DNA from: Marivirga atlantica
GTDB lineage: Bacteria > Bacteroidota > Bacteroidia > Cytophagales > Cyclobacteriaceae
Assembly (NCBI RefSeq): GCF_016734805.1
Contig: NZ_JAERQG010000003.1
Location: forward strand, 372,001-436,000
Direction of reading: 5' to 3'
DNA length: 64,000 nucleotides
The position numbers were made by a program, and so were the translations under genes. The notes under the pieces were generated by a model that saw only the letters and a list, made by a program, of their open reading frames with translations, ran no database searches and was not told the DNA's origin. Shown here piece after piece: positions 1-64,000 of the stretch (its first letter is position 1; every line of letters starts with the position of its first letter).

Positions 1-2
1 TT

Positions 3-1496
3 TCTATTAAAGACTCACTAGCTCAGCGCCAGAAGGATCTTGAAAACCTAAGGCAGCATAGCTACCGAGAAAATATAGAAAACCTTCAAACTGAAATTAA
101 TGAGGTTAATTCGGAATATGTTTCAGTAAAAACCAAGCAGGAACAGTTTGCTGAAATGCTTTCCAGCGCAGCCAATAAGCGCGAAGATCTGGAGAGTAAA
201 AGAGAGCAACTTACCGAAGAGATTGAAGCAATAAAACCTGAATCAAAAGAGAAAAGTGGCCGACTTCAGGAAATAGAAAGCAGACTAGATATCATCCGTG
301 AGGATTTAGAAAGTCATGATGAACTGCTCAATCAAAAATCCACCGTCTTCAACCAGGAAAATATAGAATTTCATCAGCAGGAAAACAGGGTTAATAGCCT
401 GGAAAATGAAATTACTTATAAACAAAATGCTTTCGACAGCAGCAAAGAGCGCTTAGAGAAAAATCAGTCTGAGCTTAAAAAGAATGAGGAAGATATCAAA
501 AACCTCATTGACACCGCAGAAACCAATGATGATGAATTATTGGGCATGTACGATGAGAAAGAACAGATTGAGCTGGGGGTAAACGAAGTAGAGAAATCAT
601 ATTACGCTGCCCGTGGTGAGATTGATGAGGTTGAAAAAGAAAGTAGAAACATCCAGCGAAACAGAGAACAAGTTGATGAATTAGTACTGGAGCTTCAGAA
701 TAAACTAAACGAAACCAAGCTTTCTCTGAACAGTGTAAAAGAGCGTTTATCAGTTGAGTTCAATATTGATCTCGACAAAATAATGGCAGCCGAAGAGGAT
801 GATCAGGATGAAGTAGACCACAGTGACGTTGACACGCTTAGAGAAGAAGTAAGCAAGCTTAAAGAAAGAATGGATCGCATTGGTCCTATTAACCCGATGG
901 CTATGGAAGCTTATGAGGAAATAAAAGAGCGTAACGATTTCATTATTGAGCAGCGTGAAGATTTAAGAAAAGCCAAAGAGTCATTACTAAATACCATCAC
1001 AGAGATTGATGAAGTAGCAAGAGTGAGCTTCCTGGAAGCTTATGCTAAAATCAAGGAAAACTTCATGAAGGTTTTCCGAACCCTTTTCACCGAAGAAGAT
1101 GAATGCGATCTGCAATTGTCAGATCCTGACAACCCTTTGGAGTCAAAGATCGAGATCATGGCTAAGCCTAAGGGCAAAAGGCCATTGACAATCAATCAGC
1201 TTTCAGGTGGGGAAAAAACACTAACGGCAACCTCTCTCCTATTTGCCATTTACTTATTAAAGCCTGCTCCTTTCTGTATTTTTGACGAGGTAGATGCGCC
1301 ATTGGATGATGCTAATATTGATAAGTTCAATAATATTATCCGTGAATTCTCAAATGAATCACAATTTATCATAGTAACGCATAACAAGAGAACCATGTCT
1401 TCTACAGATGTGATTTATGGTGTTACCATGGTAGAGCAAGGTGTTTCGCGTGTAGTGCCGGTAGATTTAAGAGAGTTAGAGGATATGGTGGAGTAA
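3..1496 (+). CDS. smc: Chromosome segregation protein SMC, C-terminal part
   Basis: C-terminal portion of the SMC ATPase that organises and separates chromosomes. The reading frame is open from the left edge of the window, so the true start lies outside; the first internal ATG at 156 is not the start. Roughly the first 300 visible residues are charged coiled coil rich in Glu, Lys, Gln and Leu. The ATPase head half follows: the ABC signature LSGGEK near base 1203, the Walker B run FCIFDEVDAP near 1275, and a VTHNKRTM switch-histidine motif near 1375. The Walker A half and the hinge must lie upstream. SMC is distinguished from RecN or SbcC by this signature and the DEVDAPLDD sequence. Confident. 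Confidence 0.95.
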   Translation, partial: SIKDSLAQRQKDLENLRQHSYRENIENLQTEINEVNSEYVSVKTKQEQFAEMLSSAANKREDLESKREQLTEEIEAIKPESKEKSGRLQEIESRLDIIREDLESHDELLNQKSTVFNQENIEFHQQENRVNSLENEITYKQNAFDSSKERLEKNQSELKKNEEDIKNLIDTAETNDDELLGMYDEKEQIELGVNEVEKSYYAARGEIDEVEKESRNIQRNREQVDELVLELQNKLNETKLSLNSVKERLSVEFNIDLDKIMAAEEDDQDEVDHSDVDTLREEVSKLKERMDRIGPINPMAMEAYEEIKERNDFIIEQREDLRKAKESLLNTITEIDEVARVSFLEAYAKIKENFMKVFRTLFTEEDECDLQLSDPDNPLESKIEIMAKPKGKRPLTINQLSGGEKTLTATSLLFAIYLLKPAPFCIFDEVDAPLDDANIDKFNNIIREFSNESQFIIVTHNKRTMSSTDVIYGVTMVEQGVSRVVPVDLRELEDMVE

Positions 1497-1632
1497 AACA
1501 AGCTCTCTTTAACTTATTCCCGTCTGATTTCATAATCTACACCCCAACCAAACACCTTTAAACCACTAAATTACAAGCCAGTACATTCAAACAACTTTTG
1601 AAATCCATAGTTTTTTATTAAATTCTTAAATT

Positions 1633-2055
1633 ATGGAAGATTCAACTATTATTTATGAAAAAGATCACGCCAAAGTAACTTATTATCCTACAAAACAGAT
1701 GATCGGTGTTAAATGGGATGGTAATGTGTCGGTAGATCAATATAGAGAAACTTTTATGTCGGCACTGGAACATGCCAAGAAAGGCTTTCCAGTCAAACGT
1801 TTTTATTCAGATACCAGAGAGCAAGGTGTAGTAGGGCCTGAAAATAGAAAGTGGTTTGAAAACGAAATGCTTCCAAAAGCCATTGAAGCAGGTTTAGAAA
1901 GAGCTGGAGCTATTAGCAGTGCCAATGTATTCAAAAGGTATTATTTAAATATGCTCCTTAAATCTGTGGGTAAGTTTAACCTGCCTTTCAAGCTATGCGG
2001 TTCTGAAGAAGAAGTAGTAGAATTTTTGATGAAAGATGAGAAAGTGACTAACTAA
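1633..2055 (+). CDS. STAS/SpoIIAA-like domain protein
   Basis: Small cytosolic protein of 140 residues with no signal peptide or membrane segment. The pattern of an N-terminal beta-strand pair (IIYEKDHAKVTYYPTKQMI), a YRETFMSALEHAKK helix and a later strand with RFYSDTREQGVV resembles the STAS-like (SpoIIAA-like) single-domain proteins that are common in Bacteroidota, often next to signalling genes. The family has no established reaction; a role in protein-protein signalling is inferred from the fold only. It stands alone: smc ends 136 bases upstream on the same strand and the next gene is convergent, ending only 4 bases away. Confidence 0.5.
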   Translation: MEDSTIIYEKDHAKVTYYPTKQMIGVKWDGNVSVDQYRETFMSALEHAKKGFPVKRFYSDTREQGVVGPENRKWFENEMLPKAIEAGLERAGAISSANVFKRYYLNMLLKSVGKFNLPFKLCGSEEEVVEFLMKDEKVTN

Positions 2056-2059
2056 TAGT

Positions 2060-2620
2060 TCATTTTGAAAATTGAATACCAAGCCTGATTTGCAAATTAT
2101 AAGTTAAAGCATAATCTGTAAATAGGCTTGTTCCATATATTGATTTTGCTGCGCCAACACCGCCAAAAACTTCAAAGAATAAAATATCATTGAGTTGTTG
2201 TTTTAGCCCTGCCTCAAAGAGTAAATTAATATATGATTCAGTTTTGTACTGCCTCGTATATTTTAATTCAAGTGTATTTATTTCATTAAATAAATGTGTA
2301 GCAATATAAACCCCATTGTTCTTTTGATTAGATTTTGACAGACCTAATAAGTATTTTCTTAATGACAGTCCTATTTCAGAGTTCAGTAAAAAAATCAACT
2401 CATTTTCCTTAAAAAGATTTACGAATTGATAGCTATATCCATAATCATATCTCAATAGAAGTGTTGAGGTAAGTCTTTGCTCATAAAACAGGCTTGTATT
2501 TAAAATACCTTGTTGAAATCCTCTAATACCATCTTCAAGCTGAATTTCATTCTTCTGAGAAAAACTCATTAAAGAAATCTCGATTAATAAAACTGTAAAT
2601 AATAACTTTTTGATAAGCAC
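2060..2620 (-). CDS. Exported protein of unknown function, outer-membrane-like
   Basis: Not recognised. The start is uncertain because both candidates are GTG (2638 or 2620); the one at 2620 gives a compact signal peptide starting MLIKKLLFTVLL and ending near MSFSQ, so it is preferred. The mature part, about 160 residues, alternates polar and aromatic residues (LLLRYDYGYSYQFV, LRKYLLGLS, LQIRLGIQF) and ends in a strand-like LGIQFSK, which fits a small outer-membrane beta-barrel. It lies 48-69 bases downstream of the PD40 lipoprotein gene on the same strand, so the two may be cotranscribed. No catalytic motif is visible. Confidence 0.45.
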   Translation of the reverse strand: MLIKKLLFTVLLIEISLMSFSQKNEIQLEDGIRGFQQGILNTSLFYEQRLTSTLLLRYDYGYSYQFVNLFKENELIFLLNSEIGLSLRKYLLGLSKSNQKNNGVYIATHLFNEINTLELKYTRQYKTESYINLLFEAGLKQQLNDILFFEVFGGVGAAKSIYGTSLFTDYALTYNLQIRLGIQFSK

Positions 2621-2688
2621 TGATATTTGGAAACTCACCCCTATTTTCGAAATGCAATATTACACAATTCGGTGTAAATAAAATCAGG

Positions 2689-3540
2689 CTAGTGTGTTAT
2701 TCGTGGATCACCATCAAAGACTTCATTAGTTGTAAGTCTTTTAGTTGCCTTACTTTGTAAATCATAACTGTAGAGCTCCCAATTTCCATCTTTATTACTT
2801 CCATAATAAATGCTTTCACCATCACTCGACCAGCGTGCTATTAATTCCCAATCCGGAGAATTGGTGATATTCTCAAGCGAACGGGAAGCTAAATCCATTA
2901 CATATATTTCCTGATTGTTATTTCCATCTTTATCAGAGGTAAATAATATCCTTTTCCCATCAGGAGAAACATCTGGTGCTTCTTCATTATATTTTGATTG
3001 GGTTAGATTTATCAACCCACTTCCATCAATATTTACAGAGTAAATATCACTCTGTTTCTTGTTGTTATATGAAAATGCAATCTTATTTCCATTCGGATAC
3101 CAAACTGGTTTATAGGCTACGCCACCTAATGAGTCAGTAAGATTAATTTTAATAGCTCCTATCGAATCGGCAATGAATACATTACCGTCACAAGCATATA
3201 ATTGATCATCATTAATGGTATTATAAATAACGTTTTTGTCATCAAGCATGCAGTTTTGAGGATGAGGGATAAACTGCTCTTTTCCGGTAAAAGGATCGAG
3301 TGAAACTCTTACGATGGTATTTTCAATCTGGCGCAAAAAGGTAATATTACCATTTCTCTTAATAGTTGGAGCCCATTCTTCCGTTGAATCTGATGTTAAT
3401 GCCTTTTGGCTACTTCCATCAGCATTCATAAGGAATATATCAGAGTTTCCATTTCGGCTTGAACTAAATACAATTCTGTCTTTAGAAGAATTACAGGAAC
3501 AAATAAGAAGGGCCAAAAGGAATATGTACAATAAGCGCAT
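2689..3540 (-). CDS. TolB/PD40-type beta-propeller lipoprotein
   Basis: 283-residue lipoprotein. The first 16 residues end in a lipobox, LLICSC, so the protein should be lipid-anchored. The body consists of repeated PD40 (TolB-type) blades with the signatures SSRNGNSDIFLMNADGS, SYNNKKQSDIYSVNIDGS, TSDKDGNNNQEIYVMDL and GSNKDGNWELYSYDL, about 40 residues apart; they fold as part of a beta-propeller. Such proteins in Bacteroidota are annotated as WD40-like/TolB-like and probably bind protein or glycan partners. It is not TolB itself: the N-terminal TolB domain is missing and no tol-pal genes are near. The small exported gene follows downstream on the same strand. Confidence 0.75.
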   Translation of the reverse strand: MRLLYIFLLALLICSCNSSKDRIVFSSSRNGNSDIFLMNADGSSQKALTSDSTEEWAPTIKRNGNITFLRQIENTIVRVSLDPFTGKEQFIPHPQNCMLDDKNVIYNTINDDQLYACDGNVFIADSIGAIKINLTDSLGGVAYKPVWYPNGNKIAFSYNNKKQSDIYSVNIDGSGLINLTQSKYNEEAPDVSPDGKRILFTSDKDGNNNQEIYVMDLASRSLENITNSPDWELIARWSSDGESIYYGSNKDGNWELYSYDLQSKATKRLTTNEVFDGDPRITH

Positions 3541-3696
3541 GGAAATCAGATTTAATTTTTCTTAATCTAAGTTTTTAATTCATGATTGCCAACCCAACAC
3601 TTTTTGTGAGAAAAAATTGACCTCTTTAAAACTATTTCTAACCAGCCATCATCTTAGTACTGAAAGCAAAAATAATTTCTGAGTAAATTGAACTTG

Positions 3697-4326
3697 ATGT
3701 ACCAAGATTTTATCCAGACAGAAGAAGAAAACCTTATTGAAGAGGCACAACACGGCAACAGTTTGGCTGCCGGTAGGCTGGTGCAACTTTGGTACGAAAG
3801 GATTTACAATTATGCCTATAAGTTTTTAGGCAGTAAAGAACTGGCTTCTGAAGTAAGTCAGAAAACCTTTATAGCAGTTTACAAGAATATTGGGAGTTTG
3901 CAGGACAGGTCTAAATTCAAATCGTGGATTTACACCATTGTGGCAAACAAATGCAAGGAAGAACACCGGAAGAAAAAGAGGTGGAGCATATTAAGTTTTG
4001 ATCAGATACTACCTAATAACAAGGAGGTAGAAGCTGAATCGCCAGCTTGGGAAGTTTCCAAACCATTGGATACCAACCCGGAAAAGCACTATATGCAAAG
4101 CGAATTGGGAGACATTATTAGAAAATGTATGTCAAAACTTCCTGCTGAGCAAAGAGAAGTATTAATTATGAAAGAATACGAAGGGTTAAAGTTTAGAGAA
4201 ATAGCAGATGTGCTTCAGATATCTGAAAACACAGCAAAATCCAGATTGTATTATGCACTGGATGCCATGCGAAAGATTTTGAATAAAGAAAATATTAATA
4301 AAGAAACGGTGAGTTATGAATATTGA
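3697..4326 (+). CDS. RNA polymerase ECF-type sigma-70 factor
   Basis: ECF sigma factor of 209 residues that would direct RNA polymerase to a small regulon. Sigma region 2 is visible at about residues 20-90 (YNYAYKFLGSKELASEVSQKTFIAVYKNI, then the helix FKSWIYTIVANKC) and region 4 at about 140-195 (MSKLPAEQREVLIMKEYEGLKFREIADVLQISENTAKSRLYYAL in separate pieces), a helix-turn-helix that reads the -35 element. ATG 3697 is preferred over an in-frame TTG at 3688. Its last 11 bases overlap the start of the next gene, an anti-sigma-like membrane protein, the usual pairing. The third gene, a secreted protein, completes the operon up to the terminator at 6441. Confidence 0.93.
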   Translation: MYQDFIQTEEENLIEEAQHGNSLAAGRLVQLWYERIYNYAYKFLGSKELASEVSQKTFIAVYKNIGSLQDRSKFKSWIYTIVANKCKEEHRKKKRWSILSFDQILPNNKEVEAESPAWEVSKPLDTNPEKHYMQSELGDIIRKCMSKLPAEQREVLIMKEYEGLKFREIADVLQISENTAKSRLYYALDAMRKILNKENINKETVSYEY

Positions 4327-5101
4327 ATCGAATAACGAATCAGCAAAGGAAAGAATGATGGCTTATCTATATGATGAGCTATCAGGTGCGGAAAAGAAGG
4401 CTTTTGAAAAGGAGCTCGAAAATAATCAGGCTCTCAGAAATGAGGTTGAAGCATTTAAGGATACACGTAGCCTGCTGGGAAAGGCTGGAAATGAATCGGT
4501 TACTCCTCCTCCATTTTTTCAGCTGATGGATGAACGTAAGCAATCATCAGGTAATAATGCTTTCAAATGGGTAGGAAGCATAGCAGCCAGTTTACTAATA
4601 CTCCTTTTTGCAGCAAAGTTGAGTGGATTGAGTGTAAAGATAGAAAACGGTAATACCTCAATTGCTTTCAATAGTAGCGCTGACTTAAACGGTAGTTACA
4701 TTCCAAAAGCCGAAGTAAATCAGATGATTGAAACATCTCTGGTAGCCTATGATCAAAAAATTAATCAGCAGCTGGATAACAGGGATCAGAAACAAGAGCA
4801 TATGCTTAACGCACAGTTTGCAGAAAATAGAACAGCAATGGCCAACTCATTGAATAAAATAGAAAAGAAAAATGAGCAACTCATGGCTAACTATTGGCAA
4901 AAAAATACATCACAGCAAAAACAATATATGACATCACTCATGGGCGATTTCACCAATTATGTTGAACAGAGAAGAAGTGAAGACATGCAGTATTTAATTG
5001 CTAAAATCAATCTGCTGGAAACCGATACAGATTTGTTGGAGCTTGAAACCAACCAGCTTAAAAGTAGCTATGCAGTAAATAATACGGAAGACGCATATTA
5101 A
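4316..5101 (+). CDS. Putative anti-sigma factor, single-pass membrane protein
   Basis: 261 residues; likely holds the upstream ECF sigma factor at the membrane until a signal arrives. The N-terminal cytosolic part (AYLYDELSGAEKKAFEKEL, residues about 16-34) has the negatively charged helical look of anti-sigma N-domains but lacks the HxxxCxxC zinc motif, so it would be a non-zinc type. A single transmembrane segment lies at about residues 84-104 (GSIAASLLILLFAAKLSG). The periplasmic part is mostly coiled coil, Gln/Asn rich. The 11-base overlap with the sigma gene suggests translational coupling. The function rests on position and topology, not on a recognised family signature. Confidence 0.7.
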   Translation: MNIESNNESAKERMMAYLYDELSGAEKKAFEKELENNQALRNEVEAFKDTRSLLGKAGNESVTPPPFFQLMDERKQSSGNNAFKWVGSIAASLLILLFAAKLSGLSVKIENGNTSIAFNSSADLNGSYIPKAEVNQMIETSLVAYDQKINQQLDNRDQKQEHMLNAQFAENRTAMANSLNKIEKKNEQLMANYWQKNTSQQKQYMTSLMGDFTNYVEQRRSEDMQYLIAKINLLETDTDLLELETNQLKSSYAVNNTEDAY

Positions 5102-5130
5102 TTAGTTAAAAACCGATAAATAGAAATAAG

Positions 5131-6417
5131 ATGATAAAGTATAAATTTTTAATAGGCTTGCTGCTCATAGTGAGCATGGCAAGTGCACAAAATTTTGATC
5201 AGAACAAAATGAACAGAGACCTTGAAGTGGCTCGAACCGTGCTCAACTCTCTGGTAAACAAGAGTGGAGTTAATTGGGTGAGCAACGACAATAAAGGCCG
5301 ATACATTGAGGGCTATGGAGTTATTCTAAACATGCCTCCTCACAATTTAATATTTGGTAATTTTGATTTTCCAGTAGAAGATTTTGACTTTCATTTTGAT
5401 AATGAAGATTTTGAGTTCGAATTTGAAGATGAGTTTGATAACAATGCAGAAATAATTATTGCAGATGGAAAAAGACTTGAAGATGAGGCTGAAAGGGTAC
5501 AAAAAGAAGCTGAAGATATACAGAAGGATGCTGAAAGGTTGCAACGCAATGCTGAAAGACAGCAGGAATTAGCACAGCGTCAACAAGAACTTGTTGCGCG
5601 AGCTCAGGAAATAGCCAATAAAACTGTAAGGGTGCTTAGGTTAGACAGCATGCAAATAAAAAGCGAGGAAAAAAGACTAGCCGCTATGAAAACTTTCCTT
5701 GTTGATTATGCTCATCTCATTGGCCAACTTCAGCCTGAAGAGAAAATTCTTATTACAGATAAGAGTGCTCATATGGTTGAATTTACCAACTCTTTTGGAG
5801 TAGACGCGCTTAAAAACAGTAGACTTTCTGCAGAGATAGCGGTAAAAGATGTGCAAGCATTACAAAGTGGAAAAATCAGCAGAGAGCAAGCCTTGGAAAG
5901 AATTAAAATAAATAGAAATGAAAAAGAATCTAAAAAGGTGTATAAGGATCTGGAGCTTTTCAAAAGTATTATTGACAGGCTGTATAGTAGAGATTTAGCC
6001 GAAACCTACTATTCATATGGTAACATAGAGTTTGAGAAATTAGATGGTTTGGGCGCTATGTTCTTTATGAATACTGTATCGTCTCTAAAGCAATCAGATG
6101 GCATGTGGAAGATACCTACACAAGACAAAGGCGGATTGAATCAGGAAGCTAGAGATGAATTGGTTAAATCGCTTTACCCTAAATTCGAACAGCAATTAAA
6201 AGAGAACCTGGTTGAATATGGCAGAACAGTTACAAGCCTAAATTCTGACGAGCGTATAATCTTCAATGCTAAAATCACAAAATGTGAAGGCTGTGGCATT
6301 CCTAAAAATGTAGAGCTAAGTATTAAAGCATCAGATCTTGCAGACTTCAATAGTGGAAAAATTAGCAAAGAACAGGCAATAAGCAGAATTAAAGTAACTC
6401 AAGGGGAAAAGCAGTAG
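5131..6417 (+). CDS. Secreted coiled-coil protein in sigma/anti-sigma operon, duplicated C-terminal module
   Basis: Unknown function. A signal peptide (residues 1-19, cleavage after SMASA) exports it. Residues about 75-105 are extremely acidic and aromatic (alternating Asp/Glu and Phe), followed by a long coiled coil at about 108-165 full of Glu, Arg and Gln. The C-terminal half holds two copies of a small module ending in SGKISREQALERIKI (residue 246) and SGKISKEQAISRIKV (residue 408), each preceded by a strand pair. A CEGCG pair of cysteines lies near residue 389. It is 29 bases after the anti-sigma gene and is followed by a strong terminator, so it is the third operon gene and may sense or carry the signal. 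Confidence 0.6.
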   Translation: MIKYKFLIGLLLIVSMASAQNFDQNKMNRDLEVARTVLNSLVNKSGVNWVSNDNKGRYIEGYGVILNMPPHNLIFGNFDFPVEDFDFHFDNEDFEFEFEDEFDNNAEIIIADGKRLEDEAERVQKEAEDIQKDAERLQRNAERQQELAQRQQELVARAQEIANKTVRVLRLDSMQIKSEEKRLAAMKTFLVDYAHLIGQLQPEEKILITDKSAHMVEFTNSFGVDALKNSRLSAEIAVKDVQALQSGKISREQALERIKINRNEKESKKVYKDLELFKSIIDRLYSRDLAETYYSYGNIEFEKLDGLGAMFFMNTVSSLKQSDGMWKIPTQDKGGLNQEARDELVKSLYPKFEQQLKENLVEYGRTVTSLNSDERIIFNAKITKCEGCGIPKNVELSIKASDLADFNSGKISKEQAISRIKVTQGEKQ

Positions 6418-6440
6418 TCAAATTGCTGTTAATCAAAAAA

Positions 6441-6470
6441 GCACCAAGTGTAAGGCTTGGTGCTTTTTTA
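6441..6470 (+). terminator. Rho-independent terminator after the sigma operon
   Basis: Perfect 8-bp stem GCACCAAG / CTTGGTGC with a 7-base loop, followed by TTTTTT. An A-run precedes it, so it may also work for the minus-strand small gene that ends at 6491. Confidence 0.9.
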
Positions 6471-6490
6471 TTAGTTATTGCTATAAATTA

Positions 6491-6649
6491 TCAGGAGGCA
6501 ATCAACACCATACAAAAAGCTATAATGCTCAGCCAGAATTTATAGCCGACCAATGCAGGAATGGCTACAATTCCTAATTCCATAAATACTAAAATCAGCA
6601 CGATAACGATCGCTACAAGCTTAATTAAGTTCTTGGTTTTTCTGCTCAT
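6491..6649 (-). CDS. Small membrane protein, 52 residues
   Basis: An intact ATG-to-TGA frame encoding 52 residues. It begins with a basic stretch (MSRKTKNLIK) and continues with two hydrophobic segments, about residues 11-33 (VAIVIVLILVFMELGIVAIP) and 38-52 (FWLSIIAFCMVLIAS), a positive-inside two-helix pattern. It fills an otherwise gene-free interval and its composition is clearly non-random for the strand. The function is unknown; small hydrophobic proteins of this kind exist in many Bacteroidota but I cannot name a family. The terminator at 6441 lies just past its stop codon. Confidence 0.55.
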   Translation of the reverse strand: MSRKTKNLIKLVAIVIVLILVFMELGIVAIPALVGYKFWLSIIAFCMVLIAS

Positions 6650-6836
6650 AATTCAAAGTTTGGTTAATATTTTAAAGTAAGTCTAACAAATCCTCAATCT
6701 AAATTGATCTAGCTTTTCATTAGTACTTTTAATACTATACTTCAACAAAAGATTAAAGGCCTCTCTGTAAATATAAAATTCTCTTTTTACATTCCTGTGC
6801 CTATTCCTTAATTTATGTAAATTCGCTTTTAGTTAT

Positions 6837-7787
6837 ATGGCACATATTGGCAGCAGCATTTCAGAGGCAAAAGAGATTTTAGATAGAGGTGAATTAATAG
6901 GTCTTCCTACAGAAACGGTGTATGGTTTAGCAGGAAATGCCTTAAACCCTGCATCGGTAAGTAAAATTTTTCAGGTAAAGAACAGACCTCAGTTTGATCC
7001 ACTCATTTTACATTGTTCATCAATTGAGCAAGTTAAAGAATTGGTTTCCGAGTTCCCTGATAAGGCACTAAAGTTAGCTGAAGAATTTTGGCCGGGACCA
7101 CTTACCTTACTTCTACCAAGAAAAAAAGAGGTTATACCTGATATTACCTGTTCAGGTCTACCAAGAGCAGCTTTCAGAATCCCTAAGCATAAAATTGCCA
7201 GAAAATTATTAGAAAAGCTTGACTATCCATTAGCAGCACCCAGCGCCAATCCATTTGGGTATATAAGCCCTACTTCAGCTATGCATGTAAATAATCAACT
7301 GGGTGATAAAATAGAGTACGTACTGGATGGAAAGGTAAGCAAAGTAGGGATAGAATCGACCATTGTTGGTTTTGAAGAGGAAAAGGCAATTGTTTACAGA
7401 CTAGGCGGTTTAGATGTTAACGCCATAGAAGCGGTTATTGGTGAGGTTGAAATAATGCCATATAGCAGCTCAAGTCCAGCCGCACCGGGGATGCTTAAAA
7501 GTCATTATGCGCCCAAAAAGACTATCCACTTAGGAGACGTTGATGACTTAATCAGAAAATATAAAGGAAAAAATATTGGCATATTATCTTTCCATAAAAA
7601 ATATGCTGGCGTTCCAAAAAGCTTCCAGTTAAGTAGTTCTCAAAATTTGGATGAGGCTGCACAGAACCTATTTTCCTATCTTCGTTTACTAGATGAGAGC
7701 GATGTTGACCTCATCATTACAGAACTGGTACCTAACGAGGGCCTCGGAAAAGCCATAAATGACAGATTAAAACGAGCTTCAGTTTAA
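6837..7787 (+). CDS. L-threonylcarbamoyladenylate synthase (Sua5/TsaC2 type)
   Basis: Makes threonylcarbamoyl-AMP from threonine, bicarbonate and ATP, the first step of the t6A37 tRNA modification. The 316-residue length matches the two-domain Sua5 form rather than the short TsaC/YrdC. The YrdC domain covers about residues 5-200, with the signatures LIGLPTETVYGLAGNA, KNRPQFDPLILH, FWPGPLTLLL, APSANPFGYISPTSA and ESTIVG. A linker with PAAPGMLKSHYAPKK leads into the smaller Sua5 domain (about 230-316). It is the probable first gene of a pair with pgk, 20 bases downstream. Cytosolic. Confidence 0.95.
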   Translation: MAHIGSSISEAKEILDRGELIGLPTETVYGLAGNALNPASVSKIFQVKNRPQFDPLILHCSSIEQVKELVSEFPDKALKLAEEFWPGPLTLLLPRKKEVIPDITCSGLPRAAFRIPKHKIARKLLEKLDYPLAAPSANPFGYISPTSAMHVNNQLGDKIEYVLDGKVSKVGIESTIVGFEEEKAIVYRLGGLDVNAIEAVIGEVEIMPYSSSSPAAPGMLKSHYAPKKTIHLGDVDDLIRKYKGKNIGILSFHKKYAGVPKSFQLSSSQNLDEAAQNLFSYLRLLDESDVDLIITELVPNEGLGKAINDRLKRASV

Positions 7788-7807
7788 ATAAGACTAAAAC
7801 CATAATT

Positions 7808-8995
7808 ATGAAAACAGTAGACAACTACTCATTTGAAAATAAAACAGCTTTAATAAGAGTTGATCTTAATGTTCCTTTAAATGATAAATTTGAAGTAACA
7901 GATCACACCAGAATTAATGCGACAGTAAAAACCATCAAGAAGATATTAAACGATGGTGGTAAAGCTGTTTTGATGTCTCACCTAGGTAGGCCAAAAAATG
8001 GACCTGAAAATAAATTCTCTTTGAGGCACGTGGTAGCTGATCTTGAAAAGGCATATGGAACAAAAGTACATTTCAGCGAAGAATCCACTGGGGCTGTTGC
8101 TGAGAAAAAAGCTTCTGAACTGAATAATGGTGAGGTATTGCTTTTAGAAAATGTAAGATTCCATGCAGGCGAAACCAAAGGAGATGAAGCTCTGGCGGAA
8201 GAATTTTCAAAGTTGGGTGATGTGTATGTAAATGATGCCTTTGGTACTGCTCACAGAGCACATTCATCAACTACAGTAGTAGCCAAATTCTTTGATGAAA
8301 AATTTGCTGGTTACGTAATGCAAGCTGAAATAGAGAATGCTAAAAAAGTATTAGAAAAATCAGACAAACCATTTACTGCCATAATGGGTGGTGCGAAAAT
8401 ATCTGATAAAATATTGATCATCGAAAAGCTACTCGATAAGGTTGATAATTTAATTATTGGCGGTGGTATGTCTTACACCTTCTTTAAAGCCATGGGTGGA
8501 AAAATTGGTTCTTCATTAGTAGAAGAAGACAAGTTGGATCTCGCCAAAGAGTTGATTCAAAAGGCTAAAGAAAAAGGCGTTGACTTGAAATTACCTATTG
8601 ACTCAATAGTTGCTGATGCTTTTGCCAATGATGCCAACACTAAAATAGCGCAGAATCACAGTATCGAAGATGGCTGGATGGGCTTGGACATTGGACCTGA
8701 AGCAACAGAAATTTTCAAGAATACGGTAGAGTCATCAAAAACCATTTTATGGAATGGACCTATGGGTGTTTTCGAAATGGAAGCATTTGCAACAGGCACT
8801 AAAGCTATTGCAGAAGCTGTTGTGAAGGCTACTAAAGGAGGTGCCTTCTCATTAATAGGTGGTGGTGATTCGGCCGCAGCAGTTAATACCCTCGGTTATG
8901 GCGATGAGGTAAGCTACGTTTCTACGGGAGGTGGCGCATTGCTCGAATACATGGAAGGAAAAACACTTCCTGGTGTGGCAGCCCTGGAGAATTAA
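7808..8995 (+). CDS. pgk: Phosphoglycerate kinase
   Basis: Glycolytic enzyme transferring the phosphate of 1,3-bisphosphoglycerate to ADP. Length 395 residues, normal for bacteria. Visible signatures are the N-terminal [11 protein letters not shown], the substrate-binding [34 protein letters not shown], the hinge [10 protein letters not shown], the nucleotide-side WNGPMGVFE and the glycine loop [12 protein letters not shown] near the C terminus. It starts 20 bases after the Sua5 gene and is followed by a clear terminator at 9013-9037, so the pair is probably one transcript. The first 55 residues follow the family norm, which supports the ATG at 7808. Confidence 0.98.
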
Positions 8996-9012
8996 AAAAA
9001 CATAATAAATTT

Positions 9013-9037
9013 AAAGCAGGCAAAAGCCTGCTTTTTT
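9013..9037 (+). terminator. Rho-independent terminator after pgk
   Basis: GCAGGC / GCCTGC stem with an AAAA loop and a six-T tail. It closes the Sua5-pgk transcript 24 bases before the next start codon. Confidence 0.88.
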
Positions 9038-9060
9038 CATTTTAGCCTTTAACACAAACT

Positions 9061-9816
9061 ATGACTTATCACATACTTAACGGTGATTCACTAAAAGCTC
9101 AATTTCCTGCAAATATAAGTGGTGGAATTATAGTAGGCAGAGAAGCACTTGTAGATGGTGAAGTAAAGGCTAACTCTCTGGAAGAGTTCTTTAGAGTGAG
9201 GGCTGATTTCATGCATACTCACTATGAAGTACCTCGTGCAGAATATTTGGAAAAGTCAGCAAAAGAAATCAATAAGATACTAGATATCACCGCAGAATCA
9301 GAAATAAACTTGTGGTTTGAGGATGATCTTTTCTGCCAGGTAAACTTTTGGTTTATTGCTGACTTGCTTCTTCAGCAATCAAAAGATTTTACTATCTACC
9401 TGGTTAGGCCCACAAAAGAGATTTCTTATAATGGTTTTGCATGGCTTACTTCTGATGGCTTAGAAAATGCTTTAAAACAAAGAGTACTTATCAGTAATGA
9501 TTTGATTAGCTTCTCCGAACTATGGAAAGCATACCAAAATCAAGACTCAACTAAATTAAAAGAAATTGCCGACAGACTTGCAAACTCCTACCCTTTTATA
9601 CCTCCTGCCGTAAATGCACAATTAGGAAGAATGCACTACTCCAATGGTATGAATGAAGTTGAAGCAATTATCAGTAAACTTATTGATGAATTATCTACAG
9701 AAGAGTTTGTACCAATATTCAAAGCTTTTAATAAGCAGGCAGGTATTTATGGTTTTGGTGATTTACAAGTTGAAAGATTATTAAGTGAGGTGATAAGAAA
9801 ACGCCAAAGTCAGTAA
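9061..9816 (+). CDS. DUF1835 domain-containing protein
   Basis: 251-residue cytosolic protein. The N-terminal part (ILNGDSLKAQFPANISGGIIVGREALVDGE, seen in pieces) and the following LWFEDDLFCQVNFWFIADLL match the DUF1835 pattern, a domain of unknown function seen in Bacteroidota and Bacillota, often with a C-terminal helical DUF3658-like extension; here the C-terminal half (SFSELWKAYQNQDS through LQVERLLSEVIRKR) is helical. No catalytic residues can be assigned from established knowledge. It has its own upstream terminator and no close partner downstream, so it is probably monocistronic. Confidence 0.75.
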   Translation: MTYHILNGDSLKAQFPANISGGIIVGREALVDGEVKANSLEEFFRVRADFMHTHYEVPRAEYLEKSAKEINKILDITAESEINLWFEDDLFCQVNFWFIADLLLQQSKDFTIYLVRPTKEISYNGFAWLTSDGLENALKQRVLISNDLISFSELWKAYQNQDSTKLKEIADRLANSYPFIPPAVNAQLGRMHYSNGMNEVEAIISKLIDELSTEEFVPIFKAFNKQAGIYGFGDLQVERLLSEVIRKRQSQ

Positions 9817-10219
9817 AACAGCTGAGTTCATCCGTAGTATATAAACACTTGCTATCTTTCCAATTAAGACCTTTGTTCTATGGAGCCTGAATACATTCAC
9901 TCTCTATTTCCCTTTCATTTAAGCCACCAATAAAGAGATGTAATAAAACAATAAAATAGTACATATTACTGCACTTTTATAGTCTAAATAGCCATAAAAC
10001 ACCATTTAAGCAGATGAATAATTTAATTACAACTGTAATCATTTATTGGAATAGTTCAAATATATTGATTACAAACAATCAAAAAACTCAAAAAAACACA
10101 ATACGGCTTCTAAACGCACTATTTAGCTACCGCGGAAGGAATAACATGTAATAAAATTTGGTTAAAAGGAATAAAATATTGATCTTATTGAAATTCTTAA
10201 TAACCAAAAACCAAATTTT
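9817..10219 (+). other. 403-base gene-free, very AT-rich interval with the leader of the subtilisin gene
   Basis: No open frame of note and no tRNA. The interval is strongly A/T rich, with A-runs at about 10076-10100. Its last 70 bases hold a perfect inverted repeat whose right arm reaches into the start codon of the secreted protease, listed separately. I saw no consensus TAnnTTTG promoter with a well-spaced -33 element. Confidence 0.6.
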
Positions 10220-10221
10220 AT
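10151..10221 (+). promoter_or_regulatory. 13-bp inverted repeat overlapping the subtilisin start codon
   Basis: The left arm 10151-10163 (ATAAAATTTGGTT) is exactly complementary to the right arm 10209-10221 (AACCAAATTTTAT), with a 45-base interval. The right arm covers the A and T of the ATG at 10220. In RNA this stem would bury the start codon; in DNA it could be a dyad for a regulator. The arms are AT-rich, so the stem is of moderate stability. Confidence 0.5.
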
Positions 10222-13200
10222 GAAAAAGTTTCTTACTCCCCCTATGCGGGCGGTGAAAGGAAGTTTTAGAGGACTCATATTGGGTTCACTAATGCTAGGG
10301 GCTACTGCCTCCTTCGCCCAAGACAAAATTACAACCACTCCAAAACATGATGCTCAAACAGTTAAATTTAGAGGGCACAATGCTATTCAAGGAGTTGTTC
10401 GAGTAAAATTCAAAAACACAAAAGATGTTGAGCTTAAGCTTGAAAAGCTAATTTCTGACAACAAAAATGGAAGAATCAGCAAAGGTGCTAGCAACTACCT
10501 GAGACTTCCTGATTTCCCGGAATTTAGTGCCAGAAATAGTGAGTTTGGTGCTATAAATATGAAACGTGTCTTCCGCCCAGCTGGCAAGTATGAAGCAAGA
10601 CACCAAGAGTGGGGACTTCACCTGTGGTACGAGATCGAGTTTAAAAATGCAGCTGATTTAGATAGAGTATTAGATGCCTATTCAAAAGTAGCTGATGTTG
10701 CCGTTGCCGAGCCTCGTTATGAAATGTCTTTAAATACACTTTCAGGTGCTCCTAACGATCCTCAATATTCAACTCAGGCTAACCACTATGATTTAATCAA
10801 TGCTTTGGATGCCTGGGGAATTGAAACCGGTTCGTCAGATGTAGTTGTAGCCATTGAAGATCAAGGTGTAGATTACACTCACCCGGATTTGCAGGGCCAT
10901 ATGTGGACCAACCCAGGAGAAACTCCAAACAATGGTATCGATGATGACAACAATGGCTATGTAGATGACTACTATGGTTACAATTTCGGTAACGACAACG
11001 GAAACATAGCTATTAACTATCATGGTACACATGTTGGTGGTACTGTATCAGCTGAAACCAACAATGGTGTTGGTGTAGCCGGTGTAGCTGGTGGCTCAGG
11101 AAGTGATGACGGTGTTAGATTAATGTCCTTATCCGTTTTTGGCAATAATGCTCAAGGTGGATTCGATGAAGCATTTATCTACGCAGCAGATAATGGTGCC
11201 GTAATCTCTCAAAACTCTTGGGGTGGCGGTTCTCAATCAGCTGCGCTGGAAAATGCTATTGACTATTTCATTGCAAATGCCGGTGGTTCAGGACAACCTC
11301 TTAATGGTGGATTAGTAGTTTTTGCTGCAGGTAATAGCAATAGCCAAACAACAGGTGCTTACCCTGGTAGATACGCACCTGTGCTATCAGTAGCTTCAAC
11401 CACTTACAACGGCACTAAATCAAGCTTTTCAAATTATGGCTCATGGGTAGATATTTCAGCTCCAGGCTCTAATATTTTGAGTACTTACCCAGTTTCTCAG
11501 GGTAGTTATAATACTATCTCAGGTACTTCAATGGCCTGTCCACACGTTTCCGGTGTTGCTGCACTTGTAGCCTCAAAGGCATGGAGAGATGGTGCTCCTT
11601 TAACAGCTGCGGAACTAAGAAGCCGTTTAGAAAGTACAGCCAACTTTGACCTGCTTTACAATGCCAATTCCAGTACCTATGATGGGAGATTGGGTGCCGG
11701 TATGCTAGATGCTTATGCTGCCCTAGGTGGTACTGGTGGTGGCGGAGGTGGCGGCACCTGCGATGATACTGAGGTAACCCTTACACTTACTACCGACAAC
11801 TACGGTTCAGAAACTACATGGTCATTAACTGATGGCTCAGGATCAACAATTGCTACTGGTAGCGGTTATGGTAACAACCAAACTTACACAGAAACTTTCT
11901 GTTTAACAGACGGAGACTACACCTTTACTATTAATGACTCTTATGGCGATGGTATTTGCTGTTCTTATGGTAATGGTTCATATGCTATCAGCGATGGTTC
12001 TTCTACTTTAATTTCAGGAGGAGAATTTACATCTACCGAAAGTAAAGATTTCACTATTGGTTCTGGTGGAGGCACTTCTTGTGACACACCAACAGGTTTA
12101 GCATCCTCTAATGTTACTTACAATAGCTTTACAGTTTCATGGAATGCTGTTTCGGGTGCATCTTCATATGATGTTGAAGTAAATGGATCTATTGCTTCAG
12201 ATGATGCGACCAATACTTCTGTAAATTTAACTGGCGCTAGTGCTAATACTACCTATTCAGTAAAGGTAAGAGCTAATTGTTCAGGTGGTTCATCTGCCTA
12301 CTCGTCTGCTATAAGTGTTACTACTCCAGATGAGCCTTCAACAGGAGGATGTACAGGTGGCATTTCATCATTCCCTTATACCGAGAGTTTTGAATCTAGC
12401 TTAGGCGCCTGGTCAAACGGATCAGGAGATGATACTAACTGGACAAGAGATTCTGGTGGAACTCCTTCTAGCGGAACAGGTCCTTCAAGTGGCTCCGCTG
12501 GTTCTTATTATGTATACCTGGAAGCTTCAGGTAATGGTACTGGCTTCCCTAATAAAACAGCTTACTTGAATAGCCCTTGTTTTGATTTATCAGCTGAATC
12601 GGAAGCTAGTTTCTCTTTCGACTACCACATGAATGGTACAGCAATGGGTTCTTTAGCCTTGCAATTGAGCAGTAATGATGGCTCGACATGGACCACCGCT
12701 TGGTCAATTTCAGGAACTCAGGGTAATTCATGGCAATCGGCTTCAGTTGATTTAGCAACTTACTTAGGTGGTTCTGTTCAGGCGCGCTTCCTGGCAACTT
12801 CCGGTTCTAGCTGGTCTTCTGATATCGCCATAGATAATATTTCTGTTGGCTCAGGCTCTGGCGGAGGAGGAAACTCTGCTGTTACGCTTACGCTTGTTAC
12901 GGACAATTATGGTTCTGAAACTTCATGGACACTGACTGATGATGGCGGAAGCACAATAGCTTCTGGTAGTGGCTATGCAAACAACCAGACTTATACTGAA
13001 ACCTTCAACTTGTCTGGCGGCTGCTATACTTTCACCATCAACGATTCTTATGGCGATGGTATTTGCTGCTCTTACGGAAATGGTTCCTACACCCTAGCTG
13101 ATGGAAGCGGTGTAATCGCTACTGGTGGAGACTTTAATTCTAGTGCTACTGAAGACTTCTGCGTGAGTGGTACTTCTGACTTTGGTTTATTCTCTGAGAA

Positions 13201-13459
13201 TACACCAACAAGTACTGAGTTAGACAAATTTGGTTTTACAGCTTTCCCTAATCCGGCAAGCTCTTCCATCAATATTAGATTAAGTGGCTCAACAGAAGCC
13301 AATTTTATCATAGTGGACATCACAGGTAAGGAAATGTCACGAGGTACGATTGCTAATAGCGAAAAAACTATCTCTATTAGTCACTTACCTAGTGGAATGT
13401 ATATTATTAAAGCCACTACAGGTGAAACATCCATAACTCAGAAGATTATCAAGGAATAA
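10220..13459 (+). CDS. Secreted subtilisin-family (S8) serine protease with T9SS sorting domain
   Basis: Exported endopeptidase, 1079 residues. A signal peptide ends near residue 34 (ASFAQ), followed by a propeptide to about 180. The catalytic domain (about 195-500) has Asp214 in AIEDQGVDYTHPD, His268 in HGTHVGGT and Ser437 in GTSMACPHVSG, a complete triad. After a glycine-rich linker come a calcium-site-like module (about 519-613), a fibronectin type III domain (about 625-710), a MAM-like jelly-roll domain with FPYTESFES (about 720-880), a second copy of the first module (about 887-983), and a Por C-terminal domain with FPNPASSSINIRL and an IIKE end. It should leave the cell by type IX secretion. 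Its own terminator is at 13519. Confidence 0.93.
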   Translation: MKKFLTPPMRAVKGSFRGLILGSLMLGATASFAQDKITTTPKHDAQTVKFRGHNAIQGVVRVKFKNTKDVELKLEKLISDNKNGRISKGASNYLRLPDFPEFSARNSEFGAINMKRVFRPAGKYEARHQEWGLHLWYEIEFKNAADLDRVLDAYSKVADVAVAEPRYEMSLNTLSGAPNDPQYSTQANHYDLINALDAWGIETGSSDVVVAIEDQGVDYTHPDLQGHMWTNPGETPNNGIDDDNNGYVDDYYGYNFGNDNGNIAINYHGTHVGGTVSAETNNGVGVAGVAGGSGSDDGVRLMSLSVFGNNAQGGFDEAFIYAADNGAVISQNSWGGGSQSAALENAIDYFIANAGGSGQPLNGGLVVFAAGNSNSQTTGAYPGRYAPVLSVASTTYNGTKSSFSNYGSWVDISAPGSNILSTYPVSQGSYNTISGTSMACPHVSGVAALVASKAWRDGAPLTAAELRSRLESTANFDLLYNANSSTYDGRLGAGMLDAYAALGGTGGGGGGGTCDDTEVTLTLTTDNYGSETTWSLTDGSGSTIATGSGYGNNQTYTETFCLTDGDYTFTINDSYGDGICCSYGNGSYAISDGSSTLISGGEFTSTESKDFTIGSGGGTSCDTPTGLASSNVTYNSFTVSWNAVSGASSYDVEVNGSIASDDATNTSVNLTGASANTTYSVKVRANCSGGSSAYSSAISVTTPDEPSTGGCTGGISSFPYTESFESSLGAWSNGSGDDTNWTRDSGGTPSSGTGPSSGSAGSYYVYLEASGNGTGFPNKTAYLNSPCFDLSAESEASFSFDYHMNGTAMGSLALQLSSNDGSTWTTAWSISGTQGNSWQSASVDLATYLGGSVQARFLATSGSSWSSDIAIDNISVGSGSGGGGNSAVTLTLVTDNYGSETSWTLTDDGGSTIASGSGYANNQTYTETFNLSGGCYTFTINDSYGDGICCSYGNGSYTLADGSGVIATGGDFNSSATEDFCVSGTSDFGLFSENTPTSTELDKFGFTAFPNPASSSINIRLSGSTEANFIIVDITGKEMSRGTIANSEKTISISHLPSGMYIIKATTGETSITQKIIKE
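11774..13171 (+). repeat. Two-copy intragenic repeat in the subtilisin gene
   Basis: Copy 1 at about 11774-12058 and copy 2 at about 12879-13165 encode nearly identical modules starting TDNYGSET and containing TFTINDSYGDGICCSYGNGSY. DNA similarity is high in the GATGGTATTTGCTG region. The two copies flank the fibronectin and MAM-like domains, so a recent internal duplication, or convergence maintained by recombination, is likely. Confidence 0.85.
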
Positions 13460-13518
13460 GCATTTTTTTCAACGGTTGTCTAGAACTTCGTTTTTGATAA
13501 CTTCTAGTTTAATGAAAA

Positions 13519-13550
13519 GTCAAGTGGATTTAATTCCGCTTGGCTTTTTT
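13519..13550 (+). terminator. Rho-independent terminator after the subtilisin gene
   Basis: Ten-pair stem GTCAAGTGGA / TCCGCTTGGC including two G-U pairs, a six-base loop and a six-T tail. Confidence 0.85.
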
Positions 13551-13595
13551 GCTTTATTATTATCAGAAAATCATTTAAACCACTAAATTTTGAGT

Positions 13596-14048
13596 ATGCG
13601 GAATATATTAATAGCATCAGTATTAATCTTATTTGCCTGTAAGTCATCACATATGAAAAGCCAACAAATAGAACAAGGAGTGCAAGGTCAGGTACGCTGG
13701 TTTCAGGGTAATATGATGCCTTCTATAGGTGGAGATACGCCTAAAGGAAAAGCTGTAGAAAGAAAAATTTACTTCTGCCAACCATTAAAGATGGATGAAT
13801 TACAGCGAGATGAAAGCAATACGCTTTTTTTAGGAGTGGATGGGTTGGCCATAAAGCACACTACAAGTGATGCAGAGGGTAACTACAAGCTTGAATTAGC
13901 ACCTGGAGAATACTCTGTATTCACAAAGGAGGAAAACGGATTCTATGCCAATCAATTTAATGGTGAGGGTTATGTGAATATAGTGAAAGTCGAAAAAGAT
14001 GAGATCACAACATTGGATATCAAGATCACCTATCAGGCAAGCTTTTGA
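13596..14048 (+). CDS. Lipoprotein with carboxypeptidase-regulatory-like fold
   Basis: 150-residue lipoprotein. ATG 13596 is preferred to a TTG two codons upstream. The N terminus MRNILIASVLILFACKSS has a lipobox with Cys17, so it is lipid-anchored. The mature part (QGVQGQVRWFQGN, then TSDAEGNYKLELAPGEYSVFTKEENGFYAN) resembles the carboxypeptidase D regulatory-like beta-sandwich found in many Bacteroidota envelope proteins. No enzymatic residues are evident. It stands between the subtilisin terminator and the cydAB leader. Confidence 0.65.
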   Translation: MRNILIASVLILFACKSSHMKSQQIEQGVQGQVRWFQGNMMPSIGGDTPKGKAVERKIYFCQPLKMDELQRDESNTLFLGVDGLAIKHTTSDAEGNYKLELAPGEYSVFTKEENGFYANQFNGEGYVNIVKVEKDEITTLDIKITYQASF

Positions 14049-14102
14049 CTAAGCATAGTCTAAAATAAGGCTTACAAAAGTCTTCTTTTAGGAGGAGAAA
14101 TC

Positions 14103-14165
14103 ATGATGATAAAAATTGGAAATCCTTTTAAAAAAATCAGCATTTCACCAATCAATTTTAGGTAA
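14103..14165 (+). other. Possible 20-residue leader ORF upstream of cydA
   Basis: ATG 14103 to TAA 14163-14165, encoding a basic 20-residue peptide (MMIKIGNPFKKISISPINFR). It is preceded by AGGAGGAG (14090-14097), a near-perfect Shine-Dalgarno at good spacing, which is rare in this window. The stop codon falls inside the palindrome at 14162-14175. It could be a regulatory leader or chance; nothing else supports translation. Confidence 0.3.
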
Positions 14166-14175
14166 CATCTGTTAC
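14162..14175. promoter_or_regulatory. Perfect palindrome upstream of cydAB, candidate regulator site
   Basis: GTAACA-TC-TGTTAC, a perfect 6+6 dyad. A Bacteroidota -7 element TAACTTTG (TAnnTTTG) lies at 14197-14204. If transcription begins near the cydA ATG at 14210, the dyad is centred about 41.5 bases upstream, the position used by CRP/FNR-family activators. The regulator's identity is unknown. Confidence 0.5.
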
Positions 14176-14196
14176 ATTGCCAGAGTTGTGAATAAC

Positions 14197-14204
14197 TAAC
14201 TTTG
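14197..14204 (+). promoter_or_regulatory. Putative -7 promoter element of cydAB
   Basis: TAACTTTG fits the Bacteroidota TAnnTTTG consensus; a TTG lies at 14177-14179 as a possible -33 element. It sits only five bases from the ATG, implying a leaderless or nearly leaderless message. Confidence 0.45.
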
Positions 14205-14209
14205 ACTGC

Positions 14210-15595
14210 ATGGAAACCGAAATCTTAGCCCGCATTCAATTCGCTTTTACAGTAGCATTCCATTACATCTACCCTCCTCTTAGTATCGGCTTAGGACTAT
14301 TAATGGTGATATTCGAAAGTCTTTACATCAGTACTAAAAACAAGGAATATCATACCCTAGCTAAATTCTGGACTAAAATATTTGCCCTCACCTTTGGCAT
14401 TGGCGTGGTTACAGGTATAGTAATGGAATTTGAGTTTGGTACCAACTGGGCAACCTACTCTCGGTATGTAGGAGATATTTTTGGCAGCGCATTAGCTGCA
14501 GAAGGCATTTTTGCCTTCGCCCTGGAAAGCGGATTCTTAGGAATTTTACTTTTCGGCTGGAATAGAGTAAAACCCTGGGTACATCTGGTGTCAACTATAG
14601 GCGTATTTTTGGGTTCCATGTTTTCAGCAGTATGGATTGTAGTAGCAAATAGCTGGCAACAAACTCCGGCAGGTTATCATATTGTAGGAGAAGGCATGCA
14701 TGCCAGAGCTGAAATAACTGACTTTTGGGCAATGGTTTTCAATCCTTCAAGTGTGGACAGGTTACTTCACGTTTGGCTCGGTGCGTTTCTATCTGGTGCC
14801 TTTTTGATATTGAGCGTTCATGCGTATTATTTACTCAAAGGGAGATATGTGCATATATCCAAAAAAGCTTTCAAGATAGCTCTTGCTGTAGCAACAGTCT
14901 TCTCTTTAGGACAATTACTAACTGGTCATAAGTCCGCTGAAGGAGTTGCGGAAAATCAACCTGCTAAACTTGCTGCCCTTGAAGGCCATTTCGAAGCAAA
15001 GGCACCTGCCGATATGTATCTTTTTGGCTGGGTAGACCAGAAAAATCAGGAAGTAACGGGAGTTAAAATTCCCGGAGGCTTATCATTTCTAATAGATTAC
15101 GATTTTGAAGCTCCTGTTACAGGTTTAAATGCTTTTCCTGAAGATGAGAGGCCTGGACAGGTAAATGCTGTTTTTCAGTTCTATCACATCATGGTCGCCA
15201 TCGGTATGAGCTTAATTGGCATTTCGTTATTAGGCTGCTTCATGTGGATGCGAGGGAAGCTGTTTGATAAAAGATGGTTGTTATGGATTTTTGTTTTCGC
15301 TGCCTTGCTACCCCAAATAGCCAATCAGGTGGGTTGGTTTGCCGCAGAGATGGGACGTCAGCCGTGGGTAGTTTACGGTTTACTAAGAACTTCAGACGCC
15401 TTTTCTCAGGCGGTATCGGCTAATCAGATCATATTCTCCTTAGTATTGTTCTTACTGGTTTACGCCCTGCTTTTTGTCCTCTTTGTTTATTTACTGAACA
15501 AGAAAATACAGAACGGCCCCTATGATGAGTCTGAAGAAGATGATAGACCTCTTACTTCAGAAATCACTAATGTTTTAACCTCAAAAAAATCTTAA
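14210..15595 (+). CDS. cydA: Cytochrome bd ubiquinol oxidase subunit I
   Basis: Quinol-oxidising subunit of the high-affinity terminal oxidase in the cytoplasmic membrane; it carries hemes b558, b595 and d. The 461 residues form about nine membrane helices. His18 in FAFHYIYPPLSIG is the conserved N-terminal heme ligand; GRQPW (near residue 392) is the quinol-oxidase signature, and the extended helix contains FALESGFLGILLFGW. The length and the modest loop after the sixth helix indicate the short Q-loop form rather than the longer E. coli type. The final stop overlaps the cydB start by one base (TAATG). No cydX, cydC or cydD gene is visible. Upstream dyad and -7 element suggest oxygen or redox control. 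Confidence 0.97.
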   Translation: METEILARIQFAFTVAFHYIYPPLSIGLGLLMVIFESLYISTKNKEYHTLAKFWTKIFALTFGIGVVTGIVMEFEFGTNWATYSRYVGDIFGSALAAEGIFAFALESGFLGILLFGWNRVKPWVHLVSTIGVFLGSMFSAVWIVVANSWQQTPAGYHIVGEGMHARAEITDFWAMVFNPSSVDRLLHVWLGAFLSGAFLILSVHAYYLLKGRYVHISKKAFKIALAVATVFSLGQLLTGHKSAEGVAENQPAKLAALEGHFEAKAPADMYLFGWVDQKNQEVTGVKIPGGLSFLIDYDFEAPVTGLNAFPEDERPGQVNAVFQFYHIMVAIGMSLIGISLLGCFMWMRGKLFDKRWLLWIFVFAALLPQIANQVGWFAAEMGRQPWVVYGLLRTSDAFSQAVSANQIIFSLVLFLLVYALLFVLFVYLLNKKIQNGPYDESEEDDRPLTSEITNVLTSKKS

Positions 15596-16632
15596 TGGAA
15601 ACTTTTTTAGGCATCGATTATCCTACCTGGTGGTATTTAGTAGTTGGCGGATTGTTTTCCGGTTATGCCATTTTAGATGGTTTTGATTTTGGAGCAGGCG
15701 CCTGGCATTTATTCTTGAAAGATGAAAAAAGCAGAAGGATAGCACTCAATGCTGTGGGGCCAGTTTGGGATGGAAACGAAGTATGGCTGGTTATTGGTGG
15801 AGGAGCTTTATTCGCAGGATTCCCCGTTGTGTATGCTACCCTCTTCTCGGCTATGTATACTCCTTTTATGCTCTTTCTTTTATTCATTATTTTCAGAGCT
15901 ATTTCCATCGAATTCAGAGGAAAAGAAGCCATGCTGTGGTGGCGAAAAACCTGGGATATTTCCTATAGTGTTTCCAGCATCATGTTGGCTTTCCTTTTGG
16001 GCGTAGTGCTGGGTAATGTGTTACAGGGCTTTAAAATCAGTCAGGATTACACCTATGAAGGCGCTGGCTTTTGGGAGTTTATTAACCCTTATTCCATTAT
16101 GACAGGTGTAACCACTGTGTTCCTTTTTATGATGCACGGTGCCATCTACCTTTTACTGAAAACAGAAGGTAAGCTATTCGTAAAACTGACCTATTTCTTA
16201 AAGCGGGCCATGATATTCTTTATGGTAGCTTTTGGTATAACCACACTCTATACGCTCATTTACATTCCACACCTTTCTGATGACTTTAAAGCAAGTCCTG
16301 TACTTTTCATAGTACCTCTATTTACTTTTTTAAGTATAGCCAATGTGCCACGATTAGCCAGCAAGAGAAAGTTTGGCTGGGCATTCTTCTTTTCAGCGCT
16401 CACCATCAGCTTAAGTTTGGTTTTGGTAGCCATTGAGTTGTACCCTGTACTACTCTTTTCTACCATTGATCCTCAATTTAATATTGATGTGTATAACGCT
16501 TCGGCTTCAATAAAGACATTAAAAATAATGATGACAATTGTAGCCATAGGTGCACCTTTGGTATTGGCTTACACAATCTTTGTTTACCGCACTTTTTGGG
16601 GAAAAGTGAAGCTGGACGAAACGAGTTATTAG
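15595..16632 (+). CDS. cydB: Cytochrome bd ubiquinol oxidase subunit II
   Basis: Structural partner of CydA in the bd oxidase. The 345 residues form about eight or nine membrane helices. Signatures are the N-terminal YAILDGFDFGAGAWHLFL, the VWDGNEVWLVIGGGALFAGFP segment (read in two parts), and FRAISIEFR. It starts inside the cydA stop codon, so the two are translationally coupled. After its stop codon there is no obvious hairpin; the next gene is 110 bases further with its own promoter-like element. Confidence 0.97.
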   Translation: METFLGIDYPTWWYLVVGGLFSGYAILDGFDFGAGAWHLFLKDEKSRRIALNAVGPVWDGNEVWLVIGGGALFAGFPVVYATLFSAMYTPFMLFLLFIIFRAISIEFRGKEAMLWWRKTWDISYSVSSIMLAFLLGVVLGNVLQGFKISQDYTYEGAGFWEFINPYSIMTGVTTVFLFMMHGAIYLLLKTEGKLFVKLTYFLKRAMIFFMVAFGITTLYTLIYIPHLSDDFKASPVLFIVPLFTFLSIANVPRLASKRKFGWAFFFSALTISLSLVLVAIELYPVLLFSTIDPQFNIDVYNASASIKTLKIMMTIVAIGAPLVLAYTIFVYRTFWGKVKLDETSY

Positions 16633-16715
16633 GTGATTTATTAAAGTCTTAAAAGAATTATATATTCATCATTACTATTTCTATTCATACTCATCCCGTT
16701 CAAAAATATTATTTA

Positions 16716-16723
16716 TATATTTG
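16716..16723 (+). promoter_or_regulatory. Putative -7 promoter element
   Basis: TATATTTG matches TAnnTTTG, 19 bases upstream of the ATG at 16743. No exact TTTG -33 box at ideal spacing was seen, so support is partial. Confidence 0.35.
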
Positions 16724-16742
16724 CCCAAACTTTCAACGCAAG

Positions 16743-19700
16743 ATGAGTAAATCCAAAAAAACAATAATCTTAATTATATTTTGCTTTAAATTCACTTCTC
16801 AAATCTTTGGGCAATATATTGAAAATGATTTTTCACCCGCTTTCACTAGAGAGGCCCACATCTCTTATTCACATATGCAAGGAGATAAAATTGTAATTGG
16901 TGGCCGGTTTAATCAAGTAAATCAATTCAATACTAACGGCATTGTAATATTGAATGAGGACGGCACAGTGTATAGAGCACCAAACAATGAGATCCTAAAT
17001 CAAATAAGTTATGTTAATGTCCTATCCTCAACAGATAGTCTTGCTCTTATCAAAGATTCAGATCAATCTAGGGATTACCTTTACAATTTTGTTTCAAATG
17101 AGGTAGAAGAAATCACCTTTGATTCTTATTTATATTCAGGATTAATCTCACCAGACAATAACTATATTTTCGGAATATTCTATGAAAAAAGCTTAGACGA
17201 ATTTGTGGTAAAGAAATATAATCTTGATGGTACATTGGATGAAAATTTTGACATAGTAAGACTAAATAATTGGGTATCTGGTTTAACCTATTTAAACGAT
17301 GGTAGCCTTATTGTGTTTGGATATTTTGACCAAGTTAATGATACTGATATTAACAAAATGGTTAAAATAAGTAATAGTGGTAAAGTAGATGATAGTTTTA
17401 ATGCGGGTGAAGCATCGAATAATATTGAAAAAGTTTATGAGAATAATGTAGGCGATTTATTTGTTTCAGGCTACATAACAAGTTTTGATAACAATCCGGT
17501 TTCTGGCGGATTAATAAAGCTAAATAATAAGGGCCAGTTTGATAATTCTTTTAGCCTAGGACCAACAGGGAATACTTTTAGCCGGGTAACAGATATTAAA
17601 TTTGACAATAACAATAAAATTCTGGTAACAGGTTATAGTATTTCCAGCGAAAGCATGCATAAAGTAATTAGAATTAGAATGGATGGAAGTTTCGATTCAA
17701 GTTTTAATATGCCTGAAACAAGTAATGAAATTTCATATTTTACTGGTCCTTCCTTTTTAGAATCACTTAGTAATAATAATACTCTATTACTAGGGAATTT
17801 TTTGTCAATTGATAAGAATTTTGCTCCCAGTTCAGGTGTAATTAATTCTAACGGACAATTTGATGGTTATAATGTGGCATTAAAAAGCCCCGGCCATATA
17901 AGTACTTCTGCTAAGCAAACAGATGGCAAAATACTGGTTTCTGGTAATTTCGGATTTATAAATGATAAGGAGATATATAGAATTGCTAGAATTTCACAAA
18001 ACGGTGATGTTGATAATAGTTTTATGCTAGACTCAAACATTCATATTCAAGACTTAACCAATGTAATTCTACAAAACGATAACAAAATAATTATTTCAGG
18101 CTATTTCGAAGTTGGAAACAGCTCTAACATAAGACAAATAATAAGGCTGCTTCCTGATGGAAACTTGGATTATACGTTTGATGCTGATATTTATATTTCA
18201 TCAGATGTTCCAATTGCGTATGATTATAGAACTAAGGATGTCTATGCTTTAAATCCTTATGTCAAAAATGACATTATACGTACAGATTCTTTAGGAGCTA
18301 AAGATTTAAATTTTTCAACGGAAAATGTCTTTCCAAACGATTTTAGAATTACTTCAATATTTCCTGACATCAATGGAGAGATTTTTGTTTCAGGTTACAC
18401 ATACGTTAATGGCTCTTTAACTGGTGGAGAATTATATAAAATAAATAAAGAAGGAATTTTAATCGAAGATTTCGTTGTAAATAATATTCCTCAGAGCATT
18501 ACTGATTTAAAAAGAATTAGTAATGGCACTATTATTTATGTTGGAGGATTTGTAACCAGCTTTAGTTCGACAGATCCAAACCCTATTTATTTTATTAATA
18601 ATGAAGGAGAAATTATTGATCAAACTTCATTTGCAACTCGTGGAGCAAATAATGTGTCTGACAATGTAGTTTTTGAGATAGTCCTCAACAAAGATTCAAC
18701 TGAGGCTTTACTATTGGGTAGATTTGAAATGATAAATGAACATCAGTCAGGTCAAGTGGCTCATATTAACTTAAGTGGAACCGTTGATAAAGAGTTTACC
18801 TTCTATGTTAAAGGTCAAACTAATACCGGCATCATATATGATCAGAAATTATCATTTTTTGGTAACTTTTCAATTTTAACTGATTCAGCTAAATACTCTG
18901 CAGGTCAGATTAACCTAAAAAACTATATACCCGATATTTTAGGTACTAGTAGTGAATTATCCATACTAGAAGATTCGGTTTTATTAGTAGAGGCTAGTAT
19001 TTTAGATATTGTTGATCTTGATGATACAGATCATAACCTAATTGCGCTGCCAGGTGATAATTATTCGGTTTCAAACAATAATGAAATACGACCTGACACT
19101 AATTATTTTGGAAATTTAAGTATTCCTATCAGAGTAACTGATACTAAGGATACAAGTGACATTTACAATATTGAATTAGTAATTATAGCGGTTAATGATG
19201 CACCTTCATTGGTAGATTATACAGAATTTGAAATATTTGAGGATAGCTCATTTAACATAACTTTGAACAACCTGATAATTGAAGATCCAGATTCAGAAAT
19301 TCAGAATTTAACTTTTACCATATTTGAAAGCGAGCACTATACTATAGAAAATCAAGAAACTATTGTCCCCGAAGAAAATTATTTTGGTGAATTAAATATT
19401 CACATTGTTTTATCTGATGGAATAGATGAAAGCGATTCATATTACATACCAATAGAAGTTTTAGCCGTAAATGATGCTCCAATTATTCAAGGGATTACTT
19501 CAGAAATTGCTATTGCTAAAAATTTTAGCTACGAATTTAAAATTGAGGATATCAATATTTTTGATCCCGATAATTCTATTGAAGACTTAGCTCTTGTAAT
19601 TTTTGATGGCGAAAACTATACACATAATGACAACGTAATTACACCGGATCAGAATTTTGGCGGAACACTCAGTGTTAATTTCAGTGTAAATGACGGGGCT

Positions 19701-20030
19701 GATTCTAGTAATAAATTTGTTTTACCAATAATTGTTTCTTCTATACTTTCTAATAAAGACCTGAGTTCTTTTGATCAGTCAGGAATATTTCCAAATCCCA
19801 CCAATGGTATTGTAAATATTCAAATTGACGATGCCTATATTGGTAATTTAATTATTATTATACACGATTCAAATGGTAAAGAAATAGCCAACAGAAGCCA
19901 TAATAAAACATCTCAATCTGAGGTTTTTAGTTTAAATACTCAAGAGTTTCAAAATGGCCTTTATCTACTGAAAATTAAATCAGAAAATGATAGATTTGCT
20001 GAATCACATAAGATAGTCGTTAAAAAGTAA
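16743..20030 (+). CDS. Delta-60 repeat, Ig-like T9SS-secreted protein
   Basis: 1095-residue exported protein. The signal peptide ends near residue 24 (FGQ). About residues 30-735 contain beta-propeller-like units of roughly 55-60 residues, each with a core such as G-x-F-x-x-V-N and the calling card N-x-D-G-x-x-D-x-S-F; this is the delta-60 repeat pattern. Three cadherin/Ig-like modules follow, each introduced by a VNDAP motif (about residues 817, 914 and so on). The C terminus has FPNPTNGIVNIQI and ends VVKK, a Por secretion domain. Likely a cell-surface or extracellular protein; ligand unknown. It is in the same orientation as the subtilisin but is separate from it. Confidence 0.85.
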   Translation: MSKSKKTIILIIFCFKFTSQIFGQYIENDFSPAFTREAHISYSHMQGDKIVIGGRFNQVNQFNTNGIVILNEDGTVYRAPNNEILNQISYVNVLSSTDSLALIKDSDQSRDYLYNFVSNEVEEITFDSYLYSGLISPDNNYIFGIFYEKSLDEFVVKKYNLDGTLDENFDIVRLNNWVSGLTYLNDGSLIVFGYFDQVNDTDINKMVKISNSGKVDDSFNAGEASNNIEKVYENNVGDLFVSGYITSFDNNPVSGGLIKLNNKGQFDNSFSLGPTGNTFSRVTDIKFDNNNKILVTGYSISSESMHKVIRIRMDGSFDSSFNMPETSNEISYFTGPSFLESLSNNNTLLLGNFLSIDKNFAPSSGVINSNGQFDGYNVALKSPGHISTSAKQTDGKILVSGNFGFINDKEIYRIARISQNGDVDNSFMLDSNIHIQDLTNVILQNDNKIIISGYFEVGNSSNIRQIIRLLPDGNLDYTFDADIYISSDVPIAYDYRTKDVYALNPYVKNDIIRTDSLGAKDLNFSTENVFPNDFRITSIFPDINGEIFVSGYTYVNGSLTGGELYKINKEGILIEDFVVNNIPQSITDLKRISNGTIIYVGGFVTSFSSTDPNPIYFINNEGEIIDQTSFATRGANNVSDNVVFEIVLNKDSTEALLLGRFEMINEHQSGQVAHINLSGTVDKEFTFYVKGQTNTGIIYDQKLSFFGNFSILTDSAKYSAGQINLKNYIPDILGTSSELSILEDSVLLVEASILDIVDLDDTDHNLIALPGDNYSVSNNNEIRPDTNYFGNLSIPIRVTDTKDTSDIYNIELVIIAVNDAPSLVDYTEFEIFEDSSFNITLNNLIIEDPDSEIQNLTFTIFESEHYTIENQETIVPEENYFGELNIHIVLSDGIDESDSYYIPIEVLAVNDAPIIQGITSEIAIAKNFSYEFKIEDINIFDPDNSIEDLALVIFDGENYTHNDNVITPDQNFGGTLSVNFSVNDGADSSNKFVLPIIVSSILSNKDLSSFDQSGIFPNPTNGIVNIQIDDAYIGNLIIIIHDSNGKEIANRSHNKTSQSEVFSLNTQEFQNGLYLLKIKSENDRFAESHKIVVKK

Positions 20031-20093
20031 CATTTCTTTAAAATTGCATGAACTATTACGTCAAGTTGAACCGCCAGAGGTCTTTAGGGTTTA

Positions 20094-20807
20094 ATGTTTA
20101 TGTATAAATCAATTTTATCCCTCGGCTTATTATTAAGTCTCAGTATTACCTGCACAGCTCAGCAAGATAGTAGCCGCTATACTTTCAAAGAAGGTAGTTA
20201 TGATGGTATTGGCAAATGGTACCTCGGCAGAGAAATAGCGCATGTAATGGGCTATCAGGGGATGAGCTGGCTGGAACGCGATAGCAGAGAAAAAGAAGAA
20301 AACACTTCCCGTTTAATTAAAAATATGGACATTCAGCCGGAGGATGTCATTGCTGATATTGGAGCAGGCTCGGGCTATCATGTGTTTAAAATGGCTCCGA
20401 TAGCCAGTAAAGGAAAAATTTATGCGGTAGATATTCAAGAGGAAATGCTTGCAGCCATAAGAAAGAAAAACGAGGAAAAAGGGATTGATAACATTGAATT
20501 AGTGAAAGGAAGCGAAAAGAGCGTAAACCTAGCCGCCCATAGTGTAGATAAGGTATTGATGGTAGACGTTTACCATGAATTTAATTTCCCCTATGAGATG
20601 ATCCAGAGCATCAAATCAGCTTTAAAACCGAATGGTGAAATATTTTTGATCGAGTACCGGGCGGAAGACAAAAGCGTGCCTATTAAGCCTCTCCATAAGA
20701 TGAGTGAAACCCAAGCCGTGAAAGAAATGCAGGCTGCAGGCTTTAAACTCAAAGAAAATATAAGTAACCTACCCTGGCAGCATTGTATGGTGTTTGTAAT
20801 AGAATAA
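20094..20807 (+). CDS. Exported class I SAM-dependent methyltransferase-like protein
   Basis: 237 residues. A signal peptide (LGLLLSLSITCTAQ, residues about 9-22) precedes a Rossmann methyltransferase domain: motif I VIADIGAGSGYHVFKMAP (about 82-99), motif II YAVDIQEEML, then LMVDVYHEF and a PNGEIFLIEYR strand. The start is ATG 20094 or 20100. The combination is odd because S-adenosylmethionine is cytosolic. Such exported methyltransferases occur in many Bacteroidota and Proteobacteria; their substrate is unknown. The protein could be a periplasmic enzyme or a non-enzymatic derivative, although the SAM-binding glycines look intact. Confidence 0.75.
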   Translation: MFMYKSILSLGLLLSLSITCTAQQDSSRYTFKEGSYDGIGKWYLGREIAHVMGYQGMSWLERDSREKEENTSRLIKNMDIQPEDVIADIGAGSGYHVFKMAPIASKGKIYAVDIQEEMLAAIRKKNEEKGIDNIELVKGSEKSVNLAAHSVDKVLMVDVYHEFNFPYEMIQSIKSALKPNGEIFLIEYRAEDKSVPIKPLHKMSETQAVKEMQAAGFKLKENISNLPWQHCMVFVIE

Positions 20808-21092
20808 TACAAACAGTTAAGTAGCTCTTCAGCAAGAAAATTGTTTTATATAGGGTTATTGTTTAATTTATTGCCATGTTGAACCAAAACCAACACAAAG
20901 CTCTCTCACTAAACGATAACAAACGCTTACAATCGGTTATCAAAAATATGAGCCTGATATAACAACTTTGGTTACTATATTCGGATGTTTTGCACAAGCC
21001 AAGCAACCCCATCAATTAAAAATAAACTCCAGGATTTTTTGCATTCTAAAATTCTAGCCTTATTATTGCGGTATCAATAATTGTAACATCAA

Positions 21093-21518
21093 ATGAAAAT
21101 TGAAAACGTTATACTTTTCCAAATTGACAAAACAAGCAAAATCGCTAAGCTATACTCGCAACGAGAATTTGAAAGGTTAGGAATGGGTATAACTGTTGAA
21201 CAATGGATTTTATTAAAGATAATTGAAGAAAATGATGGGCTAACTCAAAAAGAGCTAGCTGCCAAATCTCTCAGGGATCCTGCCTCTATTACGAGAACAT
21301 TAGACCTATTAAATAAAAAAGAGTTCGTAGAAAGAAGGGCCGTTGAGGATAATAGGCGACAGTACAGCATATGTCTTACAAGAAATGGAAAAACCTTTAT
21401 TGATAAATTTATGCCCATAATCAATAATCATCGGTCAAAAAGTATTGATGGTATTTCCCAAGATGAGTTAAATACGCTAAATCGACTGCTAGAAAAAATT
21501 CAACAAAACATGCATTAA
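21093..21518 (+). CDS. MarR-family transcriptional regulator
   Basis: 141-residue winged-helix repressor. The recognition region is DGLTQKELAAKSLRDPASITRTLDLLNKKEFVERR (in pieces, about residues 48-82), followed by the wing VEDNRRQYSICLTRNGK. MarR proteins bind palindromes and respond to small ligands or redox. The next gene (RidA-like) starts 46 bases downstream and between them is a perfect 12-bp dyad, TTGATATATCAA. A related TATCAA half-site precedes the regulator's own start. It probably controls the RidA and DOMON genes and possibly itself. Confidence 0.9.
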   Translation: MKIENVILFQIDKTSKIAKLYSQREFERLGMGITVEQWILLKIIEENDGLTQKELAAKSLRDPASITRTLDLLNKKEFVERRAVEDNRRQYSICLTRNGKTFIDKFMPIINNHRSKSIDGISQDELNTLNRLLEKIQQNMH

Positions 21519-21535
21519 AAAATTTGTTTATTAAA

Positions 21536-21547
21536 TTGATATATCAA
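21536..21547. promoter_or_regulatory. Palindromic candidate MarR operator
   Basis: TTGATATATCAA, a perfect 12-bp dyad, with an additional TTGATAC ten bases further, 18 bases upstream of the RidA-like start. The form resembles known MarR-family boxes. TATCAA also occurs at 21072-21077 just before the marR ATG. Confidence 0.5.
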
Positions 21548-21564
21548 CTATTGATACTAAAAGA

Positions 21565-22017
21565 ATGAAAACAATAATTATCTCTATTACTCTTGCCCTA
21601 AGTTCATGTAGTATGAAATTATCTACTATTAATAGTTCTGATGTCTATAAAACCAGTGAATTGGGTTTTTCACAAGCAGTAGTTTTCAATCAAGTAATCT
21701 ATGGCTCAGGACAGGTGGGTTGGAACACAGACTACAAGTTACCCGAACATCCCACCTTCAATAATCAATTTGAGCAAACCCTGCAAAACATAGAACACTT
21801 ATTACAAAACCAAGGGTGCGGTTGGCTAGATGTACTACATCTTAGGTTTTATGTTGTTGATATTAATGCCAGCAAGATAACACGTATAAGCAGTTTTCTA
21901 AAAACGACTTTTCCAAACAACTATGCACCTGCTACAACTCTGCTTGGTGTATCGGCATTGGCAAGAGAAAACCTTCAAATTGAAATCGAATTCATCGCTA
22001 AAATCAAAAAACAATGA
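21565..22017 (+). CDS. RidA/YjgF-family lipoprotein
   Basis: 150 residues with a lipobox (LALSSC, Cys at about 15), so an envelope member of the RidA superfamily. The body carries AVVFNQVIYGSGQVGW, QTLQNIEHLL, RFYVVDIN and the C-terminal ALARENLQIEIEFIAKI. RidA deaminates reactive enamines, but the catalytic arginine of the R-x-x-x-x-x-x-I-E-I-E context is replaced here (the residue before the ENLQIEIE segment in that column is Leu), so classical activity is doubtful. Its stop codon overlaps the next ATG by four bases (ATGA), indicating coupling to the DOMON gene. Confidence 0.75.
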   Translation: MKTIIISITLALSSCSMKLSTINSSDVYKTSELGFSQAVVFNQVIYGSGQVGWNTDYKLPEHPTFNNQFEQTLQNIEHLLQNQGCGWLDVLHLRFYVVDINASKITRISSFLKTTFPNNYAPATTLLGVSALARENLQIEIEFIAKIKKQ

Positions 22018-22511
22018 AAACATTAATCATTTGCACGGCAATGCTTTCAGTTTGCCAATTTCATCAAAAGACTAACATGAAAGAAATAACCAAAAACAAC
22101 ATGACGGTAAAGTGGGAGATTGAACAAGGTCTCATCTACTTTGAAATGGAAGCAACTACGGACGGTTGGGTGGCAGTTGGTTTTAATGAAAACAGCTCTT
22201 TAACCGGTACATACTTAATAATGGGGCGTGTAAAGGACGGAAAACCCGAAGTTGTAGAGCATTACACATCCAAACCAGGAAGCTACAAACCTATTAATCA
22301 ATATGGAATAGCTAGCCAAATAAAGATCATCTCAGGAACTGAAGCAGGAAATTTTACCAAATTAAAATTTTCGATACCAGTAACAGCCGCAAGTAAGTAT
22401 CACAAAGAACTCTTAACTGACAGCAAGTGGACACTGTTAATGGCCTACAGTTTAGATGATGACTTTCAGCATCACTCCATTATGCGAACATCCGTAGACA
22501 TAAAACTTTAA
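22014..22511 (+). CDS. DOMON-domain protein
   Basis: 165 residues. A short hydrophobic N terminus precedes a DOMON beta-sandwich: VKWEIEQGLIYFEMEATTDGWVAVGF (in parts), GTYLIMGRVKDGK, and a C-terminal FQHHSIMRTSVDI. DOMON domains bind heme or sugars. The Met in LIMGR and a His of the HH pair occupy places where heme-binding DOMON proteins have their Met/His ligands, so a b-type cytochrome role is possible but unproven. It overlaps the RidA-like gene by four bases and is likely under the same MarR control. The first ATG at 22014 could also give way to 22077; the first supplies an export signal. Confidence 0.7.
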   Translation: MKTLIICTAMLSVCQFHQKTNMKEITKNNMTVKWEIEQGLIYFEMEATTDGWVAVGFNENSSLTGTYLIMGRVKDGKPEVVEHYTSKPGSYKPINQYGIASQIKIISGTEAGNFTKLKFSIPVTAASKYHKELLTDSKWTLLMAYSLDDDFQHHSIMRTSVDIKL

Positions 22512-22540
22512 AATTATGTGCACCAATAAACAAATCAGAC

Positions 22541-22562
22541 CACCCTAAAATCAGGATTCACC
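22541..22562 (+). promoter_or_regulatory. CACCyTAAAA-type motif, copy 1
   Basis: CACCCTAAAATCAGGATTCA upstream of the NTF2-like gene. It resembles 23174-23190 (before the AraC gene) and 24397-24416 (before the hydrolase gene), so it may be a shared operator of the AraC regulator. Confidence 0.35.
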
Positions 22563-22607
22563 CTCACAAATTGAGTATTAATTAATCAAAATTTAAAAAC
22601 AAAAAAA

Positions 22608-23033
22608 ATGAACAAAATAATCTTAATGAGCATATTTGCTCTTTTTACCGCTGTAAGCTGCTACGCTCAAAATTCTGACGAGAAAGCTATCAAACAAACA
22701 ATTATAGGATTCTCGAAAGCAGGAGACGTCAACGATGCCGATAAATTAGCCACCTATTTAGATGACAGTTATCGTATTGTTATGAATAGATTGTTTGGAA
22801 GTAAGGAAGTCGCTATAATGCCTAAGGATGTTTATCTTGAAAAAATCAAAACGAAGGAGTATGGCGGAGATAGCAGAAAGGTTGATATTGAATCCATCAC
22901 GCTAAATGGTACTTCCGCAAGTGCAAAGGTTTCATTTATAGGAATCAAAATGACCTTTGTATCTATCCTGACACTCATAAAAGACGGAGACAATCAATGG
23001 AAAATTGTGAGTGATGTACCAATCATAAAATAG
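22608..23033 (+). CDS. Exported NTF2-like (SnoaL/lumazine-binding type) protein
   Basis: 141 residues with a cleavable signal peptide (about 1-20, ending CYAQ). The mature chain, DEKAIKQTIIGFSKAGDVNDADKLATYL and later ITLNGTSASAKVSFIGIKMTFVSILTLIKDGDNQWKIVSD (in parts), has the alpha+beta cone pattern of NTF2-like proteins, the kind named putative lumazine-binding. No enzyme residues can be assigned. Its stop codon lies eight bases before the left attC-like repeat, the arrangement expected of the last gene of a cassette. A motif shared with the AraC-regulated region lies upstream. Confidence 0.7.
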   Translation: MNKIILMSIFALFTAVSCYAQNSDEKAIKQTIIGFSKAGDVNDADKLATYLDDSYRIVMNRLFGSKEVAIMPKDVYLEKIKTKEYGGDSRKVDIESITLNGTSASAKVSFIGIKMTFVSILTLIKDGDNQWKIVSDVPIIK

Positions 23034-23040
23034 TGCCTGT

Positions 23041-23171
23041 GCACAACATCATATAAAAGCAATAGCGGTTTGGGTGCAAACTCAAACCGTTTTTGCTTTA
23101 ATTTAAGTATCTTGCTTTGCGAAAAGTAATTGCATAAAATCCGCTACTGCTATTATACGTTACCGTTGGGC
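23041..23171 (+). repeat. attC-like repeat, left copy
   Basis: About 131 bases with end boxes GCACAAC (23041-23047) and GTTGGGC (23165-23171). The right box fits the integron core GTTRRRY; the left matches RYYYAAC at 6 of 7 positions. Inside is a hairpin, CGGTTTGGGT / ACTCAAACCG with a GCAA loop, and an outer palindrome pairing about 23051-23069 with 23140-23158. The first 72 bases (23044-23115) align without gaps to 26174-26245 with 61 identities by hand count. Confidence 0.7.
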
Positions 23172-23173
23172 GT

Positions 23174-23190
23174 CACTTAAAAAAGGACAC
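23174..23190 (+). promoter_or_regulatory. CACCyTAAAA-type motif, copy 2
   Basis: CACTTAAAAAAGGACAC just upstream of the AraC-family gene, a degenerate version of the motifs at 22541 and 24397. Consistent with autoregulation, but weak alone because it is A-rich. Confidence 0.25.
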
Positions 23191-23199
23191 TGCAAATAA

Positions 23200-24321
23200 A
23201 TGATATACTTAATCGGGATAACCATAACATTCTTTTTGTCATTTATTTTGTTAATGAAAAAGGGAAAAAGCGGTGCAGACAGAATACTTTTCGCATGGCT
23301 TTGTGTGATTTTGGTGCAATTGATTTTATTTTCGATTATTTCCTCAAATAAATACTTGGAGTTCCCATACTTATTGGGATTTGAAATACCAATACCCCTG
23401 TTGCATGGGCCTTTCCTTTTTATTTATACCTTGGTACTCACCTCAAGGCAGTTTTCCAGACCAAAAATGTTTCTTCATTTTCTACCCTTTTCAATTGGTT
23501 TAATTGCCACAATTCCTTTTTTAATACTAAGCCCTAAAGAGAAAATCCTTGTTTACCAAAATGAAGGTGAAGGATTTGAAACCATATCAATTATTATTTT
23601 TATTGGAATCATCCTGTCTGGCATTGCCTACACCATTTTATCACTACGAGTTTTAGTTAACCATAAAAAACTGATCAAAGACAATTTTTCCTCCATTGAA
23701 AAAATAAACCTGCAATGGCTTTTTAGATTAGTACTCGGCTTATCATGTATATGGGTCTTGGCTTTCTTTGCTGATGATGAAATTATTTTTTCATCTGTAG
23801 TCTTGTTTGTGGCTTTTATCGGGTATTATGGAATTAAGCAAGTGGGCATTTTTACTAATCAACAGGTTTTGGAACTTACTCCCGCCATTGAATACAAAGA
23901 ACTTGTTGAGCCATCCGTTGCTGAGGCTGAAGTTTCCAAGTATGACAATTCAGCACTTTCGGATAGCCAACTCAAAGCCATTCATGGTGAGCTGGTACAA
24001 TTGATGAAGCAAAAGAAATTGTTCCTTACACCTGAGCTGACTTTGAAAATGGTTGCCGAAGCACTTGAAATACATCCAAACACTCTTTCTCAAGTCATCA
24101 ATACGGTAGAACAAAAAAACTTCTTCGACTATGTCAACACATTGAGAATTGAAGAATTTAAAGAACACATTGCCATCCCAGACAATCAAAAATACACACT
24201 CCTATCGCTTGCTTACGAATGTGGGTTTAATTCAAAAACATCTTTCAATAGAAATTTCAAGAACCTCACCGGCAAATCTCCCTCCGAGTACCTAAAAGAG
24301 AATAAAGCAAGGATCGATTAA
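23200..24321 (+). CDS. Membrane-embedded AraC-family regulator
   Basis: 373 residues. About seven hydrophobic segments fill residues 1-215 (IGITITFFLSFILLM, LCVILVQLILFSII and so on), followed by a linker and an AraC-type DNA-binding domain (about 265-370) with LTLKMVAEALEIHPNTLSQVIN and the second helix-turn-helix LLSLAYECGFNSKTSFNRNFKNLTGKSPSEY in pieces. This 7TM-plus-AraC layout is frequent in Bacteroidota and is thought to couple a membrane signal to transcription. It is the first gene of a three-gene unit between two attC-like repeats and has a motif before it that recurs before neighbouring genes. Confidence 0.9.
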   Translation: MIYLIGITITFFLSFILLMKKGKSGADRILFAWLCVILVQLILFSIISSNKYLEFPYLLGFEIPIPLLHGPFLFIYTLVLTSRQFSRPKMFLHFLPFSIGLIATIPFLILSPKEKILVYQNEGEGFETISIIIFIGIILSGIAYTILSLRVLVNHKKLIKDNFSSIEKINLQWLFRLVLGLSCIWVLAFFADDEIIFSSVVLFVAFIGYYGIKQVGIFTNQQVLELTPAIEYKELVEPSVAEAEVSKYDNSALSDSQLKAIHGELVQLMKQKKLFLTPELTLKMVAEALEIHPNTLSQVINTVEQKNFFDYVNTLRIEEFKEHIAIPDNQKYTLLSLAYECGFNSKTSFNRNFKNLTGKSPSEYLKENKARID

Positions 24322-24396
24322 CCAGTTCATCTCCCACCCCAGATGGTTCAACTTCATAAGTGATAGATTATCAGCTGCATAACAATTAAGACAACC

Positions 24397-24416
24397 CACC
24401 TTAAAATTGGTTCCAC
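24397..24416 (+). promoter_or_regulatory. CACCyTAAAA-type motif, copy 3
   Basis: CACCTTAAAATTGGTTCCAC, 69 bases upstream of the hydrolase start. Compare CACCCTAAAATCAGGATTCA at 22541. Candidate operator for the AraC regulator encoded just upstream. Confidence 0.4.
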
Positions 24417-24484
24417 TTTTCATTTTGGGGCGATTGACAAACTGCATACGCTGACTTTTGCATCGAGCCTTAAAACTTGAAAGT

Positions 24485-25468
24485 ATGAACATAAAAATTC
24501 TGGCAGGCATTGGATTGACATTTATTCTATTGTCCTGCGAAAAAGAACTGGACATTCATGAACCAGGAAACTTAGTGCCAAAAACCGTGATAGAAGACCT
24601 CAGTTTACCTTCCATATCAGTAAATGGAACAACCCTACATGCTGAAACCTATGGAAACCCAGATAGCTCACTTGTTATTTTTCTACATGGAGGCCCTGGT
24701 TCAGATTACCAAAACGGACTGAACGTAAAGCAATTGGCAGATGACGGCTATCAAGTAGTATTCTATGACCAGCGTGGTACAGGCTTGTCACAAAGGCATG
24801 ATAAAAACAACTATTCTATCCAACTCTACTTGGACGACCTCACTGCGGTAATTGAACATTACAGGTCATCTCCCGCTCAAAAGGTCTTTCTCTTTGGTCA
24901 TTCATGGGGCGCAATGCTCACGGCAGCTTACATCAATGCGTACCCTGACAGAATTGATGGGGCTATATTCGCTGAAGCGGGTGGGTTCAACAAACAACTC
25001 CTTGATGAGTATGGGGAAGCAAGCCGAAAGCTGAACCTCTTTTCGGAAATCACAAATGATGTCCTGTTTTACGACCAGTTTCTGACCGGACGTGAAAATG
25101 AACACGAAATACTGGATTACAAGTTGGCTATAGCTTCAAGTTTTTCCTATGCAGAAGGCAATGACGAAGGTATTGAAGGGCCTTCAGCTTTTTGGAGGAA
25201 TGGAGCGACAGTCCTGCAAGCCTTTATGGACATTGCCGAAAATGAAGGTTTCGATTTTACCACCAACTTAAATCAATATCAAACCAAAGTCCTCTTTCTA
25301 TATGGAGAAAACAACAAATCCTATAGATTGAGATTTGCCGAAAAAGAAGCGGCATTTTTTCCGAAATCAGAAATTATTCAAATAGAGGATACCGGGCATG
25401 AAATGATTTATTTCAAATGGAATTCGGTCTATCCTGTGGTTCTTGATTATTTAAACTCACTAAACTAA
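24485..25468 (+). CDS. Alpha/beta-hydrolase lipoprotein, proline-iminopeptidase-like
   Basis: 327 residues from ATG 24485, chosen because it begins a signal peptide with a lipobox (LLSC, near residue 17); an upstream in-frame ATG at 24458 would spoil it. The hydrolase fold shows the oxyanion motif HGGPGSDYQNG, the YDQRGTGLS turn, the nucleophile Ser140 in GHSWG, a LYGENNK acid region and His in DTGHEM. The HGGPG plus DQRGxG pattern fits the prolyl aminopeptidase/iminopeptidase group, but substrate is unknown. It starts 163 bases after the AraC gene and four bases before the next gene. Confidence 0.85.
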   Translation: MNIKILAGIGLTFILLSCEKELDIHEPGNLVPKTVIEDLSLPSISVNGTTLHAETYGNPDSSLVIFLHGGPGSDYQNGLNVKQLADDGYQVVFYDQRGTGLSQRHDKNNYSIQLYLDDLTAVIEHYRSSPAQKVFLFGHSWGAMLTAAYINAYPDRIDGAIFAEAGGFNKQLLDEYGEASRKLNLFSEITNDVLFYDQFLTGRENEHEILDYKLAIASSFSYAEGNDEGIEGPSAFWRNGATVLQAFMDIAENEGFDFTTNLNQYQTKVLFLYGENNKSYRLRFAEKEAAFFPKSEIIQIEDTGHEMIYFKWNSVYPVVLDYLNSLN

Positions 25469-25472
25469 AAAC

Positions 25473-26147
25473 ATGAAGGGAATTAAAACTTGGATATTCT
25501 TAATAATGTCATTTTGTATTTACCAAAAAGGAAATTCACAAACGGTGAATTGGAATGCGCTGGAAGATTCAAAACATATCATCGCTGCAGGTATTGGTTG
25601 GGATTACAGTGTTTCTTATAGTTTGGGTTACGCCTACCAACTCAAAACTAAAGTACCCATAGTCCTGACTGGCAATTTTTCAATTCCTTCCGGTGAAAAG
25701 CTGTTGGATGACTTCAAAACCAAAATCGGAGGACAGGTTGTGCTCCTGAATAAATCCAATATGAAAGGAAGTATTGCTTTGAATGGGATCTATCGAAGGT
25801 ATGAAAATCCATTAGTACGATTGCAAAACTTTGGCAGTGAGTTAAGGGGTACATTGGGCTATTACAAACCGAAATGGTTTGTGGCAGGTGAAGTGGGTTT
25901 TGATAAAGCCATTGTCACGTATTTTAAACATTCCGAAACCTTCAAAGAAATAATCTTTACAGACGTAAAAGACGGTTGGTATGAACCTTCTACAGGAGGA
26001 AATTTCCTGTATGGCATTCAAACCGGCTACTCCTTCAACAAATCGGATATCACACTCAATATTGGTATGGTAACAACTCAGGACTTCAAAACCACTCCTT
26101 TAATACCCTATTATCTTATGTTAGGCTACAACTTCATAATCAACTGA
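25473..26147 (+). CDS. Exported outer-membrane-like protein
   Basis: 224 residues, not recognised. The signal peptide ends near residue 23 (GNSQ). The mature part alternates hydrophobic and polar residues over about 200 residues (HIIAAGIGWDYSVSYSLGYAYQLK, LRGTLGYYKPKWFVAGEVGF in pieces) and ends in a strand-like YYLMLGYNFIIN, as in outer-membrane beta-barrels. It starts four bases after the hydrolase stop, so the two form an operon, presumably controlled by the AraC regulator. The right attC-like repeat begins 23 bases downstream. Confidence 0.55.
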   Translation: MKGIKTWIFLIMSFCIYQKGNSQTVNWNALEDSKHIIAAGIGWDYSVSYSLGYAYQLKTKVPIVLTGNFSIPSGEKLLDDFKTKIGGQVVLLNKSNMKGSIALNGIYRRYENPLVRLQNFGSELRGTLGYYKPKWFVAGEVGFDKAIVTYFKHSETFKEIIFTDVKDGWYEPSTGGNFLYGIQTGYSFNKSDITLNIGMVTTQDFKTTPLIPYYLMLGYNFIIN

Positions 26148-26170
26148 TATTTTGAATAAAAAAGGCAAAC

Positions 26171-26302
26171 GCATAACATTATATAAGAGCAATAGCGGTT
26201 TAGGTGCAAACCTGAACCGTTTTTCCTTTTAAATAAGTATCTTGCAATCCAAAAGGTAGTCGCCTTAATATCTCCTACTGCCCTTATTCTTGACCGTTGT
26301 GA
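26171..26302 (+). repeat. attC-like repeat, right copy
   Basis: About 132 bases with ends GCATAAC and GTTGTGA. The internal hairpin CGGTTTAGGT / ACCTGAACCG keeps its pairing relative to the left copy through a compensated change (G-C to A-T) and two wobble changes. The 3,130-base spacing between copies spans exactly the AraC, hydrolase and outer-membrane-like genes. The right end box fits the integron core less well (GTTGTGA against GTTRRRY). Confidence 0.65.
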
Positions 26303-26322
26303 CTAATTAACTTTTCGAAGCT

Positions 26323-26694
26323 ATGGCATCTCCACTCAGACAAATTCAAGACATTCAAGTACAAGCTGAAAGACTGATTTCCAATAAAGCAAATCTTGAT
26401 CAAATAGCAGAATTCTCTAAATACAGTGATGAGATCAAGTTTTATCTCATGGAAAATATTGATGACGAAGAGATATTGTCATATGTAAGAGACATTCCAA
26501 CATTTGAAATTGAAGAATCCGAACTCAAGAAAACTGCGGAGGGAATTTTTGCAGGAATTCTATCCATTGCTTCTTATGGTCTAGCTGGATATTTTAGAAA
26601 TCAAAGAGCCAGAGATAAAGCCTTAGACGTAGTTCGTGACATAAGAAGTAAATATGCTTCGATAGAATTCATGTGTAGAAACTATTTTGAATAA
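26323..26694 (+). CDS. Small protein of unknown function
   Basis: 123 residues, not recognised. It has no signal peptide. The N-terminal 60 residues are helical and charged (IQDIQVQAERLISNKANLDQI, EIKFYLMENIDDEEILSYVRD in pieces), one hydrophobic segment lies at about 74-92 (GIFAGILSIASYGLAGYF), and the end is basic. It begins 21 bases past the right attC-like repeat, where a further cassette gene would stand, but no third repeat follows. It may be a membrane-associated accessory protein. Confidence 0.5.
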   Translation: MASPLRQIQDIQVQAERLISNKANLDQIAEFSKYSDEIKFYLMENIDDEEILSYVRDIPTFEIEESELKKTAEGIFAGILSIASYGLAGYFRNQRARDKALDVVRDIRSKYASIEFMCRNYFE

Positions 26695-26922
26695 ACTAAT
26701 CAGAACATACAATATAGCGCATAACCTTTCTTAGTTACCCCGGAAGTACCTGCGAAACATCTCATTTATCTACCACCAAGAATCTGAAGTGTTCTTCTAC
26801 CATTCTCACTCTTTACCTGAAACTTTGATCACATCGGCAGATAAGCTACATTTATTAGAATCAATTAGGCCTAGAGGCTACTATGCCGCACTAAGTGTTA
26901 TTCACAAGCCAAAAAAATCACT

Positions 26923-27453
26923 ATGGAATGGATTTATGATATGACGGACCCTCTTTGGGAAACAGCTGCAGCAAGTTTTATAATCTTCATTGTCATCATT
27001 GTGGCAACCAGAATTATAGGGCTCAGGTCATTTGCAAAATTCACCGCTTATGACTTTGCCTTTACCGTAGCTATTGGCAGTATAATATCATCCACGCTAA
27101 CCTCAAGCACAAGTGTTGTCCACGGTGCTGTTGCCATAGTAAGCCTTCTTTTGTTAACATTCATATTTTCATTTCTTCAAAGAGCTTTTAAAAAACTGAG
27201 TTCACTAATATCGAATAAGCCCTTGTTACTAATGGATGGTGGCGAAATATTACACGAAAACTTAAAATATGCCAGAATAGAAAAAACCCAATTAATTGCG
27301 AAGCTGAGGGAAGCCAACGTAATTGATTATAGCCAGGTGAAAGCTGTTGTTTTAGAAGCTACTGGTGATATCTCAGTGCTACACAGCTCTGATGAAGCCG
27401 TAGAACTGAACCAGGAATTATTGGAAGGAGTTAGAAAAAATATCGATAATTGA
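26923..27453 (+). CDS. DUF421/YetF-like membrane protein
   Basis: 176 residues. Three membrane helices are visible at the N terminus (about 13-32, 45-65 and 70-88: ASFIIFIVIIVATRIIG, DFAFTVAIGSIISST, VAIVSLLLLTFIFSFLQ) followed by the soluble DUF421 domain with KPLLLMDGGEILHENLK, ARIEKTQLIAKLRE and VKAVVLEATGDISVL. The domain is shared with B. subtilis YetF/YdfR. The biochemical role is not established. The preceding 228 bases contain no gene and no clear promoter; it appears to be monocistronic. Confidence 0.85.
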   Translation: MEWIYDMTDPLWETAAASFIIFIVIIVATRIIGLRSFAKFTAYDFAFTVAIGSIISSTLTSSTSVVHGAVAIVSLLLLTFIFSFLQRAFKKLSSLISNKPLLLMDGGEILHENLKYARIEKTQLIAKLREANVIDYSQVKAVVLEATGDISVLHSSDEAVELNQELLEGVRKNIDN

Positions 27454-27737
27454 TTGGTTAAACATAGTCTAGAATTCTATTTGCTCACCACCTTGTACAC
27501 CTTTACTGCTGAAACGCAGTAATTCATGCTGCCGCTTTTCTACGTTTGGGTGTGGTTTAAATAAAGATCACATAGTTAAAGCTTATAAATGATAAGGACT
27601 CCGCTACCATCTCTGCAAACAATACTGGTAACAATCGATTATGAAAAAAGGCCTGAAAATCTTATTTTTGTTTTGATAAAAGGAATGATTTAAGTACTAA
27701 TTAAGTTATTGCTTTGTTGCTTACAAAAGCCCAATTT

Positions 27738-28163
27738 ATGAATACAGACAAGCTTGTAGGAGACTTATTACACGCCCATGGACTCAGGAAAACTCAAATA
27801 AGAGTAGAAATTATCCAGCAGTTTATGGAGAGCGATTTCGGACTAAGGGCTAGTGAAATCATCAATAGTTTAAAGGCCAATCATGACAGGGTTACGGTGT
27901 ACAGGGCCCTTAATTCTTTTGAAGAAAATGGCATCATTCATAAAGCTTCGGAAGATGCCAATGGTGTAAAATATGCACTTTGTGGCAATGAATGCTCAAG
28001 TGATCATCATGAAGATACGCATGCCCATTTCGTTTGTGATGAATGTCAAAATACTTTTTGCCTCGATGATGTTAAAATTCCACAACCTAAAGTGTCTGAT
28101 GAACTCACTGTTAATCAGGTCACCTTTACCATCAATGGCATCTGCAAAGAATGTAAGGCATAA
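27738..28163 (+). CDS. Fur-family metalloregulator, probably Zur
   Basis: 141 residues from ATG 27738; an in-frame TTG at 27714 is disfavoured. The N-terminal winged helix has LRKTQIRVEIIQQFM and VTVYRALNSFEENGIIHK. The C-terminal half shows metal-site residues: the HHEDTHAHFVC run and CDECQNTFC, plus CKEC at the end, giving two CxxC pairs for a structural zinc. The convergent neighbours are a lipoprotein and a zinc-type TonB receptor that both have a palindrome upstream; this points to Zur rather than iron Fur, although the family cannot be split by sequence alone. Confidence 0.85.
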   Translation: MNTDKLVGDLLHAHGLRKTQIRVEIIQQFMESDFGLRASEIINSLKANHDRVTVYRALNSFEENGIIHKASEDANGVKYALCGNECSSDHHEDTHAHFVCDECQNTFCLDDVKIPQPKVSDELTVNQVTFTINGICKECKA

Positions 28164-28186
28164 AAAAAGCCGGTGATTAGCCGGCT
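28162..28186 (-). terminator. Rho-independent terminator for the minus-strand zinc operon
   Basis: On the minus strand: stem AGCCGG / CCGGCT with a seven-base loop followed by seven T. It sits just beyond the stop of the lipoprotein gene and also just past the fur stop, and serves the minus strand by its T-run. Confidence 0.85.
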
Positions 28187-28216
28187 AGTTGAACTTTAAC
28201 CAAAACAATTACTATA

Positions 28217-28813
28217 TTAATTTACTGTAATATCCCAGCTGATATTTAAATCTGTACTCCCATCAACTGATGATGAATTTTCACTTTTAATATCAGGTTG
28301 GTGCTTTAATACTACTCTAAAAGTACCGTTTCCACTTGCGGCAGTTGTCCACTCAGTTAGTAAACCTGTAGGCTGATTGTTTGCATCCGAATCCAGATAA
28401 TTTAAGGCATCACCTCTAGCATCTGCACCTATATTACCATCACCTGCAGGATCTGTAAAAAGCCCCTCAGTAAAACCAAAAAAGAACATGTGCTCTTCAT
28501 CTTCAGCAGCTACTTCTTCAGAAATAGATTCCTCTTCAATACTGTTATATAGGTCAATTTCCAATTCATAAGTTGTGTTGGCTGCTAGCGCGATAGTATT
28601 AGCTACTTCTAAACCGCCAGGACCAGAACCATCTGCATCTTCTGCAAAACCTACAACTGCTGCTCCTCCACCTTCAGGAGTAAATGTTAAAGTAACATCG
28701 GTAATAACCTCTTCCTCATTTTCTGCTTCAGGCGTTTCAGTATCTTCACAACTCATTAGACTTAATGAACTAACAAATAATGCTGATAAGAATAAGTAAT
28801 TGAATTTCTTCAT
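28217..28813 (-). CDS. Lipoprotein of the zinc-type TonB receptor module
   Basis: 198 residues from ATG 28813, which begins MKKFNYLFLSALFVSSLSLMSC, a lipoprotein signal with Cys22; the longer upstream frame would remove it. The mature domain starts with a very acidic linker and contains VTLTFTPEGGGAAVVGFAEDADG, TYELEIDLYN and EDEEHMFFFGFTEG, beta-rich and with acidic and histidine residues that could bind metal. This family commonly stands beside Zn-type TonB receptors in Bacteroidota, where automated names vary. Its own Zur-like palindrome lies 43 bases upstream, after the receptor's stop codon. Confidence 0.75.
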   Translation of the reverse strand: MKKFNYLFLSALFVSSLSLMSCEDTETPEAENEEEVITDVTLTFTPEGGGAAVVGFAEDADGSGPGGLEVANTIALAANTTYELEIDLYNSIEEESISEEVAAEDEEHMFFFGFTEGLFTDPAGDGNIGADARGDALNYLDSDANNQPTGLLTEWTTAASGNGTFRVVLKHQPDIKSENSSSVDGSTDLNISWDITVN

Positions 28814-28855
28814 GCTGTAATTAATTAATGTTTGAATTACAATGATAGTAATAAC

Positions 28856-28868
28856 GCAACAATGTTGC
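28856..28868. promoter_or_regulatory. Zur-like operator, lipoprotein gene
   Basis: GCAACAATGTTGC, a perfect palindrome around a central A, 43 bases upstream of the lipoprotein ATG and before the receptor stop codon. Identical to the site at 31314-31326. Confidence 0.7.
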
Positions 28869-28873
28869 AAGTA

Positions 28874-31279
28874 CTAGAATTTATATTTTACTGAAAGGCT
28901 AAGATTAATTCCTGTTTCATCAGCAAAATACCGCATACGGTTGGTATAACTTCGGTAAGCAGTATTTAAAAGGTTGTCCACTTTTGCCATAAAAGAGAAA
29001 TTCTTGTAATCAGCAGCTGCATTTAATGACATGAGCAGGTAATCATCCGGAGCTGGTAAATAATCAAAATTACTATCATCTTCCGCAAATAAGTTGACAT
29101 CTGCCTCTTGAGCAGCTAATATCTCTTTTACTGTGATTACCCTTGGTGCATTAAACTGTTCAGCATAGTAGTTAGCTTGTAAGCCCAGCTCAATGCCTGA
29201 TAAGCCTGCCCAATTCGGAATGGTATAATTAATGCCATAACCAAGATGAGCTGGCGGTATGTCTACAAATAAATCATCATTAGTGATGTCTTTTGCCCAA
29301 ACGTAATTGGCTCTTATTACGGAACTAAACTGTTTTGAATGTTGAATTTTTGAGCTGATGTCCGCTCCCGCAAATAGTGCATCTGTCTGTTGATAAATAA
29401 ATAAAGGAAAAGCTCCTCTCACCGTATTAACAATCCCTCCGGGCTTTGAATAAATATAATTCTGAATGTAATTCACGTATGCGGTAAGCTCTGCACTGAA
29501 CCTGTCATTTTTTAATTCGTAGCCTGAAACAATCTTAAAAGCCTGTTCAATACCCACGTATCTCTCCTCATTAGACAAGACAGCATCGTCAAAATTATTG
29601 TCACTATCTCGAACATATCTCCACAGACCATACTCTATCACAGACTGATGCTTTCCTGATCGATAAAAATCAGAGACGTTTGCCGGCCTCCAAGCATTTC
29701 CTACATTCACTCTAAATATCCTGCCTTTTTGGATCTGCTTTTTTATGCCTGCCGTAGCAGAAAAACTGCTATAGTTTAATTCATTAAAATACAAATCGTT
29801 GGAATTGTCTCTACCTATTATGTCAGAGTAGAAATAATCGAACCTACCTCCTATTTCCAGTTCAGTAGATGGAGTCAACTCAGTGCTCTCTATTAAATAT
29901 GCACCAAACTCATAACTCGTATAGTTCGGTACAAACTGAATTGTATTGGTACCAAAAATATTCCTATTGTTTCTGTAAATACTCTGGAAACCTGCACTAC
30001 CTAAAAAATTAAATATTTCAGGATGCTTCCAATCGAGATTAAGAGTTTGGCTGGTAAGTGATAAGTCAATTGACGGCACTTCGTTGTTAGTTCCTCTCCT
30101 TACATCATATTCCTTCCTGTTATTTTGCTGATAAGCATATTGCAATTCAACTTTCTGATCTTCCCCATGCCAGGTACCATGCAGCTTGGCCATGTTATGA
30201 GATATAACCTGACGTGGGTTATTTATTTCGTACGAGAATGGTTTTGTTTCAGGCGGAACTTCACTTTCCATTGCATTTGCCAAATCTTCCAAATTACCGT
30301 TTACTGAAGCCTTCAAAATGCCTAATTCCTGCTCAAAGTGAGAAAGGTATAAGTTCAAGTCAAAAGCTTTTCTATGATAACGAGCGGCCAGAGATGCGCT
30401 AAGTTCTTCCTTTCCTGTGTTTGTTAACTGATAATTTGGAGCCGTCAAATCACCTTGTTTTAGGTAAGAAGCCTGCCCTGTAAAGGCAAAATTCTTATAG
30501 CCTTTTTCGAGTTTAGCTTCTGTATTGAAGGCTCGGCCATTAGTGCTAAAATCTGTTCCTACTTTCCCATTCCAATCCTGTAAAAGTTCTGGCTGATCCG
30601 CATCAATTAACAGAACCCCTCCGAGTGCACCTGCACCATAGCGTACAGTTGAGGCTCCTTTAATCACTTTAATCTGATCATAAAGAGAAGGGTCTATTTC
30701 TGGTGCGTGGTCTGCTCCCCAATTCTGATATTGGTGTTGCACTCCATTGTTAATGATAAGTATTCTACTACTGTGCAAACCATGAATTACAGGCTTCACC
30801 ACATTCTGCCCAGTTTGTAAAACTGTGACACCAGAAATATTCTTAACCACATCACCAAAACTCCTTGAACTCTCTCTTTCGTATTCCTTGGCACTTAGCT
30901 TACCCACAGCACTTGTTGAGAGATCACCGGTAGTTCTTTCCGCCTCCACTACTACACTCTCAAGTGTCACCTCATTTGGAGCCATATAAATGGTGGGTAA
31001 TTCATGGTGAACATCATGATGGTGAACCAGTTTTTTATAACCTACATGAGAGAATATTAGGTCGAATTCTTCTTCACAGAGTCCTTTCAATATAAATTTC
31101 CCATTTTCATCACTTACCACGCCTTTAGAGGTGCCTTGAACTTGCACTGTGCTGAAAGGAAGTGGTTCATCAGTTGAAAGATTATAAATGGTACCAGAAA
31201 TTACTCTGTCACAATTATCATTTTGCGCACTAACACCAAAAGGAAAAAGTAATAAAATTAGTAATATCTGTTTGAGCAT
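28874..31279 (-). CDS. TonB-dependent receptor, zinc (ZnuD-like)
   Basis: 801-residue outer-membrane transporter. Signal peptide 1-18 (GVSAQ), then a carboxypeptidase-regulatory-like domain (about 23-103) with a His-rich run LVHHHDVHHELP, then the plug (about 118-230, with VIHGLHSSRILIINNGVQHQYQNWG and ADHAPEID) and a beta-barrel ending in VKYKF. The His-rich run and the HGLH and DHAPEID motifs match zinc receptors of the ZnuD type. It would take up zinc using TonB energy. A 13-bp palindrome 35 bases upstream and a Fur/Zur gene convergent at the operon end support zinc repression. Confidence 0.88.
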   Translation of the reverse strand: MLKQILLILLLFPFGVSAQNDNCDRVISGTIYNLSTDEPLPFSTVQVQGTSKGVVSDENGKFILKGLCEEEFDLIFSHVGYKKLVHHHDVHHELPTIYMAPNEVTLESVVVEAERTTGDLSTSAVGKLSAKEYERESSRSFGDVVKNISGVTVLQTGQNVVKPVIHGLHSSRILIINNGVQHQYQNWGADHAPEIDPSLYDQIKVIKGASTVRYGAGALGGVLLIDADQPELLQDWNGKVGTDFSTNGRAFNTEAKLEKGYKNFAFTGQASYLKQGDLTAPNYQLTNTGKEELSASLAARYHRKAFDLNLYLSHFEQELGILKASVNGNLEDLANAMESEVPPETKPFSYEINNPRQVISHNMAKLHGTWHGEDQKVELQYAYQQNNRKEYDVRRGTNNEVPSIDLSLTSQTLNLDWKHPEIFNFLGSAGFQSIYRNNRNIFGTNTIQFVPNYTSYEFGAYLIESTELTPSTELEIGGRFDYFYSDIIGRDNSNDLYFNELNYSSFSATAGIKKQIQKGRIFRVNVGNAWRPANVSDFYRSGKHQSVIEYGLWRYVRDSDNNFDDAVLSNEERYVGIEQAFKIVSGYELKNDRFSAELTAYVNYIQNYIYSKPGGIVNTVRGAFPLFIYQQTDALFAGADISSKIQHSKQFSSVIRANYVWAKDITNDDLFVDIPPAHLGYGINYTIPNWAGLSGIELGLQANYYAEQFNAPRVITVKEILAAQEADVNLFAEDDSNFDYLPAPDDYLLMSLNAAADYKNFSFMAKVDNLLNTAYRSYTNRMRYFADETGINLSLSVKYKF

Positions 31280-31313
31280 AAGAACACAAAGTAAACGGAC
31301 TAAATCAATAATA

Positions 31314-31326
31314 GCAACAATGTTGC
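31314..31326. promoter_or_regulatory. Zur-like operator, receptor gene
   Basis: GCAACAATGTTGC, 35 bases upstream of the receptor ATG. Identical to 28856-28868. A 13-bp palindrome occurring at precisely the two starts of the metal module is very unlikely to be chance. Confidence 0.75.
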
Positions 31327-31474
31327 ATTAAAGAATTATCTAGTAAACTTGTTATTTTTCTGATCTAATACAAGCTGAACAGTTACAAGTGGATATCGGT
31401 TAATAATACTTCACCAATAAATTCAAATTTTTATTGGCTCAAATACATTTCATACCAACTAACTAATACGTTCT

Positions 31475-32200
31475 ATGGATTTCAGTAACATTAAAGCTGT
31501 CTTTGTAAACTGTACGCTCAAAAAATCTCCACAAAAAAGTCATACAGCTGAGTTGTTTAAGCTAAGTAAACACATTATGGAGAAGGAAAATGTACACGTT
31601 GATGAAATCAGATTAATTGACCATGATGTAGCCTCTGGGATTTATCCTGATATGACTGAGCACGGATGGGACAAGGACGAATGGCCTGAGCTGTTTGAAA
31701 AAATTATAGCTGCCGATATACTGATCATCGGAACGCCCATCTGGCTGGGAGAAAAATCTTCCGAAGCGCAGAAGTTGATTGAAAGGTTATATTCCATGAG
31801 TGGTAAAACCAATGATAAAGGGCAATACATTTATTATGGAAAAGTAGGCGGATGTATCATTACAGGTAATGAAGACGGTGTTAAACACTGCGCTATGGGA
31901 ATTTTGTATTCGTTACAGCATGTGGGCTACTCTATTCCTCCGCAAGCTGATAGCGGCTGGATTGGAGAGGTTGGCCCCGGACCAAGCTATGGAGATGAAG
32001 AATGGGCAGGAGAAAAATTAAATGCTCCGGCAGGTTTTCAGTCCGACTTCACCAATAAAAATACCACTTTTATGACTTACAACCTTTTACACCTGGCTTA
32101 CACGCTTAAAAATCAGGGAGGTTACCCAGCTTATGGAAACTCTAATAAAGATTGGCAAAATGGCAATAAATGGGGATTCGAAAATCCTGAATACAGATAG
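31475..32200 (+). CDS. Flavodoxin-like NAD(P)H-dependent oxidoreductase
   Basis: 241 residues, cytosolic. The N-terminal VFVNCTLKKSPQKSHTAELFKLS is the phosphate-binding loop of the flavodoxin fold, DILIIGTPIWLGEKSSEAQKLIERLY the second FMN-contact region, and KVGGCIITGNEDGVKHCAMGILYSLQHVGY (in parts) the third. This matches the NADPH-dependent FMN reductase / flavodoxin family. The reduced substrate is unknown. It is divergent from the zinc receptor gene, 195 bases away, and precedes the sensor kinase by 89 bases. Confidence 0.85.
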   Translation: MDFSNIKAVFVNCTLKKSPQKSHTAELFKLSKHIMEKENVHVDEIRLIDHDVASGIYPDMTEHGWDKDEWPELFEKIIAADILIIGTPIWLGEKSSEAQKLIERLYSMSGKTNDKGQYIYYGKVGGCIITGNEDGVKHCAMGILYSLQHVGYSIPPQADSGWIGEVGPGPSYGDEEWAGEKLNAPAGFQSDFTNKNTTFMTYNLLHLAYTLKNQGGYPAYGNSNKDWQNGNKWGFENPEYR

Positions 32201-32289
32201 CCAGCTGCCGTATCCTTTTTCATCAAATACTACCTTATTTAATTGAAAGTGATTAAATTGATTAACAGTAGTATGTTTGATAATATTTA

Positions 32290-34638
32290 ATGACCAGACG
32301 GGGAACAGTCAAATCAGAACAAGCACTTGAACAGCCAAGTGACGATATGCAGGAGCAACATAGGTTTTTCCAAACTATAATCAACAATGTTCCCGGTGCT
32401 GTAGTGCGTTTTAAACTTTCAAATGATGGTAACCACAAATTCATCTATGTTTCAGAACAAGCTGAAAACTTTTGGGGCGTAAAAACTGATGCAGTTCTAC
32501 GTGATTGGAAGATTTTATGGAACCAGGTACACGATGCTGATAAGAAAGGCTTTGAAGCCTCCCTAAGAGCTTCGGCTGCTGAGGAGTCTACCTGGGCATA
32601 TGAATGGCGTATTACTACATCCAAAAATAAGTTTAAATGGCTTAAAGGAAAAGGTACACCTACCAAATATAAAGACTCAACGGTTTGGGACACCATCATT
32701 CTAGATATTACTGACAGAAAGCTAAAAGAAGTTGACCTCATACACCGCACTGAAATACTTGAACGTACAGAAGAGATTGCCAACATAGGCAGTTGGGAAT
32801 ATATAGCTGAATCAGGGCAACTATACTGGTCTAATGAAATATATAAAATATTCAAACAGCAATTTACGGGCGAACCAATTCCTTATGAAAAGCTAGCTAG
32901 TAACATCACGAAAGAAACCTATGCTATTCTCAAAGAGAATAGAGACCAGGCATTAAAAAATGGTGGTCCGTACTCAGCAGAAGTAAAACACATTGAAAAT
33001 GGTACTACCACATACTGCCAAATATCCGGTTATGTGGTATTAGATAGCAATGGTCACCTTCAAAAACATTACGGTTCCATCCAGGACATTTCTGAGCGTA
33101 AGAAAATAGAAAATGATCTGAAGGCGAGTCGTGCGATGTTTCAGAATATTACGGATAACATTCCTGGCTTAGTCATTAGGTATATACAAGATCAATTTGG
33201 TGAGGAAGAAATTTTATTCGTAAGTGAAGGCATGACTCGCCTTTTTGAGATTCCAAAAAACACTACCAAAACCGATCTGAAAGAATGCAGAGATAGAATT
33301 CATCCTGATGATTATGAATTTTACAAAAGCTCCATGCTTGAAGCCAGCAATAAACTCAAATACTGGGATGAAGAATTCAGGCTATTAATGCCAGACGGTA
33401 GAATTAAATGGATACAGGGAAGAGGTCAACCACAACAGCTACCCAATAACAAAATACTGTGGGATGTAATTATTCTGGATATCACTGAACAGAAGAAAGC
33501 TTCCGAAAATATTAGGTCATTAAAAGATCAATTAGACCTTGCCATAAAAACGGCCAATTTAGGTGTTTGGCGAGTTGACCTACTTAACGATGACATGCTC
33601 TGGAATGATGAGGTACTTAAGATTTATGGAATCAGTAGAGAGACCTTTAATAAAGATAAACGCAACTGGAAAACTCAAGTTCATCCGGAAGATTATCCGG
33701 CAGTAAGAAATGCGACTCATAGAGCCGCCCAGGGAGAAAACACAATACGTGTAACATTCCGCGTGCTTCAACCTAATGGTAATACAAGGCATGTGATTGC
33801 ATCTGCTTCTCCTTATTACGAAAATGGTAAAGTTGCAGGTATTATAGGCATTAACCTCGATGTTACGGACTTTAAAGAAATTGAAGAAGACTTAAGAAAG
33901 GCAAAAGAGTTAGCAGAACATAATGAACAGCAAGTAATAGCCAAGAATAGAGAACTTGAAAAGGCCAATCAAGAGCTCGACAATTTTGTCTATCGCGTAT
34001 CGCATGATTTAAGGTCACCAATCACATCGGCAATCGGACTTTCACAGATCAGTCTTAAATCAAATAATATAGATGAGATTCATCAGTATGATGAACTGCG
34101 TATTGCCACTCTTCAAAAGCTGGATAGCTTTATAAGAGAAATACTCAACTACTCTAGAAATAGCCGACTTCCAATTGAAGTTGAGCCTATTGATTTTCAA
34201 GAGTTAACCGATAAAATTCTGCTGGAACATCAGGGAACCATTCAACAAAAGCAGATAGAGTTAATCATAGAAATCAATGAACATGAAGGCTTCAAAGGAG
34301 ATAAAATGAGAGTTAGTACGATTATGGATAATCTACTATCGAACGCCTTTAAATTTATTAACCCTTTTGCAAAAAACCATAAAGTACGCGTGCACATTGA
34401 TACCTCACAAAAAGGAGCGCATATTATTGTGAGAGATAATGGAATTGGTATTAAAAAAGAAAGACAGGCAAGAATTTACGAAATGTTCTATAGGGGTACA
34501 GACACCCATAATGGTACAGGTATAGGCCTATACATTTTAAAGGAGTGTCTCGAAAAAGTAAATGGACAAATTCAGCTTGAAAGTGCTGAAGGTAAGGGTA
34601 CTAAGTTTGATTTAACCATCCCGTCATTTAACAATTAA
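32290..34638 (+). CDS. Multi-PAS sensor histidine kinase, soluble
   Basis: 782 residues and no membrane helix. Four PAS/PAC units can be read, at about 18-130, 135-265, 270-395 and 400-525, most ending in a DITD/DISE/LDVTD signature (WDTIILDITDRK, YGSIQDISERKK, WDVIILDITEQKK, GINLDVTDFKE). A short coiled coil leads to the HisKA domain with the phospho-acceptor His572 in YRVSHDLRSPI and a HATPase with NLLSNAFKF, DNGIGI and GTGIGLYILKE. It lacks a receiver domain; the response regulator must be elsewhere. Four bases downstream a START-like protein begins, suggesting an operon. Confidence 0.92.
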   Translation: MTRRGTVKSEQALEQPSDDMQEQHRFFQTIINNVPGAVVRFKLSNDGNHKFIYVSEQAENFWGVKTDAVLRDWKILWNQVHDADKKGFEASLRASAAEESTWAYEWRITTSKNKFKWLKGKGTPTKYKDSTVWDTIILDITDRKLKEVDLIHRTEILERTEEIANIGSWEYIAESGQLYWSNEIYKIFKQQFTGEPIPYEKLASNITKETYAILKENRDQALKNGGPYSAEVKHIENGTTTYCQISGYVVLDSNGHLQKHYGSIQDISERKKIENDLKASRAMFQNITDNIPGLVIRYIQDQFGEEEILFVSEGMTRLFEIPKNTTKTDLKECRDRIHPDDYEFYKSSMLEASNKLKYWDEEFRLLMPDGRIKWIQGRGQPQQLPNNKILWDVIILDITEQKKASENIRSLKDQLDLAIKTANLGVWRVDLLNDDMLWNDEVLKIYGISRETFNKDKRNWKTQVHPEDYPAVRNATHRAAQGENTIRVTFRVLQPNGNTRHVIASASPYYENGKVAGIIGINLDVTDFKEIEEDLRKAKELAEHNEQQVIAKNRELEKANQELDNFVYRVSHDLRSPITSAIGLSQISLKSNNIDEIHQYDELRIATLQKLDSFIREILNYSRNSRLPIEVEPIDFQELTDKILLEHQGTIQQKQIELIIEINEHEGFKGDKMRVSTIMDNLLSNAFKFINPFAKNHKVRVHIDTSQKGAHIIVRDNGIGIKKERQARIYEMFYRGTDTHNGTGIGLYILKECLEKVNGQIQLESAEGKGTKFDLTIPSFNN

Positions 34639-34642
34639 CATT

Positions 34643-35071
34643 ATGTGTTATACTATTTACTTTGACTTACTAATTAACACCACTAAATCAGCACTTTATG
34701 ATGCTGTCTCTCTACCTGAAGAGCTTGTTAAATGGTGGCCAAAGAACTGCAAGGGGAAAAGAGCTGAAGGTGAAGTTTATAACTACTTCTTTGGAGAACC
34801 TTATGATTGGTATGCTAAAGTAGAAAGTTTAACTCCCAACAAGTATATTGCTTTCAAAATTACTGAAGCTGATGATGATTGGAACCTAACGACATTCAGC
34901 TACGAAATAATAGAACAGCCAAATCAATTAAAGCTTAGGTTCCAACATGCAAACTGGCCAGAAAATAATGACCATTTCAGATTTAGTGCTTTTTGCTGGG
35001 CGCAATTATTAAATGGTCTAAAAAAATATTTGGAGAAAGGTGAAGAAATACCTTTTAGAGAAAGGAGTTAA
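34643..35071 (+). CDS. SRPBCC/START-like protein (AHSA1 type)
   Basis: 142 residues, cytosolic. The pattern FDLLINTTKSALYDAVSLPEELVKWWPKNCKGKRAEGEVYNYFFGEPYDWYAKVESLTPNKYIAF (read in parts) followed by WNLTTFSYEIIE and a final amphipathic helix, with WAQLLNGLKKYLEKG, matches the SRPBCC fold of the AHSA1-like group. Such proteins bind hydrophobic ligands, but the ligand is not known. It begins four bases after the histidine kinase and ends at a strong bidirectional terminator, so it may act with the kinase. Confidence 0.75.
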   Translation: MCYTIYFDLLINTTKSALYDAVSLPEELVKWWPKNCKGKRAEGEVYNYFFGEPYDWYAKVESLTPNKYIAFKITEADDDWNLTTFSYEIIEQPNQLKLRFQHANWPENNDHFRFSAFCWAQLLNGLKKYLEKGEEIPFRERS

Positions 35072-35072
35072 T

Positions 35073-35101
35073 AAAAAAGCCTTCTCATTGAGAAGGCTTT
35101 G
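35073..35101. terminator. Bidirectional rho-independent terminator
   Basis: AAAGCCTTCTC / GAGAAGGCTTT around an ATT loop, 11 perfect pairs, between the convergent SRPBCC gene and the DUF1573 gene. Confidence 0.92.
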
Positions 35102-35123
35102 TAATATCAATTCGTCAAAACTC

Positions 35124-35522
35124 TTAAGAGTCTGAAGGAAGTACGTTAGTTTTGATAGATATTTTTCTATCCTCACCAATGTTTGATTTAATAGTTACCA
35201 CTTTGTTGATGGCACCCATTTTTCCCCGGCTATTAAATTTTACTTTAATCTGGCTTGATTCACCTGGAGCGATAGGCTCACCTCTCTTATACTCAGAAGC
35301 TGTACAACCACAAGTTGTTGTTGCATTTGAGATAATTAACGGCTGATTTCCCGTGTTTTCAAAAGTGAAAATATGCTCAACAACATCTCCTTGCTTAATG
35401 TCTCCGAAATCAAAAGTTGTTTCATTGAAAGTGATTTCCGGACCATCATTCTTTTCAGCAGTTTGTGCATATGAAGCGGTAACGCCAATAAATAGTAAAA
35501 ATAAGAATGCTAACTTTTTCAT
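35124..35522 (-). CDS. DUF1573 family exported protein
   Basis: 132 residues with a signal peptide (about 1-19, ASYAQ). The mature chain contains EITFNETTFDFGDIKQGDVVEHIFTFENTGNQPLIIS in pieces, then TTCGCTASEY and GESSQIKVKFNS, the hallmark of DUF1573, an Ig-like (HYDIN/CFA-like) domain common in Bacteroidota. It is probably periplasmic; the cysteine pair in CGCT is conserved in the family. Monocistronic: a terminator precedes its stop and the helicase gene lies 67 bases upstream. Confidence 0.87.
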   Translation of the reverse strand: MKKLAFLFLLFIGVTASYAQTAEKNDGPEITFNETTFDFGDIKQGDVVEHIFTFENTGNQPLIISNATTTCGCTASEYKRGEPIAPGESSQIKVKFNSRGKMGAINKVVTIKSNIGEDRKISIKTNVLPSDS

Positions 35523-35589
35523 AATTATTTATTTGTTTGTTTTTTGTCTGGACTCGTGAATTTACGAAAATCGAGCCAAAATAGTTCCT

Positions 35590-36993
35590 CTAAAAGAATC
35601 TATTATTAAAATTTACTAAAAAGAGTTCATCAGTAGCTCTTGTTACAGCCGTGTACAACCAGCGCACGTATTCTTTATCAATCATTTCTTCAGTTAAATA
35701 ACCCTGATCAACAAAAACTGCGTTCCACTGCCCGCCTTGTGACTTATGGCAGGTAAGTGCGTATGCGAACTTAACCTGCAAAGCATTTAAGTAAGGATCT
35801 TTCCTGATAGCCTCCTTTTGCTCCTTCATAGTTGCTAAATCCATATAATCTTCTGCAACTTGCTCGTATAACTTCCTGTAATCTTCAGATGATAGAGAAG
35901 GTGTTTCTCCATGTAAGGTGTCTAAAATTACCTTTACTTGTAGATTGGGATGATCGTCATAATCACTCAGCCTCACCTCTAAATCAGCAAAACGGAAGCC
36001 ATATAAATCCTCAAAGTTGACTACCTTCAGTACCTCCATAAAATCGCCATTTGCCAAAAAACCACCCGGAGTATCTTCCGTTTGAAAAACGTAGTTGTTT
36101 CGCACGATCATAAGCATATCTCCAGCCTCAAGCTCACTATCCATGAAATGAATCTGCCTTCTGATATATTCGTTATACTGAACGGCCATTCTATTCGAAC
36201 GGCAAATGATGATACTATTTTCTATTCCGTATTTATCATAAGCATAACGAAGACCATCTTCCAATCGCTCACCCGTCATCCTGAATATATCTTTAAACGA
36301 CTTAGTGTTGAACTTAATTTGGAATTCTTTATGTCCCAAAGTATCTCTTAAGCTAGTAGCATTGGTTAAAATACCTGACCCTTCTACTTGCCGCATAACC
36401 TCAGTTAGCTCTGTTTCTATAACTTCACAGCGATACAAACTTTTCAGAAATGAAGCATCAAGTGCAGGACTTTGAAGTTGACCTATTGGAGGAAGCTGAG
36501 CATTATCACCTACAAAGAGAATTTTATTTCCTTCATTCTGAAATACATAATTATAAACATCAGTAAGTAAACCTGACCTATTACTGCCAGCCTCATTAGT
36601 CAACATACTGGCTTCATCTATAATGAAAACCGTTTTGTGGTGATAGTTTTTTTGAAGTTTGAAGGCGAAATTTCCACTTCCTTCATCCGCAGTTTGCTTG
36701 TATATTTTCTTATGAATGGTGAAGGCTAATCTTTTAGCATAATTACTCATCACCTTTGCAGACCGTCCTGTAGGTGCTATTAAAACATACTTATAGTTAA
36801 AGAGAGGTAATAACTTTACCAGCGCACTAATTATAGTAGTTTTACCGGTACCGGCATACCCCTTAAGTAACATGGTAGGCTTCTCCTCATCCTTTAGTTC
36901 AAAAAACACATCAAGTGCGTTGAAGAAACCTAACTGGCTTTGTGTAGGCTCAAATGGAAATTTCGATCTTATGATAGCGGATGCCTTAGGCAT
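35590..36993 (-). CDS. RecD-like superfamily I DNA helicase
   Basis: 467 residues. The ATPase motifs are Walker A GYAGTGKTT (near residue 44-52), Walker B VFIIDEASML, then LFVGDNAQLPPIGQ (motif III, with the PIGQ run) and the late helicase motif TCHKSQGGQWNAVFVD followed by YTAVTRATDE. This fits the AAA_30 / UvrD_C_2 type of RecD2-, Dda-like helicases. At 467 residues it is shorter than RecD2 (lacking the N-terminal extension). No RecB or RecC is near. Its start overlaps the thioesterase stop by eight bases, so the two are coupled. Confidence 0.88.
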   Translation of the reverse strand: MPKASAIIRSKFPFEPTQSQLGFFNALDVFFELKDEEKPTMLLKGYAGTGKTTIISALVKLLPLFNYKYVLIAPTGRSAKVMSNYAKRLAFTIHKKIYKQTADEGSGNFAFKLQKNYHHKTVFIIDEASMLTNEAGSNRSGLLTDVYNYVFQNEGNKILFVGDNAQLPPIGQLQSPALDASFLKSLYRCEVIETELTEVMRQVEGSGILTNATSLRDTLGHKEFQIKFNTKSFKDIFRMTGERLEDGLRYAYDKYGIENSIIICRSNRMAVQYNEYIRRQIHFMDSELEAGDMLMIVRNNYVFQTEDTPGGFLANGDFMEVLKVVNFEDLYGFRFADLEVRLSDYDDHPNLQVKVILDTLHGETPSLSSEDYRKLYEQVAEDYMDLATMKEQKEAIRKDPYLNALQVKFAYALTCHKSQGGQWNAVFVDQGYLTEEMIDKEYVRWLYTAVTRATDELFLVNFNNRFF

Positions 36994-37450
36994 TCACATT
37001 CATTTTATGATTCACATCAGAAGGATTGATAACTGCCATAGTGGTTGTGGCTTTTGCGATTAAATGGCGTTCATCACCTTTTACAGACCATACCTCTGCT
37101 TCACAGAAGTTGACCTTTCTCCCAGGTTTTATCACATAACCAATTGCATGCAGCTTATCTCCCATACCTGCCTTAAAATAGGAAATCTTTATTTCTGCAG
37201 TTACTACATGGCAGTCCATCGGTACAAGCGTATAAGCAGCGAAACCTGCAACAATATCAGCCACCGTAGCTGTAACTCCTCCGTGTACCAGGCCCTTCTG
37301 TTGCTTATGTATTTCTTTAATATCCAGCCAACCTTCAGTTCTACCTTCTTCAATTATATTTAAGTTAAAGCCAATATGCTTCATAAATTCCTGTCTTTCC
37401 AGAAATTTCTCTATTCTTTCTTTATAATCAGTTGTACCAGTATTGTTCAT
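36986..37450 (-). CDS. PaaI-family thioesterase (hotdog fold)
   Basis: 154 residues. The hotdog signature HGGVTATVADIVAGFAAY (near residue 65) and the following strand VTAEIKISYFKAG mark the PaaI-like acyl-CoA thioesterase family. The HGG motif places the substrate at the active helix. Substrate is unknown. The first 25 residues are helical and charged. It is cotranscribed with, and overlaps, the RecD-like helicase downstream by eight bases; a functional link is not evident. Confidence 0.85.
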   Translation of the reverse strand: MNNTGTTDYKERIEKFLERQEFMKHIGFNLNIIEEGRTEGWLDIKEIHKQQKGLVHGGVTATVADIVAGFAAYTLVPMDCHVVTAEIKISYFKAGMGDKLHAIGYVIKPGRKVNFCEAEVWSVKGDERHLIAKATTTMAVINPSDVNHKMNVNA

Positions 37451-37498
37451 TATATTGCTTATCTTTCTATCTAATTCAATGCAAATATAAACATATCC

Positions 37499-38005
37499 AT
37501 GTCGCTCAAAGCAAAGAGTTCAGTTAATGATAAATTTGGAGGCAATGTTAGAGTACGAGTTGTTGGTATATTAATAGAGAACAATAAAATTCTGTTACTA
37601 AAACATATGGGAGTAGGGTCTGATGATTACTTATGGTCACCACCCGGAGGAGGTCTAGAGTTTGGTACAGATGCAAAAATGAATTTAGTAAGAGAGTTTA
37701 AAGAAGAAACTCATCTAAAAGTAAAAGTAAAAGAACTGCTATTTATTAATGAGTTTATGGATAACCACATACATGCTATTGAACTTTTTTATGAAGTAGA
37801 GAAAATTGGTGGTATATTAAAATTAGGAAATGACCCAGAAATGGGTAACGAACAAATTTTAACTGATTTAGCATTTTTCGGTGAAAAAGAATTACAAAAT
37901 GAACATAAAAGTAGGTTGCACAATATGTTTCATGCAATAAATAAACCTCTAGAGGTTTTAAATCTTAAAGGATATTTTAAATTTGTGATTAATTCAATAA
38001 AATAG
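37499..38005 (+). CDS. Nudix-family hydrolase
   Basis: 168 residues. A Nudix box is clear at about residues 50-73 (PPGGGLEFGTDAKMNLVREFKEETHL), with the REFKEE metal site intact. Two deviations: the usual Glu in the Gx5E part is Thr, and the usual Gly after EET is His, so activity may be altered. The substrate is not predictable. It is divergent from the thioesterase gene (48 bases) and precedes a group of three genes ending in coaD. Confidence 0.8.
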   Translation: MSLKAKSSVNDKFGGNVRVRVVGILIENNKILLLKHMGVGSDDYLWSPPGGGLEFGTDAKMNLVREFKEETHLKVKVKELLFINEFMDNHIHAIELFYEVEKIGGILKLGNDPEMGNEQILTDLAFFGEKELQNEHKSRLHNMFHAINKPLEVLNLKGYFKFVINSIK

Positions 38006-38043
38006 CAGCTTAATAAAATCAGAATAGACTTAATAAAGATACA

Positions 38044-38616
38044 ATGAGCAAAACAAAGATTTTTTCGATCGTATTTTTCCTTGCCGCGGTAGTTATCGCT
38101 TACTTTTTTGTTAGAAGTATTTCAGATGACATCCAAAGAGAAAAGAAAATTAAAAGGGAAGAAGCAAGAGTGATTGAAAAATTAAAGCTAATCCGCTCTG
38201 GGTTAATTGCTTACCAAAGAGCAAACGGTCAATACACTAGCGACTGGGATAAATTAATTAACTTTATTGATTCAGGAAGTTTCTACATAACTGAGCGTTC
38301 AGAAACTATTATACCTAGAGATTATGGTGGTGATAGCGTTATTATCAACGTTGATACTTTGGGTACTGTAGGTGTTTATGATTCGTTATATGCTGACTTA
38401 CCTAACTTCCAGTTAAAGAACTTACCATATAAACCTGGAACACAAACCAAATTCAACATTTTTGCTGACAAAATTGTTAAAGGATCAGTTAAGGTAGATG
38501 TATTTGAAGTGAGCGATCCTAATCCTATTAACCCTAAGCGTAGAGAAGATGATAATGAGGATGCACTTAGAGTAGGATCTAAAACTGAAGTAACAACAGC
38601 CGGAAACTGGGAGTAA
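38044..38616 (+). CDS. Single-pass membrane protein of unknown function
   Basis: 190 residues. An N-terminal anchor (about residues 7-24, FSIVFFLAAVVIAYFFVRS) is followed by a charged coil (EKKIKREEARVIEKLKLIR) and an extended, polar, periplasmic part with YQRANGQYTSDWDKLINFID. The layout resembles a pilin-like or pseudopilin N terminus but lacks a prepilin peptidase site. It is four bases upstream of a DUF3822 gene and this pair is regularly next to coaD in Bacteroidota. Function unknown. Confidence 0.6.
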   Translation: MSKTKIFSIVFFLAAVVIAYFFVRSISDDIQREKKIKREEARVIEKLKLIRSGLIAYQRANGQYTSDWDKLINFIDSGSFYITERSETIIPRDYGGDSVIINVDTLGTVGVYDSLYADLPNFQLKNLPYKPGTQTKFNIFADKIVKGSVKVDVFEVSDPNPINPKRREDDNEDALRVGSKTEVTTAGNWE

Positions 38617-38620
38617 TATT

Positions 38621-39508
38621 TTGACAGCAGTAAAAGAAAAGACTTTCAAGCAAGTAAAATCCGTTAAGGACGATAAGTTTACGATTGACAAGATTGAGCG
38701 CTATTGCTTAATCATACAAATTGGAGATCGGGATTTACAGGTATGTATAATTGATACCAAACAAAACAGAACTCTTTTACTGGAAGATTACATCTTAAAT
38801 GCTACGGATTCTGAAGAAGAAAAGTCAGAGCAACTACAATCTTTGTTTGAAACTCACCACCTATTAATGGTAGGTTTCTGGAAAGAGGTACTAATATGCT
38901 TTAAAAGTGAAAAGTTTGCCTTAGTACCTCTTTCTTATTTCTCTAAAGAAAATGCACGAGCACTTCTTAAAATGAATTGCTCAGTAGAAAAAACAGATTC
39001 AGTAGGTTACTATAAGGTTAACAGTAATGATTCTGTTAACATTTTCACTTATAATCGATCAGTGCTTAAATGGCTCAGATCAGTTTATGTGAATAGCAAA
39101 ATTAAAGTGACACACCAAAGTGGTATGCTTGTAAATAGCTTACTTAAAAATGAGCCTTATCTTGAGGGTGCAACAGTAAGCATTTATATTGATAGGTTCT
39201 ATATGCATATTGGTGTTACTGAAGCCGATAAGCTTTTATTCTTTAACAGTTTCGTCATTCATAAATTTGAGGAGTACAGTAAGTACATAGCCCTTGTTCT
39301 CAATGAATTTAAATTAGATAAGAATAATTGCAATTTGAAGGTTTGGGGACATATCAAACATAACTCCAGCCATTTCAAGGCACTCAAAAACAAATTCCCT
39401 AGTCTTTCAATAGGCAATAGAACTACCCGACTAAACTTCGGATACAAATTTGATGAAATTCCTGAGCATCAGTATTTTGATGTTTATGGAAATTATTTTA
39501 ATCTCTAA
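38621..39508 (+). CDS. DUF3822 family protein
   Basis: 295 residues starting with TTG at 38621, four bases after the preceding stop; no ATG fits. The chain IERYCLIIQIGDRDLQVCIIDTKQNRTLLLEDY, ALVPLSYFSKENARALLKMN, VNIFTYNRSVLKWLRSVY and ATVSIYIDRFYMHIGVTEADKLLFFN resembles DUF3822, an actin-like fold family restricted mostly to Bacteroidota. Its cellular role is unknown. The neighbouring order membrane protein - DUF3822 - coaD suggests a link to coenzyme A metabolism or just an old operon. The gap to coaD is two bases. Confidence 0.75.
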   Translation: MTAVKEKTFKQVKSVKDDKFTIDKIERYCLIIQIGDRDLQVCIIDTKQNRTLLLEDYILNATDSEEEKSEQLQSLFETHHLLMVGFWKEVLICFKSEKFALVPLSYFSKENARALLKMNCSVEKTDSVGYYKVNSNDSVNIFTYNRSVLKWLRSVYVNSKIKVTHQSGMLVNSLLKNEPYLEGATVSIYIDRFYMHIGVTEADKLLFFNSFVIHKFEEYSKYIALVLNEFKLDKNNCNLKVWGHIKHNSSHFKALKNKFPSLSIGNRTTRLNFGYKFDEIPEHQYFDVYGNYFNL

Positions 39509-39510
39509 TC

Positions 39511-39969
39511 ATGTCAGAGCGCACAGCTATTTTTCCAGGTTCATTTGATCCATTTACAAGAGGTCATCATGATATTGTTATGCGTGGGCTTAAGCTTTTT
39601 GATAAAATAGTGATCGCTATTGGTTATAATTCTAAAAAGCATAACCGTTATTTTGATATTGACCTAATGGTTGAAAAACTTGAAGAAACTTTCAAAGACG
39701 AACCAAGGGTATCTGTTTTAGTTTACAACAAGCTTACTTCTGAATTAGCAAGAGAGCTTGACGCAGGCTTCTTACTAAGAGGTTTACGTAATACCACAGA
39801 CTTTGAATATGAAAATAGCATAGCACAAGTAAATCATTACCTGAATGATGGCTTAGAATCAGTATTCTTAATTACTGCGCCACAGCATGCAGCCATCAGT
39901 TCTACCATTATAAGAGAAGTTCATCGATTCAATGGCGATGTAGATGAATTTTTACCTTATAAGTTGTAG
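39511..39969 (+). CDS. coaD: Pantetheine-phosphate adenylyltransferase
   Basis: Transfers AMP from ATP to 4'-phosphopantetheine, giving dephospho-CoA, the penultimate step of coenzyme A synthesis. 152 residues, near the usual 160. Signatures: FPGSFDPFTRGHHDIVMRG (nucleotidyltransferase T/HIGH-type motif, with GHHD), RGLRNTTDFEYE, and ISSTIIREV (the C-terminal ISSTxIR motif). It starts two bases after the DUF3822 stop codon, so it is last in that operon. A symmetric inverted repeat follows its stop. Confidence 0.97.
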   Translation: MSERTAIFPGSFDPFTRGHHDIVMRGLKLFDKIVIAIGYNSKKHNRYFDIDLMVEKLEETFKDEPRVSVLVYNKLTSELARELDAGFLLRGLRNTTDFEYENSIAQVNHYLNDGLESVFLITAPQHAAISSTIIREVHRFNGDVDEFLPYKL

Positions 39970-39971
39970 TA

Positions 39972-40005
39972 TTAAGGCAGCTTTATAGAAATAGAACTGC
40001 CTTAA
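39972..40005. terminator. Possible bidirectional terminator between coaD and the next gene
   Basis: Nine perfect pairs TTAAGGCAG / CTGCCTTAA with a 16-base loop, between convergent genes. No T-run follows on either strand, so termination would be factor-assisted or weak. Confidence 0.45.
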
Positions 40006-40014
40006 CAATAATTA

Positions 40015-41406
40015 TCATTCCTTTTCGAAAACCAATAATACATCATCCGTTGTGTCAGACTCAGGATCAACATGAGCTTGTGTACTTAGAACTAATTTGA
40101 GGTTACTAACAAAATAAAGCTCCATCTTATTATCAACATCACAATTTCCATTGTAAAAGTCTCCCAGCCCTAAGTATTGACCTATACGGCTTTTACTGTT
40201 ATAATACTTCCAGCAAAACTGTTCATCAGACGGTAGACAATCTCTTTTAGACATTCCGTGATAAGTTAGATTTTGCCCACTGAAAGTCATGGATTCCTTC
40301 TGTATGCAATCGTTAAGTTCTGTACCGATAAGGTGTTTATTTAAAGTACCATCATTATTAATATCCATTGCATACCTTGCTTGTAAATCAACCAGCTTCC
40401 AATTTCCCGCAAAAAAACTTTTATAATCAAAAGTATCAAGCTGCCTAATCGTATAATTCTGATAGTTATTAGCAAACTCTTTGTATATGTCTTTCATGGC
40501 TACATTTTCTTGAGTAATAGCCTTTATATGCTCTAAGTAGCCATTAAAATCATTGATTGTTAATTTTGCCAAGGCCAAATTGGAATGAATAGCCGAAATG
40601 AATTCTGCCTCATCTTTAAATTGCTGCTTCTTAATATAGTCCTGCAAAGCTTCTGACTTGGCAATAAAATCTTTGACTTGAATTTTCTTCTTTTCAGTTA
40701 ATTGACCATCAATAGTTCCATCCCAAACATCTTTAGACATGGTTTTAACCATATCCTGATATTCATCATAAATATCTTCCTTCTCCTTTATATAGAACAG
40801 ATAACCTGTGTAATACTTATCAAAGTGTCTTCTGAATTTATTCAGATAATTTCGATATACTCCGAACAAAAAAGCATCGAAAGAAGGCTCAACATTCCGT
40901 TCACCATAATAGCCCTTTAGCGCATCGGGAGAAGTTACCTGCTTACTTTTAAAAATAACAGTATCACTTTCATACTCCATTTTATAAAGAAACTTTTTTT
41001 CAGGAGACAACTGCATAACATAAACAGTCACTTTCGGAATCACTAAATCCCGTTTCACATAATACCTTTTATCTGCACCCTCACCAGATATTTTTATTTC
41101 ATCAAATATTTTTTTGTACCTGTCACTCTTTAATTGAAACTCTAAATCGGCAACTCCACCTTCTACCACAGCACTCAAACCAGGAATATCCAATTTCTCA
41201 TTATTAAGTCTTTTTTCAACATCCCTGTTTGCTGCAACATCACCTGTTAAGGTTACTTTATAAGACTTATAAATATCAGGAATTGCTAATTCTGCCGGGG
41301 CTTTATAATCGAAGCCTATTATTTTATCTTTAAGCTTTTGTGCTGTTAAAGAATGACACACCAGGCCAATGATTAATATCAGGAAAGTTGATCTCTTAAA
41401 ATTCAT
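40015..41406 (-). CDS. Exported protein with C-terminal lipocalin-like domain
   Basis: 463 residues, signal peptide about 1-22. The N-terminal 200 residues (KDKIIGFDYKAPAELAIP, VEGGVADLEFQLKSDRYKKIF in parts) are a domain I cannot name, followed by a helical middle (about 200-330) and a C-terminal stretch AGNWKLVDLQARYAMDINNDGT, which starts with the G-x-W-x motif of lipocalin-like proteins. Function unknown; probably periplasmic or surface exposed. Monocistronic and convergent with coaD. Confidence 0.6.
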   Translation of the reverse strand: MNFKRSTFLILIIGLVCHSLTAQKLKDKIIGFDYKAPAELAIPDIYKSYKVTLTGDVAANRDVEKRLNNEKLDIPGLSAVVEGGVADLEFQLKSDRYKKIFDEIKISGEGADKRYYVKRDLVIPKVTVYVMQLSPEKKFLYKMEYESDTVIFKSKQVTSPDALKGYYGERNVEPSFDAFLFGVYRNYLNKFRRHFDKYYTGYLFYIKEKEDIYDEYQDMVKTMSKDVWDGTIDGQLTEKKKIQVKDFIAKSEALQDYIKKQQFKDEAEFISAIHSNLALAKLTINDFNGYLEHIKAITQENVAMKDIYKEFANNYQNYTIRQLDTFDYKSFFAGNWKLVDLQARYAMDINNDGTLNKHLIGTELNDCIQKESMTFSGQNLTYHGMSKRDCLPSDEQFCWKYYNSKSRIGQYLGLGDFYNGNCDVDNKMELYFVSNLKLVLSTQAHVDPESDTTDDVLLVFEKE

Positions 41407-41455
41407 GCTAATGGTTTTAAACGAACTTTAAAAGTATATTTTTATTGGATAAAAA

Positions 41456-42355
41456 CTATCCTCTTGGATGAAAATCTTTTAAAGTTTGGCTTAAGAAATC
41501 CCTATCCAGATGTGTATAAATTTCTGTGGTAGTAATTGACTCATGGCCAAGCATTTCCTGAACGGCTCTTAAATCTGCCCCACCTTCAATCAAATGGGTT
41601 GCGAAAGAATGTCTAAATGTATGAGGGCTTACTTTCTTCTTAATACCGGCAAGCGCCACCTGCTTTTTTACCATGGTAAAAACTGATATTCTGCTGAGGC
41701 CAGCACCAAACCTGTTAAGAAATACGATATCTCTACTTTCAGGCTTCACATCCACATGTACCCGAACCTCATTTAAATAAATTTTCAAGAATTTTTGAGC
41801 ACTTCGTCCTATAGGCACAAGTCTTTCCTTGCTTCCCTTACCTATCACTCTTAAGAAGCCTATATCAAAATAGGTGTTAGATATTCTTAAATTGATCAGC
41901 TCTGACACTCTTAATCCAGAGCTATAGAGTACTTCCAGCATACACCTGTCTCTAGTTCCGTTAGATTCACTTAAATCAACCGCATTAAGTACTTGTTCTA
42001 TTTCTGGGAAGCTGAGTGTATCCGGTAGCTTACGACCTAATTTAGGGGCTTCTAGTTGTTCTGCCGGATTTTCACTTATCAAATCTTCAAACGTTAAATA
42101 TTTAAAGAATGCTTTTAAGCCTGAAATAATACGAGCTTGTGTATAATCAGCCATTCCCAACTCATTAATGTATTCAATAAAGTTGTGTAAATCGGAGATA
42201 TTTACCTTAAGCGGATCATCTTTAGGATTGGAGATATCCAAAAACTGTTTTAGCTTTAAAACATCGTGGCAATAGGCAGCAACTGTATTCTCAGAAAGAG
42301 ATCTTTCAAGATGCATATAATTTTCAAACTCTTGTAGAAATGTTTGCCAGGCCAT
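41456..42355 (-). CDS. xerD: Site-specific tyrosine recombinase XerD-type
   Basis: Resolves chromosome dimers at dif. 299 residues, exactly the XerC/D size. The N-terminal SAM-like domain covers about 1-90. The catalytic residues are Arg in SSGLRVSELINL (about 150), Lys in RVIGKGSKERLVP, the box HTFRHSFATHL (about 244) and His plus Tyr in LGHESITTTEIYTHL (about 270-282). Bacteroidota often have one Xer. It lies divergently only 20 bases from aroQ. XerD rather than XerC by the ELINLR style, but the two are not firmly separable here. Confidence 0.9.
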   Translation of the reverse strand: MAWQTFLQEFENYMHLERSLSENTVAAYCHDVLKLKQFLDISNPKDDPLKVNISDLHNFIEYINELGMADYTQARIISGLKAFFKYLTFEDLISENPAEQLEAPKLGRKLPDTLSFPEIEQVLNAVDLSESNGTRDRCMLEVLYSSGLRVSELINLRISNTYFDIGFLRVIGKGSKERLVPIGRSAQKFLKIYLNEVRVHVDVKPESRDIVFLNRFGAGLSRISVFTMVKKQVALAGIKKKVSPHTFRHSFATHLIEGGADLRAVQEMLGHESITTTEIYTHLDRDFLSQTLKDFHPRG

Positions 42356-42375
42356 AAACGAAATTAATTTATCTT

Positions 42376-42801
42376 ATGAGAATAATCATTATTAATGGAC
42401 CTAATTTAAACAGGCTTGGTAAGCGTGAGCCGAGTATTTATGGTCATCAATCTTTTGATGATTATTTCGCTGATCTTAAGGATAAATACCAACAACTAGA
42501 ACTGCATTATTTTCAATCGAACATTGAAGGAGAATTAGTAGATCAGTTACACAGCGCTGATGAAAAATTTGATGGCATCATTCTAAATGCAGCAGCCTAT
42601 ACGCATACTTCAGTAGCCATACATGATGCTATTGCTTCAATAAGTAAGCCTGTATTGGAAGTACATATTTCTAACATTTATAAGCGTGAAGAATTTAGAC
42701 ACAAAAGCTTAATTACCTCGCAGTGTGTTGGCATGATAAGCGGCTTAGGCTTAACAGGCTATCAACTCGGGCTTGAATATTTCCTGAATTCAAAATACTA
42801 A
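42376..42801 (+). CDS. aroQ: 3-dehydroquinate dehydratase, type II
   Basis: Third step of the shikimate pathway. 141 residues, the type II length. Signatures: IIINGPNLNRLGKREPSIYG with Tyr as the conserved base, FDGIILNAAAYTHTSVAIHDAI, LEVHISNIYKREEFRHKS. It ends four bases into the convergent VWA gene (CTAA overlap). It starts 20 bases from the divergent xerD. Confidence 0.97.
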   Translation: MRIIIINGPNLNRLGKREPSIYGHQSFDDYFADLKDKYQQLELHYFQSNIEGELVDQLHSADEKFDGIILNAAAYTHTSVAIHDAIASISKPVLEVHISNIYKREEFRHKSLITSQCVGMISGLGLTGYQLGLEYFLNSKY

Positions 42802-43835
42802 TCAACCAATATATTACTTATAAAAGTTGACTTTGAGAATAGCCAAAGCAATAGGAATACAAGTGCCCATTTTAAATAAACATCATAGTAATCTTTAGTA
42901 TCCTTATACCTCGTTTCTTTTATTTCAGCTTTCTCATATTGATCAATAATGTCAAAAACATTTTGTAGGGCTTCATTATCCGTAGCTCGATAAAATTCCC
43001 CCTCTCCTATTTCAGCAATCTGCTTTAAACCACTTACATCCATGCTATTTTCAATGTAGCGTGTTCTGCCGAAAAAATCTTTACCATAAGGCACTTTACC
43101 TTCCTTACCAACTGCAATGGTATAAATCTTAATATCATATGCATTAGCTAATTTGGCAGCCGTTTCCGGATCTATATTTCCGGCATTGTTATCACCATCA
43201 CTCAGCAAAATCAATACTTTCGACTTAGTTTCAGACTCCCTCATCCTATTTGTGCCTACAGCCAAAGCACTACCGATGGCTGTTCCTGAACTTTCAATCA
43301 TTTTAAAATCGATGTCGTTGATATAGCTTTTAAGCAAATCGTAGTCTGTTGTTAATGGGGAGAGTGAATAGGCTTCTCCACTAAAAATTACCAGTCCTAT
43401 CCTATCCTGGAAACGTCCTTCAATAAAGTTCTTAGCTACATTCTTTGCTGCCTCCAATCTATTAGGGGTAAAATCCTGGATCTTCATCGATTCTGAAATA
43501 TCCATTACCAGCATAATGTCAATCCCTTCAGTCCACTGCTCTACACGCTCATTTGTTTGTTGAGGACGCGCAAATGCCAATAGCATAAGCGTTAAACTAA
43601 TAAGTAAAACAATGAAAGGAATAAACCTGATAACGCTTACATAGGCATCACCCAGTTTAACTTTGCTGGTTGCCACAGGTATTTTAGGGCTAAAACGGCT
43701 TTTGATCCATTCGAATAGTAAATAAACGATTGGAAGAGCTGCCATGATATAAAACACCCATTGATGTTCATACTCAAAACCTTGTAAAACTTCCGGCTTA
43801 AACCAATGAAAACTGAACCAATTATCGCTTTGCAT
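42798..43835 (-). CDS. VWA-domain protein, BatA-like
   Basis: 345 residues. Two membrane helices near the N terminus (about 24-43 and 70-89), a VWA domain at about 98-290 with the MIDAS motif DISES, SGTAIG and the late ILLSDGDNNAG, and a C-terminal helix. This is the BatA (aerotolerance) pattern. It overlaps the preceding gene by 14 bases. BatB, TPR-BatC and BatD do not follow on this strand: next is convergent aroQ, so the locus is short. Confidence 0.85.
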   Translation of the reverse strand: MQSDNWFSFHWFKPEVLQGFEYEHQWVFYIMAALPIVYLLFEWIKSRFSPKIPVATSKVKLGDAYVSVIRFIPFIVLLISLTLMLLAFARPQQTNERVEQWTEGIDIMLVMDISESMKIQDFTPNRLEAAKNVAKNFIEGRFQDRIGLVIFSGEAYSLSPLTTDYDLLKSYINDIDFKMIESSGTAIGSALAVGTNRMRESETKSKVLILLSDGDNNAGNIDPETAAKLANAYDIKIYTIAVGKEGKVPYGKDFFGRTRYIENSMDVSGLKQIAEIGEGEFYRATDNEALQNVFDIIDQYEKAEIKETRYKDTKDYYDVYLKWALVFLLLWLFSKSTFISNILVD

Positions 43836-44706
43836 GATCCTCCAATTCTTTTACTATGTTATCGAAAATGGTTGTTGCATAATTTCTAAGATATTCAAAA
43901 CTGCTAACCAATTCTTCCTTTCCTCTTGATGAATAAATTGACCTATCAATTTTTTGAAGATTTACATACAGATCATCTTCATTCATCATGAAGTTAATTT
44001 CTTTTGTGGTAAGCTTAGAGAAGGGTTTCCTACTTAAAAATTCAGCATGTTTTTTCCACTGCACTAACTTTTTCTCAATTGATGATTTTTCGCTTAAATC
44101 ATTAAAATCTTTGAAGCTCTCCAGAAAAAGCGAATGCTTTTTCTTTAATCGATAGATTTTCCATCTCAGCATTATTCTCTTTCCAAAGAAAATAATAACT
44201 GCTAAAACGACTACCGCTAATACAATCAATCCTATTATTAAATAAGGGTAATTAAACTCTTTTTCCACAGCCACATAGTTGGCATTAGCTTTGGCATTCA
44301 GGGAATCGCTCACAACCGGAATCATCTCAGCAAAAACTATGGAATCAGCATTACTCAATACAGAAATGCTATCCTCTCCTTTAATTACAAAAATTGGCAG
44401 CTTTAAACTCTGGTATTGATCCAATTCAAAACTAGCTAAGGTATAAATTACACTATCCTTGCTAGTGGTGCTATCAGTTTCTGTAGTAAAGAATTTTTTA
44501 CTCCTAAATTCAAAAGGATAATAATTGAAGCTTGAATCAGGAAATAGTAAGGTTAAGCTGCTAGGGTATCTTACCGATAATGAAAATTGAACCGGTTCAG
44601 CTAAAGCCATGGTATCCTGAACAAAAAAGGCCTTGGGCTGAATTTGTTGAGCATACGCGAAAATGCTTGAATAAATAAAAATTAAGCAGAATAAAACTCT
44701 TTTCAT
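43822..44706 (-). CDS. Bat-locus membrane protein, BatD-like
   Basis: 294 residues. Signal peptide (about 1-19), a beta-rich periplasmic part with VQFSLSVRYPSSLTLLFPD, one membrane helix near 153-173 (YLIIGLIVLAVVVLAVIIFF) and a cytosolic charged tail. Position between the DUF58 and VWA genes matches the small membrane protein (DUF4381/BatD-like) of such loci. No catalytic motif. The ATG is two bases after the stop of the DUF58 gene, and the end overlaps the VWA start. Confidence 0.65.
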   Translation of the reverse strand: MKRVLFCLIFIYSSIFAYAQQIQPKAFFVQDTMALAEPVQFSLSVRYPSSLTLLFPDSSFNYYPFEFRSKKFFTTETDSTTSKDSVIYTLASFELDQYQSLKLPIFVIKGEDSISVLSNADSIVFAEMIPVVSDSLNAKANANYVAVEKEFNYPYLIIGLIVLAVVVLAVIIFFGKRIMLRWKIYRLKKKHSLFLESFKDFNDLSEKSSIEKKLVQWKKHAEFLSRKPFSKLTTKEINFMMNEDDLYVNLQKIDRSIYSSRGKEELVSSFEYLRNYATTIFDNIVKELEDHAKR

Positions 44707-44707
44707 A

Positions 44708-45586
44708 TTAGGCTTTCTTTGTGCTTAAGTTTCTGATAGTAAATAATTTGATCAGCTTAGGGATAAAATCTTCTTGTGTATCTACCAATACATAATCGGC
44801 CTGATTACGTTTACAGATATCACGAAGTTCTTCGGAGTTATTCCTGTTTTTCTGTTGAAATTTTTTCTTAAATGCTGAGCTAGAGGTGTTCACCCATTTA
44901 ATCTTTCCTGTTTCTTTATCTTCAATAGGAACAATCCCTAAAGTGGGTAGATTAGTTTCCATTTTATCCTTTACATGAATCACTATTAAATCATGTCTTC
45001 TTGCCAATGCCTTTAAATGGTGTTCATAGCCCTCATCAACGAAGTCACTAATTAAGAATATTACACTTCGCCTTTTAATGATTCCAAGAATATAGCTAAA
45101 AGCTTTTTCAAGATTGGTTTTAGTTGAATTGGTCTTTAAATCAAACAGTCGGCTAATGGCATAATAACCATGGTTCTGACCTTTCCCTTGCTTAATATAA
45201 AGCTCACGCTCATCACTGAAAGCGATAAGTCCAACCTGACTTCCTTCCTTTAAAGCAGATAATGTTAATACTCCGGCAATCTCTTTAGTGATATCCATCT
45301 TTTGTTTGCCAGTAGCCCCAATATTCTGTGAAGCACTTACATCAACCAAAAAATAAACACTTTGCTCTTTGTCCTCTTTGAAGGTTTTCACAAAAGTTCC
45401 ATGCCCTTTTGCGGATACATTCCAATCAATGGTTCTCACATCATCACCATATTGATAAGGCCTTACATCATCAAACTCTAAGCCTGAACCTTTAAATACA
45501 GAATGGAAATCACCCTGCATCTGGTTGTTCACTGCTTTTCTAATCTTTATCTCGTATTTCCTAAGCTTTTTAAAGAGCTCTCTCAT
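44708..45586 (-). CDS. DUF58 domain protein
   Basis: 292 residues. The DUF58 signature GDFHSVFKGSGLEFDDVRPYQYGDDVRTIDWNVSA (read in parts; residues about 24-60) is clear, followed by a VWA-like portion with YFLVDVSASQNIGA and GLIAFSDERELYI. It normally works with a MoxR AAA ATPase, which should lie just upstream, but here the divergent DUF4296 gene is there and no MoxR is visible. First gene of a three-gene operon with the BatD-like and BatA-like genes. Confidence 0.88.
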   Translation of the reverse strand: MRELFKKLRKYEIKIRKAVNNQMQGDFHSVFKGSGLEFDDVRPYQYGDDVRTIDWNVSAKGHGTFVKTFKEDKEQSVYFLVDVSASQNIGATGKQKMDITKEIAGVLTLSALKEGSQVGLIAFSDERELYIKQGKGQNHGYYAISRLFDLKTNSTKTNLEKAFSYILGIIKRRSVIFLISDFVDEGYEHHLKALARRHDLIVIHVKDKMETNLPTLGIVPIEDKETGKIKWVNTSSSAFKKKFQQKNRNNSEELRDICKRNQADYVLVDTQEDFIPKLIKLFTIRNLSTKKA

Positions 45587-45787
45587 AAATTTCTACCATT
45601 TACCAAACTTCTTAAGACAAGTGAACGAAAGCACCTGCCAAAATTGTTTTTAACAATTGTCTGAAATAGCTTTGGCAACAAATTTGAAGATAATAATGTG
45701 CAATTTTAGAAATAAATGCCCAAAATAGTAAATAATGTATTTAACTCATTGGCGTATTTATAGTTGCCTTATTCAAACAACAACATA

Positions 45788-46156
45788 ATGCATAAAACCC
45801 TACTTTTTGTCTTTACAATATTAATAATTGTTTCCTGCTCTAAAAAGGAATCTGTGCCGAACGGTATTATACCGCCTGAAAAAATGGCACAAATAATAGC
45901 TGAAATATATAATGCTGAATATAAGGTGAGTCATGTGGGTTTAAAGCATGATTCCACCAAGGTTGTATTTCGACATTACGAGCTAAAAATATTTGAGGAT
46001 TTTAATGTAAGCGACTCCATCTATAAAAAGAGCTTTGCCTATTATCTGGAGAATCCTAATGAGCTTGAATCAGTTTACGATATAGTAATTGACAGTTTGA
46101 GTTTACAAGAGCAAGTAAGAGAAGCTGAGAACAGAAAAAAGAAAGATCGTAACTAA
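45788..46156 (+). CDS. DUF4296 lipoprotein
   Basis: 122 residues from ATG 45788 (the longer start at 45764 is disfavoured). Signal with a lipobox ending IIVSC, Cys around residue 16. Then IIPPEKMAQIIAEIYNAEYKVSH and FEDFNVSDSIYKKSFAYYLENP, the DUF4296 pattern of Bacteroidota. Function unknown. It sits two bases upstream of mutS2, so the two are cotranscribed. The intergenic space to DUF58 (201 bases) holds both promoters and no other gene. Confidence 0.8.
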   Translation: MHKTLLFVFTILIIVSCSKKESVPNGIIPPEKMAQIIAEIYNAEYKVSHVGLKHDSTKVVFRHYELKIFEDFNVSDSIYKKSFAYYLENPNELESVYDIVIDSLSLQEQVREAENRKKKDRN

Positions 46157-46157
46157 C

Positions 46158-48557
46158 ATGATATTACCTGCAGATTTTGAGCAACGTATTGGATTCGACA
46201 AAATCAGGGAACATCTGAAAGAAGAATGCACAAGTACCTTAGGTCAATCTATTGTAGACAAAATGAGTTTCTTATCTCATTTTGAGAAACTTCAAAAGCT
46301 CTTATTACAAACTGACGAGTTCAAAAAAATAATCCAATCAGGAGAGTATTTTCCTAATAGCAACTACATAGATGTTAGTGGCTTTATTAAAAGAGCTAAA
46401 ATAACAGGTTCTTTCTTCTCTGAAGAAGAGTTTTATCAGCTTAAGCTTAGCCTGAATACTATACTGGAGTGTATTTCTTTTTTTGATACCTATGAAGAAG
46501 AATATCAGGAACTTTATACACTGCGAAAGAACGTTGCGCTCGATAAAAAGCTATTTGAAGCAATTGATGACAAAATAGATGATAAAGGAAAACTAAGAAA
46601 TAATGCCAGCCAGGAGCTTTCAAATATAAGATCATCAATTTTTAAAGTACAGGCGCAACTAAGAAGTGTAGTTGAAAAAATTTATAGACAAGCTTCTCAA
46701 AATGGTCACACACCTGAAGATGCTTCTATAACCATACGTGATGGCCGCCTAGTAATACCTGTACTTACAGAATATAAAAAGCGCATTAAAGGCTTTATTC
46801 ATGATCAATCTGCCACTGGTCAAACTTTGTTTATTGAGCCGGCAGAAGCTCTTGAAATGAATAATGAGGTACGTGAACTCGAGTATAAAGAGCGAAGAGA
46901 GATTGTAAAAATCTTAACTGCTCTGACTGCCCAAGTGAAGCCTGAGTTAGATGCATTAGATAGAGCCTATAAATTTCTAGCAGTAGTAGACTTTATAAGG
47001 GCAAAGGCGAGATTTTCGTTAAAAATAGATGCCTATTTACCAGAGTTGGTTGATAAGCGCATGCTGGTACTCAATAAAGCGAAACATCCCCTGCTCAAAT
47101 TAAGCTTGGAAAAGCAAGGTAAAGAGGTTGTTGATCTTAGTGTTCAGCTTAATCCCGATAACAGAATTCTTATTATTTCAGGACCTAATGCTGGCGGTAA
47201 ATCAGTAAGCTTAAAAACTATTGGACTTCTACAGTATATGCTTCAGAATGGCTTGTTAATACCGGCCATGCCTGATAGTCAATGTGGTATTTTTAAAAAC
47301 TTATTCATTGATATCGGTGACCAACAAAGCATTGAAAATGACTTAAGTACCTATAGCTCTCACTTGCAGAATATGAAGCACTTTCTAGATGGGGCAAACA
47401 AGCAAACACTGTTTCTTATTGATGAATTTGGTACGGGGACAGAACCACGTTTTGGAGGTGCCATAGCCGAATCTATTTTGGAGGAGCTTTACAAGGCAAA
47501 GGCTTTTGGGGTTATTACTACACATTATGACAACATCAAAAATTTTGCAGAAAAGTACCCTAATGTTCTAAATGGTGCCATGAAGTTTGATGTTAAAAAC
47601 CTTTCACCACTATATGAATTAGAAATCGGGAAACCAGGTAGTTCATTTGCGCTGGAAGTGGCAGAGAAAATGGGGATTGCTCATGCTGTAATTAAATCCG
47701 CCAAGTCAAAAATTGGTACCGAGCGTGTGAATTATGATAAAATGTTAAATGCGCTAGGTAAAGAAAAAAGAAGTCTGGAACTGCAGCTTAAAGATATTAA
47801 AGGAAGAGAAAATCAACTGGAAGAAACAGTTAAAGAATACGAGGAGCTCAACAATTTCCTTAACGAGCAAAAGAAAAATATCATTTTTGAAGCTAAGCGT
47901 GAGGCTAAAGCAATCATTCAGGAAGCCAATAAAAGAATTGAACAAGCTGTAAGAGAAATAAAGGAATCAAAAGCTAAAAAAGAAGTAACACAGCAGGCTC
48001 GTGAACAACTCAAAGCATTTGATAAGAAAGTAACACCTACTAAGGAGGAACAAGAAAGCAGCACGAGCAGAAACGATGAATTTAAGGAAGCAAAAGGTGC
48101 TATTCAGAGTGGTGACTTTGTTCGCATAAAAGGACAGTCAGCTATTGGAGAAGTGCTTGCCGTAGGTAATAAAGAAGCTGAAATACTATTAGGAGAACTT
48201 AAATCTAAAGTAAAGCTGAACCGACTTCAGAGGATGTCTAAAAGTGAAGCTAAAAAAGAAAAGAAAAAATCTTATTCGGCCTCTTCAACAGGTATGATTG
48301 AACGTTCAACCAATTTTTCTCAACAAGTGGACGTGAGAGGCATGCGGGTAGAAGAAGCCATAACGGCAGCAGACAGGTTTATAGATGACGCCTTAGTACT
48401 TGGTTATAATGAAGTTAGCATTTTACATGGACGCGGAGATGGAATTTTGAGGAAGGTACTTAGAGACTACCTAAGACAGTACAACTATGTTAAGTCATTA
48501 AAGAATGAACATGAAGAACGAGGTGGTGATGGTATAACACTTGTCACTTTAGGTTAA
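46158..48557 (+). CDS. mutS2: Endonuclease MutS2
   Basis: Binds branched DNA or stalled ribosomes; suppresses recombination or rescues translation. 799 residues, typical. The ABC-type ATPase has GPNAGGKSV (near residue 342) and LFLIDEFGTGTEP (near 420). After it a long coiled coil (about 510-615), the KOW-like part (VRIKGQSAIGEVLAVG) and a C-terminal Smr domain (about 720-799) with VDVRGMRVEEAI and LHGRGDGILRKVLRDYL. The HGRGxG segment is the Smr nuclease motif. Two bases from the DUF4296 gene. Confidence 0.96.
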   Translation: MILPADFEQRIGFDKIREHLKEECTSTLGQSIVDKMSFLSHFEKLQKLLLQTDEFKKIIQSGEYFPNSNYIDVSGFIKRAKITGSFFSEEEFYQLKLSLNTILECISFFDTYEEEYQELYTLRKNVALDKKLFEAIDDKIDDKGKLRNNASQELSNIRSSIFKVQAQLRSVVEKIYRQASQNGHTPEDASITIRDGRLVIPVLTEYKKRIKGFIHDQSATGQTLFIEPAEALEMNNEVRELEYKERREIVKILTALTAQVKPELDALDRAYKFLAVVDFIRAKARFSLKIDAYLPELVDKRMLVLNKAKHPLLKLSLEKQGKEVVDLSVQLNPDNRILIISGPNAGGKSVSLKTIGLLQYMLQNGLLIPAMPDSQCGIFKNLFIDIGDQQSIENDLSTYSSHLQNMKHFLDGANKQTLFLIDEFGTGTEPRFGGAIAESILEELYKAKAFGVITTHYDNIKNFAEKYPNVLNGAMKFDVKNLSPLYELEIGKPGSSFALEVAEKMGIAHAVIKSAKSKIGTERVNYDKMLNALGKEKRSLELQLKDIKGRENQLEETVKEYEELNNFLNEQKKNIIFEAKREAKAIIQEANKRIEQAVREIKESKAKKEVTQQAREQLKAFDKKVTPTKEEQESSTSRNDEFKEAKGAIQSGDFVRIKGQSAIGEVLAVGNKEAEILLGELKSKVKLNRLQRMSKSEAKKEKKKSYSASSTGMIERSTNFSQQVDVRGMRVEEAITAADRFIDDALVLGYNEVSILHGRGDGILRKVLRDYLRQYNYVKSLKNEHEERGGDGITLVTLG

Positions 48558-48665
48558 TTTTTTTTCAGATTACTGGCGAAACACTTGTATAGAAAAACTA
48601 AATTATATTTCTTTGCACTCGCATTCGGGAGAAGCGGTTAATTTTCCCACATAGATTATAGATTT

Positions 48666-48739
48666 GGTCCGTTAGCTCAGCTGGATAGAGCAACTGCCTT
48701 CTAAGCAGTAGGTCCCAGGTTCGAATCCTGGACGGATCA
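48666..48739 (+). tRNA. tRNA-Arg (anticodon TCT)
   Basis: 74-base cloverleaf. Acceptor stem GGTCCGT / ACGGATC with one G-T pair, D-arm in TAGCTCAGCTGGATAGAGCA, anticodon stem ACTGC / GCAGT with loop CTTCTAA (anticodon TCT, decoding AGA), T-arm CCAGG-TTCGAAT-CCTGG, discriminator A. The CCA end is not encoded. A terminator hairpin follows immediately. Confidence 0.95.
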
Positions 48740-48740
48740 C

Positions 48741-48773
48741 AAAAACCCTGGCCTTTTTTCGTCAGGGTTTTTT
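48741..48773 (+). terminator. Terminator after tRNA-Arg
   Basis: AAAACCCTG / CAGGGTTTT stem, a loop rich in T, and a six-T tail, beginning two bases after the tRNA. Confidence 0.85.
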
Positions 48774-48895
48774 GTTTTAAAAATTCATATCTTATAAAAG
48801 TACTTTTTGATTTTGACTTTCTAGCTTAAGAATTACCAATTTAAACTTAACCTTATGTAACACTCAGAGTGTGAAAGATAATAAATCACAATTTT
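48774..48895. other. Short AT-rich spacer
   Basis: Between the tRNA terminator and the convergent end of the sulfotransferase-like gene; no gene or structure seen. Confidence 0.5.
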
Positions 48896-50479
48896 TTATT
48901 TTATTAATATTTTTTGATTATAATTCTCTCCATTAACTGTTTGAATATTTAACAAATACATCCCTTGAATAAAAGGTAAGTTAAATGTATTCAAATCCTC
49001 ACCTTTTATTAAATCCCTTGTAAAAATAGCTCTACCATGCATATCATATATTACAAGTCTTTCTGCAGCCATTTCTTTATCAACAAATTGAAGAGTTTGA
49101 TTGTGAACTGGATTATTAACCACCAATGACTGCGTTTGAAAATTCTTTGAGGATAAAACTCGTTTTTGACAACCATTTGAAAGCGTATTTTCATCTTCGA
49201 TAATTGTGCCTAAATCTAATTCGAAATTTTCAAAGGCTCTAAATTCTTTTTGATATCTAATCGCCCTGAAAATACCTGTACCATTCACTGTATCTGAATA
49301 TTGATCAAAAATACCTTCCCCTGTTGGATTGATATAGGACCACAAAAGCGAGCCATCTTTCTTTATTTCTGATATTCTACCTTTGCTAGTTTCACAAACT
49401 AATAAGTTTCCGTTTTTAAGACTCATAACCCCTGCCTTTCTGTTTTCTTGTAGTGTTTGACCTAAAATATTACCACTCCAAGAGAACTCTTCATTTTGCG
49501 GCAAATAACCTTCATCATTAATTACATATTCATCACTATTTATTTCTGTTTGGATAATCATTAAACTAGAATTACCACCTGGATTATTGTTAAAAACAGT
49601 AATTTTGCCATCATCCTGAAAGCCATCATTTACCCATTTAGCATCATGCTGTCTATATAATTGATTAGCTGAAGAGTCTAGTAAGTAATTATTCTTATTT
49701 CCCCAGCGCCATAAAAAGTCACCTCCTCTATTAAAAATACCTCCTGTGTTGCCAGCGGCCTCATCTATAGTAGTAGAGTGATCGATTATGAAAATTTCAG
49801 ACAAATTTCTGGCTGAAATCAATATCTGATCTAATTCCTCATTATAATCAATACTATTTACATGAGAAAAATTTAATTCTTGACTATAATTAATATTCAT
49901 TAATTCAGGATGGTTACTGATTACACCATAGTTATCAAGAGTTGAATCTACGTCCTGAATTAAATGATCAAATAATCGCCATTCCCATACGATCTCAATT
50001 TCATTAGTTCCAACAGGCTTGATTTCTATTATTTTGTCCAATCTTATGGAGTCTTCTTCGAATAACTGGGATTTACCTTTTTCTAATATCTCTTCTCTGC
50101 TATAGTAGTCATATGTTATTACTAGGATATTACCATTTGGTAAAGGTTCAATGTCATGATGCTGTTGTAAAGAGTTAGTCGAATAACTCCATACTTCTTC
50201 ATTGTACCAGTCGCGTATTTGTATTTTTTCAATACCCGCCCTTAAAACGCTCCCATTCTGAAGAAGATAAGCTGTTCTGTTAGGTACATCATCAAACTCC
50301 CAAGAGTTTATTTTATAACCACATTGATTAATTAAATATACAAAATTATTGTTTTCTGGAGTAAATAGCGTATAACCATCATCCGACTGATCTGAATGAT
50401 GAATTAATCCAATTGTTGGATTTTGAGATAGCAGCGGAGTGCTTAAAAAAAACAGAAATAATACTAGTCTTAAAATCAT
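48896..50479 (-). CDS. Arylsulfotransferase (ASST)-like secreted protein with T9SS domain
   Basis: 527 residues. Signal peptide about 1-18 (LLSQ). The beta-propeller of the arylsulfotransferase family is recognisable: NGNILVITYDYYSREEIL, HVNSIDYNEELDQILISARNLSEIFIID, FLWRWGNKNNYLL, QHDAKWVNDGFQDDGKITVFNNN and SLKNGNLLVCETSKGRISEI. The last 75 residues form a Por sorting domain (VVNNPVHNQTLQFV, MYLLNIQTVNGENYNQKILIK). Sulfate transfer between phenols is known for the family; activity here is unproven. Monocistronic. Confidence 0.75.
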   Translation of the reverse strand: MILRLVLFLFFLSTPLLSQNPTIGLIHHSDQSDDGYTLFTPENNNFVYLINQCGYKINSWEFDDVPNRTAYLLQNGSVLRAGIEKIQIRDWYNEEVWSYSTNSLQQHHDIEPLPNGNILVITYDYYSREEILEKGKSQLFEEDSIRLDKIIEIKPVGTNEIEIVWEWRLFDHLIQDVDSTLDNYGVISNHPELMNINYSQELNFSHVNSIDYNEELDQILISARNLSEIFIIDHSTTIDEAAGNTGGIFNRGGDFLWRWGNKNNYLLDSSANQLYRQHDAKWVNDGFQDDGKITVFNNNPGGNSSLMIIQTEINSDEYVINDEGYLPQNEEFSWSGNILGQTLQENRKAGVMSLKNGNLLVCETSKGRISEIKKDGSLLWSYINPTGEGIFDQYSDTVNGTGIFRAIRYQKEFRAFENFELDLGTIIEDENTLSNGCQKRVLSSKNFQTQSLVVNNPVHNQTLQFVDKEMAAERLVIYDMHGRAIFTRDLIKGEDLNTFNLPFIQGMYLLNIQTVNGENYNQKILIK

Positions 50480-50513
50480 TTATTTATTATTTGAATTGAA
50501 ATCTAACTAAAAT

Positions 50514-50834
50514 TTAACCTTTCGGAGACAGCTTTTCCTTCCCCCTCAAAATATCAAAAAACAACTTGAAATCAGAAGCTAAACTCCATAGTGGATAGGT
50601 AAATGTAGCGGGCTTATTTTTCTCGTAAAAGAAATGACCAACCCAGGCAAACCCATAGCCTGTGACAGGAATTAACCATAGCCCCCACCATGTTTGTGTA
50701 AGCAGTGCCCACGCCAACACTACAAAAATTAATGCCGTACCTGTGAAATGTAACTTTCTGCATGTAGCATCCTGATGTTCAGTTAAATAATAAGGATAAA
50801 ACTCTTTGAAGCTTTTATATTCTCTTTCTGCCAT
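50514..50834 (-). CDS. Mpo1-like (DUF962) membrane protein
   Basis: 106 residues. The DUF962 pattern is clear: SFKEFYPYYLTEHQDATCRKLHFTGTALIF (in parts), WGLWLIPVTGYGFAWVGHFFYEKNKPATF and PLWSLASDFKLF. The His residues in EHQ, LHFTGT and GHFFYEKNKPATF match the metal-binding pattern of yeast Mpo1, a 2-hydroxy-fatty-acid dioxygenase, so a lipid role is inferred. Three to four membrane helices. 48 bases separate it from mscL upstream. Confidence 0.88.
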   Translation of the reverse strand: MAEREYKSFKEFYPYYLTEHQDATCRKLHFTGTALIFVVLAWALLTQTWWGLWLIPVTGYGFAWVGHFFYEKNKPATFTYPLWSLASDFKLFFDILRGKEKLSPKG

Positions 50835-50881
50835 AACACAAGCCTTTTTATTAAATTACGTTAATTGATCCGAAAATAAAA

Positions 50882-51310
50882 TTACTTTCTGTCTGACTTC
50901 AGTAAATCCCTAATTTCTGTAAGCAATTCGATATCCTTAGGAGTAGAAACCGTCTTGTCTTCTACATTTTCAGATTTTCGCTTTAAGGAGTTGAATAGTT
51001 TTATCACGGAGAATATGCAAAATGCGATGATAACAAAGTCTATTGTAGTTTGTAAAAAGCTACCATAATTAATCGCAACAGCTTCTTGTATAATCTTACC
51101 TTGCTCATTGAGTTGTTCTGGTTTAATGGTTATGGCCAGACTTGTAAAATCAACTTCTCCTGTAAAGTAACTTATACATGGAGATATAATATCACCAACT
51201 AATGATGATACTACTTTGCTAAAAGCGGTACCAACTATAATACCTATTGCCATATCAAACACATTCCCTTTTATGGCAAATTCCTTAAATTCTTTAATAA
51301 TCTTTTTCAT
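50882..51310 (-). CDS. mscL: Large-conductance mechanosensitive channel
   Basis: Pressure-relief channel. 142 residues with two membrane helices: TM1 GNVFDMAIGIIVGTAFSKVVSSLVGDIISP (about 15-44) and TM2 FLQTTIDFVIIAFCIFSVIKLFNS (about 85-108), and a C-terminal amphipathic cytosolic helix starting EDKTVSTP. The AIGIIVGTAF segment is the MscL constriction. Ahead of it, a terminator of the DUF2911 gene separates it. Confidence 0.96.
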   Translation of the reverse strand: MKKIIKEFKEFAIKGNVFDMAIGIIVGTAFSKVVSSLVGDIISPCISYFTGEVDFTSLAITIKPEQLNEQGKIIQEAVAINYGSFLQTTIDFVIIAFCIFSVIKLFNSLKRKSENVEDKTVSTPKDIELLTEIRDLLKSDRK

Positions 51311-51324
51311 AAGTGCTGAAACAA

Positions 51325-51350
51325 AAAAACCTCTAATTAAAGAGGTTTTT
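51325..51350 (-). terminator. Rho-independent terminator after the DUF2911 gene
   Basis: AAAAACCTCT / AGAGGTTTTT with an AATTAA loop. On the minus strand it follows the DUF2911 stop and ends in a T-run; the form works in both directions. Confidence 0.85.
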
Positions 51351-51372
51351 TCAATTAGAAAATTATTGTGCT

Positions 51373-51921
51373 TTAATTGATAAAATTGATTGGCACTTCA
51401 ACAAGCGTATCACTCCAAATAAACTGCATCTTAACCTCCCCGTTGGATTGATCAAACATAATCGTGAAAGGCTCATACGTTTCTTTCGCTTCCATTACAG
51501 GAACTTCAAACCTCAAGTAATCTTTTTTCTCATCATACTTATATGCTCCCCACTGACCTAAATCCTTATTCAGAATGATAGTCCACTGCTCCTCTCCCGG
51601 AATTGTGAATACCGTATAAGTACCTGCCTCAACTTTGTTACCTGCCATTAATACATCTTTTGTTAAAGTGATTTCAGTAGCTTCATTAGCACCAGTTCTC
51701 CATATTTTTCCGGTAGGTGCTAATGGTGCATCAGCAGTAAAAGCTTCTCTACCTCTTAAATGAGGTCTTCCGTAAGTTACCTTCACATAGGCATCATCAA
51801 ATTTATAAGTTACCATTCCTAAAGGACTAGGCTTTTGTTTGAGTGCTTCCTGAGCTTTAACAGCTGAAACACTTAAAAAAAGTAAAAGAGTAAGAGATAG
51901 TATGCTTAGAGTATTTTTCAT
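51373..51921 (-). CDS. DUF2911 exported protein
   Basis: 182 residues from ATG 51921, which begins a normal signal peptide (MKNTLSILSLTLLLFLSVSAVKAQ); an upstream frame start at 51972 is disfavoured. The mature domain has PSPLGMVTYKFDDAYVKVTYGRPHLRGREAF, GKIWRTGANEATEITLTKDVLM and GTYTVFTIPGEEQWTIILNKDLGQWGAYKYD (each read in part), the clear signature of DUF2911, a beta-rich family of Bacteroidota. Role unknown. Separated from mscL by its terminator. Confidence 0.88.
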   Translation of the reverse strand: MKNTLSILSLTLLLFLSVSAVKAQEALKQKPSPLGMVTYKFDDAYVKVTYGRPHLRGREAFTADAPLAPTGKIWRTGANEATEITLTKDVLMAGNKVEAGTYTVFTIPGEEQWTIILNKDLGQWGAYKYDEKKDYLRFEVPVMEAKETYEPFTIMFDQSNGEVKMQFIWSDTLVEVPINFIN

Positions 51922-51982
51922 TTGATCAATTTTTAATTTTAACACGAAGCAATTTACAATTTTTAGTCGCATTATAATAGGC

Positions 51983-51990
51983 TATATTTG
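51983..51990 (+). promoter_or_regulatory. Putative -7 element of dCMP deaminase gene
   Basis: TATATTTG, the Bacteroidota -7 consensus, ends four bases before the ATG at 51995. The mRNA would be leaderless, as proposed for cydA. Confidence 0.45.
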
Positions 51991-51994
51991 TTTT

Positions 51995-52477
51995 ATGGAA
52001 AAACCACAGTTTGATGATATCTTCATGGAGCTGGCCGTTAACCTGGCTAAACGCTCACATTGTATAAAAAGACATGTTGGCGCTGTGCTAACAAAGGATA
52101 CGCGCATCATTTCTATTGGTTATAATGGACCACCGGCAGGTACCCATAATTGTGATGAAGAGTATCCGGAAACAGGTTGTGGTAGAGATGCTAAAGGAAG
52201 TTGTTTACTGGCTATACATGCTGAGCAAAATGCCATTATGTATGCTGTAAAAAACAAAGCCTCCGTTGAAGATTCTACACTTTATGTAACACTCTCCCCC
52301 TGTATTTCTTGTGCCAGAATTATTTACAGTATGGGTATCAAAAAAGTGATCTACTTAAATTCTTATGCCGAATATAAAGGTTTGGCTAACGATGAAGGCC
52401 TTGACTTTTTAAAAGAATTTGGTGTTTCAGTTGAAAAGTATGAGGGTAATTTGGAGAATGTTACGCATATGATTTAA
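51995..52477 (+). CDS. dCMP deaminase / ComEB-like cytidylate deaminase
   Basis: 160 residues. Zinc deaminase motifs are complete: HAEQNAI (the HAE with catalytic Glu) and PCISCARII (PCxxC). The insert HNCDEEYPETGCGRDAKGSC before HAE is the dCMP-deaminase type. It converts dCMP to dUMP for dTTP synthesis. The first residues FDDIFMELAVNLAKRSHC are typical of the family. Promoter-like TATATTTG lies four bases before the start codon. Confidence 0.92.
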   Translation: MEKPQFDDIFMELAVNLAKRSHCIKRHVGAVLTKDTRIISIGYNGPPAGTHNCDEEYPETGCGRDAKGSCLLAIHAEQNAIMYAVKNKASVEDSTLYVTLSPCISCARIIYSMGIKKVIYLNSYAEYKGLANDEGLDFLKEFGVSVEKYEGNLENVTHMI

Positions 52478-52483
52478 TAGCAA

Positions 52484-52956
52484 ATGAAAACCTTAAAAAT
52501 CATTTTCTCAACGGTCTTAATGTTAATTTATATTTCATCTTGTGATCAAGAAGAGTCCAATCCGCAAGAAGAATTAAACTTGCTTGGTTATTGGCAACTG
52601 TCCGATACTAAATTTCTTAGTTAGGATTTTGATACTTTTTTTGCGAAGAGCAAGCTAAGAATTGTGAACAACCCTTAGACTTTCAACCCTTTACATATGA
52701 ATTATTAGCCGACAGCACCTATAAAATATATGAATCCGATAGTATTACTTCATCAGGAAGTTGGAAGACATTTAGAAAACTAGATTCGATTACTTTTACG
52801 GCTAACAATGGTTATACTTTAGCCTACAACATTATAAGCTTAGACCCATCAAATTTACAATTATCCTATAAAGACACCGTTTATTTGACTTTAAACCAAT
52901 TTGATGTTTTTGAAATTAAATTCAACATGAATTTATATTTTAAAAGAAGGAATTAG
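52484..52956 (+). pseudogene. Decayed lipocalin-like lipoprotein gene
   Basis: Starts with MKTLKIIFSTVLMLIYISSC, a lipoprotein signal, then LLGYWQLSDTKFLS and an in-frame TAG at 52622-52624. After a seven-T run (52636-52642) the reading shifts frame by one base and continues as CEEQAKNCEQPLDFQP to NLYFKRRN and a TAG at 52954. A one-base loss in the T-run plus a nonsense change would explain it. Lipocalin-like features (GYWQL; SGSWKTF) match the intact neighbour downstream. Alternatively sequencing error at the homopolymer could explain one, not both, lesions. Confidence 0.65.
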
Positions 52957-53067
52957 GCCATTGATAGAAAACTCTCTATCTAACTGACAAAATATATAAT
53001 AAAATCAAACTAAAACTTTGAGTATATATTTCTTTTAGTTTTGTTTGCGGTTAATTAAAAAAAATAA

Positions 53068-53562
53068 ATGAAAAATTTTAGACTATTAGTGATATTAGTT
53101 ACCGGATTCCTTTTTCTTTCAGCATGCAATGAAGATGAAGATTTAGGAGCAAAGGCAGATTTTGTAGGTGCATGGGATGTAGTAGACGTTGATATTGAAA
53201 TCAATGTCAACGGTCAGGATATTGAAGATTATTTGGGACAGGATGAAGCTAATCTGTATAAAGCACTAATTTCATCAGAAATTGAATCAATATTCGATGG
53301 AGCAACTATTACCCTAAACAGCAACAATACTTATACTTCAGATATACCTGGAGAGTCCTCAGTGACTGGTACTTGGACCTTGAGAAATAATAAACTGATT
53401 TTAGATGAAGGTTCTTCTGATGAATTCGAATTTACTGTTCTTTCATCATCTAGTTCTAAATTAGAACTACAATATACAGACATTGATAATTCTTCAGATA
53501 TTGATTTTGATGGAACTAATGATGAGTTTGAAGTCATAGTTGATATGACCTATATCAAATAA
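53068..53562 (+). CDS. Lipocalin-like lipoprotein
   Basis: 164 residues. Signal with lipobox LFLSAC, Cys at about residue 20. The mature part FVGAWDVVDVDIEIN then TWTLRNNKLILDEG and FEFTVLSSSSSKLELQYTDID (in parts) fits the lipocalin-like family (beta-barrel with G-x-W). The protein is probably surface or periplasmic; ligand unknown. Its stop overlaps the convergent murB stop by eight bases. A degenerate paralogue lies just upstream. Confidence 0.75.
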   Translation: MKNFRLLVILVTGFLFLSACNEDEDLGAKADFVGAWDVVDVDIEINVNGQDIEDYLGQDEANLYKALISSEIESIFDGATITLNSNNTYTSDIPGESSVTGTWTLRNNKLILDEGSSDEFEFTVLSSSSSKLELQYTDIDNSSDIDFDGTNDEFEVIVDMTYIK

Positions 53563-54586
53563 CAAAATTAACTTCAGGATTTAGCTGTATTCTGAATTTG
53601 GAGTATACTGAATCCTGAATTTTTCTTGCCAGTTCTGCTATTGCCTCTCCTGAGCCATTTCCTTTATTAACAAGCACCAATGCTTGTTTATCATGAACTC
53701 CTACTCCATTTTCATCATAGCCTTTCCAGCCTGCCTGCTCAATAAGCCAACCTGCCGCCACTTTCATCTCTTCATCAGATATGCGGTAAGCTGGTAAAGA
53801 AGGATATTCTTTCAACAGCTCCTCAAATTGCTGTTTATTGATTATTGGGTTCTTGAAAAAACTACCTGAATTTCCTATCTGCTTAGGGTCTGGAAGTTTC
53901 GACTGTCTGATTTGAATTACGGCCTCACTTATATCTTGAATAGAAGGTTCAGTAATATTTTTTTCTGCCAGTGTTTGTTTGATGATGCCATAATCTAACT
54001 TCAACTGATGTGCATTTGGCTTTGATAGTTTGAATTGTACAGCAACTATTAGGTACTGATCTTTTAACTCATGTTTGAAAACACTTTCTCTATAGCCAAA
54101 TTTGCAGTCGTCCGCAGTAAAAGTCTCTACTTCTCCTGACTTTAGGTTAAAGGCCTCAAGGGAATGAAAAACATCCTTAATTTCCACACCATATGCACCA
54201 ATATTCTGCATGGGAGCCGCTCCTACTGTTCCAGGTATAAGCGATAAATTCTCTACTCCTCCCCAATTTTTAGCAATACAGTATTGAACAAACTCATGCC
54301 AATTCTCACCTCCTCCTGCCCTAACAATTAAACTACTATCATCTTGTTGCAATACATTGATGCCAAGCAGCTTATTAAGCACTATCAATCCATCAAAATT
54401 TCTTTGCAATAGAATATTGCTACCACCTCCGAGTATAAGATGCTTGTTCTCTATCCAAAGTTCAGATTTGATTAATGCTTTAAGCTGATCAACTTGGTTA
54501 ATCTCTATCAGGTATTTTGCCTTTACCTCAAAACCGAAAGTATTATAGGGCTTGAGTGAAATATTCTCAGAAAACTGGAGCTGCAT
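53555..54586 (-). CDS. murB: UDP-N-acetylenolpyruvoylglucosamine reductase
   Basis: Peptidoglycan precursor reductase with FAD. 343 residues, long (type I) form. The FAD domain has LILGGGSNILL and LIPGTVGAAPMQNIGAYGVE, and the substrate side has GNSGSFFKNP with the catalytic serine. C-terminal GNGSGEAI and FRIQLNPEVNFV. It is the last gene of a tight five-gene minus-strand operon, 8 bases after xseB. Confidence 0.96.
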   Translation of the reverse strand: MQLQFSENISLKPYNTFGFEVKAKYLIEINQVDQLKALIKSELWIENKHLILGGGSNILLQRNFDGLIVLNKLLGINVLQQDDSSLIVRAGGGENWHEFVQYCIAKNWGGVENLSLIPGTVGAAPMQNIGAYGVEIKDVFHSLEAFNLKSGEVETFTADDCKFGYRESVFKHELKDQYLIVAVQFKLSKPNAHQLKLDYGIIKQTLAEKNITEPSIQDISEAVIQIRQSKLPDPKQIGNSGSFFKNPIINKQQFEELLKEYPSLPAYRISDEEMKVAAGWLIEQAGWKGYDENGVGVHDKQALVLVNKGNGSGEAIAELARKIQDSVYSKFRIQLNPEVNFVI

Positions 54587-54594
54587 TATATGAT

Positions 54595-54798
54595 TTATTC
54601 TTCCATTGCATTAAAAGAATCATCAATATTCTTCTCAATGCCTTTTAACTGATTCTTACAGGTTTTTATAAGTTCAACAGACTGCTGAACCATGCTAGAC
54701 AATTCATCTATAGAAATTTCATCACTCTCAACTTTCTCAAGCAGTGATTCCAATTCATGAAGTGCTTCTTCATAGCTCTTTTGCTTTTTCTTTGCCAT
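54595..54798 (-). CDS. xseB: Exodeoxyribonuclease VII small subunit
   Basis: 67 residues, the normal size of XseB. The helical hairpin SYEEALHELESLLEKVESDEISIDELSSMVQQSVELIKTCKNQLK (read in parts) is typical. It forms ExoVII with XseA, whose gene is not in the window. Its start overlaps the surE stop by one base (TGATG). Confidence 0.93.
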   Translation of the reverse strand: MAKKKQKSYEEALHELESLLEKVESDEISIDELSSMVQQSVELIKTCKNQLKGIEKNIDDSFNAMEE

Positions 54799-55583
54799 CA
54801 GTCTACTTTAATATCCCAATCATCATTAAGCACGCTTATTGTATGGTGTGCTGTTAAATCAAACTGACAAGGAACTACTGAAACGTAGTTATTAGCAATT
54901 GCCCATTCGTCATTGTCTTCTCCCTTATCATGGTTTACAAAGTTGCCCGCCATCCAGAAATATCTTCTACCATTAGGATCATAGCGTTGATCAAATTCTT
55001 CCTGCCACTTTGCATGCGCCTGCCTTACAATTTTAACGCCTTTAAGTGCTTCATTTCTTTTTGGGGGGAAATTGACATTAAGCGTTGTGTATTTTGGCAA
55101 GCCTGTATTTAATACTTGCTCTGCTATCTTTTTAATATAAGGTAATGTATGTTCGAAATCAGCATCGTGTGCATAATCACATAATGAAAAACCTATAGAT
55201 GGAAATCCTTCCACCGCACCCTCAATGGCTGCAGACATGGTACCTGAATAGAGCACACTTATCGAGGTATTACTGCCATGATTAATACCACTCACTACTA
55301 AATCTGGCGTTCTATCTTTCAAAACGTGATTCTTAGCTAATTTTACACAATCAGCCGGTGTGCCAGAGCATTCATAGGCCTTAACTTGATCACCAAAAAT
55401 TTTGGTTTCCTCTAACCTTAAAGTATTACCAATCGTAATGGCGTGCCCCATGCCTGACTGAGGGCTATCAGGTGCCACTACAACTACTTCTCCTATTTGC
55501 TGCATTACTTCAACCAGGTTTCGTATGCCTTTACTGGTAATGCCATCATCGTTAGAAACTAAAATAAGGGGTTTGTTTGCCAT
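54798..55583 (-). CDS. surE: 5'-nucleotidase SurE
   Basis: Survival protein, metal-dependent nucleoside monophosphatase. 261 residues. Signatures: SNDDGITSKGI (Asp-Asp metal ligands), APDSPQSGMGHAIT, ECSGTPADCVKLA and SGINHGSNTS. It starts one base after the stop of the 208-residue gene and overlaps xseB. Cytosolic. Confidence 0.97.
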   Translation of the reverse strand: MANKPLILVSNDDGITSKGIRNLVEVMQQIGEVVVVAPDSPQSGMGHAITIGNTLRLEETKIFGDQVKAYECSGTPADCVKLAKNHVLKDRTPDLVVSGINHGSNTSISVLYSGTMSAAIEGAVEGFPSIGFSLCDYAHDADFEHTLPYIKKIAEQVLNTGLPKYTTLNVNFPPKRNEALKGVKIVRQAHAKWQEEFDQRYDPNGRRYFWMAGNFVNHDKGEDNDEWAIANNYVSVVPCQFDLTAHHTISVLNDDWDIKVD

Positions 55584-55584
55584 G

Positions 55585-56211
55585 TTAATCTGCCGCTAAT
55601 TCGTTGTAATAATTGGTTATTTTAATAAGATCAAGTTGTCTATCTGATCTGAGTTTATTCTTACGCATATACTTTTCCACATCATTCTGATACTTCCCGA
55701 AGAAAGCTAATAAATCCTTCTTCTTTTCAGTGTACTGGACTATTCTTCCGTCAGTGGTTAAGAAATAGTAGTCATAAGATAGAATTGATCTTGAACTCAA
55801 AGTACGTGAGGTACCTCTGTAAAATGGTGAATTGTAATTGTTATTATTTTGAACCACCACATATTCCCTTGACATCAAGGTAATTGGACCTTCTTCTAAG
55901 ATCTCAAAAAAAATAGGTACATCAACTGAACCATTGAGGTTGTATGGCAATGCATAGAAATATCTAAAACGCTTAAAATACTGACCATGGAAGCTAACAG
56001 ATAGCAGTTGCTGTGAAGAAAAAGCTTTCACCTGCCCATCAATAGCCAGTTGGACTAAATTAGTTTTAAAGTCGTACTGAATATTTCCTCTGATTGAATC
56101 GCCATCATTAAGCACTACCACACCAGGATGCCACATTTCATTAGGTAGCTCTTGCGCTATACCCTTTGAAAAAAAAACTGCAAGTAATATGATGATAATG
56201 CTAATTCTCAA
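55585..56211 (-). CDS. Exported protein of unknown function, TTG start after ribBA
   Basis: 208 residues from TTG 56211. All upstream ATGs fall inside ribBA, while TTG one base after the ribBA stop gives a proper signal peptide, MRISIIIILLAVFFSKGIAQ. The mature part PNEMWHPGVVVLNDGDSIRGNIQYDFKTNLVQLAIDGQVKAFSSQQLLSVSF (in parts) and RYFYALPYNLNGSVDVPIFFEILEEGPITLM are beta-rich; not a family I recognise with certainty. The gene sits between ribBA and surE with one-base gaps on both sides. Confidence 0.7.
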   Translation of the reverse strand: MRISIIIILLAVFFSKGIAQELPNEMWHPGVVVLNDGDSIRGNIQYDFKTNLVQLAIDGQVKAFSSQQLLSVSFHGQYFKRFRYFYALPYNLNGSVDVPIFFEILEEGPITLMSREYVVVQNNNNYNSPFYRGTSRTLSSRSILSYDYYFLTTDGRIVQYTEKKKDLLAFFGKYQNDVEKYMRKNKLRSDRQLDLIKITNYYNELAAD

Positions 56212-56212
56212 A

Positions 56213-57436
56213 TTAATTCTTCTTAAGAATTGTATGCCCCATTTTATCTCTTTTAGTACGTAAGTAGTTCTCATTGTGCTTGTTAGGTGGAATTTCCAAT
56301 GCAACATTATCCACAATTTCCAAGCCATAACCTAATAGCCCTGCTCTTTTAGTAGGATTGTTAGATATCAGGCGAATTTTACTTACTCCTAATTTGCGTA
56401 ATATTTGAGCTCCCACACCATAATCTCTCTGGTCCATTTTGAAGCCAAGGTGTAAATTAGCCTCCACTGTATCCATACCTTCTTCCTGAAGTTTATAGGC
56501 TTTTAGTTTATTCATCAAGCCGATACCCCTACCCTCCTGATTCATGTAAACAATTACACCTTTACCTTCCTTCTCGATCATTTGCATAGCCTCATGGAGT
56601 TGAGGTCCACAATCACATCGGCATGAACCGAAGATATCACCAGTTACGCAGGATGAGTGAACACGAACCATAATAGGTTCATCTTTTTCCCACTCTCCTT
56701 TAATTAGAGCCAAATGATTTTCTTTGGTAGTAGTTTGCTCGTAAGCCTTGAGTTTGAAATCTCCAAAATCAGTTGGCATTTCAACCATCACCTTTTCTTC
56801 AACTAAAGACTCATGCTCAAGACGGTATTCTATCAAATCCTTGATGGTAACCAGTTTTAATTCAAACTCATCAGCTACTTTTCTTAAATCAGGTAGACGA
56901 GCCATGGTACCATCTTCATTCATAATTTCAACTAAAGCACCTCCCGGCTGTAATCCCGCCAGGCGAGCAAAATCAACCGTAGCTTCAGTGTGTCCTGTTC
57001 TTCTCAGTACTCCACCTTTTCTGGCCTTTAATGGAAAAATATGACCAGGCTTACCTAGCTCTTCTGGTTTGGTATCAGGATTAACAAGTGCCTGAATTGT
57101 TTTTGACCTGTCACTAGCAGAAATACCAGTAGTGCAGCCATGTCCAATTAAATCAACAGAAACAGTAAATGGAGTCTCAAACTGAGCCGTGTTTTTACCA
57201 ACCATCAATTCTAGACCTAACTCTTCACAGCGCTCTTCAGGTATCGAGGCACATATAAGACCTCTACCATGTTTGGACATAAAGTTGATAATTTCAGGGG
57301 TCACCTTCTCTGCTGCACAAATGAAGTCTCCCTCATTCTCCCTATCCTCATCATCAACAACTATTATAATTTCCCCGTTTTTGATTGCTTCAATAGCATC
57401 CTCTATGCTATCTACAGGTATATTTTTGTTACTCAT
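56213..57436 (-). CDS. ribBA: Bifunctional riboflavin synthesis protein RibBA
   Basis: 407 residues. The N half is DHBP synthase: [22 protein letters not shown] and [14 protein letters not shown]. The C half is GTP cyclohydrolase II with the zinc site [23 protein letters not shown] (three cysteines) and [18 protein letters not shown], and it ends with NNPTK. Both supply riboflavin precursors. First gene of the operon with the 208-residue gene, surE, xseB and murB. I found no FMN riboswitch in the 168 bases upstream. Confidence 0.97.
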
Positions 57437-57604
57437 AAAAATTCAATGTAATGCGGTGAACAAAGGTAATTATATTTTCTTACCCAGTAGTACAAATCAA
57501 AACGAAAGCAGACAGGATGTGTTTACTTTTTTACAGAGCTGTTTACCGATTTCTAACTAATTAATATTGAAACACCAATGTTAATGCTAGTCACTAATTG
57601 ATAA

Positions 57605-59533
57605 TTACTTAACCACTACCATACCAAGTAAATCGCCTATTTCTCGTTTTGCCTCGTTTAGTTGCATTTGGTAGCGGAGTATCTTTTCCTCCTCAATTAA
57701 AGAGTCTGTCTCCCTAAGTTTTTGAACATTAAGATCAAGCAGATGTAAAATAGACCTATGTTTTAAGCGCAGCACATGAGTAAAAGCAGAATCATTAAGA
57801 ATATGTCTTTCATGGATTGTGTAAATCTGGAATTTCTTTTCCCAATTTTCACTCAACTCATATCTATCAGTAAATAATGAAAAAATTGCCTTTCTTATTT
57901 CTTCATCCCCATTTTTGATGAAATGCGCTTCATTAAGAATTTCACCTTTATTTAAGTAATTCTTAAAATCCTCGAAAATACGTTTGTAAACAGGATGAAT
58001 GAATTCAGTACTTTTAAATTCATTTATTAAATACTGTATTAAAGTAGTTTCTTCTGCCAGCGGCAAGTCACCATAACTCAAGAGTAACCTAATACTTTCC
58101 TTTTCCTGTAAAGCGGCCACTTCAAAAGGGCTATACTTTTTCTGAATCTGCTCGGAGGCCTGGCTATAATTATGACTGAGATTATTAGCCTGTTGCTTTG
58201 TAATATCACCTTTTACCTGTTTTTCACGTAGAATAATCTTATTCTGCTCAGCCACCAAAATCGCTTCATCTATCTCCAGAATTTCACTGGTTTCCTTAAC
58301 ATAAATAGCGCGTTTAACAGGATCAGGTATCTTTGAGATAGATCGTACTATCTCTTGAATAGTCTCTGCTTTTCTGATCGGATCCTTCTTAGTATCCTCC
58401 AAAAGTAAATCAGACTTAAATCGGATAAAATCCTTCGCATTATCTTCCAGATATTTTTTAAAGGCTTCATCTCCTAGCCGTTGTGAATAGCTGTCCGGAT
58501 CCTCTCCATCGGGAAATAGAACCACCTTCACGTTCAAACCACCTTCTAGAATCAAATCTATTCCTCTTAATGATGCTTTGATACCAGCCGTATCACCATC
58601 AAATAATACAGTGATATTCTTGGTATATCGGCTGATTAATTGAATTTGATTGGTGGTTAATGAAGTACCAGAAGAAGCCACTACATTTTCTACTCCACTC
58701 TGGTGTAATGAGATTACATCCGTATAGCCCTCTACCAAAAAGCAATTATCCTCATTTCTGATTGTTTGCTTGGCTTGGTACATACCATAAAGTACTTCAC
58801 TTTTATGGTAAACAGGTGTTTCTGGAGAATTTATATACTTAGGCTGCTTCTTATCTTTAATTAATATTCTGGCACCAAAAGCAATTGGCTTACCGCTAAT
58901 AGAATGAACAGGAAATATTACTCTATTACGAAAGCGGTCATAAACCTTATCAGTTTCTTCTTTTTTGATGATGAGTCCAGACTTTTCGAGCAATTCTTCG
59001 CTATGCCCTGCAGACTGCGCTGCTTTTAATAACCCATCCCAGCTGTTTAATGCATAGCCAAGATTAAATTTTTCAATAGTCTGTTTAGAAAAGCCTCTTT
59101 CTTTAAAATAGCTTAAACCAATTGATTTGCCCTCTTCATGATTATGAAGTAAATCCTTATAATAATTGGTTGCATAGTTAAGCACAATGTAAAGACTCTC
59201 CTTTTCATTGTATGCCTCTTGCTGTTCAGGAAGCCTTTCGTCTTCTTCTATTTCAATACCGTATTTCTCTGCCAGTTGTTTTATAGCTTCAGGAAAACTA
59301 AGCCCCTCCAGATCCATGATAAACTGTATGGCATCACCAGCTTTTCCACAACCAAAGCATTTATAAATACCTTTATTGGGTGCAACAGAGAAAGAAGGTG
59401 TTTTTTCGTTATGAAAAGGACAACAAGCCCATAGGTTTTGCCCTTTCTTTTTCAGAGAAACATAGTCTCCTACTACCTCTTCAATATCTGCTCTATCCTG
59501 AACTTCACTTATGGTATTCTGACTTAAATTCAC
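57605..59533 (-). CDS. dnaG: DNA primase
   Basis: 642 residues, starting with GTG at 59533. The N-terminal zinc-binding CHC2 domain has CCPFHNEKTPSFSV with a later CFGCGKAGDA (about residues 37-67). The TOPRIM core shows LVEGYTDVISLHQSGVENVVASSGTSL (in parts; EGYTD) and VLFDGDTAGIKAS (DxD type). C-terminal helical region for DnaB binding. Makes RNA primers for replication. Monocistronic here. Confidence 0.97.
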   Translation of the reverse strand: MNLSQNTISEVQDRADIEEVVGDYVSLKKKGQNLWACCPFHNEKTPSFSVAPNKGIYKCFGCGKAGDAIQFIMDLEGLSFPEAIKQLAEKYGIEIEEDERLPEQQEAYNEKESLYIVLNYATNYYKDLLHNHEEGKSIGLSYFKERGFSKQTIEKFNLGYALNSWDGLLKAAQSAGHSEELLEKSGLIIKKEETDKVYDRFRNRVIFPVHSISGKPIAFGARILIKDKKQPKYINSPETPVYHKSEVLYGMYQAKQTIRNEDNCFLVEGYTDVISLHQSGVENVVASSGTSLTTNQIQLISRYTKNITVLFDGDTAGIKASLRGIDLILEGGLNVKVVLFPDGEDPDSYSQRLGDEAFKKYLEDNAKDFIRFKSDLLLEDTKKDPIRKAETIQEIVRSISKIPDPVKRAIYVKETSEILEIDEAILVAEQNKIILREKQVKGDITKQQANNLSHNYSQASEQIQKKYSPFEVAALQEKESIRLLLSYGDLPLAEETTLIQYLINEFKSTEFIHPVYKRIFEDFKNYLNKGEILNEAHFIKNGDEEIRKAIFSLFTDRYELSENWEKKFQIYTIHERHILNDSAFTHVLRLKHRSILHLLDLNVQKLRETDSLIEEEKILRYQMQLNEAKREIGDLLGMVVVK

Positions 59534-59654
59534 TGATTTTTCTTAAAAAGAGATTTAAAACAACTATTTAAGGCTGAGTATTGTTAGCTTATTCGAATAA
59601 ACTTAACTTGCGCCCAAGTATACAAAATTAAGACTTTTTACGAGTAAAAAATAT

Positions 59655-60749
59655 ATGGCTATTACAAAAGAAAGCATAATAAAAGCATTATCAACAGTTC
59701 AGGATCCAGATCTAAAAAAAGACTTGGTAAGCCTGAATATGATTAAAGATGTTAGTGTAGATGGAAATGCCATTCATTTTACAGTTGTATTGACAACACC
59801 TGCATGTCCGCTTAAGGAGATGATTAAAACAGATTGCATTAATGCCATTCATAAACATGTAGGAGAAGATGTACAGGTTTTCCCAAATATGACTTCAGAT
59901 GTTACTTCTACCAGAAATACAGCTCCACTTCTACCTAATGTAAAAAACATTATCGCAATTGGTTCTGGAAAAGGCGGTGTAGGTAAATCTACTGTAACTG
60001 CTAATCTTGCTGTTTCACTAGCACAATCAGGTGCAAAAGTTGGTTTGATTGATGCTGATATTTTTGGACCATCAATCCCAACCATGTTTAACTGTGAACA
60101 TGAGCAGCCAGAAGTAAAAGAAATCAATGGTAAAAACACCATTATACCAATCGAGCAATATGGAATTAAATTAATATCTATTGGTTTCTTAACACCTCCT
60201 GACAATGCTGTTGTTTGGAGAGGGCCAATGGCTAGCTCGGCATTAAAGCAGTTTATTAGCGATACTGACTGGGGTGAACTTGACTATTTGTTAATTGACT
60301 TACCTCCTGGCACAAGCGATATTCACTTAACATTGGTACAAACCATACCAGTGACTGGAAGTGTAATAGTTACTACACCGCAGAAAGTAGCTCTTGCAGA
60401 TGCTAAGAAAGCTATAGGAATGTTTAAGCAACCACAAATTAATGTGCCTATTTTGGGCTTAGTGGAAAATATGGCTTACTTTACTCCTGCTGAACTTCCT
60501 GATAATAAATATTTTATCTTTGGTGAAGGTGGCGGAATGAAACTGAGCGAACAATTTGATATACCTTTTATAGGTCAGATGCCATTGGTTCAAAGCATTA
60601 GAGAAAGTGGAGATAGTGGTTTACCTGCAGTTATGAAAGATGATGTAACCGCTGATGCTTTTAAAGAATTGAGCCAAAAATTGGCAAGGCAAGTAGCTAT
60701 CCGAAATGCGAACTTAGCCGAAACCAAAAAGGTTGAAATGATTAACTGA
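59655..60749 (+). CDS. Mrp/ApbC-family Fe-S carrier ATPase
   Basis: 364 residues. An N-terminal DUF59 (MIP18-like) domain at about 5-85 is followed by the P-loop ATPase: GSGKGGVGKST (deviant Walker A, about 103-113), DADIFGPSIPTMF, LLIDLPPGTSDIHLT and GLVENMAYFT. The family delivers Fe-S clusters. The usual CxxC in its C-terminal part is not present: VENMAYF replaces it. Three bases before a NifU-type scaffold gene, supporting a role in cluster assembly. Confidence 0.92.
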   Translation: MAITKESIIKALSTVQDPDLKKDLVSLNMIKDVSVDGNAIHFTVVLTTPACPLKEMIKTDCINAIHKHVGEDVQVFPNMTSDVTSTRNTAPLLPNVKNIIAIGSGKGGVGKSTVTANLAVSLAQSGAKVGLIDADIFGPSIPTMFNCEHEQPEVKEINGKNTIIPIEQYGIKLISIGFLTPPDNAVVWRGPMASSALKQFISDTDWGELDYLLIDLPPGTSDIHLTLVQTIPVTGSVIVTTPQKVALADAKKAIGMFKQPQINVPILGLVENMAYFTPAELPDNKYFIFGEGGGMKLSEQFDIPFIGQMPLVQSIRESGDSGLPAVMKDDVTADAFKELSQKLARQVAIRNANLAETKKVEMIN

Positions 60750-60752
60750 TAA

Positions 60753-61031
60753 ATGATGGAAATTAAAGATAGAGTTGAAAAAGCACTTGATTCAATTAGA
60801 CCATATCTGGAAGCAGATGGAGGAAACGTGCGAGTGCTAGACATCAATGACGGTTTGGTGAGGCTTGAGCTTTTAGGGGCTTGTGGCAACTGCCCCATGT
60901 CAACTATGACATTAAAAGCGGGGGTTGAAGAAGCTATCAAAAAAGCTGTTCCAGAAATAACCGCTGTTGAAGCCATTAATATCACCAGCCCTGATGATGC
61001 CAATGCGCAGTTACCGGAAACTATGAGATAA
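60753..61031 (+). CDS. NifU C-terminal domain protein (Fe-S scaffold)
   Basis: 92 residues. The NifU C-terminal pattern is exact: IRPYLEADGGNVRVLDINDGLVRLELLGACGNCPMSTMTLKAGVEEAI (read in parts), with the CGNC cluster-binding cysteines. Either ATG at 60753 or 60756. Cotranscribed with the Mrp-like gene three bases upstream. Confidence 0.94.
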   Translation: MMEIKDRVEKALDSIRPYLEADGGNVRVLDINDGLVRLELLGACGNCPMSTMTLKAGVEEAIKKAVPEITAVEAINITSPDDANAQLPETMR

Positions 61032-61101
61032 GATGTAGTTGATACAGTAGTATTTATTTTATAATTTTATAGATATTGTTTAGCTTAAAGGTTTGAAAAC
61101 A

Positions 61102-64000
61102 ATGTCAATGAGCAGAAACTCCCTTAACATATTCAAGCTGATTATTTCGGGAGTTTTTTTTATGCTCTTTTTTATGAGTGGCACCTCTATTTTAGCCCAG
61201 GAAAAATGTGCTTCTCATTTAATTCTCCAGGAAAGAATCAGCAAATCAAAAGTACTTTCCGACCAAAATTTCGAAGAGTGGCTATCTAAAAAAATAGCTC
61301 ATCGAAAGTTTAGTCAACAAATAGAAGGTTCTGCATCCAGAACTGCAGCGATTGTTCAAATACCCGTAGTTTTTCACATCATCCATAAGGGCGAGGCGAT
61401 CGGTCAAGGTGTTAATCTTCCTAAAGAAAGACTGGATAGACAATTAGAAACGCTAAATGAGGATTTTAACCTGCTTAATGGTAATCTGGCTGAAACCATT
61501 GACGAATTTAAGGACTTGGCAGCAGATGTAGAAATTGAATTTGTATATGCTAAGCAGGACCCTTCAGGTTTTGAAACCGATGGTATAGTTCGGTTAATTG
61601 GTAGTCAGTTTACTTACAGCTATGATCAGCGTGCCACCTTATCAGCTGAAAGCTACTGGCCAGCTGAAGACTATCTCAATATTTGGATTACAGATGTCAC
61701 TTCGCCTAGTCTGGGCTGGGCTGAGTTTCCAATAGCTAACCTCCCAGGACTTGAAGAAGCTTCAGGAAACAGATTAATAGATGGGGTTACCATTGATTAT
61801 CAATATATAGGAGACAATCCAAACAGCCCTATTTTTGAAAGTAAAGGTAGAACTTTAACCCATGAAATGGGACACTTCTTTGGGCTTAGGCATATTTGGG
61901 GTGATGGCGGTTGTTCTATCGATGATTTTTGTGAAGACACCCCCGAAGCAAGCTCGTCTCACTCGGGTTGCAATTTGGAGGCTACTTCATGCAATACTTT
62001 AAATATGGTACAGAACTTTATGGACTATACAAATGATGCATGCATGACATTATTCACTCAAGATCAGAAAAGTAGAATGCGAGCTGTTGTTGAAAATAGT
62101 CCTAGAAGGTTGAGTCTCACAACTTCTGTAGCATTAGAAGAACCTATTCCGCTAAACAAAGACCTTGCACTCCAAGCTGTTAACCAAAAGTTCATAAGTA
62201 ATTGTGATCAACTATACACACCAACCACTTTAGTAAGAAACCAAGGGCTGGACTCTATTACAAATTACAGCGTTGAATTAAAACTACAAGGAAGCATTAA
62301 AGAAAGAAAGACCTTCTCTGACACCATTCCTCCTGGACGAGAAGTTAAAATAAACTTTGATCCTATCAGTTTTAACTCCTTTGGTGAATATGAACTATCT
62401 TATAAGCTCATACTAAACGGTCAAACCGATGAACGTATATCCAATAATGAACTAAAAGAATTTTATCAGCAAAACGCATCAAAGTCTGTACCCTACCAAC
62501 AAGATTTTAGTGATGGTTTTAATGACTGGCTGATACAAAATTTAGACGATGAAGAAAGCTGGACAGAATTGAACGGGTATGTCGGTGTTCCTTTATATCA
62601 GAAAAGAACCAATCTTGGGCAAAAAGAAAGATTAATTTCTCCCATTTTCGATTTCACTACACTTGATATTCCTGCTCTTGAATTGGTTTATGCACAGGCA
62701 GCTGATACCAATGCACACCAACTGACTATTTATGCATCCTATGATTGTGGCGCTAGTTTCACAGATTTACTCTATAGCTCTACAGGTAATGAGGTAGTAA
62801 CTGCTTATGGTAAAAATGAGGCATTTGTTCCAGAGCACAGGCTTGATTGGGACAGTCTCTATTTAGATTTAGGTAGGCTAAGAGGTAAACCTTCTGTTTG
62901 TTTTAGAATTGAAGTTGAAAATAGAGGGAATAATAATTTCTACCTTAGTCAATTTAAATTAGAAGAGAGTAAAATACCTGAAAAGCGACTTAGCCCAGTA
63001 AGTTGGAGGAATGCCAATGCATTATATTGCGAAGAGGCAATTCAATCAATGCTTAGACTTAAAAACACAGGCAGAAGTGTAGTTACTAACTTCAGTATAG
63101 CAGTTAAAAATGGTGATGAAACATTAAATGAATTTAATGAATCTGTAGCGATTACAAGTAATCAGGTAGTTACCTATCAACTTCCAGAAATAAATCCTCC
63201 TGCAACTTCAGGAGTTTTAGAATTACAAGTGTCCACAACATTTGAAGAAGAAACGATAACAGAAAGTATTTTCCTTCCATATCAACAAAGCTGCTCAGAA
63301 GAAATACCTCCAATTCGCCTGGATTTATCGAAGGCCAGTAAGGAAAATTGGTACATTTTTAATCCAGATAAACAAAATAGCTGGATTTTTGACAATCAAT
63401 ATAATGCCATGAGCAGTCAATCAGCACTGGTTTCTAAGGAACTTGAAGAGGATTGGCTAATAAGTCCAATAGTTGATGTTACTCGAACCGAATTTCTTAG
63501 CTTAATATTTAAAGTTGCTTATCATAAACCATACAAACAGCAGGAGTCGCTAGAGGTTTATCTACTGAACGAATCTGAAAGAAACATTATTGAAACACTG
63601 ATTTATGAAAAATCAGCTGATTCATTAGCTACCTCTTTTGGAAATGAAGCAGATGCCGAGCCTATTTTCAGAACTGAACTTATTGATCTGAGTCCTTATA
63701 CCTATAAAGAAAAAATAAGAGTAGCAATAAAGGCCATGCACGACAATGGAGCCAATGTTTATTTAAAAGATGTTACTTTCTTTATTGGTCAGGAAACACC
63801 ACCACCTTACCCTGACACAAGAGCTCAATTTGCCGTTTACCCCAACCCCGTTACTGACGGCACCTTAAATCTTCATTTCAACCTAAATCAAGCAGATTCT
63901 GGCTCTTTTCAAATACTAGACCTGAGAGGGAATGTTATCATGAGGTTTTACGAACCGAAAATATTAAATCAATTTGTTTCCTTTGATGTATCAGCCTTGG
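61102..64000 (+). CDS. Secreted M43-type zinc metalloprotease with T9SS domain, right end truncated
   Basis: Open from ATG 61102 (61108 alternative) past the right edge, at least 966 residues. Signal peptide (about 12-33, ending SILAQ). The metalloprotease domain has VVFHIIHKGEAIG, then the zinc motif HEMGHFFGLRH (His254, Glu255, His258, His264), a GDGGCSIDDFCEDTPEA insert and MDYTNDACM (the Met-turn), as in pappalysin-like M43. Two or more jelly-roll-like repeats follow. The last visible part, FAVYPNPVTDGTLNLHF, begins a Por sorting domain, so few residues are missing. Export by type IX secretion is expected. Confidence 0.88.
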   Translation, partial: MSMSRNSLNIFKLIISGVFFMLFFMSGTSILAQEKCASHLILQERISKSKVLSDQNFEEWLSKKIAHRKFSQQIEGSASRTAAIVQIPVVFHIIHKGEAIGQGVNLPKERLDRQLETLNEDFNLLNGNLAETIDEFKDLAADVEIEFVYAKQDPSGFETDGIVRLIGSQFTYSYDQRATLSAESYWPAEDYLNIWITDVTSPSLGWAEFPIANLPGLEEASGNRLIDGVTIDYQYIGDNPNSPIFESKGRTLTHEMGHFFGLRHIWGDGGCSIDDFCEDTPEASSSHSGCNLEATSCNTLNMVQNFMDYTNDACMTLFTQDQKSRMRAVVENSPRRLSLTTSVALEEPIPLNKDLALQAVNQKFISNCDQLYTPTTLVRNQGLDSITNYSVELKLQGSIKERKTFSDTIPPGREVKINFDPISFNSFGEYELSYKLILNGQTDERISNNELKEFYQQNASKSVPYQQDFSDGFNDWLIQNLDDEESWTELNGYVGVPLYQKRTNLGQKERLISPIFDFTTLDIPALELVYAQAADTNAHQLTIYASYDCGASFTDLLYSSTGNEVVTAYGKNEAFVPEHRLDWDSLYLDLGRLRGKPSVCFRIEVENRGNNNFYLSQFKLEESKIPEKRLSPVSWRNANALYCEEAIQSMLRLKNTGRSVVTNFSIAVKNGDETLNEFNESVAITSNQVVTYQLPEINPPATSGVLELQVSTTFEEETITESIFLPYQQSCSEEIPPIRLDLSKASKENWYIFNPDKQNSWIFDNQYNAMSSQSALVSKELEEDWLISPIVDVTRTEFLSLIFKVAYHKPYKQQESLEVYLLNESERNIIETLIYEKSADSLATSFGNEADAEPIFRTELIDLSPYTYKEKIRVAIKAMHDNGANVYLKDVTFFIGQETPPPYPDTRAQFAVYPNPVTDGTLNLHFNLNQADSGSFQILDLRGNVIMRFYEPKILNQFVSFDVSAL

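Follow-up and report, generated by a model that had tools for sequence, protein, structure and literature searches.

Repeats of the attC type in Marivirga atlantica point to an integron-like cassette system in Bacteroidota

In a stretch of 64,000 nucleotides from the Marivirga atlantica genome (henceforth the window), two direct repeats of about 131 bp surround the genes for an AraC-family regulator, a hydrolase and an outer-membrane-like protein. Are these repeats the recombination sites of integron cassettes, as a preliminary description had proposed, or an unrelated mobile element? Integrons are reported as nearly absent from Bacteroidetes, for which an earlier survey reported only In0, followed by one complete integron in Salinibacter (PMC9024848), and the available taxon-specific attC models cover no Bacteroidota (PMC8352920). 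Within the open-access literature, a scope that leaves preprints and most subscription journals outside, we found no prior description of such a system in this phylum. The observations presented here favor, with a probability of roughly 0.87 for the explanation as a whole, the reading that the repeats are attC-type sites belonging to an integron-like system spread widely through Bacteroidota.

A family of attC-like sites and the pairing of their boxes

The two copies, site A (131 nt) and site B (132 nt; Table 1), constitute the longest near-identical intergenic pair within the window, and their first 98 nt are 80% identical. Their positions around the three genes proved right, as did the box letters given for the left copy, GCACAAC and GTTGGGC; the corresponding boxes of the right copy are GCATAAC and GTTGTGA. 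The pattern is not a product of chance: an 18-nt core with at most three mismatches occurs in the window at sites A and B only, against an expectation of 0.04. The window contains another pair of repeats, of 214 nt and 75% identity (11769-13089), which lies inside a 1079-aa ORF (10220-13459) and probably represents protein repeats.

Taken alone, the repeats have unconvincing DNA folding energies (z of -2.1 to -0.8). Plain BLAST recovered just six clear copies of site A in the genome, and a structure model was therefore needed. The search of both copies against the genome and other Bacteroidota by BLAST and a structure model, which had been suggested as a check, yielded a whole family of sites. 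R1, a structure/covariance model derived from 38 diverse copies and covering one attC sub-family, detects 11 copies in the genome at E<1e-7, distributed over several contigs, with further matches in 50 of 59 relatives and in 67 of the 148 genomes sampled over Bacteroidota; Rfam has no family matching the repeats. The pattern ATCCGCTACTGCTYWTAYAC retrieves at least 119 stretches from genome contigs, the titles of which mostly name Bacteroidota or FCB relatives, the others being a small number of MAG contigs from other phyla. Across the 38 copies, 97% of the cells of the stem GTRTAWnAGCAnTAGCGG / CCGCTAnTGCTnWTAYAC are paired, with compensatory changes from GC to AU and from UA to AU, and the covariation score of the alignment was reached by none of 500 shuffles. 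This stem is flanked by AAC-AWT on the left and by nnnACC-GTT on the right, with the AAC and GTT being invariant. The covarying stem and the invariant AAC and GTT are those of an attC, that is, of an inverted repeat with R-type end boxes, which is predicted to fold as a single strand.

The ends of an integron cassette are the bases after the GTT of one attC and the bases before the AAC of the next, and complementarity is expected between them, but not necessarily between the boxes of one and the same attC. We compared such boxes in a sample of 92 sites from 16 arrays in 13 genomes, which provides 47 adjacent pairs at most 3 kb apart, at positions where R1 has no modelled pairs. The adjacent pairs match at 7/7 in 20 cases and at 6/7 in nine, together 29 of 47, as against 0.19% and 1.4%, respectively (1.6% together), of the 6994 non-adjacent pairs, while boxes of the same site match at a mean of 2.5/7. 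Moreover, the sites of each listed array share one orientation. Both ends of the cassettes in this family accordingly bear complementary boxes, and in the window the match is 6/7 for a first cassette and 4/7 for the unit behind it.

A cassette and a probable second one at the window locus

The actual left boundary of the cassette region, overlooked at first, is an attI-like copy ending at 20989. The TTGCACA after its GTT is complementary at 6/7 to GTGCACAAC, the box that opens site A; nowhere else in 18000-23041 does it have a partner with fewer than two mismatches. Hence, the first cassette extends from the attI-like site into the left repeat (Table 1). The NTF2-like gene indeed ends eight bases ahead of that repeat, at 23033, and it turns out to be the last of four genes in this cassette rather than a cassette in its own right.

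Table 1. Features of the window locus and of the recombinase locus (window positions unless a contig is named; sites A and B were both among the 38 copies from which R1 was built, which bears on their R1 scores)
Feature	Position	Strand	Remarks
attI-like module	20839..20989	+	conserved 34-mer 20956-20989; GTT 20987-20989
Cassette 1, four genes	20988..23165	+	left box GTTTTGCACA, right box GTGCACAAC, 6/7 complementary
MarR-family regulator	21093..21518	+	PF01047, E=2e-14
RidA / L-PSP family protein	21565..22017	+	PF01042, E=8e-23
DOMON-domain protein	22014..22511	+	PF03351, E=5e-18
Lumazine-binding_2 / NTF2-like protein	22608..23033	+	PF12893, E=4e-9
attC-like site A	23041..23171	+	GTT at 23165-23167; R1 118 bits, E 2.5e-23
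Probable cassette 2 (AraC, hydrolase, OMP-like)	23166..26296	+	box match just 4/7
AraC-family regulator	23200..24321	+	PF12833, E=5e-15
Alpha/beta hydrolase	24488..25468	+	PF00561, E=1e-22
Outer-membrane-like protein, 224 aa	25473..26147	+	no Pfam family
attC-like site B	26171..26302	+	GTT at 26296-26298; R1 99.5 bits, E 4.2e-19
123-aa ORF 3' of site B	26323..26694	+	
Tyrosine recombinase, 382 aa	L205:15821-16966		contig C6, other than the window contig; heads an array of nine detected sites

Cassette 1 recurs at 97% identity, beginning at the GTT, in a congener (G002), where attC, a gene for a 203-aa protein, attC, cassette 1 and attC follow each other consecutively with a matching box. The attC after the cassette is about 83% identical to its counterpart in that congener (L223), the break coming right after the first box, and simple cassette exchange does not account for this contrast with the 97% of the cassette. 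A conserved gene just 5' of the cassette (20203-20810) shows about 72-73% identity in five congeners, and the flanking genes of the locus have no synteny with congeners. A plasmid search found no copy of the window unit.

Given the attI-like head and a cassette 1 that ends in the left repeat, the three-gene unit is the second in order. That this unit is itself a cassette, the central proposal of the preliminary description, holds insofar as it has an attC directly at both ends, correctly oriented and separated from the operon by 28 nt on the left and 23 nt on the right. Its end boxes, GTTGGGCGTC and GTTATGCGTT, agree at 4/7, a level that 21.6% of random pairs also attain, and neither box of A and B finds a better partner anywhere in the stretch between them. 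The comparison of the 3.1-kb unit in relatives, likewise proposed at the outset, gave a mixed picture: a DNA search for the three genes found no match in nine congeners, and a genome of another family (G242) has all three at 81% identity without attC sites. These weak boxes and the attC-free copy leave the movement of the unit as one cassette unproven. They would also be consistent with a history in which the system moved cassette 1 alone, with the AraC-hydrolase-OMP operon arriving by another route, or with at least two cassettes whose middle site has decayed. The placement and orientation of the flanking sites speak against such a history, as does the GCGT common to both boxes, which is the expected remnant of a decayed match, and we regard it as unlikely, though as the most serious of the alternatives considered here. 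We therefore read the three genes as accessory DNA in cassette position, likely, albeit not proven, to be a second cassette. Beyond site B, whose right box has a weak 5/7 partner at 26697 (window 26694-26730) with no recognisable attC after it, the 123-aa ORF is possibly a decayed third cassette.

The recombinase and the attI-like sites

The earlier statement that no integrase is visible stands for the surroundings of the window sites, near which there is no recombinase of the family described below, the closest being an ordinary Xer at 41456-42355; it does not extend to the genome, which encodes a 382-aa tyrosine recombinase at the head of an array on contig C6. The cargo of this array comprises a PemK/MazF-type toxin gene with an adjoining small ORF, a beta-lactamase-fold hydrolase and a PAD-type deiminase. 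The recombinase combines an N-terminal part without Pfam match with Phage_int_SAM_4 and PF00589 domains, with the catalytic residues R, K, H, R, H and Y preserved across its family. It scores 198.6 bits against TIGR02249, for which the cut-off is 265, and 215 bits against NF040815 (XerA/integron integrase), the best NCBIfam model, for which it is 220. Only 23 of its residues correspond to the 66 residues 179-244 of V. cholerae IntI4 (2a3v), and the IntI insert is thus absent. An AlphaFold model of a relative from Eudoraea (pLDDT 76) has 2a3v as its top Foldseek hit, and the best PDB match of the recombinase by sequence is 4a8e. In a phylogenetic tree the family stands apart from XerC/D with a support of 0.98, and from IntI not firmly (0.59-0.70).

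About 10 nt past the stop codon of this recombinase, the conserved 34-mer of the window attI-like site recurs: GGATATAACAACTTTGGTTACTATATTCGGATGTT is followed there by CTACGCA, and the first attC downstream opens with the exact complement, TGCGTAGAAC. This arrangement is general. Sixteen of 20 recombinase loci, a count that stands without a shuffle null, have a GTT box 26-156 nt past the stop that is complementary to the first attC box downstream, exactly so in 11 cases; these GTTs usually lie behind a hairpin and their partner boxes 0.4-1.8 kb further on. An attI adjoining the recombinase gene and taking the first cassette, as is typical of integrons, is hence present. Further, the genome has about 14 copies of the attI-like sequence, some ten of them with a common upstream part of about 115 bp. 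This region may be a promoter; a simple regular expression for Bacteroidota promoters had no match in it. For 11 of the 14 heads, a box pairing with no more than one mismatch lies within 4 kb, where the null gives a mean of 1.1 heads and a maximum of 4; for eight heads the pairing is exact (null 0). As R1 represents one sub-family, other attC sub-families at these heads were detected solely via the complementarity of the boxes. Congeners possess their own versions of the attI-like sequence in one to four places. The window locus would be a satellite of the C6 array, furnished with its own attI-like head.

We propose that a recombinase akin to IntI and XerA, lacking the IntI-specific insert, would join GTT to GTT, the one belonging to an attI-like site or an attC and the other to the attC of a cassette. 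The attI-like site would comprise a hairpin and a GTT just 3' of the recombinase gene; the cut would fall between G and TT, and a circular cassette would be inserted, whose 5' box, TTRnnnnn, would be the complement of the 3' box in the cassette's own attC. The single gene on contig C6 would serve both the array adjacent to it and, by inference, some 14 dispersed attI-like sites in trans. At the window locus, this would have generated the order attI-like head, cassette 1, attC A, probable cassette 2 and attC B. More generally, we lean toward viewing these loci as a phylum-wide class of integrons with recombinases devoid of the IntI domain. A single such enzyme would supply many attI/promoter modules scattered around the chromosome, and the pool of cassettes would accordingly be distributed along it rather than confined to one array.

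The distribution of the recombinase bears on whether it is the enzyme at work. Among the 148 genomes, 41 have both a recombinase (E<1e-60) and R1 sites, 12 the recombinase alone and 26 R1 sites alone (Fisher p=4e-9), and weak TIGR02249 matches are located at array heads. In all 23 recombinases with an attC within 20 kb among the matches listed, the nearest site reads away from the gene, 18 being 3' on the same strand and five 5' on the opposite strand; 42 of 65 recombinases have no attC within 20 kb among the matches listed, which comprise at least 150 sites of the R1 sub-family. Alternatively, the attC-type system might be real and its cassettes moved by XerC/D or a rare true IntI, to which the head recombinase is merely linked. 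The 26 of 67 site-bearing genomes without the recombinase at the cut-off would fit this, as would the absence of the insert, a presumed requirement for attC recognition, and a true IntI, exceeding the TIGR02249 cut-off at 303 bits, in a genome of the same family as that of the window (G034:C13:43538-44470; L192). However, that cut-off is exceeded in just one of 59 relatives, and the co-occurrence with attC, the position at array heads and the matched attI directly after the stop codon in many genera make such a substitute enzyme improbable; we retain the head recombinase as the predicted catalyst. The congener that shares cassette 1 has 21 R1 sites and only Xer-level TIGR02249 matches, with no recombinase of this family seen. 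In five other genomes (G096, G104, G112, G184 and G124; L314-L316), mostly of family f40, the recombinase is shorter, at about 280-320 aa, and its gene diverges from the array, which is the orientation of classical integrons.

Exchange between genera and comparison with known systems

Loci of Allomuricauda, Flavobacterium, Flagellimonas, Kaistella, Mesonia and Sinomicrobium share a gene end and the attC behind it as a virtually identical block of at least 240 nt, mostly 400, and identity drops to chance from the first base past CGTT. The same pattern is seen in a second group of a Flavobacteriales MAG, Cyclobacterium and a Balneolaceae MAG, the last with about 180-200 nt. Judged from these alignments, the crossover would fall between the G and the TT of GTT, as in known integrons, the exact phosphodiester bond being beyond the resolution of sequence, and cassettes have been transferred between genera. 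A MITE- or REP-like repeat that inserts itself beside genes which are not its cargo, to which the length of about 130 nt, the hairpin, the scatter over several contigs and the repeat-free copy of the three genes in G242 could be ascribed, is very improbable, since gene and site travel across genera as one block up to CGTT rather than independently, boxes of different neighboring sites are complementary, which is unexpected for a self-inserting repeat, and the sites of the fetched arrays are uniformly oriented behind a recombinase-attI head. The unrelated mobile repeat that had been left as an alternative thus loses its ground, and the original attC reading is borne out by covariation, box pairing, crossover and recombinase heads in a system much broader than first proposed.

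Strictly defined, an integron requires IntI with its insert. As this insert is absent, the recombinase is not IntI in that sense, and the system is better described as an integron variant, which appears to work like an integron. With chromosomal integrons (IntI-attI-attC) it shares attC with unequal spacers, R-type boxes (RYYYAAC / GTTRRRY), the apparent crossover after the G of GTT, complementary cassette ends, arrays in one orientation, an attI adjoining the recombinase gene, and a cargo of toxin-antitoxin and unknown genes. In contrast to them, its recombinase lacks the insert, falls under the TIGR02249 cut-off and mostly has an extra N-terminal domain; the attI mostly follows the 3' end of the recombinase gene, in which case gene and array read in the same direction; attI-like copies are dispersed over about 14 places; and the host phylum was reported to be nearly integron-free. 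The window locus, with two attC and no recombinase nearby, also resembles a CALIN, the IntegronFinder term for a cluster of attC lacking an integrase, but differs in having an attI-like head and, elsewhere in the genome, a recombinase associated with the same attI-like sequence. The recombinase likewise recalls archaeal XerA and bacterial Xer proteins in its near-cut-off NF040815 score and its match to 4a8e; unlike these, it forms a branch separate from the genomes' own XerC/D, is tied to cassette arrays, and in most cases has an N-terminal domain without Pfam match.

If this reading is true, a large environmental phylum harbors an abundant inter-genus cassette system that has been hidden from surveys that rely on IntI and on attC models already known. 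A recombinase that works on attC despite lacking the insert would test which part of IntI the recognition of single-stranded attC needs, and would bear on the origin of integrons from Xer-like enzymes. A partial attC of the same kind is found on one Arenibacter plasmid. Elements resembling attC also occur in viral contigs of IMG/VR (L142-L148), most of them with a distinct GC-rich loop, GCGGGGCTTGGTTATACC.
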